From: Ignavibacteria bacterium
GTDB taxonomy: Bacteria; Bacteroidota; Ignavibacteria; Tepidaquicellales; OLB5
Reading direction: 5' to 3'
Length of the DNA stretch: 35,953 nt
Assembly (NCBI GenBank): GCA_019912545.1
Contig: JAIOIK010000058.1
Location: 1-35,953, forward strand
Below the pieces are notes generated by a model. The model searched no databases. It was not told the origin of the DNA and saw nothing but the letters and a program-made list of their open reading frames with translations. This document shows, in pieces, positions 1 through 35,953 of this stretch. Position numbers and translations under genes: made by a program. The stretch's first letter is position 1, and the number at the start of each line of letters is the position of its first letter.

Positions 1-174
1 TTGGACAATTTTAGAAGGTTTACACTGAATGGATTACAGAATGCAAAGCTACAATGGTCAATAGTATGTGCAACGGTAAATTTGAGAACAATATATAAGT
101 TTTGGGCAACTGGAAGCCTAACAAAGGCAAAAGAATGCCTAAAAATACATCGGGTCGCTTTTTCAATAAATTAA
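1..174 (+). pseudogene. C-terminal end of an IS1182-like transposase (cut by window edge)
   Basis: Frame 1 is open from the first base to a TAA at 172-174 and gives 57 residues. It starts LDNFRRFTLNGLQNAKLQW and continues with a 'CATVNLRTIYKF' segment. This resembles the extreme C-terminus of IS1182-type (DDE_Tnp_1_6) transposases, where a conserved F-x-R-F-x-L-x-G block is followed by an 'xxNLKRL'-like helix. The DDE catalytic core would lie upstream, outside the window, so it cannot be told whether the element is intact or a remnant. A probable terminal inverted repeat follows at 220-236, which agrees with this being the 3' end of an insertion sequence. The family assignment rests on a short tail and is moderately certain. 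Confidence 0.6.
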
Positions 175-219
175 CTTAATCTTTTTTCGTTCTCAATTTC
201 TTAGTACCCACAAAATATA

Positions 220-236
220 GGTTTTGAGACAGACTC
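220..236. mobile_element. Probable right end (terminal inverted repeat) of the insertion sequence
   Basis: The segment GGTTTTGAGACAGACTC lies 45 bp after the transposase stop. Its reverse complement, GAGTCTGTCTCAAAACC, resembles the 'GAGnCTGTCTCAAAA' ends I associate with IS1182-like elements of Bacteroidota. The matching left end and the target duplication would lie outside the window, so the exact border is inferred. Confidence 0.45.
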
Positions 237-263
237 TGAATGGCGGGGCTACACAAAAGAATA

Positions 264-415
264 TACATGTCACCCCTACGGGGTTCATCATATACAAAAT
301 ATCAAAGGCTACAAACATAACACCCCTAAGGGGTTAAAAACCTCAGTGCACTCTGTAGCACGATGTTTTTGCTTTTCTTTGTGTCTTGGAGTCTTTGTGG
401 CGATTTTTTGTTTTG
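264..415. repeat. Composite intergenic repeat, copy 1
   Basis: First of two tandem copies. In order it has: TACATGT plus the palindromic unit CACCCCTACGGGGTTCATCA; an ATCAAAGGCTACAAACAT linker; a second palindromic unit CACCCCTAAGGGGTT; an 'AACCTCAGTGC' module; and a 'TTTTTGCTTTTCTTTGTGTCTT' module ending in GATTTTTTGTTTTGA. The CAGTG/TTTGTG modules read in reverse complement as CACAAAG/CACTGAG-like units. Such units are familiar from intergenic DNA of many Bacteroidota and other bacteria. No coding function is evident. Confidence 0.75.
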
Positions 416-435
416 ATTTTGTTTTTTGTGGAATT

Positions 436-602
436 TACATGTCACCCCTCTGGGGTTCATCATATTAAAAATATCAAAGGCTACAAACATTACACCCCTA
501 AGGGGTTGAAAACCTCAGTGCTCTCAGTGTTCTCAGCGGTAGAAAAGCTTCTTTTTGCTTTTCTTAGTGCCTTTGAGACTTTGAGTCGATTTTTTGTTTT
601 GA
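436..602. repeat. Composite intergenic repeat, copy 2
   Basis: Second copy, beginning 172 bp after copy 1. It has the same order of modules: TACATGT, CACCCCTCTGGGGTTCATCA, ATCAAAGGCTACAAACAT, CACCCCTAAGGGGTT, AACCTCAGTGC, CTTTTTGCTTTTCTTAGTG and GATTTTTTGTTTTGAA. It differs from copy 1 by substitutions in the palindrome centre (TC for TA/AC) and by extra sequence in the middle, where CTCAGTG-like units are repeated (CAGTGCTCTCAGTGTTCTCAG). An open frame runs through this copy but is made only of repeat sequence, so it is not called as a gene. Confidence 0.75.
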
Positions 603-750
603 ATTTGCTTTTTTCCTTCCACTTTTTGGCCTTATAACTTTTAAGCTTTTAAACTGTTTTTTTCACTTGACAGTTATATGCTTATACCATATATTGCCAA
701 CCGTTAATATGCATAATGCATAATTTTATTAATTTAATCCCCAATCCAAT
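603..750. other. AT-rich spacer without a recognised gene
   Basis: This stretch between the repeats and the next gene is AT-rich. It contains a short direct repeat, GCATAATGCATAAT, just before the gene at 751. I see no TAnnTTTG promoter motif, RNA gene or terminator hairpin in it. Confidence 0.5.
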
Positions 751-1680
751 ATGTCAAAACCTTTCAATCCGGCATTAAATGCCGATATTAAAAAGCTTCA
801 TGAAATCCCAAAAAACACGCGCCGCAATGAGTACAAGCTGCTTTTTAATGATGTTATGAAGCGTCATAACATTTCGCGGTCAGCTCTTTACAGAGAGCTT
901 TCAAAGGAGACTCCCGGACAGTACAAAACTCCGGATCGCAGGAGCCGCCGCGTCCGTATCAGCAAACATGAATTAGATCTCCTGGCAGGTTATACCGCCT
1001 CTCATAAATCTAACTCAGAGATATGCCGCCTCATGTCGGTTGAAATGGGTTTCAGCTACTCTCGCGTGCGCCTCTTGCAGGCAAAGAACAAGCTTCATGC
1101 CTTCTCGCAAGAAATTCTTGAAAATAAGCCTAAGATAATCCTCCGTGTTTTGGGTAATGCTCCAGTCGCCAGGCCGTTTGATATCCATAATGAATCTGAG
1201 CAATTATCAACATCGCCGGACGACGGCAAATCCGCTCCAAACGGCAGAGAAAATCTCAGCGCCGCAGATTTCTTCTTCAGACTTTCGGGCATAGACCTGA
1301 GTGATCCCAAAGCCATCGCCGCACTGCAATTTGGGGAAAATGAATATAAGGTCAGCACAAGTGTGATCAAAGAGTGCCTTGAACGGATTGTTCGGTCTGC
1401 TGAGTTGGGCGGCAAAAGTACCCGCGAGATGATTAAGTTCGAAGTTGAGTCGCTTATACTGAACCAGCTTTCCCGCGCCAAAAATGATTATTTTTATAAC
1501 TACTCACAGTTAAGGCATTTAAGCATGGTACGAGCAAATCTTCTTTCCTTAGGCAGTGATACCAAGGCTGCGAAGCCGCCAAGCGGCGGCTATAACCTGG
1601 ATGACTTATTGCGTGTGGTTCAGCACTTCTCTCCCTCTACCGGCAGAGAGGAAGTAATAAAACTGCTTGGCTTACAATAA
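751..1680 (+). CDS. Unrecognised 309-residue protein with HTH-like N-terminal region
   Basis: I do not recognise this protein. Residues about 20-70 are strongly basic and include 'HNISRSALYRELSK', which reads like a helix-turn-helix recognition segment. A basic linker (residues 63-72, RRSRRVRISK) follows, then a second possible helical bundle around 'ELDLLAGYTASHKSNSEICRLMS' that also resembles an HTH. The C-terminal half is mixed helical with no catalytic motif I can name. There is no signal peptide or membrane segment, so a cytoplasmic DNA-binding role is plausible but inferred. Codon use (many CGC, GCC and CGG codons) is more GC-rich than in neighbouring genes. Its position beside an IS end and repeats also suggests acquisition. 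A transposition or phage-type accessory protein, or a regulator, are the alternatives. Confidence 0.6.
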   Translation: MSKPFNPALNADIKKLHEIPKNTRRNEYKLLFNDVMKRHNISRSALYRELSKETPGQYKTPDRRSRRVRISKHELDLLAGYTASHKSNSEICRLMSVEMGFSYSRVRLLQAKNKLHAFSQEILENKPKIILRVLGNAPVARPFDIHNESEQLSTSPDDGKSAPNGRENLSAADFFFRLSGIDLSDPKAIAALQFGENEYKVSTSVIKECLERIVRSAELGGKSTREMIKFEVESLILNQLSRAKNDYFYNYSQLRHLSMVRANLLSLGSDTKAAKPPSGGYNLDDLLRVVQHFSPSTGREEVIKLLGLQ

Positions 1681-1703
1681 ATTCCCGATTGAGAATAAAA
1701 CTT

Positions 1704-1758
1704 CGTTTGAGACTTTTATTGATTGCGCATCTTAAACAGCATTCCCGCGTCTCAAACG
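1704..1758. repeat. Inverted repeat downstream of the 309-residue gene
   Basis: CGTTTGAGAC at 1704-1713 is repeated as its exact reverse complement, GTCTCAAACG, at 1749-1758, with 35 bp between the arms. A run of A follows on the plus strand instead of T, so it is not a standard plus-strand terminator. It could be a protein-binding site, a long hairpin or the edge of a mobile segment. Confidence 0.5.
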
Positions 1759-1913
1759 GAAAAAAAACATCTTACAGATGGCAATTCTCACTTGAGGGGA
1801 TAAATTGTCTTTTTTGGAACTATTTATTAAAAGCTATAGTATCATCATCAATAATAATATTGATATTGACAAACAATTCAATCATAATTGCAGTACATTA
1901 AATACTAAACAAC

Positions 1914-2654
1914 ATGGCAGATAGCAGCAGCAGATCAAGCTTAACCGGTTTTGCAGTCATTATGGCGCTTGGGCTAATTATCACCGGGCTCATAATCGGC
2001 ACCACATGGCGTAAAGTATCAAGAAGCAATGTAACAATTTCGGTAACGGGCTCGGCTCAGAAAGAGATAACAAGTGACCTCGCAGTATGGCGCGGCAGCT
2101 TTTCGAATGAATCCAAAGTGCTGACCGAAGCATATCAGAAGTTACAGGAAAGCAATTCCAAGGTGAAAGCTTACCTTATTTCAAAGGGATTCCCTGAAGA
2201 GAAGATAGCCTTTACTTCGGTAAATACAAACACACTGTATGAACAGACTAAAGACGGCCAGAACACAAGTAATATATCCGCTTACAGGCTAAGTCAGGAA
2301 GTATCGGTGGAATCCGGAGATGTAAATAAGATCGATAAACTCTCCCGTGAAGCAACAGAGCTCATCATGCAGGGTATTGAGTTCAACTCGTTCCCGCCAG
2401 AGTTCTATTACACAAAGCTCAGTGATCTTAAAATTGAGATGATAGGGCTGGCATCCAAAGACGCCAAATTGCGTGCAGACCAGATAGCTAACAGTACAGA
2501 TAATGAGGTAGGAGAGGTTCGCTCCTCTAAAATGGGTGTGATACAGATCAACGCGAAGAATTCAACCGATATTTCAGACTACGGCAATAATGATGTATCA
2601 TCTCTACAGAAAACCATTACCGCAGTGGTTACTGTAAGTTATTCGATTGAGTAG
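1914..2654 (+). CDS. SIMPL-domain (DUF541) membrane-anchored protein
   Basis: The 246-residue protein has one N-terminal membrane segment (about residues 13-30, 'FAVIMALGLIITGLIIGTTW') followed by a SIMPL/DUF541 domain. Typical features are 'VTISVTGSAQKEITSDLAVW' near the start, the 'KVKAYLISKGFPEEKI' helix, 'YRLSQEVSVES', and 'AKLRADQIA' followed by a C-terminal 'ITAVVTVSYSIE' strand. Family members such as E. coli YggE and mammalian SIMPL form envelope or signalling proteins of poorly defined function; YggE is linked to oxidative stress. Here it is probably periplasmic and anchored to the inner membrane. It is a single-gene unit convergent with the efflux genes. No promoter was recognised. 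Confidence 0.85.
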   Translation: MADSSSRSSLTGFAVIMALGLIITGLIIGTTWRKVSRSNVTISVTGSAQKEITSDLAVWRGSFSNESKVLTEAYQKLQESNSKVKAYLISKGFPEEKIAFTSVNTNTLYEQTKDGQNTSNISAYRLSQEVSVESGDVNKIDKLSREATELIMQGIEFNSFPPEFYYTKLSDLKIEMIGLASKDAKLRADQIANSTDNEVGEVRSSKMGVIQINAKNSTDISDYGNNDVSSLQKTITAVVTVSYSIE

Positions 2655-2658
2655 CATA

Positions 2659-2690
2659 CAATTAACAATGAGCAATTATCAATTAGCAAT
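2659..2690. repeat. Degenerate CAATTA/GCAAT intergenic repeat
   Basis: The segment holds CAATTAAC, GCAATTATCAATTA and GCAAT units in tandem. Similar runs lie at 14907-14934 and 29423-29444 in this window, always between genes. Such 'caattatcaatta' strings are common between genes in Bacteroidota. Confidence 0.45.
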
Positions 2691-2727
2691 AAGAAGCTAA
2701 GAGTTGCAATAAAAATTGAATCACGGA

Positions 2728-5700
2728 TTAATCTTGAATGGCAAGCTTGGAATCCTCTTCTGCGTGGAAATCCAATTCGGGGTTTTTGGCTTTATGGGTA
2801 GATAGGAATGTATAAACAGCGGGTACAACAAAGAGAGTTAGAAATGTAGAAAAAATCAATCCGCCTACAACACCTACTCCAAGCGAAACACGGCTTCCGG
2901 CTCCGGCGCCAACAGCTATCGGCAGTGCGCCAAGAATTGTTGCAAGGCTTGTCATAAGTATCGGCCTGAACCTCTGAACAGATGCTTCTATTACCGCCTC
3001 TATTTTACCAAGGCCTTGTTCTTTCTTCTGGTTGGCAAACTCAACAATTAGTATTGCATTCTTTGTGACAAGTCCCACAAGCATGATTATGCCTATCTGG
3101 CTGAAGATATTTAGCGTCATATCAAAATACCAGAGGCTTATCAATGCTCCGGTCATCGCCAGAGGCACGGTCAACAAAATAATGAACGGATCAACAAAGC
3201 TCTCGAACTGCGCAGCCAATACCAGGAATATTATCACAAGTGCAAAGATGAATGTAAACACAAGGCTTGATGAACTCTCGGCAAAATCCTTTGACTGCCC
3301 GGCAAGCGCCGTGTTAAACTCAGGCGGAAGAACTTTATCTGCTACCCGTTCCATAGCAATTATACCGTCACCAAGTGTATAGCCCTGTGAAAGACCTGCA
3401 GTCAGTGTTGCCGAAACATACCTGTTGTACCTGAATCTGGTTGTTGGAGTAGCTTGTTCATTCAGCCTGACAAGGTTATCCAGCTGAATAAGCTGACCGT
3501 CTTTGTTCTTCACTGTTAAGAACTTTATGTCATCAGGTCTATCACGCTTATCGCGTGTAACCTGGCCAAGTACCTGGCATTGCTTGCCGTCTTTGATATA
3601 ATAGCCAAACCTCTGGCTGCCAAAAGCGATCTGCAGTGTTCTGGCAACATCTTCAAACGAAACACCAAGATCAGCAGCTTTCTGCCGGTCAATTTCAAGA
3701 GAGATCTCAGGCTTATTTATCTTTAGGTTAACATCAACAAACTGAAGCTCAGGCTGCTGCTTGGCTTCTTCAAGGAACTTGGGCATGTATTCAAGGAGCT
3801 TATCAAAATTGGGTGCCTGCAAAACAAACTGCACAGGCTGTCCGCCAAACCTGCTGCCTATAGTTGGAGGCTGTGAAGGGACACCGCGAATACCGGTTAT
3901 TGTGTTGATATCCTTGGCGATCTTATTGTAAATCTGCTGCTGCGTTCTTTTCCTTTCGTCTGGCGGCTTTAGATACAAATTTATAAAACCGTTATTTGAC
4001 TGGCCCCCGCTGCCTGTATTAGTGATTGGGGTTGAAATTTCAGGGACGGAATCCACGATGAGTTTAGTCAAGTCTTCCATGTATGCCTGCATGTACTCAA
4101 AAGAAACACCCTCAGGCGCACTTGTCTGAATCCTGATATTTGAGCGGTCCTCGATGGGAGCCAGTTCCGACTTAAGCGAACTGCCAATTGTATAAATAAG
4201 CACGCCCATAAGCGCAATTATTACAAACCCAAGCCATCTGACTTTTATGAAAGAAATCAGTGCGTTCTTATAACTGTTGACAAGCCAAACGAAAAATGGC
4301 TCGGTTTTGAGATAGAACCAACTGTGCTTCTGATGAGATTTAAGAAGCCTTGAGCTTAACATTGGAGTTAATGTCAAAGCCACAAATGCGGAAACAAGAA
4401 CGGAGCCTGCTATAACAACGCCAAATTCTTTAAACAACCTTCCGGAGAGTCCCTGCAGGAATAATACCGGAAGAAAAACAGCGGCAATGGCAATTGTTGT
4501 TGAAATAACTGCAAAGTAGATCTCTTTTGATCCTTTGAAAGCAGCCTCGATAGGGCTCATGCCCTCCTCGATCTTGGAATATATATTTTCAAGCACAACT
4601 ATAGCATCATCTACAACAAGGCCAATTGCAAGAATTATACCAACGAGAGTTAATACATTAATTGAGAACCCCGCAGCGTACATAATGAAAAAAGCAGAAA
4701 TAATAGATGTAGGAATTGCAAGGATCGGTATTATTGTAGAACGCCAGTCACGCAGAAAAAGAAATATGATAAGTATTACTAGACCAAATGCGATGAAAAT
4801 TGTTTCTTCAACCTCATGTATGGTTGTTCTGATGTATTCGGAAAAATCGAAACCTATTTCGAGTTTAAAATCCGGCGGAATATCTTTCTTCAGCTGTTCA
4901 TATCGTTTTTTGAATTCGTCAGATATATCAATCGCGTTTGCGCCGGGCTGCATTGTAACTGCAACGCCAACACCGGGGATACCGTCACGCTTTAATGACT
5001 GTCTTTCGTTTTCAGCGCCAAGCTCTGCAAAACCAATGTCCTTAAATCTGACAATGCTGCCGCCTTCCTGTTTGATGATAAGATCATTGAATTCGGCAAC
5101 GCTTTTAAGCCTTCCAAATGTGCGTATTGAAAGCTCAGTGTTATCTCCTTCAATTCTGCCTGAAGGCAGCTCAACATTCTCTCGTGTTAGTGCCGCTTGT
5201 ACATCAAGCGGAGTGAGCCTGTATGCCGCAAGTTTCTCGGGATCGAGCCACATTCTCATTGCGTACTTGCGCTCACCAAATATCCGCACAGTACTTACTC
5301 CCGGAATAGTTTGTATTCGCTCTTTTATAACATTTGTAGCAAAGTCATTTACTTCAAGTATATTCCTTGAATCGCTCTGCACATACATAAATATTATGGG
5401 CGAGTCATCAGCATCTGATTTTTGAATAACGGGATTATCGATATCTCTCGGCAGATTTCTCTGCGCGCTGGATACTCTGTCCCTCACATCATTGGTAGCC
5501 TGTTCAAGATCGCGGCTGATATCAAACTCAATAGTGATCTGGCTTTGGCCTTCCCTGCTTTGCGAAGTAAGCGTTCTGATGCCATCAATACCGTTTAATG
5601 ATTGTTCAAGTGGCTCGGTGATCTGTGTTTCAATTACGTCTGAATTTGCGCCGGGGTAGTTTGTAGAAACAGTTACAATTGGCGGGTCAATACCGGGATA

Positions 5701-5808
5701 CTCTCTGACTTCAAGAAATGTAAATGCAACAACTCCAAAAATTATAATTACCAGTGAGAAAACTATGGATAGGACAGGCCGCTTTATTGAAGTTGCGCTT
5801 AGACTCAT
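2728..5808 (-). CDS. RND multidrug efflux pump permease (HAE1/AcrB family)
   Basis: At 1026 residues this has the usual length of hydrophobe/amphiphile-efflux RND pumps. TM1 begins at about residue 10 ('PVLSIVFSLVIIIFGVVAF'). The porter domain includes the 'YPGANSDVIE' and 'VREYPGIDPP' blocks. TM4 carries the proton-relay pair D400-D401 in 'GLVVDDAIVVLENI'. The second half has 'GLVTKNAILIVEFA' with the relay lysine. This supports a proton-driven inner-membrane pump exporting amphiphilic compounds across the envelope with its adaptor and a TolC-type channel. The start codon overlaps the stop of the adaptor gene by 1 nt (TAATG), so translation is probably coupled. No outer-membrane channel gene lies in the window, so one encoded elsewhere is presumably used. 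Substrate cannot be read from sequence. Confidence 0.93.
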   Translation of the reverse strand: MSLSATSIKRPVLSIVFSLVIIIFGVVAFTFLEVREYPGIDPPIVTVSTNYPGANSDVIETQITEPLEQSLNGIDGIRTLTSQSREGQSQITIEFDISRDLEQATNDVRDRVSSAQRNLPRDIDNPVIQKSDADDSPIIFMYVQSDSRNILEVNDFATNVIKERIQTIPGVSTVRIFGERKYAMRMWLDPEKLAAYRLTPLDVQAALTRENVELPSGRIEGDNTELSIRTFGRLKSVAEFNDLIIKQEGGSIVRFKDIGFAELGAENERQSLKRDGIPGVGVAVTMQPGANAIDISDEFKKRYEQLKKDIPPDFKLEIGFDFSEYIRTTIHEVEETIFIAFGLVILIIFLFLRDWRSTIIPILAIPTSIISAFFIMYAAGFSINVLTLVGIILAIGLVVDDAIVVLENIYSKIEEGMSPIEAAFKGSKEIYFAVISTTIAIAAVFLPVLFLQGLSGRLFKEFGVVIAGSVLVSAFVALTLTPMLSSRLLKSHQKHSWFYLKTEPFFVWLVNSYKNALISFIKVRWLGFVIIALMGVLIYTIGSSLKSELAPIEDRSNIRIQTSAPEGVSFEYMQAYMEDLTKLIVDSVPEISTPITNTGSGGQSNNGFINLYLKPPDERKRTQQQIYNKIAKDINTITGIRGVPSQPPTIGSRFGGQPVQFVLQAPNFDKLLEYMPKFLEEAKQQPELQFVDVNLKINKPEISLEIDRQKAADLGVSFEDVARTLQIAFGSQRFGYYIKDGKQCQVLGQVTRDKRDRPDDIKFLTVKNKDGQLIQLDNLVRLNEQATPTTRFRYNRYVSATLTAGLSQGYTLGDGIIAMERVADKVLPPEFNTALAGQSKDFAESSSSLVFTFIFALVIIFLVLAAQFESFVDPFIILLTVPLAMTGALISLWYFDMTLNIFSQIGIIMLVGLVTKNAILIVEFANQKKEQGLGKIEAVIEASVQRFRPILMTSLATILGALPIAVGAGAGSRVSLGVGVVGGLIFSTFLTLFVVPAVYTFLSTHKAKNPELDFHAEEDSKLAIQD

Positions 5809-6887
5809 TAATCTGCTTTTTCCACCTTCACAGATGAGTTATCTTTTATCCTGAGTATGTTAGTAGTTATGATAGTATCGCCTGTTTTAAGCTCATCTGA
5901 AATGATTTGGATCAATGTTTCGCTTCTTTCGCCGATCTCAACATCTATAGATTTTGCTTTTCCGTTTCTCACAACAAAAATGCTCTGCCCTTTTAACTTA
6001 GGAACCAGTGCCTGAGTAGGTATCATAATTGCGTTATCAATTTCGGATAGAGTGAATGATACATTGGCAAAAGTTCCGGGCAGCAGTTTTTTACTGGGAT
6101 TATCTGCAACTGCTCTTAAGACAAGGGACCGTGTATTATTTTCAATCTTAGGTTCAGAAGCATATACTTCAGCATCAAATTCGCCATCTATGCCTTCAAC
6201 TTTGAATTTCAGCTTCTGCCCTTTTTTGAAAAGATAAACGTATTTTTCGGGAATTGAAAAATCTATTTTGACCTTGCTCATGTCCTGCATAGTTGTCATA
6301 ACGGTCTGAGGAGTAACATATGAGCCATTACTAACATTGCGAAGTCCTATGATTCCGGAAAACGGTGCGCGAACATATGTTTTGCTGATATCAATCCTTG
6401 TAATTTGTATCTCTGCTCTTATCTGCTCAAGGGTGCTTTCCATAACTTCATAATCTTCTCTTGACGTCAATCCCTTATCAATGAGCTGCTTCTCTCTTTC
6501 AAGCTTGGATATTGCAAGCCTCTCATCTATTTCCTGGCGGCGCAATTTGGCCGTAAGATCATCTGAATCAAGTTTGAATAGAGTCCTCCCTTTTGATACA
6601 TATGTTCCTTCCTTAAAATATATTCCGCGGATCTTTCTGGATATCTCGCTTCTTATCTCGGCTTCTTCATTTGCCCTGATATTACCGATGGCTTTGATCT
6701 CGTTATTAAGCACTTCGGATTTGAGCACAAATCCGTCAACAGAAGTGATCTGATTTTGCTGATTAGTATTTTGACGCTGATTAGCCCCGGGCTTATCGGA
6801 ATTTGTGATTATCTTAGGTACAATGATTAAACCCAAAACTATTAATAGAAGTAAGGCTATGAGAATGATTCTGACGGTCTTGCTCAA
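5808..6887 (-). CDS. RND efflux periplasmic adaptor subunit (membrane fusion protein)
   Basis: The 359-residue protein has an N-terminal membrane anchor (residues 7-24), then a lipoyl-like half domain ('AEIRSEISRKIRGIYFKEG', about 76-94). A short alpha-hairpin (about 110-168) with 'LIDKGLTSREDYE' follows. The second lipoyl half begins at 'TYVRAPFSGIIG' (about 170-181), and beta-barrel and membrane-proximal domains complete it. This is the standard AcrA/MexA order, with a short hairpin. It links the pump encoded immediately downstream to an outer-membrane channel. It is the first gene of a two-gene operon and overlaps the pump start by 1 nt. The start codon is TTG. It was chosen because the anchor needs the preceding MSKTVR and a promoter-like element lies just upstream. 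Confidence 0.92.
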   Translation of the reverse strand: MSKTVRIILIALLLLIVLGLIIVPKIITNSDKPGANQRQNTNQQNQITSVDGFVLKSEVLNNEIKAIGNIRANEEAEIRSEISRKIRGIYFKEGTYVSKGRTLFKLDSDDLTAKLRRQEIDERLAISKLEREKQLIDKGLTSREDYEVMESTLEQIRAEIQITRIDISKTYVRAPFSGIIGLRNVSNGSYVTPQTVMTTMQDMSKVKIDFSIPEKYVYLFKKGQKLKFKVEGIDGEFDAEVYASEPKIENNTRSLVLRAVADNPSKKLLPGTFANVSFTLSEIDNAIMIPTQALVPKLKGQSIFVVRNGKAKSIDVEIGERSETLIQIISDELKTGDTIITTNILRIKDNSSVKVEKAD

Positions 6888-6906
6888 TATTTAATTATAT
6901 ATTTTC

Positions 6907-6937
6907 CAAAAATACGAAAATTAAGTCAGTAAATAAA
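6907..6937 (-). promoter_or_regulatory. Possible Bacteroidota-type promoter of the RND operon
   Basis: On the minus strand TATTTTTG (6914-6907) matches the -7 consensus TAnnTTTG. TTTA (6937-6934) stands 19 bp upstream in place of the -33 TTTG (3 of 4 bases). Transcription would start about 13 nt before the TTG start of the adaptor gene. Confidence 0.45.
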
Positions 6938-7021
6938 TGTTAGAGTGTTTGTTACTTTAAATAATAGCAATTTAGCACTATAAGTTCCTGTGATTTACAA
7001 TTTTTTACATTGTTATGACAT

Positions 7022-7052
7022 AAAAAAAGCATCATAAAACATGATGCCTTAA
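7022..7052 (-). terminator. Intrinsic terminator after the multicopper oxidase gene
   Basis: On the minus strand GCATCAT and ATGATGC form a 7-bp stem with a 5-nt loop (positions 7047-7029), extended by an A/T-rich flank. A run of T follows (plus-strand AAAAAAA at 7022-7028). It lies about 25 bp beyond the stop codon of the oxidase. Confidence 0.75.
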
Positions 7053-7078
7053 AATTGTGACACAACAAATTGAGATTA

Positions 7079-8824
7079 CTATTTCGTCAATATCATTTTA
7101 ATTGATTTACTCAACTTGCCGCTAACTAACCTGCAGATATATGTGCCGCTTGATAGATTTGAGCCGTCAAAATTGAATTCATACTTGCCTGGCCTGAGTA
7201 TTCCCGAATACAGCGTTCTGACTTCTTTGCCATTAATATCATATACTTTGATCGTGGAAGTATCATTAATACCGGCAGGTATATCAAATTTTACCTTTGT
7301 GGCAGGATTAAAAGGATTCGGGTAATTCTGATGAAGCCTGAATTTCTCCGGTACTTCGCTTCCAATTTGCTGAATTCCGATAGGATCAATTACTTCAAAG
7401 TTAAGCATCATCCCGTCATCTTCGTGTTCAAGATTATGGCAATGAAACAGGTATATTCCCTTATAATCTGTAAACCTGACTAATACTCTTACTGTTTCTG
7501 CAGGATTGAGATTTATTGTATCTTTCCATCCCTTATCTGCCGGAGGTAGATTTGTATTCCCATTGCGTGAATATACCTGCCATTGCAGACCATGAGCATG
7601 CATAGGATGAAAATCAGCAGTTTGGTTTATGATCTTCCATTCTTCGAGTGAATTAAGAGGAACTTCCCAGTCGATACGGTTAATATCAAAGGTTAGACCA
7701 TTTATTTTGTGCATAGGGTGAGTTGAACCCGATACAGACAAGGTAAACGTTCGGGTATTCACAACTTCATTAATATTGTAATATGTTATTGGATTAAACG
7801 CAGCAGGGACAACACCGCCGGATGCATTGTTACTCGTAACATCGAATCTTAAAATATCCAATGCTATTCCCTGCTTATACGGCAGAGTACCGGAATGAGA
7901 AAATGCTATCGACTTAAGTGTTACGCTTTGACCGATGGTGTTGGACGAAAAATCAACAAGAATATCAACTCTTTCGCCGGGTGCAAGATTGAATTGTGTT
8001 GCAGATACCGGAACATCTTTCAGCCCGCCATCAGTGGCTATTATGTGGAATGACCTGCTATCAGAAAATTCTATCCTGTAAACACGGGCGTTTGACCCGT
8101 TAAGAAGCCTAAAGCGGTACAATGTTCTTCCAACTTCAAAATATGCATCGGGAGTTCCGTTTACAAGGACAGTATCACCCAGGTAACCATACATCATTTC
8201 ACTTGTGCCGGGCGAATAAGTAAACTGCGGGGAGTTAGCCGTTCTTCTATCCTGTATGCAAAGCGGGACATCATAATTTCCTGAAGGCAGGTTGAAGTTC
8301 TCAGAAGGATCAGTAACAATAAAGAATCCTGCAAATCCTTTATAAACTTGTTTAGCTGTAATCATATCACCATGCGAGTGGTAGAAATATGTACCAGCCC
8401 TGTTAATGACAGGGAAAGTATAAGTTTTAGAACCGCCCAAGGGAACAGCATCTTTTGGATGCCCATCCATAATTTCAGGAACTGATAGACCATGCCAGTG
8501 TACGGTAGTTGGTTCGTTTACATTATTTACAAAATTCGCAGTAAAGGTTTGCCCTTTTTGTATAACAACAGATGGCGCAGGAAAAGAGCCGTTAACGGCA
8601 ATTACCTGAGTTGTCGCAGCTGGCAATGGCCACACTTGCACATTTGATTCAGCGAGCGTCATAGTTCCTCCATTTGTAAAAACGGGAGGAAACCTTAGTG
8701 GATTGCCCACCAGTTCGGTAAGTATTGCATTTCCTTTATCATTTGCAAAGAATTGTAAAGGTTTAGGAAGCGTTAAGATGACCCCGGCTTGTAAAGCCCT
8801 TAACAGCATTTCGCGTCTATTCAT
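7079..8824 (-). CDS. Multicopper oxidase with Tat-like signal and T9SS sorting domain
   Basis: A 581-residue three-cupredoxin oxidase of the CotA/CueO/SufI type. Copper ligands are visible at H109-W-H111, H149-S-H151, H406-P-M-H409-A-H411 and H461-C-H463...H467...M472. The HCHxxxHxxxxM motif supplies the type 1 site with an axial Met, so all four copper sites look intact and oxidation with reduction of O2 to water is expected. The N-terminus (NRREMLL..., R3-R4, then a hydrophobic stretch) is Tat-like. From residue about 496 the protein has the T9SS type A domain, beginning LHQNYPNPFNP and ending KSIKMILTK. The folded enzyme is therefore probably placed on the cell surface or released. Substrate (metal ion, phenolic or bilirubin-like) is unknown. 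It has its own promoter, a GGAGAG ribosome site and a terminator. Confidence 0.93.
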   Translation of the reverse strand: MNRREMLLRALQAGVILTLPKPLQFFANDKGNAILTELVGNPLRFPPVFTNGGTMTLAESNVQVWPLPAATTQVIAVNGSFPAPSVVIQKGQTFTANFVNNVNEPTTVHWHGLSVPEIMDGHPKDAVPLGGSKTYTFPVINRAGTYFYHSHGDMITAKQVYKGFAGFFIVTDPSENFNLPSGNYDVPLCIQDRRTANSPQFTYSPGTSEMMYGYLGDTVLVNGTPDAYFEVGRTLYRFRLLNGSNARVYRIEFSDSRSFHIIATDGGLKDVPVSATQFNLAPGERVDILVDFSSNTIGQSVTLKSIAFSHSGTLPYKQGIALDILRFDVTSNNASGGVVPAAFNPITYYNINEVVNTRTFTLSVSGSTHPMHKINGLTFDINRIDWEVPLNSLEEWKIINQTADFHPMHAHGLQWQVYSRNGNTNLPPADKGWKDTINLNPAETVRVLVRFTDYKGIYLFHCHNLEHEDDGMMLNFEVIDPIGIQQIGSEVPEKFRLHQNYPNPFNPATKVKFDIPAGINDTSTIKVYDINGKEVRTLYSGILRPGKYEFNFDGSNLSSGTYICRLVSGKLSKSIKMILTK

Positions 8825-8853
8825 GAATCTCTCCAGTTAAATATGTAATTGTG

Positions 8854-8885
8854 CAAATTTACTAAAAAATCGTCTCAACAACAAA
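8854..8885 (-). promoter_or_regulatory. Bacteroidota-type promoter of the multicopper oxidase gene
   Basis: On the minus strand TTTG (8885-8882) is followed after 20 bp by TAAATTTG (8861-8854), an exact match to TTTG-N19-21-TAnnTTTG. Transcription would begin near 8847, about 25 nt before the ATG. A GGAGAG ribosome-binding site lies between (8834-8829). Confidence 0.7.
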
Positions 8886-8924
8886 CCTGGGCTCTTGACT
8901 TAATATGAGTTAAAACAAGTACAA

Positions 8925-10397
8925 TTAATTCTTTTGTTTTTTCATTTTCGTGAAAATGTTCTTTACGGTATCGAGATTATCTTTATTAACAAGAACAAGG
9001 ATTGTATCACCTTCTTCAAGTATTGATCCTCCACTAGGCACAACATAATCGTTATCTCTATAAATAACTGTTATCAAACTTTCAGGTGGAAGGTTCAGTT
9101 CTGCCAGCGTTTTGCCTACAACTTGCGAGTTTTCGGGTATGATCAGATCAAGCAAATCATTGTTGGTCTTAACAGAATCGGTCATTTCAATTAGAATGCG
9201 CTTTTCCGTGACATCCTTGCCGCGAACGCGGAAAAACCTCGCCGCAAGCGGGATTGACCATCCTTGAATCAAAGCCGAGGTAAGTGTGATAAAAAAAACA
9301 AGATTGAAAATATAAGGACCTATTTCAAGACCTGCTGTCAACGGAAAAGTTGCGAGAATGATAGGAACTGCACCCCTAAGTCCTACCCACGATACAAAAC
9401 CTTTTTCCCGAAGCTTTAATCCTGATCTAACCAAAGAGATAAATACGCCAATTGGTCTGGCAAGAAATATCAGTACTGCAGAGAGAATTAACCCGATACC
9501 AATTATATTGTACAACTGAGAAGGATATACCAGCAGACCAAGAGTTAAGAACATGAGTATCTGTCCTAGTAATGCAAGTCCGTCGAAAAATCTGATAAGT
9601 GATTTCTTTTGTATGAATTCATTGTTGCCCAGCACAACTGCACAGATATAGACAGCAAGGATTCCACTGGCATGAAGCGATGCTGCTGCTGCATATACGA
9701 ATACTGCAGCCGCTATTGCAAATACAGGATAAAGACTTGGGTAAGAAAATTTGAACTTATTAAAAGCAAATGCCAGTACATGTCCTGAGCCATAACCGAT
9801 TATTGCACCCAAACCCAACTGCATGACAAGGAACAAAAAAGTTTTAAGGAATGAAACTTCTTCAGTTTGCAGGACCTGGATCAGAATAATTGTTAGGATA
9901 ATTGCTGTAGGGTCGTTGCTTCCGGACTCAAGCTCAAGCAAGGGCTTCATCTTCCCCTTTAAGCTTGTCCCTCTTGCTCTTAACGAAGAGAAAACTGCTG
10001 CTGCATCTGTTGAGGAAATTATTGCTCCAATCAGAAAGCCTTCAATCAGCGTTAAACCAAGAAAATAATGTATGAATAAACCCATTACAACTGTTGTTAC
10101 TAATACACCAACTGTAGAGAGGCTGAATGCGCTCCACATAATTGGCTTAACTTCCCTCCACTTTGTTTCAAGTCCACCGGAAAATAATATAAATACCAAA
10201 GCAACCATACCAACATACTGGGCAAGGTAAACATTATCAAAATAGATCTTTCCAGGTCCATCAGAACCGGCAAGCATGCCGACTGCAAGGAATAGGACAA
10301 GCGAGGGAAGCCCGAGATTTTCGGAAAGCTTCGATATAGAGATACTGATAAGGATAAGTACCGAAATTACAAGCAGTATGTACTCAAATGCTATCAA
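8925..10397 (-). CDS. K+/H+ (monovalent cation/proton) antiporter, NhaP2/CvrA type
   Basis: A 490-residue CPA1 antiporter with about 12-13 hydrophobic segments and a cytoplasmic regulatory tail. Family motifs include 'AIISSTDAAAVFSSL' with D131, and 'LESGSNDPTA' with N161-D162, the usual ion-binding pair in the NhaP group. Residues about 405-480 ('NSQVVGKTLAELNLP...ILEEGDTILVLV') form a TrkA-C/RCK_C domain, as in NhaP2, which binds small ligands and gates transport. The role is expulsion of K+ or Na+ in exchange for protons, giving pH and osmotic homeostasis. The start codon is TTG; it directly precedes TM1 and no ATG lies nearby. The gene is followed 100 bp later by the oxidase gene with its own promoter, and no clear terminator is seen in between. 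Confidence 0.9.
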   Translation of the reverse strand: MIAFEYILLVISVLILISISISKLSENLGLPSLVLFLAVGMLAGSDGPGKIYFDNVYLAQYVGMVALVFILFSGGLETKWREVKPIMWSAFSLSTVGVLVTTVVMGLFIHYFLGLTLIEGFLIGAIISSTDAAAVFSSLRARGTSLKGKMKPLLELESGSNDPTAIILTIILIQVLQTEEVSFLKTFLFLVMQLGLGAIIGYGSGHVLAFAFNKFKFSYPSLYPVFAIAAAVFVYAAAASLHASGILAVYICAVVLGNNEFIQKKSLIRFFDGLALLGQILMFLTLGLLVYPSQLYNIIGIGLILSAVLIFLARPIGVFISLVRSGLKLREKGFVSWVGLRGAVPIILATFPLTAGLEIGPYIFNLVFFITLTSALIQGWSIPLAARFFRVRGKDVTEKRILIEMTDSVKTNNDLLDLIIPENSQVVGKTLAELNLPPESLITVIYRDNDYVVPSGGSILEEGDTILVLVNKDNLDTVKNIFTKMKKQKN

Positions 10398-10439
10398 TAA
10401 TATAAGTTAATACGTACGGGGAAAAGATTAAATGTAAAT

Positions 10440-10466
10440 AAAAAAGGCGTTCGATTTGAACGCCTT
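10440..10466 (-). terminator. Strong intrinsic terminator closing the secA-HEPN-DUF2188 run
   Basis: GGCGTTC and GAACGCC (10446-10464) form a perfect 7-bp stem with a 5-nt loop. On the minus strand a T-run follows (plus-strand AAAAA at 10441-10445). It lies about 25 bp after the stop of the DUF2188 gene. Confidence 0.85.
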
Positions 10467-10487
10467 TGAAATTTTGAATTCTAAAAT

Positions 10488-10721
10488 TCAATGCTTTTTA
10501 TCTTTTGGAGGGTATGGATCATTGCCATAACTGTCTTTGTCCATAATTTTACCATCTTTGCCATGAATTATTAATTCAGATTTATTATTCCGGGCAATAC
10601 CTCTTGCAATTATTAATGCCTTATTTTTCGTATCTGTGATAACCGTAAACTTTTCATTCCCTTCTCCCTTGACTGCCCAACCCCCACCCAATGGAACAAC
10701 ATGTTGATTTTTCTTTGCCAT
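10488..10721 (-). CDS. DUF2188 domain small protein
   Basis: A 77-residue soluble protein whose first half, 'QHVVPLGGGWAVKGEGNEK', followed by a helix ('KALIIARGIARNNKSELIIHG') and 'KDGKI.DKDSYGNDP', is the DUF2188 signature. The fold is small alpha/beta and its biochemical role is unknown. It has no signal peptide. The gene begins 17 bp after the HEPN gene and is the last gene before the terminator, so the two are probably cotranscribed. DUF2188 genes are often found singly in accessory DNA, so a link to the HEPN protein is inference from spacing only. Confidence 0.8.
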   Translation of the reverse strand: MAKKNQHVVPLGGGWAVKGEGNEKFTVITDTKNKALIIARGIARNNKSELIIHGKDGKIMDKDSYGNDPYPPKDKKH

Positions 10722-10738
10722 TTGTTTTCTAATTAAAT

Positions 10739-11182
10739 TTATTCTAACAAAATTCTGTATATACTTTTTATATTGCTTATGATTTTGCTTATGTCTTTCC
10801 TTTTAAGCACTGAATTTAAGTATCGAAATTCAGGATTCCATATTAATATTGATGTCCACTCATTAAGTGTTCTTGTCTTTATATCATATTCTTTACCACT
10901 TATGGTTAACAATTTCGGTAAATCATGTGTTTTGAAATCGCTTAATGAAGTAACAGAAGTGAATCTAATCTTTACTTTACTTTGATAACTATTTAACTCG
11001 CTTTTTGATTCCGGGAATCCATTTGAAAATTTAAAAATCTTGCATATATTATATTTTAATAATAATTCAATTACATATCCACCCAAATAAAAGGCACCTT
11101 GGTATCTCCGATTTTTCAATAGAACTTCTGCATCTTTCAATCGTTTCTTGGCTAATTCCCTTAAATCTTTCCTGGAAATCAT
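10739..11182 (-). CDS. HEPN-domain protein
   Basis: A 147-residue helical protein. The N-terminal 'RLKDAEVLLKNRRYQGAFYLGGYVIELLLKY' block (about 14-44) matches the HEPN pattern 'A..LL..gry..A.yLaGY.iE..LK'. 'KTHDLPKLL' follows at 84-92, and 'WNPEFRYL' later corresponds to the W..e.RY segment. HEPN proteins are often RNases of toxin-antitoxin or defence systems, or partners of minimal nucleotidyltransferases. The usual catalytic R-x4-6-H is not clear here: H86 is present but the nearest upstream arginine, R73, is 13 residues away. A non-catalytic HEPN is therefore possible. No nucleotidyltransferase gene is adjacent. The gene lies 13 bp after secA and 17 bp before the DUF2188 gene, in a more AT-rich segment than its neighbours. 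Confidence 0.75.
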   Translation of the reverse strand: MISRKDLRELAKKRLKDAEVLLKNRRYQGAFYLGGYVIELLLKYNICKIFKFSNGFPESKSELNSYQSKVKIRFTSVTSLSDFKTHDLPKLLTISGKEYDIKTRTLNEWTSILIWNPEFRYLNSVLKRKDISKIISNIKSIYRILLE

Positions 11183-11195
11183 CTCAAATTATTCT

Positions 11196-14100
11196 CTAAG
11201 CCTCTTTCCCATGGCAATTTTTATACTTCTTGCCGCTGCCGCAGGGACAGGGGTCGTTTCTGCCAACTTTGGGCCCAACTTTGATAGGGATCTTCTTTGT
11301 ATTATCACCGGGCTGATTCTGCAGGTTATCAGATTGTTCCGGGGTCATTTTGAGTCCCGCTCCATCAGCACTTGCCTTACTGGTAGTCATTCTTTGCGGA
11401 AGTCTTTGCCTTTGCTGCGGCACAGCTACCTGCTTTTCCTGCGTAGTAAACTTAAACACAAAGTTGATTACATCTTTGCTTATATCTTCAAGCATCTGAA
11501 CAAATAATCCGAAGCCGTCCTTTTTATACTCAATTAAAGGATCTTTCTGTCCATACGCGCGGAAGTTGATACCCTCTTTCAGGTCATCCATTTCCCTAAG
11601 GTGCTCTTTCCACTTATCATCAATTACAGTAAGCATAGCAAAACGCTCGATCTGAGCTATCAGGTCAATTCCATATTTTTCTTCTTTGCGTTTATAATTT
11701 TCATGTACTAAATTAAAAATATATTCTTCAAGTCCCTTTTCGCCAAGTGATTGAAATTTCTCAGGAGTAAGCTCCATCAAAACCATAAAAGTCCTTTGTA
11801 TCTCATCACGCAATCCGTTATAGTCGCCTTCGGGGTAGTATTTTGCGACAGTGTTTTCAACATAAGTCTTAGCCATATCAAAGATCTCATCTTTGATACG
11901 CTCTCCCATCAGCGCCTGTCTTCTTCTATCATAGATAACTTCTCGCTGCTGGTTCATAACGTTATCATACTCAAGCAGTCTTTTGCGTATGCCGAAGTTA
12001 TTTTCCTCAACTTTCTTCTGTGCGCGCTCTACAGAGCTGGTTATCATCGAGTGCTCAATGGCTTCGCCTTCTTCGATGCCAAGTTTTTCCATTACACGGG
12101 AGATTCTTTCACTGCCGAAAAGCCTCATCAGGTCATCTTCAAGGGAGAGGAAGAACTTAGAACTTCCCGGATCACCCTGCCTGCCTGCACGTCCGCGAAG
12201 CTGCCTGTCTATACGGCGCGCTTCATGACGCTCTGTACCAATAATATGCAAACCACCAAGATTTGCAACACCGGGTCCTAATTTTATATCAGTTCCTCGG
12301 CCTGCCATATTAGTAGCAATTGTAACTGCTCCTTTAAGTCCGGCATTCTGAATGATCTGAGCTTCACGCTGATGCTGTTTTGCATTTAACACTTCATGCG
12401 GCACGGTTTTGCGTTTCAGCATTCTGGATAGTGTCTCGGAAACTTCCACTGATGTTGTACCAACCAGCACCGGCCTGCCTATACCTCTCATCTTTTCAAT
12501 CTCGCCAATTACAGCATTATATTTTTCGCGCTTGGTTTTATAGACAACATCATTTACGTCATCGCGGATACAATCTTTATTTGTCGGGATAACTACAACA
12601 TCAAGCTTATAAATATCAAGGAACTCACCTGCTTCAGTTTCAGCAGTACCCGTCATACCTGCAAGCTTCTTATACAACCGGAAGTAGTTCTGCAAAGTGA
12701 TTGTTGCAAGTGTTTGGGTGTCCTTTTCAACATGCACGCCCTCTTTTGCCTCAATTGCCTGGTGAAGTCCTTCTGAATATCTTCTGCCCGGCAGTACACG
12801 TCCGGTGAATTCATCTACGATCATGATCTTGTTATCCTGTATCACATACTCTACGTCATTTTCATATAATGCGTATGCACGTAGTAATTGTTGAACAGTA
12901 TGGATACGATCGCTTCTCAGAGAATACAATTCCGCAAGATCATCCTTTTTCTTTTGCTTATCCTGTTCATTCAGAGCTTCATCATTTTCAATTTGAGCAA
13001 TTTCAGTTCCCATATCCGGCAATACAAAGAAATCCTTATCTTCATTGCCGGAAGTCAGAAATTCACGCCCTTTTTCGGTCAAATCTATAGAGTGCGCCTT
13101 TTCATCAATTGCAAAATACATTGCATCATCGATCTCAGGCATCCTTTTTGAATTATCGCGCAGGAATTCAATTTCAGTTTGCTGCTGAAGAGTTTTATTT
13201 GAGGGTTCACTGAATATCTTCAGCAATTTCTTATTTTTAGGGAAACCTCTTTGCGCTCTGAGAAGAGCTATTCCGGCTTCATGAATCTCTTCTTTTGAAG
13301 CTGCACTGCCTTTATTAATTACAGCTTCAGCTTCGCCAACATACTTGGCAATAAGGCTCTTCTGGGCGTCGACGATCCTTTTAACGCGAGGATTCATCTC
13401 ATCGAACTTATGCTCACTAAGCTCGACCGCACCTGATATTATGAGCGGAGTTCTAGCTTCATCAATAAGAACGGAGTCAACTTCATCCACGATCGAATAG
13501 TTATGACCTCGCTGAACCATAAACTTCTTATCAACAACCATATTATCGCGCAGGTAATCAAAACCAAACTCATTATTTGTACCGTAAACTATATCGCAGG
13601 CATATGCATCTCTTCTTTTATCATTATCAATATCATTAAGTATAACTCCAACGGTCAACCCATGGAATTTGAAAATTTCTCCCATCCATTCGCTATCTCG
13701 TTTTGCAAGGTAATCATTAACCGTAATAATGTGTACGCCTTTTCCGGGGAGTGCATTTAGGTATATAGGCAATGTCCCAACAAGCGTTTTACCTTCACCA
13801 GTTGCCATTTCGGCAATCTTACCCTGGTGTAGCACCATTCCGCCAATTAACTGAACGTCAAATGGTATCATATCCCAAATTACGCGGTTGCCTGAGGCCA
13901 TCCACTCTTTTCCAACAAGTCTGCGGCATGTATCCTTAACAACTGCAAATGCCTGGGGCAGGATCTCGTTGAGAGTGTCTTCAATTAACTCATCAAGTTC
14001 AATTTCATGAGTTTCAAGCTCATCATAAATAACTTTTCTTTCTTCATGAGTAATATCAGTTGTCAGTTTTGCTCTTAGCTCTGCAATTTTTTCTTCATGC

Positions 14101-14276
14101 TCCTGAGTATTCATTTTTATCAGGTCTTTGAACTCATGAGTTTTTGCCCTTAGCTCGTCGTCACTTAGATTTTTATACTCCTGATAATATGCATTAATCT
14201 CCTCAACTACCGGCAGCAGTTCTTTTACATCTTTTTCATGCTTAGACGGGAATATTTTCTTTAAGAATTTAAACAT
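11196..14276 (-). CDS. secA: Preprotein translocase ATPase SecA
   Basis: A 1026-residue SecA. The Walker A motif is 'MATGEGKT' (157-164). The Walker B region, '[16 protein letters not shown]', lies near residue 250, and the second helicase half contains '[13 protein letters not shown]' and '[14 protein letters not shown]'. The C-terminal zinc-binding SEC-C tail reads [14 protein letters not shown]. It is longer than E. coli SecA (901) because of an acidic insertion near residues 56-100 and a long segment at about 285-415 containing '[15 protein letters not shown]', as in Bacteroidota SecA. It drives Sec export at the inner membrane, which supplies the many Sec and T9SS substrates encoded nearby. 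It follows the thioredoxin-like gene by 76 bp and precedes the HEPN gene by 13 bp. Confidence 0.97.
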
Positions 14277-14352
14277 AATTTAATTTATCCTAATCGTGAT
14301 AAAGCGGACCTGTTAAACATAAACAGGCTTCCTTCATATCTTTTAATTTATT

Positions 14353-14898
14353 TTATTTCCATTTAATACTGCATCCCATGTTTGGGATAATTTCGAAATC
14401 AATTTCTTTGTTATCCAAAAGGCGATTGATTGCCATTTGTAACTCTTTACGGGTTACTTTGGTTTCATCTTTCCAGTTATCATCAATTCTTCCCCTGTAT
14501 TTCAAGATCCTGTTCTCATCATACAGATAAATATCGGGAGTGCAAACTGCATCATACGCCATTGCAGTCTCCTGAGTGTCATCCCTTAAATAAGGGAATA
14601 CAAAAGCCTTTTCTGCAGCACGTTTCTTCATTTCATCAAAAGAATCTTCCGGATGAGTTTCTTCATCATTTGAATTTATGCAAACCAGAGCAAAAGATTC
14701 AGATGAATATTGCTTTGCAATCTCATTTATTCTGCCCTCAACAGCCTTAACATAAGGACAGTGGTTACAGCTGAATATTATGCAAAGAACTTTCTTATCC
14801 TTGAAATCATCAAGCGAATAATATTTATAGTCAACTCCTTTAAGATTGAAAGGAATTGCCTTTGAACCAAGTTTCAAAATTTCGGGCGATACAGGCAT
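14353..14898 (-). CDS. Thioredoxin-like redoxin (AhpC/TSA-type, CNHCPY)
   Basis: A 181-residue single-domain thioredoxin-fold protein. The active site lies at C44 and C47 in 'SCNHCPYVKAVEGRI', the CxxC pattern of a widespread but poorly studied redoxin group. The cis-Pro region is 'AVCTPDIYLYDENRILKYRGRIDD', typical of this group, and includes another cysteine. There is no signal peptide, so a cytoplasmic thiol reductase or peroxidase-like role is likely; the substrate is unknown. It lies 37 bp after the HAD gene and before secA. The link with Ogt and HAD suggests a general stress operon, but this is inference. Confidence 0.85.
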   Translation of the reverse strand: MPVSPEILKLGSKAIPFNLKGVDYKYYSLDDFKDKKVLCIIFSCNHCPYVKAVEGRINEIAKQYSSESFALVCINSNDEETHPEDSFDEMKKRAAEKAFVFPYLRDDTQETAMAYDAVCTPDIYLYDENRILKYRGRIDDNWKDETKVTRKELQMAINRLLDNKEIDFEIIPNMGCSIKWK

Positions 14899-14906
14899 AA
14901 TCTAAT

Positions 14907-14934
14907 CAACAATTTGCAATGAGAAATGAGCAAT
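14907..14934. repeat. Degenerate GCAAT/CAATTT intergenic repeat
   Basis: CAACAATTTGCAATGAG followed by AAATGAGCAAT fills most of the gap between the HAD and thioredoxin-like genes. It resembles the strings at 2659-2690 and 29423-29444. Confidence 0.4.
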
Positions 14935-14935
14935 A

Positions 14936-15547
14936 TTACTTATTCAAAATCTTATCAAATTCATGTTCAAACTTAGTATGATCATATTTATCGTAACAAA
15001 TGGTTTTGAAGCCAAATTTTTCTGCTGCCATACAGTTTTCCGGAAGATCATCTATGAACAATGATTCTTTTGGATCTGCGCTCAGGAGAGTAATTGTCCT
15101 TTCGTAGATTTCGTCATCCGGTTTTAATGACTTTAATTCATATGATAAAGCAAATTTATCAAGCAAGTTAACATAATCATATTTTTTCTTAATATATTCA
15201 AAATGCAGAGGACTGGTATTAGAAAGTAAATACATATTATGTTTTTCCCCGGCATCTAGCTTACGCACTAAGCTGCTCATTTCCGGTATTTCCGTAAACA
15301 TGTCATTAAAAGAACCTGTGAATTCATCATCACTCATTTTCAGTCCAAGGCCATTGCGGCATTTTTCAATAAACTCGGCAGTTGTAATCTCGCCTGCTTC
15401 ATATCCAAGCAGGCGGTAATTACCTCCTTTGAAAAATTTCAAGTAAGCATCTTTGCTTACTCCATTTGTACAGATCGCATTTATGAATCTTTCATATTCT
15501 ACGTTTACCAGAACATTTCCTAGATCAAAAATTATGTTCTTAATCAC
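14936..15547 (-). CDS. HAD-superfamily hydrolase (HAD-IA, YihX-like)
   Basis: A 203-residue HAD phosphatase. Motif I is 'IIFDLGNVL' with nucleophile D8. The second Asp of the usual DxD is glycine, as in the YihX/'DLGNV' subgroup. Motif II is 'LLSNTSPLH', motif III Lys lies in 'SLKPDDEIYE', and motif IV is 'SLFIDDLPENC'. A helical cap lies between motifs I and II. It should hydrolyse a phosphomonoester in the cytoplasm; YihX itself acts on alpha-D-glucose 1-phosphate, but the substrate here is unknown. The start codon is GTG and overlaps the ogt stop as GTGA (4 nt), indicating translational coupling. Confidence 0.88.
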   Translation of the reverse strand: MIKNIIFDLGNVLVNVEYERFINAICTNGVSKDAYLKFFKGGNYRLLGYEAGEITTAEFIEKCRNGLGLKMSDDEFTGSFNDMFTEIPEMSSLVRKLDAGEKHNMYLLSNTSPLHFEYIKKKYDYVNLLDKFALSYELKSLKPDDEIYERTITLLSADPKESLFIDDLPENCMAAEKFGFKTICYDKYDHTKFEHEFDKILNK

Positions 15548-16047
15548 TTAGCACAAACTCTTTCCAGCTCAAGCATTTTGCGTTTCATCGGTACTCCTCC
15601 TCCGAAACCACCGATCGAGCCGTCTTTTGCGATCACTCTTTGGCAGGGTATGATGATCGGAACAGGGTTTAATGCGCAGCATGTAGCTGCCGCACGCACT
15701 GCATTTTTATTACCGGCTAATTCTGCAAGTTCTGAATATGAAATAGTCTTCCCATATTTTACTTTCGAGAGTGCAACCCAAACTTTCGTCTGGAAAAAGG
15801 TACCCGTCAGAAAAACTCTAAGATCGAAATTCTTGCGCTTACCGGCAAAGTATTCAAGAATTTGCGATACTTCCTTCTTTAATTTAGCTTTAGATTGACT
15901 AATGTCATCATCAAAAGATTCAGAAAGAAGCTTTTTGAAAGCAACAGGTTTGTTATTAAGATCGACATAACAAATACCTTTATCTCCCTTAGCTATCCAG
16001 AAAGTCCGTTTTAATAACGGAACGTAAAAATCAGTAAAATATATCAT
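15544..16047 (-). CDS. ogt: Methylated-DNA--protein-cysteine S-methyltransferase
   Basis: A 167-residue single-domain alkyltransferase that removes O6-alkyl groups from guanine by transfer to its own cysteine. The C-terminal domain has 'YGKTISYSELA' (98-108), 'NAVRAAATCCALNPVPIIIPC' with R118 and acceptor C135, and 'GSIGGFGGG'. The active site reads PCQRV, where the family normally has PCHRV. The acceptor cysteine is kept, but the histidine that normally helps activate it is glutamine (codon CAA at 15648-15646 region on the minus strand). The N-terminal half is the usual variable domain. It is the first gene of the minus-strand run and overlaps the HAD gene by 4 nt. No consensus promoter is visible upstream. 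Confidence 0.92.
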   Translation of the reverse strand: MIYFTDFYVPLLKRTFWIAKGDKGICYVDLNNKPVAFKKLLSESFDDDISQSKAKLKKEVSQILEYFAGKRKNFDLRVFLTGTFFQTKVWVALSKVKYGKTISYSELAELAGNKNAVRAAATCCALNPVPIIIPCQRVIAKDGSIGGFGGGVPMKRKMLELERVCAK

Positions 16048-16100
16048 TTTTTTTATAAAACCCTGTAATTTACTAATAAATAAGGAGAAATTTAAGACAT

Positions 16101-16131
16101 AAAAAAGCCACCCCAGCTAAACTGAGGTGGC
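16101..16131 (-). terminator. Intrinsic terminator after the SBBP/T9SS gene
   Basis: On the minus strand GCCACCTCAG and CTGGGGTGGC (16131-16107) form a 10-bp stem, including one G-U pair, with a 5-nt loop. A run of six T follows. It lies about 23 bp after the stop codon and also separates this gene from ogt. Confidence 0.88.
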
Positions 16132-16153
16132 TTATGCATCAGTAATATTGATA

Positions 16154-17800
16154 CTATTTAACTAATATCATTTTCTTTGTAACCCTGTAATCTCCAGCCG
16201 CTATTGTGTAAAAATAAATCCCGCTTGAAAATCCTGAAGCATTCCAAGCAATCTTATATTGTCCCAGATTTACATATTCATCAAGAAGAACTTCAATCTC
16301 TTTTCCGCTAACATCAAAAACAGATATCTTAACAAATGATGCCTTCGGAATATCAAATCTTATGGAAGTTGATGGATTAAACGGATTAGGATAATTTTGT
16401 GAAAGTACATAAACATTCGGTACAACATTAGAGATTGGCTCAATTGCACTTACTTTCGAATATCTTAGAGTATAAAAACCTGTATTAGTGCCGGTAAATT
16501 TCATAGAACCGGTTACAAAAATTTTATCTGTGTCCTGAACTGCAATCCCCGAAGCATAATCGTTAGAGCTTGCAGAACCATTTTCTCTCTGTTCCCATCC
16601 AAAGTCCCCGTTTCCTCTGTATGAAACAGTCAGGTAATCCATGCCTGTCCCTGAGCCCATACTTGTTCCGGTAACATAAACATTCCCTGAAACATTATCA
16701 ACGGTTATAGAAGACGGAAAATCATTTCCTGTATTTGAAGTCCTTTTTGCCCATTGCTGAACCAAAGATGAGTTATATTTTACTGTAGCATAATCATATG
16801 CAGAACTAACTCCTGTACTATTACCGGTTACATATACATTATTAAGGTTATCAATTGTCATCGCGGTAATCTGATCAATATTAGAAGCTGTTCCGTCATA
16901 AATTGCTGCTGCAAGGCTGTCTCCGCTTGATGCATTGTATTTAATGGTTATGAAGTCCTGATTTGTACCGGGTCTAAAACTATACCCGCCTACAAATACA
17001 CTTGAAAATGAATTATCCAAAACTACTGCAATTCCTTCATCAAAATAATTAGAGGTACCATTATGCTTTTTAGCCCAGGCGACAGTACCGTTGCTGTTTA
17101 TCTTCAAACTAAGTATATCATCTGTAGTAGCTACTCCTGTTCCCGACTTCCCCGTTATATATGCATTTCCAGATCCGTCAGCTTTTACAGAACGGGCTTC
17201 ATCAAAAATATTAGAAATCCCTCCGCTGTAAACTGATGGCCAGCCGCTTGCCATATTACCGCTTGCATCATACTTGAGCGTGGTAAACTTCTGAGCTCCA
17301 CCAACGTCGCTTCTTCCAGTAACATATACATTTCCTGATCCGTCAACAGCAACAGAAAATCCATAATCACCGCCATTGCCGGTACCATTATATGTTTTCA
17401 ACCATAAACGCGTGCCACTAGCAGCATCATACTTAATTGTAATAATATCTCTGCTTGGCGTAAAAGAATAACCGGTAACATAAACGGCGGTGTTATCACT
17501 TGTAATTGAATATACCTTATCGTCCATTGCACCGGAATATCTGTTTACCCATAAAGTATCTCCATTAGATGGGTCATACCTTAAAGTAACTATATCTGTA
17601 CCGGTACCTGTTCCAGCACTCCATCCTGTAACAAAAACCATTCCGGAAGAATTCAAAGAAACCCCAACTGATGAATCCTGAATAACGGAAGGACCATTAT
17701 ATTTCTTTGCCCAAATTGTGCTGGGCTGAGAAAATAAATCGTTATGGAAGCCAACAAGAATAAATGAAATGAGTAATATGTAGAGAATATATTTCTTCAT
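16154..17800 (-). CDS. Secreted SBBP-repeat beta-propeller-like protein with T9SS sorting domain
   Basis: The chosen start is the ATG at 17800, giving 548 residues. It places a clean Sec signal peptide at the N-terminus (MKKYILYILLISFILVGF..., cleavage likely after 'LFSQ'); a longer frame to 17938 only adds an unlikely leader. Most of the mature protein is eight or so repeats with the core '...YVTGxS...DxxTxKYxxxG'. This is the SBBP (seven-bladed beta-propeller-type) repeat common in surface proteins of this phylum. The last about 85 residues are a T9SS type A domain (LSQNYPNPFNPSTSIRFDIP... ending KKMILVK). The protein is expected at the cell surface; ligand binding or adhesion is inferred. 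The gene is monocistronic with a strong terminator. A cluster of inverted and direct repeats lies about 50-80 bp before the start. Confidence 0.88.
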   Translation of the reverse strand: MKKYILYILLISFILVGFHNDLFSQPSTIWAKKYNGPSVIQDSSVGVSLNSSGMVFVTGWSAGTGTGTDIVTLRYDPSNGDTLWVNRYSGAMDDKVYSITSDNTAVYVTGYSFTPSRDIITIKYDAASGTRLWLKTYNGTGNGGDYGFSVAVDGSGNVYVTGRSDVGGAQKFTTLKYDASGNMASGWPSVYSGGISNIFDEARSVKADGSGNAYITGKSGTGVATTDDILSLKINSNGTVAWAKKHNGTSNYFDEGIAVVLDNSFSSVFVGGYSFRPGTNQDFITIKYNASSGDSLAAAIYDGTASNIDQITAMTIDNLNNVYVTGNSTGVSSAYDYATVKYNSSLVQQWAKRTSNTGNDFPSSITVDNVSGNVYVTGTSMGSGTGMDYLTVSYRGNGDFGWEQRENGSASSNDYASGIAVQDTDKIFVTGSMKFTGTNTGFYTLRYSKVSAIEPISNVVPNVYVLSQNYPNPFNPSTSIRFDIPKASFVKISVFDVSGKEIEVLLDEYVNLGQYKIAWNASGFSSGIYFYTIAAGDYRVTKKMILVK

Positions 17801-17851
17801 ATAATTATTATTTAGATTACAATGCTGATTAACACAAAATACTTTAAATAT

Positions 17852-17880
17852 GGTATGTTTACAATACCGTTTACACGGTA
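17852..17880. promoter_or_regulatory. Nested inverted and direct repeats, possible operator
   Basis: GGTAT-N7-ATACC (17852-17868) partly overlaps TACCGT-N4-ACGGTA (17865-17880). GTTTACA occurs twice, 12 bp apart (17857 and 17869). The site lies 52-80 bp before the start of the SBBP gene, where a regulator could bind. No consensus promoter was found beside it, so the role is inferred. Confidence 0.4.
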
Positions 17881-18028
17881 GCAACATTCTAATTATGTCG
17901 ATTAAAGCTAAATATTGTAATTTCTTATTTAATAACATAGTTAATTAATATCGCTATGTCAATAAATATTTCAGTTAATTATTGTAGCTATACGCTGGAC
18001 TGTAATAGTTGGTACATACTAATGAAAG

Positions 18029-18059
18029 TTTTATTTAACAAATAAAAATAGTAAATTTG
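18029..18059 (+). promoter_or_regulatory. Possible promoter of the GH3 gene
   Basis: TAAATTTG at 18052-18059 matches the -7 consensus TAnnTTTG. TTTT at 18029-18032, 19 bp upstream, is a 3-of-4 match to the -33 TTTG. Transcription would begin about 15 nt before the TTG start. Confidence 0.45.
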
Positions 18060-18080
18060 AATAATAAATACTAACGAGAA

Positions 18081-19853
18081 TTGAAATTAAAGATCATCTT
18101 TTTCATACTGATTCTGTCATCAGCCGTGTTTCTTCTTACTCTGCTTAACAATAATACAAATTCTTATTCAACCATAGAAGTTTCTTCTCAAAAGCAGATT
18201 GACTTTAAACAGCCTGCCAGCCGGATTGTATCAAAGAAATTGAATGAAATGTCTCTCAAAGAAAAGATTGCACAAATGGTGATCTCAAGTACGGTTCCGG
18301 AAAACTTTAATGAAGACTCAAATGAATTTAAAAAATTAGAAAAACTTTGTTCAAAGAACAAAGTGGGCGGATTTATCTTCTTTAAGGGCACAACAACTGA
18401 TTATGCAAGGCTTTCAAATAAACTACAGGGCCTCTCAGACATTCCGCTTTTGATATCTTCCGATTTTGAGAGAGGAATAAAAATGCGCGTTACAGATGGA
18501 GTGCTTTTCCCAAATGCTATGGCAATTGGCGCTGCTGATAATCCAGAACTAAGTTATAAAATAGGACTTGAAATAGCTCGTGAAACAAGGCTCATTGGTG
18601 TTCACCAAAATTACTCCCCTGTTTGCGATGTAAACAATAATCCAAACAATCCTATCATCAATGTCAGGTCTTTCGGAGAAGACCCAAAGCTCGTTTCGAG
18701 AATGAGCCAAAGTATGATAAAGGGACTCCAGGACGGGAAAGTAATAGCAACTGCAAAACACTTCCCGGGACATGGCGATACAGAGATTGATTCTCATAAC
18801 GATCTGCCGATGCTTAATTTCTCGATGGATAGGCTCAGCAGCATCGAGCTCGTTCCTTTCAGAAATGCAATAGAGCATAATGTAATGTCGGTAATGATAG
18901 CACACCTTTCATTTCCGGAACTGGAGTCTCAGGCAAATATTCCGGCATCGCTCTCTCCAAACATAGTGCAGGGTTTACTTATTGATAAAATGGGTTTCCA
19001 GGGGCTTGTTGTTACCGACGCACTGAATATGAAAGGAATCACTAAATACTTTTCAACCGCAGAAGTAGCAGTTATGTGCGTAAATGCAGGAATTGATCTT
19101 ATATTAATGCCGTTAAACGAAGAGACTACTATTGATGCTATCGAAGCGGCAGTATTGAATGGCTCAATCTCTGCAGAAAGAATCGATCGCTCCGCAGAAA
19201 AAATACTGAAGGCAAAAGAGTGGCTGGGCTTATTCGAAAACAGGATGATCCAGGATGCCGATGTTTACAAGAATATCAACACGCCTGAAGCAAGCAGTCT
19301 TTCTCAGCAAATTGCAGATGAATCGATTACACTGGTCAAGGATGAAAACGGAGTATTGCCTTTTAGAAATGCTATTGGCAAGAGTACTGCTGTAATAACA
19401 ATTAGTGAAGGCGGTGAACAGGATAATACCGCGTTTCTAAGTTCCGTTATCCCCGATTATTTTAACTCAGCAGTATATTTTTCAGCTAATACAAATTCTG
19501 CCGATGCAATGCTTGAAAGTAATATCGAATCTCTTGCAAATACTGAACAAGTGGTAATTGCTGTATATGCCAAAGTCAGATATGGAACAGGAAAGATCTC
19601 GATTTCACAAAAGAATATTGAAATTATAAACAGAATAAAAGGCCTGAATAAAAATATCGTGATTATTTCATTCGGGAATCCGTATTTACTTAAGGAATTT
19701 CCTGAAGTACCTGCTTATATATGCGCCTATGGTGATTCAGATGTATCAATTAATGCCGCGCTAAAGGCAATAACTGGTGCAATAAAATTTAAAGGCAAGC
19801 TTCCTGTATCAATAACAGATCAGTATAAGTTTGGCGCAGGAATTCTTAAGTAA
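18081..19853 (+). CDS. Secreted glycoside hydrolase family 3 beta-N-acetylhexosaminidase
   Basis: A 590-residue GH3 enzyme of the NagZ-like branch. The N-terminal hydrophobic segment (residues 4-22) is a signal peptide or membrane anchor. The (beta/alpha)8 domain follows: 'KIAQMVISS' (62-70), 'SSDFERG', then 'KHFPGHGDTEIDSH' (226-239), the loop that carries the His/Asp pair in NagZ-type enzymes. The nucleophile is D313 in 'VVTDALNMKGI'. An alpha/beta sandwich domain fills the C-terminal 200 residues, as in two-domain bacterial members. It should release N-acetylhexosamine from peptidoglycan fragments or chitin-type glycans in the periplasm or outside. The start codon is TTG, supported by the signal sequence and a promoter just upstream. 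No peptidoglycan-recycling partners are adjacent. Confidence 0.9.
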   Translation: MKLKIIFFILILSSAVFLLTLLNNNTNSYSTIEVSSQKQIDFKQPASRIVSKKLNEMSLKEKIAQMVISSTVPENFNEDSNEFKKLEKLCSKNKVGGFIFFKGTTTDYARLSNKLQGLSDIPLLISSDFERGIKMRVTDGVLFPNAMAIGAADNPELSYKIGLEIARETRLIGVHQNYSPVCDVNNNPNNPIINVRSFGEDPKLVSRMSQSMIKGLQDGKVIATAKHFPGHGDTEIDSHNDLPMLNFSMDRLSSIELVPFRNAIEHNVMSVMIAHLSFPELESQANIPASLSPNIVQGLLIDKMGFQGLVVTDALNMKGITKYFSTAEVAVMCVNAGIDLILMPLNEETTIDAIEAAVLNGSISAERIDRSAEKILKAKEWLGLFENRMIQDADVYKNINTPEASSLSQQIADESITLVKDENGVLPFRNAIGKSTAVITISEGGEQDNTAFLSSVIPDYFNSAVYFSANTNSADAMLESNIESLANTEQVVIAVYAKVRYGTGKISISQKNIEIINRIKGLNKNIVIISFGNPYLLKEFPEVPAYICAYGDSDVSINAALKAITGAIKFKGKLPVSITDQYKFGAGILK

Positions 19854-20027
19854 CTTATAATACTTTAGATTTTCCCATTATTTTTACGCATTTAGCCATT
19901 ATGCTTCAAGTTATGCTGCCTCAAGCAAATACCAAAAAAGTCAGAGAACTTTTGTGCAATTCGCAGCAAATATTTTTCATTTTAAATCTTACGTTTGCAA
20001 TTGGCATAATAACATGATCTTCAAGCA

Positions 20028-20058
20028 TTTGAAATATCGTATAATTGATTTATATTTG
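20028..20058 (+). promoter_or_regulatory. Bacteroidota-type promoter of the lipoprotein gene
   Basis: TTTG (20028-20031) and TATATTTG (20051-20058) are 19 bp apart, an exact match to TTTG-N19-21-TAnnTTTG. Transcription would start near 20065. This rules out a translation start at 20045 and supports the ATG at 20093, which has AGGAAGGA at 20077-20084. Confidence 0.72.
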
Positions 20059-20092
20059 TATATCTCAATTTAATACAGGAAGGAATCAACTT

Positions 20093-20767
20093 ATGAATAA
20101 CAGGTTCAAACTAATAATTGTTTTAACCGTGTTTATATTCGCTGCATCATTATACCTGGTCGGCTGTGTAAACTATGATCAGAAAACCACAATCAAAGTA
20201 GACGGTTCAGGTTCAATGAAGATTCACTACTGGTCCGGCATGAAGAATTTCTCAATGGGTACAACTCTTGGTAAATTTGAGTTTGATGAATCTAAGACCA
20301 AAGATAAGTATAAAAGCGGAAACACAGATGTAACAAGCATAAAGGTTGAAGATAATCTTGATGACTCAACTAAACACGTCCGCATTGAGCTGACTTTCAA
20401 AGATATAAATAAACTTTCCGATGCCAAGGGATTTGAAAGTGCAAAGGCAACATGGAAAGAAGTTTCAGACGGCATGGAGCTGAAATATACTCTATTAAAG
20501 GATACTTCGGCTGCTTCACAAATGAGCGCAACAGACTACAAAGTTACATATGAATTTACTATGCCATCAGAGATTGTTTCAACAAACGGAACGAAAGATG
20601 GAGAAACAGTAAAGTATAATTATACTCTTGCAGATCTTGGCAAAGATCTAGAAATGACAACGGTCGTTAAGAAACCAAAAGGAAAGCTCTGCGGCATAAT
20701 CGGCATGGCTATGGGTACAATGCTTATTGGTTTTGCTTATTACACTCAGAAAAAGAAAAAGAAATAA
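20093..20767 (+). CDS. Lipoprotein with predicted C-terminal membrane segment, LppM-like
   Basis: From the ATG at 20093 the protein has 224 residues. A lipoprotein signal peptide (hydrophobic 7-22, lipobox 'LVGC' with C25) is followed by 'TTIKVDGSGSMKIHYWSG'. This resembles the opening of LppM-type lipoprotein domains ('...v.dGsg...'), and beta-rich sequence follows. Near the end is a hydrophobic helix ('GIIGMAMGTMLIGFAYY') and a KKKKK tail, so the protein may be anchored both by lipid and by a C-terminal membrane helix. No enzymatic motif is visible. The start is supported by an AGGAAGGA ribosome site 8 nt upstream and a good promoter. It is followed 67 bp later by a DUF1579 gene. The LppM resemblance is weak; function unknown. 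Confidence 0.75.
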   Translation: MNNRFKLIIVLTVFIFAASLYLVGCVNYDQKTTIKVDGSGSMKIHYWSGMKNFSMGTTLGKFEFDESKTKDKYKSGNTDVTSIKVEDNLDDSTKHVRIELTFKDINKLSDAKGFESAKATWKEVSDGMELKYTLLKDTSAASQMSATDYKVTYEFTMPSEIVSTNGTKDGETVKYNYTLADLGKDLEMTTVVKKPKGKLCGIIGMAMGTMLIGFAYYTQKKKKK

Positions 20768-20834
20768 TTTAACAAACATATTATCGCGTTAATATTGCGC
20801 GTAATAATTTACTAACCAAAATATTTTAAAAGCC

Positions 20835-21407
20835 ATGAAAAACTCAATTTTCACTTTCATTGTTTTATTTGCAGCAGCAGTTTTTTGCAGTAATTCATAT
20901 TCACAAGATGATAATATGAAGAAATGGATGGACTATATGACGCCGAGCGACATGCATAAAATGCTTGCCAAAGGAACCGGTAGCTGGAATATGAAAACCA
21001 CATTCTGGATGGCGCCCGGAAGTGAACCAATGGTATCTGAAGCCACAGCTACAGGTGAAATGGTAATGGATGGCAGATATTTGATAAGTAAAGTAAAAGG
21101 CAATATGATGGGTATGCCGTTTGATGGGATGTCAGTTGAAGGTTATGATAATGCCGCTAAATTATTTATGACAACATGGATTGATAATATGGGTACTGGA
21201 ATAATGTACATGACAGGCAAATGGGAGGAATCATCAAAGACAATAAACTATACAGGTAAAACTGTTGACCCGATGACAGCGAACTGGATTGATGTAAGGC
21301 AAGTTGTCACTTTCAACAGTGACGGTACGACCACTATGCTAATGTATGGCCCCGGACCGGATGGAAAAGAATTTAAGACTATGGAAATTTTGAGTACAAA
21401 GCAGTAA
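20835..21407 (+). CDS. Secreted DUF1579 family protein
   Basis: A 190-residue protein with a Sec signal peptide (MKNSIFTFIVLFAAAVFCSNSYSQ, cleaved near residue 23). The mature part has the DUF1579 pattern: 'MLAKGTGSWN' early, 'DGRYLISKVKGNMMGMPFDGMSVEGYDNAAK', 'TWIDNMGTGIMYMTGKWEESSKTINYTG' and a C-terminal 'VTFNSDGTTTMLMY'. Methionine content is high (over 20 Met), unusual for a secreted protein. DUF1579 proteins form small beta-barrel, lipocalin-like folds of unknown role. It is followed by a strong terminator and is convergent with the sensor kinase gene. Confidence 0.85.
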   Translation: MKNSIFTFIVLFAAAVFCSNSYSQDDNMKKWMDYMTPSDMHKMLAKGTGSWNMKTTFWMAPGSEPMVSEATATGEMVMDGRYLISKVKGNMMGMPFDGMSVEGYDNAAKLFMTTWIDNMGTGIMYMTGKWEESSKTINYTGKTVDPMTANWIDVRQVVTFNSDGTTTMLMYGPGPDGKEFKTMEILSTKQ

Positions 21408-21425
21408 GGAAAATTTGCTGATCTT

Positions 21426-21459
21426 CCCCCTGTTATTATTCTGTAACAGGGGGTTTTTT
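21426..21459 (+). terminator. Strong intrinsic terminator after the DUF1579 gene
   Basis: CCCCCTGTTA (21426-21435) and TAACAGGGGG (21444-21453) form a perfect 10-bp stem with an 8-nt loop, followed by TTTTTT. It ends at the stop codon of the convergent kinase gene. Confidence 0.92.
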
Positions 21460-22522
21460 ATTCTTTGAAAGTTATGATATATTCAACACCGTTTTTGTTA
21501 ATTAACTCGATCTTTGCAGAAAGCTGCGATACGAGTGTTTTGACTATCATGAGCCCCAGAGTATCAGGTTTATCAAATTCGTAACCTTCAGGAAAACCGG
21601 CCCCATTATCCCTTATCGACAATCGAAAATTTCCATTCTCTTTTTCAAGGTCTATTGTTATTTCTGCGTTATCATAATCGCTGAATGCATATTTAAGGCT
21701 GTTACTCACAAGCTCATTAATTATTAACGAGCATGGTATTGCCTTATCAACAGAAAGCTCAATATTATTGTCAGCAATATTGAATCTGACGCGATTTGTC
21801 CTTCCATCGTAAAGCTCTACCAAGCGGCCAATCAATTCATTGGCACTTGATCTAAAATCAATATGTTCCAGATCGTCAGATTTATACAGCATTTCGTGAA
21901 TTGCAGCCATTGACATTATCCTGCTCTGCGATTCTTCGAATATAAGTTTCATGTCCTTATCCTTGATCTTTCTCGATTGCAGCATCAGCAAGCTTGATAT
22001 GACCTGGAAATTATTCTTCACACGATGGTGAATTTCTTTGATCAGGAGTTCTTTTTCCTGCAAAGCTATCCTGAGATTTTCTTCGGCAAGTTTCTTTTCA
22101 TGAATATCTTCATCTATTTCAATTACTATTTTACTTTTTGGGTCTTTTCCTTTGACTACATATGTGTTATACCATTTATAATTGCTGTCAATTCTGCTAT
22201 TCATTCTAAGTTCGCGATGAAACCCCAGGCTTCCGGTGATTTCCTTTTTCAGCTCATCCGAAGAAAGATCAAGATCATCCGGATGAACTGAGAAATATTT
22301 GTCTTCTTCTACCAGCTGCATCAGTTCATCGATATTACCACTATCAACTCCAATTGCATTGTAAAATGCGGAGTTTGCATAAAGGATTTTTCCGCTTTCC
22401 CAAATAGAAATATTTGTCGGTATGGATTCAAGAAGATTCCACAAAAGACTTTCTTCGGGTAATTTCTTATGTGAAACCAGGTATTCTGAAAGCGGGTCTA
22501 TAAAGGCAAGATTTTCAATCAT
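21458..22522 (-). CDS. PAS-containing sensor histidine kinase, HisKA_2 type
   Basis: A 354-residue cytoplasmic kinase. Residues about 22-145 form a PAS domain with PAC-like end ('IPTNISIWESGKILYANSAF', 'VVKGKDPKSKIVIEIDEDI'). The HisKA_2 dimerisation helix follows with 'IKEIHHRVKNN' (H165/H166, phosphoacceptor). The HATPase has an N-box 'INELVSNSLKYAF', a G1 box 'DNGAGFP' and 'TLGLMIVKTL'. HisKA_2 kinases usually pass phosphate to a separate response regulator with a DNA-binding or enzymatic output. No receiver gene is adjacent, so it is an orphan kinase here. No transmembrane segment is present, so it probably senses a cytoplasmic signal. It is transcribed away from the serine hydrolase gene; a shared 280-bp region lies between. 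Confidence 0.92.
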   Translation of the reverse strand: MIENLAFIDPLSEYLVSHKKLPEESLLWNLLESIPTNISIWESGKILYANSAFYNAIGVDSGNIDELMQLVEEDKYFSVHPDDLDLSSDELKKEITGSLGFHRELRMNSRIDSNYKWYNTYVVKGKDPKSKIVIEIDEDIHEKKLAEENLRIALQEKELLIKEIHHRVKNNFQVISSLLMLQSRKIKDKDMKLIFEESQSRIMSMAAIHEMLYKSDDLEHIDFRSSANELIGRLVELYDGRTNRVRFNIADNNIELSVDKAIPCSLIINELVSNSLKYAFSDYDNAEITIDLEKENGNFRLSIRDNGAGFPEGYEFDKPDTLGLMIVKTLVSQLSAKIELINKNGVEYIITFKE

Positions 22523-22695
22523 TTTTCATTTTTTTGGGGCATTAAAATGTTAAAGTAATTTAACTTGAAATTATGCTTATAAGTATAACTGGTAAAAGTG
22601 ATTATAGGATTACAAGCACTGGTATCTACCGTTAAAAGAGTATAATTCAAAACTTTGTTCTGAAAATTGACGCACTATTCTGCAATCCAAACTTC

Positions 22696-22727
22696 ATTGA
22701 GACTTAAATCACTTATCGGTATATTTG
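22696..22727 (+). promoter_or_regulatory. Possible promoter of the serine hydrolase gene
   Basis: TATATTTG (22720-22727) matches the -7 consensus exactly. ATTG (22696-22699), 20 bp upstream, is a 3-of-4 match to TTTG. Transcription would start near 22734. This argues against a TTG start at 22667 and for the ATG at 22805. Confidence 0.5.
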
Positions 22728-22804
22728 TATTCCGCAATAAACTGAATATTTCACTTTATAATAGCGTGTATAAACGCCAATTTTCAAACTTGGCTGGACT
22801 CAAA

Positions 22805-24037
22805 ATGAACAGCAGAGAATGTCAAAATCTTAAAAATTTCAAGGTTTTCAAAGAAATTAAGTATTGGCATTTTTTTATGTTCGCAGTTCTTTTAACAATT
22901 CACGGGCAGATGCTGGCTCAGCAAAAGTCATATGATTTTTCAGCCATAGATAGGATGATTGAAGGCGGAATTCAGTCTCAGGCATACCCATCGGCCGTTC
23001 TTGTAATAGGTAATTCAAAAGGGATACTTTATCAAAATGCATATGGCAGGTTAACTTATGAGGAAAGTTCCGCAGCAACAACAATGCGTACTATATATGA
23101 TCTTGCTTCGGTGACAAAGGTGATTGCGGCAACTTCGGCAATCATGAAGCTTTATGATGAGGGCAGGATCGATCTCAATGCATCTGTTGCCGCATACATC
23201 CCTGAATTCAGCAGCAATGGCAAAGAAGATATAACTGTCATGAATCTTTTGCTTCACAATTCCGGATTAACTGCATGGACTCCGTTTTACCAGGATTCCG
23301 AAATGGATTCACCGGCAAAAGTTAAAAATGCCATCTATAACTGCACCAAAGAATATACAACAGGATCAAGAACGCTTTACAGCGATTATAACGCTTTCCT
23401 GCTGGGAGAAATAGTTTATAGGATATCCGGAAAACAGCTTGATAAATTTTGCAGGGATAATATTTTTGTTCCGCTTAATATGACCGATACATATTTCCTT
23501 GTCCCGCTTTCTGAAGATTACCGTATTGCCCCGACAGAAAACGATACATATTGGCGCAATACTCTTTTGAAAGGATACGTTCATGATGAATTGGCTGCAA
23601 TACTTGAAGGTGTTTCCGGAAATGCAGGGTTATTTTCAACGGGCCCTGATCTTTTCAAATACATGCAGATGATACTTAACAATGGAGTATATTACGATGA
23701 AAGAAAATCTAATGCAATCGCAGATACTTTATTCAGCGCTCAAACAGTAGAATTGTTCACAGCTAAGGCAACAGGACTTGGCTACAGCAACACTAGAGCT
23801 CTTGGCTGGGAAACAAAGCCTGAGCCAACCAAGTACCCGCCGCCATGCGGTTATAAATTTTCTAACAATTGTTTTGGTCATACGGGGTACACGGGTACAT
23901 CTGTTTGGTGTGATAGGGAAAAAGACCTGGTAGTGGTCTTCCTCACCAACAGGGTTTACCCTACACGGGGTAATGAAGAAGTTCGCAGTATCCGCCCGAA
24001 GATCCACGATGAAGCTTGCAGAATACTTGGATATTGA
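22805..24037 (+). CDS. Secreted serine hydrolase, beta-lactamase/class C-like
   Basis: From the ATG at 22805 the protein has 410 residues. A long N-region is followed by a hydrophobic stretch ('HFFMFAVLLTIHGQMLAQ') that is a plausible Sec signal. The catalytic S-x-x-K is S102-V-T-K105 in 'LASVTKV'. 'YSDYNAF' gives Y-x-N, and 'GHTGYTG' replaces the KTG box. This is the beta-lactamase-related (PF00144) family, which includes class C beta-lactamases, D-amino-acid peptidases and esterases. It is expected in the periplasm or at the surface; substrate unknown, and no evidence points specifically to antibiotic hydrolysis. The start is chosen because the promoter lies downstream of an alternative TTG at 22667. 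The neighbouring gene 5' is a divergent sensor kinase. Confidence 0.85.
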   Translation: MNSRECQNLKNFKVFKEIKYWHFFMFAVLLTIHGQMLAQQKSYDFSAIDRMIEGGIQSQAYPSAVLVIGNSKGILYQNAYGRLTYEESSAATTMRTIYDLASVTKVIAATSAIMKLYDEGRIDLNASVAAYIPEFSSNGKEDITVMNLLLHNSGLTAWTPFYQDSEMDSPAKVKNAIYNCTKEYTTGSRTLYSDYNAFLLGEIVYRISGKQLDKFCRDNIFVPLNMTDTYFLVPLSEDYRIAPTENDTYWRNTLLKGYVHDELAAILEGVSGNAGLFSTGPDLFKYMQMILNNGVYYDERKSNAIADTLFSAQTVELFTAKATGLGYSNTRALGWETKPEPTKYPPPCGYKFSNNCFGHTGYTGTSVWCDREKDLVVVFLTNRVYPTRGNEEVRSIRPKIHDEACRILGY

Positions 24038-24065
24038 AAATTTGGAATGCCTCAGAATAATTTTG
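24033..24065 (+). promoter_or_regulatory. Possible promoter of the rocA-led run
   Basis: TAATTTTG (24058-24065) matches TAnnTTTG. ATTG (24033-24036), 21 bp upstream, is a 3-of-4 match to TTTG. Transcription would start near 24072, upstream of a palindrome at 24094-24108. Confidence 0.5.
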
Positions 24066-24093
24066 TAACAATTAATGAATCAATTTAACCAAT

Positions 24094-24108
24094 ACCGCAT
24101 AATGCGGT
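24094..24108. promoter_or_regulatory. Perfect 15-bp palindrome, candidate operator before rocA
   Basis: ACCGCAT-A-ATGCGGT is a perfect dyad with a 1-bp centre. It lies about 22 bp after the inferred transcription start and 23 bp before the rocA ATG. The position and symmetry fit a dimeric repressor site. No regulator gene is adjacent and no T-run follows, so a terminator is unlikely. Confidence 0.5.
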
Positions 24109-24130
24109 CATAACAGGATAATAAACAATA

Positions 24131-25678
24131 ATGAAGCCGTTTAAGAACGAACCGTTTACAGATTTTACAAAAAAGAAAAACGAAGCAAAGTTCAAACTGG
24201 CCCTTGAAAAGGTCTATAGTGAACTTGATAAAGAATACCCTTTAATTATCGGAGGAGAGAAAATATTTACCGAAGATAAACTGATTTCTATCAATCCTTC
24301 TAATACAAGCGAAGTGATCGGGAGAGTTTCAAAAGCAACCCCCGATCTTGCAAACCGCGCTGTTGAGACAGCTAACGAAAAATTTGGAGAGTGGAGATAC
24401 ATCCCTGCGAAAAAAAGAGCTTCATATCTTTTTAAAGCCGCTGCGATAATGCGCAAAAGGAAATTTGAGTTTGCCGCATGGATGGTTTACGAAGTATCAA
24501 AAAACTGGGCCGAGGCTGATGGCGATGTTGCAGAGGCAATTGACTTCATGGAGTTTTATGCTAGAGAAATGCTCCGTTATGATAAAGGTACAAAGCTTGT
24601 TAAGATAAAAGGCGAAGAAAACAGGCAAAGATACATTCCCCTGGGAGTTGGAGTAGTAATACCGCCGTGGAATTTCCCGCTTGCTATACTTGTTGGCATG
24701 ACTACCGCCGCTCTAGTAACAGGTAATACTGTCGTTCTAAAGCCATCGAGTGATTCACCCGTAATTGCCTATAAATTTATGGATCTGCTTGAAGAAGTAA
24801 AGCTTCCGGCAGGTGTAGTGAACTTTTTACCGGGCTCAGGCGGGCTTATCGGCGATATACTTGTTGAGCATCCGCTTACAAGATTTGTTTCTTTCACAGG
24901 TTCAAGGGAAGTCGGGCTTCGTATAAATGAATTGGCTGCAAGAACCCAGCCCGGCCAGAAATGGATCAAGAGGGTTACTGCTGAAATGGGCGGAAAAGAC
25001 TCAATTGTTGTTGATGATGATATCAAATCAATTGATGATGCCGCTGCGGGAGTAGTATCCTCGGCATTTGGGTATCAGGGCCAGAAATGCTCTGCATGTT
25101 CGCGTGTAATCGTATCAGAAAAGATCTATGATAAATTCATTGACCTGCTTGTTGATAAAACTGCAAACATTAAAGTTGGCAGTGCAGAGACAAATCCCGG
25201 AATGGCAGCAGTAATAAATAAGAAATCAGAAGACAATATCCTAAACTATATCCAAAAAGCGCAGGAAGAAGGCGGAAGAGTTGTAATTGGTGGGAGCAAA
25301 TCCGATAGCAAAGGCTTTTACATCCAGCCGACAATTATTGCCGATGTAAAGCCAAATGATACGATAGCACAGGAGGAAATTTTCGGCCCCGTACTTGCTG
25401 TAATAAAGGCAAGTGATTTTGAAGAAGGTCTTAATATAGCAAACAATACTGAGTATGGCCTAACAGGCGCGGCTTATACAAAGAACAAAAAGAAACTTAA
25501 AAAAGCTGCGAATGAATTTTTTGTCGGTAATCTTTACCTGAACAGAAAATGTACCGGCGCACTGGTTGGAGTTCACCCATTTGGCGGATTTAACATGAGC
25601 GGCACATGCTCTAAAGCCGGGGGGTTTGATTACCTTCTTCTATTTATGCAGGCGAAAATAGTTGCTGAAAAGAAGTAG
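24131..25678 (+). CDS. rocA: L-glutamate gamma-semialdehyde (1-pyrroline-5-carboxylate) dehydrogenase
   Basis: A 515-residue aldehyde dehydrogenase of the RocA/PruA type, the length of single-domain (Bacillus-type) enzymes. It oxidises glutamate semialdehyde to glutamate with NAD+, the last step of proline and arginine/ornithine degradation. Visible parts are 'IPPWNFPLAI' (N181), the Rossmann 'FTGSREVG', 'AEMGGKD' (E286), and 'GYQGQKCSACSR' with catalytic C320. The C-terminal 'EEIFGPVLAV' and 'PFGGFNMSGTCSKAGG' motifs follow. The latter is typical of P5C dehydrogenases, which distinguishes it from generic aldehyde dehydrogenases. No proline dehydrogenase gene is adjacent. It leads a long head-to-tail run, preceded by a palindrome and a promoter-like element. 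Confidence 0.95.
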   Translation: MKPFKNEPFTDFTKKKNEAKFKLALEKVYSELDKEYPLIIGGEKIFTEDKLISINPSNTSEVIGRVSKATPDLANRAVETANEKFGEWRYIPAKKRASYLFKAAAIMRKRKFEFAAWMVYEVSKNWAEADGDVAEAIDFMEFYAREMLRYDKGTKLVKIKGEENRQRYIPLGVGVVIPPWNFPLAILVGMTTAALVTGNTVVLKPSSDSPVIAYKFMDLLEEVKLPAGVVNFLPGSGGLIGDILVEHPLTRFVSFTGSREVGLRINELAARTQPGQKWIKRVTAEMGGKDSIVVDDDIKSIDDAAAGVVSSAFGYQGQKCSACSRVIVSEKIYDKFIDLLVDKTANIKVGSAETNPGMAAVINKKSEDNILNYIQKAQEEGGRVVIGGSKSDSKGFYIQPTIIADVKPNDTIAQEEIFGPVLAVIKASDFEEGLNIANNTEYGLTGAAYTKNKKKLKKAANEFFVGNLYLNRKCTGALVGVHPFGGFNMSGTCSKAGGFDYLLLFMQAKIVAEKK

Positions 25679-25727
25679 AAATTAATAATGTGAGCACCGC
25701 TATCTAAAAGCAGCGGAGCAGGATGTT

Positions 25728-26924
25728 ATGAGTAAAACCTACGATGTAATTATTGCCGGAGCAGGGATAGTTGGCCTTGCATCAGGGCTGAAGATACTGG
25801 AATACAATCCGAAATGCTCGCTTCTGATTATTGAAAAAGAAAGCGGGCCGGCAAAGCATCAAACAGGCAACAACAGCGGGGTAATACACTCAGGGATATA
25901 CTATAAGCCGGGCAGCCTGAAAGCACAAAACTGTATTCATGGATATAATCTTCTGCTTGATTTCTGCAGGAAAGAAAACGTCCCGTTTGAAATTTGCGGA
26001 AAGGTCATAGCAGCAACAACTCAAAGTGAAATTGCATCATTGGATAGTATTTTCGAAAGAGGAATTGCAAATGGGCTGGATAAGATCAGAATGATAGACA
26101 GGGATGAGCTGAAGGAATTAGAGCCGCATGCTGCAGGAGTAAAAGGGATTCACGTTCCATACACGGGTATAATTGATTACAAGGCTGTCTCAGAAAAATA
26201 CAAAGAAAGAATTGAATCTGCAGGCGGAGAGTTTATCTTTAATGAGAAGATAACATCCGTTTCAGGTTCTACATCAGCAAACGAAGTTGTTACGGGTAAT
26301 CGTTCTTTCAAAGCAGAAGTATTTATCAACTGCTGCGGACTTCAATCTGATGAAGTTGCCCGGCATACAGGCGATTCAATTAACACAAGAATAATCCCGT
26401 TCAGAGGTGAGTATTACAAACTTAAGAACGAGAAGAGATGGCTGGTTAAGAATCTGATCTATCCCGTGCCTGATCCGGCATTTCCTTTTTTGGGCGTACA
26501 CTTTACAAGAATGATAAATGGTGAAGTTGAAGCCGGGCCAAATGCGGTGCTTGCCTTCAAAAAAGAAGGTTACAGGAGGAACAGTTTCAGCATTAAAGAT
26601 ACAGCTAAGACATTTTCATGGGGCGGTTTTTATAAAATTGCGGCAAAGTACTATAAAACCGGATTTGGAGAGTTTTACCGTTCATTCAGTAAAAAGGCTT
26701 TTGTTAAAGCGCTCCAAAAACTTATGCCGGAGATCACCGAAAGTGATCTTATAGAAGGCGGCTCTGGAGTTAGAGCGCAGGCTATAGATAATAAAGGACG
26801 GCTTGTTGATGACTTTCTGATAAGCAGAAAAGGGAATATTGTAAATGTTATCAATGCCCCCTCCCCTGCTGCAACATCGAGCCTGGCAATAGGTGAATAT
26901 ATTGCAAAATTAATATCAATCTAA
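25728..26924 (+). CDS. lhgO: L-2-hydroxyglutarate oxidase/dehydrogenase
   Basis: A 398-residue FAD-dependent oxidoreductase of the DAO superfamily. The FAD dinucleotide motif is 'IIAGAGIVGLA' (GxGxxG, residues 11-16). The LhgO-type block 'HQTGNNSGVIHSGIYYKPGSLKA' follows, then 'TGIIDY', 'PFRGEYYKL', 'YPVPDPAFPFLGVHFTR' and a C-terminal 'NVINAPSPAATSSLAIG'. LhgO oxidises L-2-hydroxyglutarate to 2-oxoglutarate, removing a side product of malate dehydrogenase and of lysine catabolism, and passes electrons to quinone. It follows rocA by 49 bp. RocA makes glutamate, the direct precursor of 2-oxoglutarate, so the two share a metabolic branch. Confidence 0.93.
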   Translation: MSKTYDVIIAGAGIVGLASGLKILEYNPKCSLLIIEKESGPAKHQTGNNSGVIHSGIYYKPGSLKAQNCIHGYNLLLDFCRKENVPFEICGKVIAATTQSEIASLDSIFERGIANGLDKIRMIDRDELKELEPHAAGVKGIHVPYTGIIDYKAVSEKYKERIESAGGEFIFNEKITSVSGSTSANEVVTGNRSFKAEVFINCCGLQSDEVARHTGDSINTRIIPFRGEYYKLKNEKRWLVKNLIYPVPDPAFPFLGVHFTRMINGEVEAGPNAVLAFKKEGYRRNSFSIKDTAKTFSWGGFYKIAAKYYKTGFGEFYRSFSKKAFVKALQKLMPEITESDLIEGGSGVRAQAIDNKGRLVDDFLISRKGNIVNVINAPSPAATSSLAIGEYIAKLISI

Positions 26925-26934
26925 ATAATACATC

Positions 26935-27189
26935 ATGAAAACATTCAAATTGATCTCAGCTTTCCTTGTTTTAGGCGCAGTGCTGAACTGCAGTAAGATA
27001 TCTGAAAAAGTAGAACAAAAAGTAAACGAAAAAGTAAACGAAAAGATCGATGAGAATCTGAAGAAAGTTGATTCTACTTTAGACAGGAAATCGCTGGATT
27101 CACTTATGAAACAGCTTGATACTCTAAAGAATAAGGCTGATTCAATTATGCAGAAAAAGGATAACAGACAAACCAGAAAAACTAAATAA
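26935..27189 (+). CDS. Small coiled-coil lipoprotein
   Basis: An 84-residue protein with a lipoprotein signal peptide (hydrophobic 6-17, lipobox 'VLNC' with C19). The mature part is a heptad-rich helix: 'KVEQKVNEKVNEKIDENLKK' followed by 'VDSTLDRKSLDSLMKQLDTLKNKADS'. It contains a short EKVN repeat and a lysine/arginine-rich end. This recalls small Lpp-like helical lipoproteins, but sequence identity to Lpp is not claimed. Its gene starts 10 bp after lhgO and ends 10 bp before the next lipoprotein. Function unknown. Confidence 0.75.
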   Translation: MKTFKLISAFLVLGAVLNCSKISEKVEQKVNEKVNEKIDENLKKVDSTLDRKSLDSLMKQLDTLKNKADSIMQKKDNRQTRKTK

Positions 27190-27199
27190 TAAAATTGCC

Positions 27200-27895
27200 A
27201 TGAAAAAATTACTTTTAGCTGCTCTCGTATTATCGGTCTTTGCTGCTTCATGCGGCAAAAAAAGTTCACAGGATAACAATTCTCCGGACGGAGATAAGAA
27301 GGAAGAAACAAAAGAACAGACAAAATCTACAGAACAGACAGTTAATCAGGATTCAATAAACGCTGTTAAAGAACAGAGTGCAAACAAAGAGAAAATGGTA
27401 AAGTGGGCGCTTGAGGATTCTAAAATAGTTGATGACCCTAACGGACAATTCGCTATTGAGGCCGAAGCAAGCTCAACCTATGCCCCTGAAGGCTCAGATA
27501 ATACTTCGCCTTACTCGCCGGGAATGGCAGCGGGCAAACCGAATGTTGAGGTCTATTCAGATGATGGCCGGTCATGGGTTTCCAAAGAAGCAGATAGAGG
27601 TATAGAATGGCTGAAGCTTACTTTTGCTAAACCTGTAAATGCAACCGAAGTACGTGTAAGACAGAATATAGGCCCCGGAGCTATTATAAAAGTTGAGCTC
27701 ATTGATACAGAAGGGAAAAGTCATATTGTATATGAAGGAGTGGACAAAACCAAGTATGAACCCGTGATGATTCAATGGTTCATAGCGAAATTTGAGAAAA
27801 CTGCTTATAAAACCAAAGCAGTAAAATTGACGCTTTCAACAAATTTGGTTGACGGTTGGAATGAAATTGATGCAGTTCAATTGATTGGTGAATAA
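27200..27895 (+). CDS. Lipoprotein with galactose-binding-like (discoidin-type) domain
   Basis: A 231-residue lipoprotein with signal 'MKKLLLAALVLSVFAASC' (C18 lipidated). A low-complexity acidic/Lys linker of about 50 residues ('NSPDGDKKEETKEQTK...') follows. From about residue 75 there is a beta-sandwich region, 'FAIEAEASSTYAPEGSDNTS', 'PNVEVYSDDGRSWVSKEAD', 'GIEWLKLTFAKPVNATEVRV' and 'WNEIDAVQLIGE'. These resemble F5/8 type C/galactose-binding-like folds ('W.p...g..ewl.v.F..pv.a..v.v.q'), so binding of glycan or another surface ligand is plausible but inferred. It sits between two small coiled-coil lipoproteins with gaps of 10 and 0 bp. Confidence 0.8.
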   Translation: MKKLLLAALVLSVFAASCGKKSSQDNNSPDGDKKEETKEQTKSTEQTVNQDSINAVKEQSANKEKMVKWALEDSKIVDDPNGQFAIEAEASSTYAPEGSDNTSPYSPGMAAGKPNVEVYSDDGRSWVSKEADRGIEWLKLTFAKPVNATEVRVRQNIGPGAIIKVELIDTEGKSHIVYEGVDKTKYEPVMIQWFIAKFEKTAYKTKAVKLTLSTNLVDGWNEIDAVQLIGE

Positions 27896-28183
27896 TTGAA
27901 GTTATCAATTCATATGATATTGATCAGCTCGTTGATTTATTTTTCGGGCTGCGGCTTTTTTGAAAAGAAAAAGTTTGAAGATTCAGATGCATACAAAGAG
28001 CTGATGAAACACCAGGAAGAAACCGATAATAAACTGGATTCAATAAGAAAACAGAATTTTAATCAGCTAAACGATTCAGTCAATAACAGTTTCCGGAAAG
28101 ACCTTGACTCACTGAAAAGAAGCACAGATTCACTTAAGAAAGAGCTTGAAAAAAGTATTGAAAATCTCAAAAATATTAAATAA
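27896..28183 (+). CDS. Small coiled-coil lipoprotein
   Basis: A 95-residue lipoprotein. Start TTG immediately follows the stop of the previous gene (TAATTG). This start gives the signal peptide positive residues (K2, H6), whereas the alternative ATG at 27914 gives none. The lipobox is 'FSGC' with C19. The mature part is helical with heptads: 'NKLDSIRKQNFNQLNDSVNNS' then 'DLDSLKRSTDSLKKELEKSIENLK'. The LDSL/TDSL pattern is shared with the lipoprotein at 26935, so the two may be distant paralogues. It ends 18 bp before sucC. Function unknown. Confidence 0.75.
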   Translation: MKLSIHMILISSLIYFSGCGFFEKKKFEDSDAYKELMKHQEETDNKLDSIRKQNFNQLNDSVNNSFRKDLDSLKRSTDSLKKELEKSIENLKNIK

Positions 28184-28201
28184 TAAAATCATTATTAAAA
28201 A

Positions 28202-29416
28202 ATGAAAATACACGAATACCAGGCCAAACAGATCTTATTGAAATACGGCGTGCCTGTCCAGAACGGAATACCAATTAAGAGCATGGGCGAGTTTGACGGC
28301 GCTATTAACACACTTAAATCACACGGGATCAGCCAGTTTGTTGTTAAATCACAGATCCATGCTGGCGGAAGAGGAAAAGGAAAAGTTTATAGCCCGAATA
28401 ACAGGGAAGAACTTATTCTTGATGGCGGAGTGAAATTTGTAACAGAAGTAGAAAAAGCTCGTGATTACGCACAGAAAATACTTGGCAACCTGCTTGTTAC
28501 ACATCAAACAGGAGCTGAAGGCAAAATAGTTCAAACCCTGTTCATAACCGAAGGATTAGATTACTCCAAGGAGTTTTATATAGGGATTTTACTGGATAGA
28601 ACAGTTGGAATGAATGTCATAATGGCATCAACCGAAGGCGGAGTTGAGATCGAGAAAGTTGCGGCTGAAACTCCCGAAAGAATAATTAAAGAATGGGTCG
28701 ACCCCAATATAGGGCTGCAAACATTCCAGGCAAGGCGTTTGGCTTTCGGGCTTGGCCTAAGCGGAGATGCATTCAAGAACTTCATAACTTTCATTAAAAC
28801 TCTCTACAAGGCATATGAAGAAAGTGATGCATCACTTATCGAAATAAATCCAATGGCTTTGCTTAATGATAACAAAATTGTAGCTCTTGATGCGAAAATT
28901 ACTCTGGATGATAACGCAATGTACCGTCACCCTGATTATCCCGCGCTGAGAGATACTAATGAAGAAGATCCGCTTGAAGTTCAGGCATCAAATTTCGACC
29001 TGAACTACGTTAAGCTGGACGGCAATGTTGGCTGTATGGTAAACGGCGCCGGACTGGCAATGGCTACTATGGATATTATCAAACTTGCAGGAGGCGAGCC
29101 TGCAAACTTCCTTGATGTTGGCGGTGGAGCTTCAAAAGAAACCGTAGAAAATGGCTTTAAGATAATTTTATCCGATCCGAATGTAAAAGCAATACTTGTC
29201 AATATTTTCGGTGGGATAGTTAGATGCGATAGGGTCGCAGGCGGTATTATAGAAGCAGCGAAAAATATTGATATACACGTTCCTGTTGTAGTTAGGCTTG
29301 CAGGCACAAATGCAGATATTGCAAAGAAAATGCTCGATGAATCCGACTTGAACATTATCAGCGCAGATGGATTCAAGGACGCTGCAGAGAAGATCACAAG
29401 AGTCTTGAGCGTTTAA
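28202..29416 (+). CDS. sucC: Succinyl-CoA synthetase beta subunit
   Basis: A 404-residue SucC with the ATP-grasp N-terminal domain. It opens 'MKIHEYQAKQILLKYGVPVQNG', has 'VVKSQIHAGGRGKGKV' (nucleotide loop), and 'LIEINPMALL' (metal region). The C-terminal CoA-ligase domain contains 'GNVGCMVNGAGLAMATMDIIKLAGGEPANFLDVGGGA' and 'VNIFGGIVRCDRVA'. With SucD it interconverts succinyl-CoA and succinate with formation of ATP or GTP in the TCA cycle. The length agrees with the usual about 390-400. The alpha subunit gene (sucD), usually directly downstream, is not in this window; gatB follows instead. Confidence 0.96.
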   Translation: MKIHEYQAKQILLKYGVPVQNGIPIKSMGEFDGAINTLKSHGISQFVVKSQIHAGGRGKGKVYSPNNREELILDGGVKFVTEVEKARDYAQKILGNLLVTHQTGAEGKIVQTLFITEGLDYSKEFYIGILLDRTVGMNVIMASTEGGVEIEKVAAETPERIIKEWVDPNIGLQTFQARRLAFGLGLSGDAFKNFITFIKTLYKAYEESDASLIEINPMALLNDNKIVALDAKITLDDNAMYRHPDYPALRDTNEEDPLEVQASNFDLNYVKLDGNVGCMVNGAGLAMATMDIIKLAGGEPANFLDVGGGASKETVENGFKIILSDPNVKAILVNIFGGIVRCDRVAGGIIEAAKNIDIHVPVVVRLAGTNADIAKKMLDESDLNIISADGFKDAAEKITRVLSV

Positions 29417-29422
29417 TTCGTG

Positions 29423-29444
29423 CAATTTGATAATTGTTAATTGA
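29423..29444. repeat. Degenerate CAATTTGATAATTGTTAATTG intergenic repeat
   Basis: The gap between sucC and gatB is filled by AATTG-type units of the kind also seen at 2659-2690 and 14907-14934. The TTG start of gatB (29441) lies at its right edge, so repeat sequence forms the gene's leader. Confidence 0.4.
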
Positions 29445-30895
29445 ACCTATATCTACATAAATACGAACCGGTCATAGGCCTTGAGGTTCATGCGCAGATG
29501 AAAACGAAGAGCAAAGCTTTCTGCAAATGCTCAACTGAGTTCAGCGCTCCGCCAAATACCAATGTTTGTCCTGTTTGTTTAGGGCATCCGGGTACTCTGC
29601 CTGTGCTGAATAAGAATTTGGTTGAGTATATACTCAGGCTGGGGCTTTCGACAAATTGTAATATAAGGGAGCGTTCTATATTCGCAAGGAAGAATTATTT
29701 CTATCCTGATCTACCAAAAGGCTACCAGATATCACAATTTGATCAGCCGATCTGCGAAGGCGGGCATATTGATCTTGAAAACAAGCGTATCGGAATAACA
29801 AGAATTCACATGGAAGAGGATTCAGGTAAATCAATGCATGATTTTTCTTCTGATGAAACATTGGTTGATCTTAACAGGTGCGGAGTTCCTTTGATAGAAA
29901 TTGTAAGTGAGCCTGATATACGCACATCAAAAGAAGCATTTGATTATCTGACAATACTTAAACAGCTTGTGGTTTATCTTGATATTTGTGACGGCAATAT
30001 GGAAGAAGGCAGCCTGAGGTGTGATGCAAACGTATCAGTAAGACTCAAAGGGGCAGAAAAGTTCGGCACTAAATGCGAAGTTAAGAATCTTAATTCTTTT
30101 AAGAATGTAAGCGATGCGCTTGAACATGAAATCGAGAGGCAGATCGGCGTTTTGGAAAGCGGCGGCGAGATAATTCATCAGACTATGACGTATGACGCAA
30201 AGGCCAGAGTGACATCTCCAATGCGCTCAAAAGAGGAAGCTCATGATTACAGGTATTTCCCTGAGCCTGACCTGGTAACAGTAAAGATAGATGAAGATTG
30301 GAAACAAAGAGTGAAACTAAGTCTTCCCGAATTGCCGGAAGAAAAAGCAAAGAGGTTTATAGCAGACTATAATTTGCCGCAATACGATGCTGAAATATTG
30401 ACCCAGAACAAAGCTATTGCTGAATATTTTGAAAAAGTTTGCAAAGGAATTGATGAATCAAGCTTCAAAACAGCCAGCAACTGGACAATGACAGAAGTGA
30501 TGAGAGTCCTTAATGATGAGAATATAAGTATTGAAGGCTATTGGATAAAGGATAAAAATTTATCATCATTAATTAAATTGATTGCAGAAGGTAAAATTTC
30601 TAACAATATTGCAAAGGAAGTTTACCAGGAAATGCTTGCCGTAAAAGATGAAGAAGATCCGGGCCAGGACCCCGCGAATATTGTTAAAGAAAAGAACCTG
30701 ATACAGCTTAGTGATAGCGGCGAGATAGAGAAGATCGTAAAAAAAGTGATAGAGGATAATCCAAAAGAAACAGCCCGGTATAAAGGCGGAGAAGTTAAGC
30801 TGCTCGGATTTTTTGTAGGTAAAGTGATGAAAGAATCAAAGGGTAAAGCAAACCCTCAAACAGTTAACGAATTATTAATTTCAATTTTAGGATAG
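29441..30895 (+). CDS. gatB: Aspartyl/glutamyl-tRNA amidotransferase subunit B
   Basis: A 484-residue GatB. It opens with 'YEPVIGLEVHAQMKTKSKAFCKC' and has the zinc cysteines of 'CKCSTEFSAPPNTNVCPVCLGHPG'. The kinase-like domain has 'FARKNYFYPDLPKGYQISQFD' and 'RIHMEEDSGKSMHD'. The region 'HQTMTYDAKARVTSPMRSKEEAHDYRYF' is characteristic, and the C-terminal YqeY-like domain ends 'VNELLISILG'. With GatA and GatC it converts Glu-tRNA(Gln) to Gln-tRNA(Gln) and/or Asp-tRNA(Asn) to Asn-tRNA(Asn). Neither gatA nor gatC is adjacent. The start codon is TTG, 24 bp after sucC; no ATG lies before the conserved N-terminus. Confidence 0.96.
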   Translation: MNLYLHKYEPVIGLEVHAQMKTKSKAFCKCSTEFSAPPNTNVCPVCLGHPGTLPVLNKNLVEYILRLGLSTNCNIRERSIFARKNYFYPDLPKGYQISQFDQPICEGGHIDLENKRIGITRIHMEEDSGKSMHDFSSDETLVDLNRCGVPLIEIVSEPDIRTSKEAFDYLTILKQLVVYLDICDGNMEEGSLRCDANVSVRLKGAEKFGTKCEVKNLNSFKNVSDALEHEIERQIGVLESGGEIIHQTMTYDAKARVTSPMRSKEEAHDYRYFPEPDLVTVKIDEDWKQRVKLSLPELPEEKAKRFIADYNLPQYDAEILTQNKAIAEYFEKVCKGIDESSFKTASNWTMTEVMRVLNDENISIEGYWIKDKNLSSLIKLIAEGKISNNIAKEVYQEMLAVKDEEDPGQDPANIVKEKNLIQLSDSGEIEKIVKKVIEDNPKETARYKGGEVKLLGFFVGKVMKESKGKANPQTVNELLISILG

Positions 30896-30939
30896 ATACA
30901 GATAATGTTTTATATCCTCAGGAAAACGGAGAGTTTAAA

Positions 30940-31704
30940 ATGTCTATGAAAAAAATGGTAGTTGCAAACTGGAAAATGAATAAAGGTCTTGTGCAGTCAC
31001 AGCAGTTTGCAGAAGAGTTAAAAACACAGCTTGAAAAACATAAGGTCTTAAATGCAGATATAGTTATCTGTCCCCCGTTCACTTCGCTTGATGCATTGAA
31101 TAAAAGGCTGAACGGAACCAACGTCAAGCTTGGCGCGCAAAACATGTATTACGAAACGATCGGCGCATTTACAGGCGAGATCTCTGCGGGAATGCTTAAA
31201 TCATGCGGCTGTGAGTATGTAATTGTTGGTCACTCAGAGCGCAGGCAGTTTTTCAATGAAACTAGTGCAATTGTGAACAAGAAAGTTTTAATGGCGCTTG
31301 ATGAAGGTTTAAAGCCAATTCTCTGCGTTGGTGAAAACCTGCAGGAGCATGATGACAAGCTGACCGAGTCTGTGATTGACGGGCAAATTACTACATGCTT
31401 GGGGCATGTCAGCGTTGAAGATATCACCAATGTAACAATTGCTTATGAGCCTATCTGGGCAATCGGCACAGGTAAGAATGCAACTCCCCACCAGGCAGAA
31501 AGCGTGCACAACTTTATCAGGAAAAAGCTGAAGAAAATATACAACGAAGAAATATCTAAAAATGCGCGCATCATTTATGGCGGCAGTATATCACCTGAAA
31601 ATGCAAAAGAGCTTTTTGCATCCCCATCGGTCAATGGCGGGCTTGTTGGCGGCGCTTCTCTTGAAGTGGAAAGTTTCCTTAAAATAATTAATTCGGCACT
31701 TTAG
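30940..31704 (+). CDS. tpiA: Triosephosphate isomerase
   Basis: A 254-residue (beta/alpha)8 isomerase that interconverts dihydroxyacetone phosphate and glyceraldehyde 3-phosphate in glycolysis and gluconeogenesis. The catalytic residues are visible: K12 in 'ANWKMNKG', H98 in 'VIVGHSERRQ' and E170 in 'AYEPIWAIGTG'. The phosphate loop lies in 'IIYGGSISPENA' and 'GGLVGGASLEVESF'. The length is typical. The ATG at 30940 is used, with GGAGA at 30928-30932 as a ribosome site; ATG at 30946 would shorten the protein by two residues only. It follows gatB by 44 bp and precedes the thiolase gene by 27 bp. Confidence 0.97.
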   Translation: MSMKKMVVANWKMNKGLVQSQQFAEELKTQLEKHKVLNADIVICPPFTSLDALNKRLNGTNVKLGAQNMYYETIGAFTGEISAGMLKSCGCEYVIVGHSERRQFFNETSAIVNKKVLMALDEGLKPILCVGENLQEHDDKLTESVIDGQITTCLGHVSVEDITNVTIAYEPIWAIGTGKNATPHQAESVHNFIRKKLKKIYNEEISKNARIIYGGSISPENAKELFASPSVNGGLVGGASLEVESFLKIINSAL

Positions 31705-31731
31705 AAAACTAAAATATAAGGTATATCAATA

Positions 31732-32910
31732 ATGAAAGAAGTAGTAATAGTATCAGGCGCACGCACTCCCTTAGGAGTTTTTAACGGCAGCCTTTCTGGT
31801 TTTTCTGCTCCGCAGCTTGGCGCAATTGCAATTAAAGAAGCTGTTAAAAGATCAAAAGTAAGGCCTGAAGAGATCGATGAAGTACTAATGGGAAATGTCC
31901 TTCAGGGCGGTTTAGGGCAAGCGCCTGCTAGACAGGCTGCAATAGCAGCGGGTATTCCGAACACTGTTTCAGCAACAACAATTAATAAGGTATGCGGCTC
32001 AGGATTGAAATCAGCAATGCTTGGCCATCAGGCAATAGTTGCCGGTGATGCCGAAGTAATAGTTGCAGGGGGGATGGAATCAATGACAAATGCTCCCTAT
32101 ATTTTACAGAAAGCCAGGAATGGTTACAGGATGGGAAATGGCGAACTGATCGACCTTATGATACATGACGGACTTTGGGATCCTTACGGGAATAAGCATA
32201 TGGGAATCCTGGGTGAACTGTGTGCAGCAGAGCATAAGGTGACCAGGGAAATGCAGGATGCATTTGCAAAAGGGTCATATGAAAAGGCCCTTGATGCAAT
32301 AAAGAGCGGTCACTTTAAAGATGGAATTGTTGCAGTTGAGCTTAAAGACAGAAAAGGGAATATAACACTCTTTGATACTGATGAAGAACCCGGGAAAGTG
32401 AATTTTGAAAAGGCAATGACCTTAAAGCCTGTTTTTGATAAAGCAGGTACTATCACTGCATTCAACGCTTCGAGCATAAATGACGGCGCAGGCGCAGTTG
32501 TGCTTATGTCATCTGAAAAAGCAGCCTCTGTTGGAGCAAAACCAATGGCAAGAGTAGTTGCGCAGGCAACTCATTCACACGCTCCCGAGTGGTTTACAAC
32601 TGCTCCCGGTTATGTTATTGATAAGATCTGTAAAAAAGCAGGACTGACTAAAGATGATATTGACCTGTTTGAAATTAATGAAGCATTTGCTGTTGTAAGC
32701 TGCGCTGTAAATCAAATTGCAGGCATAGACCCCGCAAAGGTTAACGTTACTGGCGGAGCAATTGCTATCGGGCATCCAATAGGAGCATCAGGCGCAAGGC
32801 TATTGATTACTCTGCTCTACAATTTGCATAGACTGAACAAAAAATACGGACTGGTAACACTTTGCAACGGCGGAGGTGAAGCCACTGCAATGATAATTGA
32901 GAAAATATAA
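31732..32910 (+). CDS. Acetyl-CoA C-acetyltransferase (thiolase)
   Basis: A 392-residue thiolase II-type enzyme, 'VSGARTPLGVFNGSLSG' at the start. The active-site nucleophile is C88 in 'NKVCGSGLKS', with H348 in 'GGAIAIGHPIGASG' and C378 in 'LCNGGGEA'. 'GGMESMTNAPY' is also typical. It condenses two acetyl-CoA to acetoacetyl-CoA, or runs in reverse to cleave beta-ketoacyl-CoA. The order thiolase, 3-hydroxyacyl-CoA dehydrogenase, acyl-CoA dehydrogenase, with short spacing, points to C4 acyl-CoA conversion (acetoacetyl-CoA to butyryl-CoA or back). No crotonase (enoyl-CoA hydratase) gene is in the window. Confidence 0.93.
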   Translation: MKEVVIVSGARTPLGVFNGSLSGFSAPQLGAIAIKEAVKRSKVRPEEIDEVLMGNVLQGGLGQAPARQAAIAAGIPNTVSATTINKVCGSGLKSAMLGHQAIVAGDAEVIVAGGMESMTNAPYILQKARNGYRMGNGELIDLMIHDGLWDPYGNKHMGILGELCAAEHKVTREMQDAFAKGSYEKALDAIKSGHFKDGIVAVELKDRKGNITLFDTDEEPGKVNFEKAMTLKPVFDKAGTITAFNASSINDGAGAVVLMSSEKAASVGAKPMARVVAQATHSHAPEWFTTAPGYVIDKICKKAGLTKDDIDLFEINEAFAVVSCAVNQIAGIDPAKVNVTGGAIAIGHPIGASGARLLITLLYNLHRLNKKYGLVTLCNGGGEATAMIIEKI

Positions 32911-32949
32911 GTAGATTTTCTTTTCTTCAACAAAAATTAAAAACCAAAA

Positions 32950-33807
32950 ATGAGTATTAACAACATAGCAGTAATCGGTTCCGGCACAATGGGTAACGGG
33001 ATTTCTCATGTATTCGCTCTAAACGGATACAGCGTTACTTTAATAGATATAAAAGCAGAATTACTCGAAAAAGCAATTGCTACAATAAAAAGCAATCTTG
33101 ATAGACAGCTTAAAAAAGAGGCAATAACTAAAGAACAATTGGATTCGACCCTTGCCAATATTAAAACCTCAACAAACTTAATTGATGCAAAAGATTCTGA
33201 CCTTGTGATAGAAGCCGCAACTGAGATTTTTGGTATAAAAAAAACTATCTTTAAGACTCTGGACGAAAACTGTAAGCCTGATTCAATTCTTGCGTCAAAT
33301 ACTTCATCAATTTCAATTACCGAAATTGCTGCGATCACCAAAAGACCGGATAAGGTTATAGGCATGCACTTTATGAATCCGGTACCATTAATGAAGCTTA
33401 TCGAAGTCATTCGCGGACTTGCAACAAGCCAGAAAACTTATGATACAATTAAGGAGCTTTCGGTAAAGATTGGCAAAGAACCTGTTGAAGTCCATGACTA
33501 TCCCGGCTTTGTTGCCAACAGGATATTGCTCCCGATGTTGAACGAAGCGATGTATTGTGTAATGGAAGGCGTTGCAACCCCGGAAGCTATTGATACTGTC
33601 ATGAAGCTTGGTATGAATCATCCAATGGGTCCGTTAACACTGGCAGATTTTATCGGGCTTGATGTTTGCCTCTCAATTATGGAAGTGCTGCACGATGGTT
33701 TAGGTGACTCTAAGTACCGTCCCTGTCCCCTGCTTAAGAAAATGGTAGCAGCTGGGTATCTTGGCAGGAAGTCAGGCAAGGGATTTTATGATTACTCCAA
33801 AAAGTAA
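32950..33807 (+). CDS. 3-hydroxybutyryl-CoA (3-hydroxyacyl-CoA) dehydrogenase
   Basis: A 285-residue single-domain-pair enzyme of the Hbd/PaaH type. The NAD site is '[22 protein letters not shown]' (GxGxxG at 10-15). '[21 protein letters not shown]' and '[15 protein letters not shown]' form the binding region. The catalytic His lies in '[15 protein letters not shown]'. '[18 protein letters not shown]' and '[17 protein letters not shown]' complete the C-terminal helical domain. It interconverts 3-hydroxyacyl-CoA and 3-ketoacyl-CoA. The length excludes the fused FadB-type protein. The gene lies between thiolase (39 bp) and the acyl-CoA dehydrogenase (60 bp), consistent with a C4 acyl-CoA pathway. 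Confidence 0.94.
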
Positions 33808-33867
33808 CAGCATTTTGTTCTGTTCAATTCCGGGCAGAAAAATCAGAACTTAAAAAGACAATTTATA

Positions 33868-35010
33868 ATGGATTTTAACTTTACAGAGGAACAGATTGCA
33901 ATAAGGGATACGGCAAGAGATTTTGCGCAAAATGAAATTGCTCCCTCAACAATAGAACGTGATATAAAAGCAGAATTCCCCTTTGAGATAATAAAGAAGC
34001 TGGGTGAATTCGGTTTCATGGGTATGATGGTGCCGCCTGAATGGGGAGGAGCTGGATTTGATGCCGTTAGTTATGTTCTTGCATTGGAAGAAATATCCAA
34101 AGTAGATGCTTCGGTGGGAGTCATAATGAGTGTAAACAATTCGCTTGTTTGCTATGGCATAAATCATTGGGGCACAGATGAGCAGAAAGAACGATTCCTG
34201 AAACCGCTGGCATCAGGCGCAAAGCTTGGTTGCTTTTGCCTCTCCGAACCGGAAGCCGGAAGCGACGCTACTCAGCAGAAAACTGAGGCGGTGAAAGACG
34301 GTGATTATTACATTTTGAACGGGATCAAGAACTGGATAACCAACGGAAAAAATGCCGATGTTTATTTTGTCCAGGCAATGACTGATAAAGAATTAAAGCA
34401 TAAAGGAATATCTACTTTTCTTGTTGATAAAGGTACTCCGGGGCTTGAAACAGGTGTTAAGGAAGATAAGCTTGGCATAAGAAGCTCTGATACATGCACG
34501 GTTAGCTTTAACAACTGCAGGGTGCACAAAGACCAGCTATTAGGCGGTGAAGGCGCTGGGTTCCATATTGCGATGGATACATTGAACGGCGGAAGGATAG
34601 GAATAGCCGCACAAGCGCTTGGTATTGCACAGGCTTCACTTGAAGCAGCCGTCCGCTATGCAAAAACACGTAAAGCATTCGGTTCACCTATTGCAAACCT
34701 GCAGGCAATTCAGTTCAAGCTTGCAGATATGGCAACTAATGTTGAAGCAGCAAGAAACCTAGTATTACATTCAGCATGGAAAAAGGATAACGACATGCCT
34801 TATGCCAAAGAAGCCGCAATGGGAAAACTTCTTGCAAGCAAAGTTGCCGTTAATAATGCTCTGGAAGCCATACAGATCCATGGCGGCTACGGTTATGTAA
34901 GGGAGTATTTGGTTGAAAGATACCTGCGCGATGCAAAAATAACCGAGATATATGAAGGCACTTCTGAAATTCAGAAAGTAGTCATATCCAGAGCAACGCT
35001 GAAAGATTAA
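33868..35010 (+). CDS. Short-chain acyl-CoA dehydrogenase
   Basis: A 380-residue FAD-dependent acyl-CoA dehydrogenase. The N-terminal helical domain starts 'MDFNFTEEQIAIRDTARDFAQNEIAP'. The FAD region 'CFCLSEPEAGSDATQQKTEA' and 'NGIKNWITNGKNADVY' follow, then 'GGRIGIAAQALGIAQASLEAAVRYAKTRKAFG'. The catalytic glutamate is E363 in 'IYEGTSEIQKV', the position seen in short-chain (butyryl-CoA) dehydrogenases. It oxidises saturated short-chain acyl-CoA to the 2-enoyl form and passes electrons to electron-transfer flavoprotein; neither etfA nor etfB is in the window. It is the last gene of the run and is followed by a terminator. Confidence 0.94.
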   Translation: MDFNFTEEQIAIRDTARDFAQNEIAPSTIERDIKAEFPFEIIKKLGEFGFMGMMVPPEWGGAGFDAVSYVLALEEISKVDASVGVIMSVNNSLVCYGINHWGTDEQKERFLKPLASGAKLGCFCLSEPEAGSDATQQKTEAVKDGDYYILNGIKNWITNGKNADVYFVQAMTDKELKHKGISTFLVDKGTPGLETGVKEDKLGIRSSDTCTVSFNNCRVHKDQLLGGEGAGFHIAMDTLNGGRIGIAAQALGIAQASLEAAVRYAKTRKAFGSPIANLQAIQFKLADMATNVEAARNLVLHSAWKKDNDMPYAKEAAMGKLLASKVAVNNALEAIQIHGGYGYVREYLVERYLRDAKITEIYEGTSEIQKVVISRATLKD

Positions 35011-35030
35011 GATAAAAATACCAATTATGA

Positions 35031-35054
35031 AAAAGGGGCAAAAGCCCCTTTTTT
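35031..35054. terminator. Bidirectional intrinsic terminator
   Basis: GGGGC-AAAA-GCCCC with flanking A-run (35031-35034) and T-run gives a strong hairpin (35031-35054). It ends the plus-strand run after the acyl-CoA dehydrogenase and can also end the minus-strand gene at 35080. Confidence 0.88.
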
Positions 35055-35079
35055 GATGCATGATGTTTATCCACAAATA

Positions 35080-35916
35080 CTACAAACTGAAATAAAACCT
35101 TATCGTAAGATCTACACTGTTGAAATCTTTGGAAAATCTGGTTGCAAATGGCTGAGTCATATCCTGTTTCAACGGAATAATGTTATATCTCAACTCGCCG
35201 CCGAATCCAAACTGACCGCCTGAACCTGTGAATCCGGCCATAGCTTTAAATAATGGCGCCCATTGGCTGCTTGAAATTCCTGACCTTCGTTGGTCATCAA
35301 AATAGCCATATGTATTAGGGTTATTATTATAGAAAATATCATTTTCTTCTCTTATCCATGCAGCGCCAACTCCTCCGCCGATGAAGAACAGCCTGGCAAA
35401 TCCTTTCTGTTTGAACATCGGGAAAAACCTGACATTCAATGCAAGAGGCAAAGCAATAATTCCATTTGTGTATGTATGTGCATATGTGTTGCTCACTCCA
35501 TTAACTACATAGGGTTGAGATAAAGTATAATCAACCTGCTTATTATTACTTGTAAAAAGTATTGTTGGCTCTATTTCCAGTGTAACCGCTTTTGCGATAG
35601 CGAACCCGAAAAACAAGTTGATGTTAGTTAAAAAGCTTCCATTCCTTGTATCAAGCACGGGGAATGCCGCACTCATATACTTATTTGTAAATATCATTAA
35701 AGAATATCCTGCACCGAAAAAAGAAGTTACCGTTTTTCGTTTCTTAAGCTGGAATGCTTTTTCATAAACGGCATTTCTTTCCATTACATTTGTTGCAGTG
35801 CTAAAGCTTTTGAGAGAATTCTTCTTTTCATTAAGCCTAAGCCCCGAAACATCCTGCGCTTGTGATAATACACTGCCTGTAATTATCAAAAGTATAACTA
35901 AAACTAATTTCTTCAT
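35080..35916 (-). CDS. Outer-membrane beta-barrel (porin-like) protein
   Basis: A 278-residue protein with a Sec signal peptide (MKKLVLVILLIITGSVLSQA, cleaved near residue 20). The mature part has amphipathic beta strands with alternating aromatic and polar residues ('TSFFGAGYSLMIFTNKY', 'NLFFGFAIAKAVTLEIEPTILF', 'ALPLALNVRFFPM', 'ARLFFIGGGVGAAWI', 'QFGFGGELRYNIIPL'). It ends in 'VDLTIRFYFSL'. A C-terminal aromatic-rich strand is typical of outer-membrane barrels of the OmpA-like/DUF2490/porin-family size class. Function is unknown. The ribosome site AGGAGAA lies 8 nt before the ATG. Its promoter is outside the window. Confidence 0.82.
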   Translation of the reverse strand: MKKLVLVILLIITGSVLSQAQDVSGLRLNEKKNSLKSFSTATNVMERNAVYEKAFQLKKRKTVTSFFGAGYSLMIFTNKYMSAAFPVLDTRNGSFLTNINLFFGFAIAKAVTLEIEPTILFTSNNKQVDYTLSQPYVVNGVSNTYAHTYTNGIIALPLALNVRFFPMFKQKGFARLFFIGGGVGAAWIREENDIFYNNNPNTYGYFDDQRRSGISSSQWAPLFKAMAGFTGSGGQFGFGGELRYNIIPLKQDMTQPFATRFSKDFNSVDLTIRFYFSL

Positions 35917-35953
35917 TTTGTTTTCTCCTTTATATACTAATAAAACCTGTATG

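What the first reader, a model, noticed from the sequence alone, without database searches (positions are those of the whole stretch)
7079..8824. Multicopper oxidase with both a Tat-like signal and a T9SS type A tail
R3-R4 in an NRREMLL context followed by a hydrophobic stretch suggests Tat export. The C-terminus is a full T9SS sorting domain starting LHQNYPNPFNP. Tat transports folded, cofactor-loaded proteins while T9SS cargo usually arrives by Sec. If both signals work, a copper-loaded enzyme crosses the outer membrane folded. All four copper sites look intact.
Basis: partly seen in the sequence, partly recalled or inferred. Interest (0 to 1): 0.5.

Follow-up and report, generated by a model that had tools for sequence, protein, structure and literature searches.

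The report
Twin-arginine copper oxidase with surface-export tail
A copper enzyme of an uncultured Ignavibacteria-type bacterium carries two address labels rarely considered together, one for crossing the inner membrane already folded and one for the outer-membrane export machine, and relatives plus two unrelated protein families carry the same pair, which suggests a general way to put ready-made metal enzymes outside the cell.

Summary
The 581-aa ORF at 7079-8824(-) is a three-domain multicopper oxidase with all copper ligands, R3-R4 at the N-terminus, and a type A T9SS tail over the curated cut-off. Both labels look selected: among 80 named relatives, 28 of 28 tailed members with a readable N-terminus have the twin arginine, with varying Arg codons, and their signals resemble this genome's Tat substrates more than its Sec-type T9SS cargo. 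TatC, TatA, SprA and PorV are present. Against: Tat models miss the window protein itself (they match some tailed relatives), its cleavage site is weak, and four distant T9SS-tailed oxidases of the class have Sec-type signals, so Tat is not obligatory for such enzymes. The pair is not confined to this gene: T9SS-tailed Rieske [2Fe-2S] proteins (15 of 15 read have RR; 13 of 15 canonical cluster ligands) and DUF1501 proteins carry it too. Since Rieske clusters are inserted in the cytoplasm (recalled), these make a Tat-then-T9SS relay hard to avoid. I found no paper describing such cargo. Copper loading before outer-membrane passage is not shown.

The parts
7079..8824 (-). multicopper oxidase gene, 581 aa, Tat-like signal plus T9SS type A tail
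8831..8834 (-). GGAG ribosome-binding site, supports the ATG at 8824
   Evidence: read
8744..8824 (-). signal peptide region, residues 1-27 (cleavage after A27 is a guess)
   Evidence: helix 3-17 in the model, low confidence
8813..8818 (-). twin arginine R3-R4 (codons AGA CGC)
   Evidence: invariant in the 23 rows of A2; synonymous codon changes in relatives
7379..8683 (-). three cupredoxin domains, residues 48-482
   Evidence: PF07732, PF00394, PF07731; PDB sequence hits; model and fold search
8492..8500 (-). HWH, residues 109-111, type 2/3 copper ligands
   Evidence: invariant in A2
8372..8380 (-). HSH, residues 149-151, type 3 copper ligands
   Evidence: both His invariant in A2
7592..7609 (-). 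HPMHAH, residues 406-411, type 1/2/3 ligands
   Evidence: H406, H409, H411 invariant in A2
7409..7444 (-). HCHNLEHEDDGM, residues 461-472, type 1/3 ligands
   Evidence: H461, C462, H463, H467, M472 invariant in A2
7082..7336 (-). T9SS type A sorting domain, residues 497-581 (stop codon excluded)
   Evidence: TIGR04183 40.1 bits; PF18962 36.8 bits; C-terminal beta strands in the model

Best explanation
The protein is a CueO/bilirubin-oxidase-like multicopper oxidase delivered outside the cell by a two-step relay. Step 1 (inferred from the signal): the Tat translocase recognises the short R3-R4 signal and moves the folded or nearly folded protein to the periplasm. Step 2 (inferred from the tail and from SprA/PorV in the genome): the C-terminal Ig-like sorting domain brings it to the T9SS, which passes it through the outer membrane and leaves it on the surface or outside. 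Copper may enter before or after step 1; that is open. There it would oxidise a substrate such as Cu(I), Mn(II), Fe(II) or phenols with O2 (inferred from family only). In tail-less relatives the same Tat-type signal often ends in a Cys lipobox, so the T9SS tail looks like one of several fates for a Tat-exported oxidase. Shown: gene, motifs, conservation, machinery genes, co-occurrence in other families. Inferred: both transport steps, localisation, activity.
For: Tail over cut-off. Own genome: TatC 230.7 bits, TatA 65.7 bits, SprA 956.8 bits with its neighbours in the frame, PorV 275.6 bits, cut-off 250, and 150 listed type A tails, 150 scored of 273 candidates. TatA in 14 of 15 family genomes; TatC in 241 of 245 class genomes. 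Of 80 named relatives, 29 have the NPF-type tail: 27 show RR in frame, one (L081) in another frame, one (L071) is cut at its N-terminus: 28 of 28 readable. Arg codons vary over 27 rows: R3 AGA 19, CGA 5, CGC 3; R4 six codons. Best 11-residue hydropathy: window 1.74, tailed RR oxidases 1.77 +/- 0.20 (n 27), seven Tat substrates of this genome 1.93 +/- 0.23, Sec-type T9SS cargo 2.81 +/- 0.38 (n 135; 1 of 135 at or below the window). Curated Tat model TIGR01409 (cut-off 16.7) is exceeded by tailed oxidases L091 17.5 (tail 39.2, over), L270 19.5 (tail 22.5 of 23) and L272 21.7 (tail 16.1, weak); in the genome search also by the genes of L279 (18.7; tail 23.8, over) and, with its neighbours in the frame, L269 (16.8; tail 13.6, weak). 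Same pair elsewhere: DUF1501 L369 tail 42.3, Tat 19.0; Rieske L326 tail 32.1, Tat 18.1, over both cut-offs.
Against: No Tat model matches the window protein at E <= 1 or E <= 10; PF10518 matched 1 of the 23 rows of A2, weakly (0.041), TIGR01409 is not among the families listed for A2, and the genome-wide TIGR01409 search missed the oxidase. The motif lacks the consensus S/T before RR and F at +2 (N-R-R-E-M). The presumed cleavage site FFA|ND has a bulky -3 residue. T9SS-tailed oxidases L283, L284, L285, L287 have Sec-type signals without RR and intact copper motifs; their hydropathy (2.19 +/- 0.49, 1.47 to 2.65, n 4) overlaps that of the RR group, so hydropathy alone does not separate the routes. 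T9SS substrates are described as Sec-exported (PMC9251779, passages). No localisation data exist; PorU, PorKLMN and TatB were not searched.
Confidence: 0.8

Rival explanations
1. Ordinary Sec cargo with a coincidental twin arginine: SecYEG exports the chain unfolded, it folds and binds copper in the periplasm, and T9SS secretes it.
For: 135 of the 137 listed T9SS cargo of this genome with a visible signal have no RR. Four distant T9SS-tailed oxidases are Sec-type. Tat models miss the window protein.
Against: RR in 28 of 28 readable tailed relatives with synonymous codon turnover and no Lys at either place in 27 rows; h-region as weak as in true Tat substrates; some tailed relatives exceed the Tat cut-off.
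Confidence: 0.12
2. Tat-exported periplasmic oxidase whose C-terminal domain no longer acts as an export signal (a relic or a plain Ig-like domain).
For: Tail function is inferred from sequence alone; relatives L263, L267, L268 are RR proteins in which I saw neither tail nor lipobox (L263 also scanned).
Against: Tail core invariant in the 23 rows of A2, over curated cut-offs, T9SS genes present.
Confidence: 0.05
3. The Tat signal is not cleaved, so the protein stays anchored in the inner membrane facing the periplasm and never reaches the T9SS.
For: Weak site FFA|ND in the window and similar ends in its nearest relatives.
Against: Distant tailed members have a cleavable-looking YSQ end (L075, L078), as in many cargo of this genome; a conserved tail would be pointless.
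Confidence: 0.03

Closest known systems
CueO (E. coli) and related periplasmic multicopper oxidases
   Same: Three cupredoxin domains, four copper sites, Tat export; Foldseek TMt 0.80-0.89 to the CueO entries listed, first hit 8z59 (Sulfurimonas oxidase, 0.88).
   Different: 305.4 bits against the CueO equivalog cut-off of 525; I see no Met-rich loop in the sequence; carries a T9SS tail.
T9SS type A cargo proteins (TIGR04183 / PF18962)
   Same: C-terminal sorting domain with NYPNPF core; SprA and PorV in the genome.
   Different: Typical cargo of this genome use strongly hydrophobic Sec signals; this one has a Tat-like signal.
Tail-less CueO-like oxidases of Bacteroidota and Kapabacteria
   Same: Nearest relatives without a tail (39-47% identity); 29 of the 46 with a Cys lipobox also have RR (my loose lipobox pattern).
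   Different: Probably lipoproteins; no sorting domain.

Membership tests
Tat substrate | Twin arginine in the n-region | tested here: met
   R3-R4; invariant in A2, 28 of 28 readable tailed relatives
Tat substrate | Full S/T-R-R-x-F-L-K consensus (SRRxFLK quoted from passages of PMC13323110) | tested here: not met
   Window has N-R-R-E-M-L-L; L074-L080, L082, L083 have [KR]-R-R-[DE]-F-[IV]. Many Tat signals deviate (recalled)
Tat substrate | Moderate h-region hydropathy | tested here: met
   1.74, against 1.93 for 7 Tat substrates and 2.81 for 135 Sec-type cargo; but 4 Sec-type oxidases overlap (1.47-2.65)
Tat substrate | Match to a curated Tat signal model | tested here: not met
   None for the window protein; met by relatives L091, L270, L272, L279 and L269
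Tat substrate | Tat translocase in the genome | tested here: met
   TatC, TatA; the Glu of HLxELR and of FIEPxLxxxE align with Aquifex TatC. TatB not searched
Tat substrate | Export lost without Tat | not testable with these tools
   needs a mutant
T9SS type A cargo | C-terminal sorting domain over curated cut-off | tested here: met
   40.1 of 23 bits; 36.8 of 27 bits
T9SS type A cargo | T9SS core in the genome | tested here: met
   SprA, PorV; PorU, PorKLMN, PorT not searched
T9SS type A cargo | Sec-type signal peptide, as described for known cargo | tested here: not met
   Tat-like signal
Three-domain multicopper oxidase | Cupredoxin domains and all copper ligands | tested here: met
CueO (cuprous oxidase equivalog) | NF008205 cut-off 525 bits | tested here: not met
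   305.4 bits
CueO (cuprous oxidase equivalog) | Met-rich copper-binding segment | tested here: inconclusive
   Not seen on reading the sequence; no dedicated search

The most novel reading that the evidence does not exclude
In the class to which the window's genome belongs (named relatives are mostly Ignavibacteria and Kapabacteria), a Tat-to-T9SS relay is a general second export line beside Sec-to-T9SS. It delivers metalloproteins assembled in the cytoplasm, multicopper oxidases and Rieske iron-sulphur proteins, plus DUF1501 proteins, folded and cofactor-bearing to the cell surface, where they could serve extracellular redox chemistry.
Probability: 0.55. Interest if true: 0.78.

Novelty: new variant of a known kind. 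Interest (0 to 1): 0.62.

Why it matters
T9SS cargo are described as Sec-exported (PMC9251779, passages). A natural set of cargo that must be folded, with cofactor, before crossing the inner membrane would give a direct test of whether T9SS accepts pre-folded holoproteins from Tat. It would also explain how an Fe-S protein could reach a cell surface, and may bear on a puzzle in print: T9SS-tailed proteins in which SignalP 6 saw no signal, for which the authors propose another route or an undetected signal (PMC11928666, passages). The Rieske cargo are the sharpest test, because their cluster is inserted in the cytoplasm (recalled). It also offers a design for showing metalloenzymes on cell surfaces.

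Tried and rejected
Considered and rejected: a wrong start codon (an RBS lies before the ATG; the frame has only four codons upstream, none ATG, GTG or TTG); a chance fusion of oxidase and tail (29 of 80 relatives have the NPF tail); absence of Tat. A rule 'T9SS tail or lipobox, never neither' was dropped: L263, L267, L268 show neither. A rule 'every T9SS-tailed oxidase is Tat' was dropped because of L283, L284, L285, L287.

Led nowhere: viral contigs (no relative confirmed); PhoX papers; Cytophaga TatC (listing); a search on CueO copper loading (none). Papers that held suggestive terms but no such cargo in the passages shown: PMC8400371, PMC3593330, PMC3237569. The tail scores took the wrong domain row; one search gives corrected ones. 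In one search row L118 was labelled 'no RR' although its N-terminus is unreadable, so the RR change count of 7 there is approximate; that tree used 42 of the 80 named rows, 19 class rows and the window. One group is labelled 'h>=2.0', but the filter was 1.5.

Full report
What is there. The ORF at 7079-8824 on the minus strand encodes 581 aa. Pfam finds three multicopper-oxidase domains and a Por secretion tail; NCBIfam gives TIGR04183 40.1 bits, cut-off 23. The best solved relative by sequence is 8z59 (339.8 bits). An AlphaFold model from the 23-row alignment A2 has mean pLDDT 80.0, a barely ordered N-terminal helix at residues 3-17, many strands through residues 54-479, and six further strands from 508 to 579 in the tail. 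Foldseek puts 8z59 first (37% identity, TMt 0.88), then an Aquifex oxidase and CueO forms. All copper ligands are present and invariant in A2. It is not a CueO by NCBIfam's cut-off (305.4 of 525 bits).

Machinery. The window's genome (3.66 Mb, 99.68% complete) has TatC (230.7 bits), TatA (65.7 bits), SprA and PorV (275.6 bits). TatC is in 241 of 245 class genomes. I did not search PorU, PorKLMN or TatB.

Is the twin arginine real. I read the N-termini of the 150 listed cargo from fetched stretches. 137 have a visible signal by my filter (best 11-residue hydropathy 1.5 or more, frame over 115 aa); the other 13 were dropped. Two of the 137 have RR in the n-region, with cores of 2.85 and 2.40. 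The window protein scores 1.74, tailed RR oxidases average 1.77 (n 27), seven Tat substrates of this genome 1.93, tailed RR Rieske proteins 1.92 (n 14 of 15; L387 left out) and 135 Sec-type cargo 2.81; 1 of these 135 is at or below the window. Against this, the four Sec-type tailed oxidases described below average 2.19 and reach down to 1.47, so the measure supports but does not decide. The rows are related to one another, so the Mann-Whitney value printed is descriptive only. In 27 tailed relatives the two Arg positions use three and six different Arg codons; Lys, one base away from AGA, does not appear.

Relatives. A scan of named genomes kept the best 80 of 339 relatives. By: 27 have RR, an NPF-type tail and no lipobox; 46 have a lipobox (loose pattern) and no NPF tail (29 with RR, 17 without); L083, L089 and L091 have RR but neither by my patterns (L083 is cut by its contig end; L091 does have a tail by TIGR04183; L089 has a 93-residue extension without a TIGR04183 match); L071 and L081 have tails but no in-frame RR (L071 is cut; L081 has MKRREFLIK in another frame just upstream); L114 and L118 are unreadable at the N-terminus. 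So 28 of 28 readable NPF-tailed relatives carry the twin arginine. The NPF-tailed rows, the window and L083 form one clade (SH-aLRT 99). L091 exceeds both curated cut-offs in one protein: Tat 17.5 of 16.7 and tail 39.2 of 23.

Against a simple story. A class-wide search found the oxidase (E <= 1e-80) in 53 of 245 genomes. Besides the loci of that search I read 27 further stretches. Ten divergent members (L265, L266, L269-L273, L278-L280) have RR; their tails score over cut-off in L266, L278, L279, close below in L265, L270, L271, and weakly (13.6-17.5) in L269, L272, L273, L280. L270 and L272 exceed the Tat cut-off as proteins (19.5, 21.7); the genome search adds the genes of L279 (18.7) and, with its neighbours in the frame, L269 (16.8). 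Four others (L283, L284, L285, L287) have strong tails (34.9-45.9 bits), intact copper motifs and Sec-type N-termini without RR; they form a separate clade on a long branch (1.25). The remaining 13 stretches: L263, L267, L268 (RR, no tail, no lipobox), L264, L276, L277 (RR, lipobox, no tail), L274 (the gene of L089), L275 and L281 (tail or tail-like end, N-terminus unreadable), L282 and L286 (no RR, no tail), L288 (RR, cut), L289 (two tandem RR copies with tails). Thus a T9SS copper oxidase can do without Tat. For the window protein itself no Tat model rings.

Beyond this gene. I searched ten class genomes with the Tat signal model: 84 matches at E <= 0.5. From loci and fetched stretches at least 16 of the 84 sit in frames with a T9SS-like tail; this is a lower bound, because my motif filter passed over some frames, and one more (L363) is doubtful because its core is Sec-like. 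Five are oxidases (the genes of L269, L270, L272, L278, L279; weak tails in L269 and L272), nine are DUF1501 proteins (eight by Pfam; L364 by likeness only), two are Rieske proteins (L326, L338). Ten of these eleven non-oxidase proteins were scanned and all ten are at or over the TIGR04183 cut-off (L372 exactly 23.0); the eleventh, L359, was not scanned there and stays under the Pfam tail cut-off (17.9 of 27). The Tat model is over its cut-off in six of the eleven in the genome search but in only two of ten as proteins, L369 and L326.

Because those were found through the Tat model, I tested both families by routes not keyed to it. A class search with residues 1-165 of the Rieske protein L338 (signal included) matched 122 of 245 genomes. 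Of the best 30 loci returned, 15 have a T9SS-like tail and all 15 have RR. Two of the 15 are the query and L326 themselves, so 13 of 13 are new. 13 of the 15 keep C-x-H...C-x2-H, while L380 and L386 have altered spacing. Of the 15 loci without a tail, 8 have RR. All 15 tailed proteins match TIGR04183 and a Rieske model at E <= 0.05, and 4 match the Tat model. A DUF1501 search of the 15 family genomes returned 15 matches: five (in G001, G005, G007, G011, G012; the G007 one is L369 again) have RR and a tail; seven of the other ten have RR without a tail (L408, L409, L411-L415); L410 and L416 are cut at the N-terminus and L422 is a fragment. In the window's own genome the DUF1501 protein (L411) and the Rieske protein (L238) are tail-less Tat types, and the oxidase is the only double-signal protein I found there, with the capped tail list in mind.

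Mechanism. The simplest reading is a relay: Tat to the periplasm, then T9SS outward. The Rieske cargo carry the argument, since [2Fe-2S] clusters are inserted in the cytoplasm and such proteins are classic Tat substrates (recalled). For the copper oxidase the time of copper loading is open; the CueO paper cited by title in PMC11198818 warns against assuming it precedes Tat transport. The Tat core-complex paper (PMC13323110, passages) describes MdoD, whose signal also has R3-R4; the TatC glutamates named there (E15, E103) appear to have counterparts in this TatC (HLEELR, FIEPGLMPSE, aligned to Aquifex TatC, so the match to E. coli numbering is my inference).

Literature. Searches on type IX or Por secretion with twin-arginine or Tat, and with multicopper oxidase, PhoX, Rieske or DUF1501, and on Cytophaga TatC (listings), and passages of PMC4804311, PMC5445135, PMC9251779, PMC8115612, PMC13211072, PMC9127263, PMC5121618, PMC6549377, PMC8400371, PMC3593330, PMC3237569 and PMC11928666 show no described Tat-plus-T9SS cargo. 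Nearest: PMC5445135 speaks of Sec/Tat/holin export ahead of two-step secretion systems in general, and PMC11928666 notes T9SS-tailed proteins in which SignalP 6 saw no signal, for which it proposes another route or an undetected signal. Most listed papers were not opened, and the library holds only open papers, so this is no proof of absence.

Verdict. The wider pattern, above all Tat-plus-T9SS Rieske proteins, is the more interesting result.

Noticed in passing
L378-L389, L391, L392, L405 (alignment A3): Rieske [2Fe-2S] proteins of about 250 aa with a twin-arginine signal and a T9SS type A tail; 13 of 15 keep canonical cluster ligands.
   Followed up: partly
L417-L421, L369: DUF1501 proteins with Tat signal and T9SS tail, beside tail-less Tat-type DUF1501 proteins (L408, L409, L411-L415) in the same family of genomes.
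   Followed up: partly
L283, L284, L285, L287: A separate clade of T9SS-tailed multicopper oxidases with Sec-type signals and intact copper motifs: a natural control group.
   Followed up: partly
window 2728-6887 (-): RND efflux permease (multidrug type by score, below curated cut-offs) and its adaptor directly downstream of the oxidase; similar genes lie near the oxidase in several relatives.
   Followed up: partly
window 11196-14276 (-): secA gene, third gene upstream of the oxidase.
   Followed up: no
window 10739-11182 (-): Small HEPN-domain protein between secA and the K+/H+ antiporter.
   Followed up: no
window 16154-17938 (-): Second T9SS type A cargo in the window, Sec-type signal.
   Followed up: no
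L289: Two oxidase genes in tandem in genome G157; the second has a longer C-terminal extension and CHWHG in place of IHWHG.
   Followed up: no
L081: Oxidase frame begins without a signal, while MKRREFLIK lies in another frame just upstream: a frameshift or assembly error.
   Followed up: no
G000:C32:29824-30051 (-): T9SS cargo starting MRRRYFIKIIFSF: RR in front of a fairly hydrophobic core (2.40); could be an ambiguous Tat/Sec signal.
   Followed up: no
L390, L393, L394, L398, L401, L407: Tail-less Rieske-like proteins that start DRKEFL (RK in place of RR) with a Cys shortly after.
   Followed up: no
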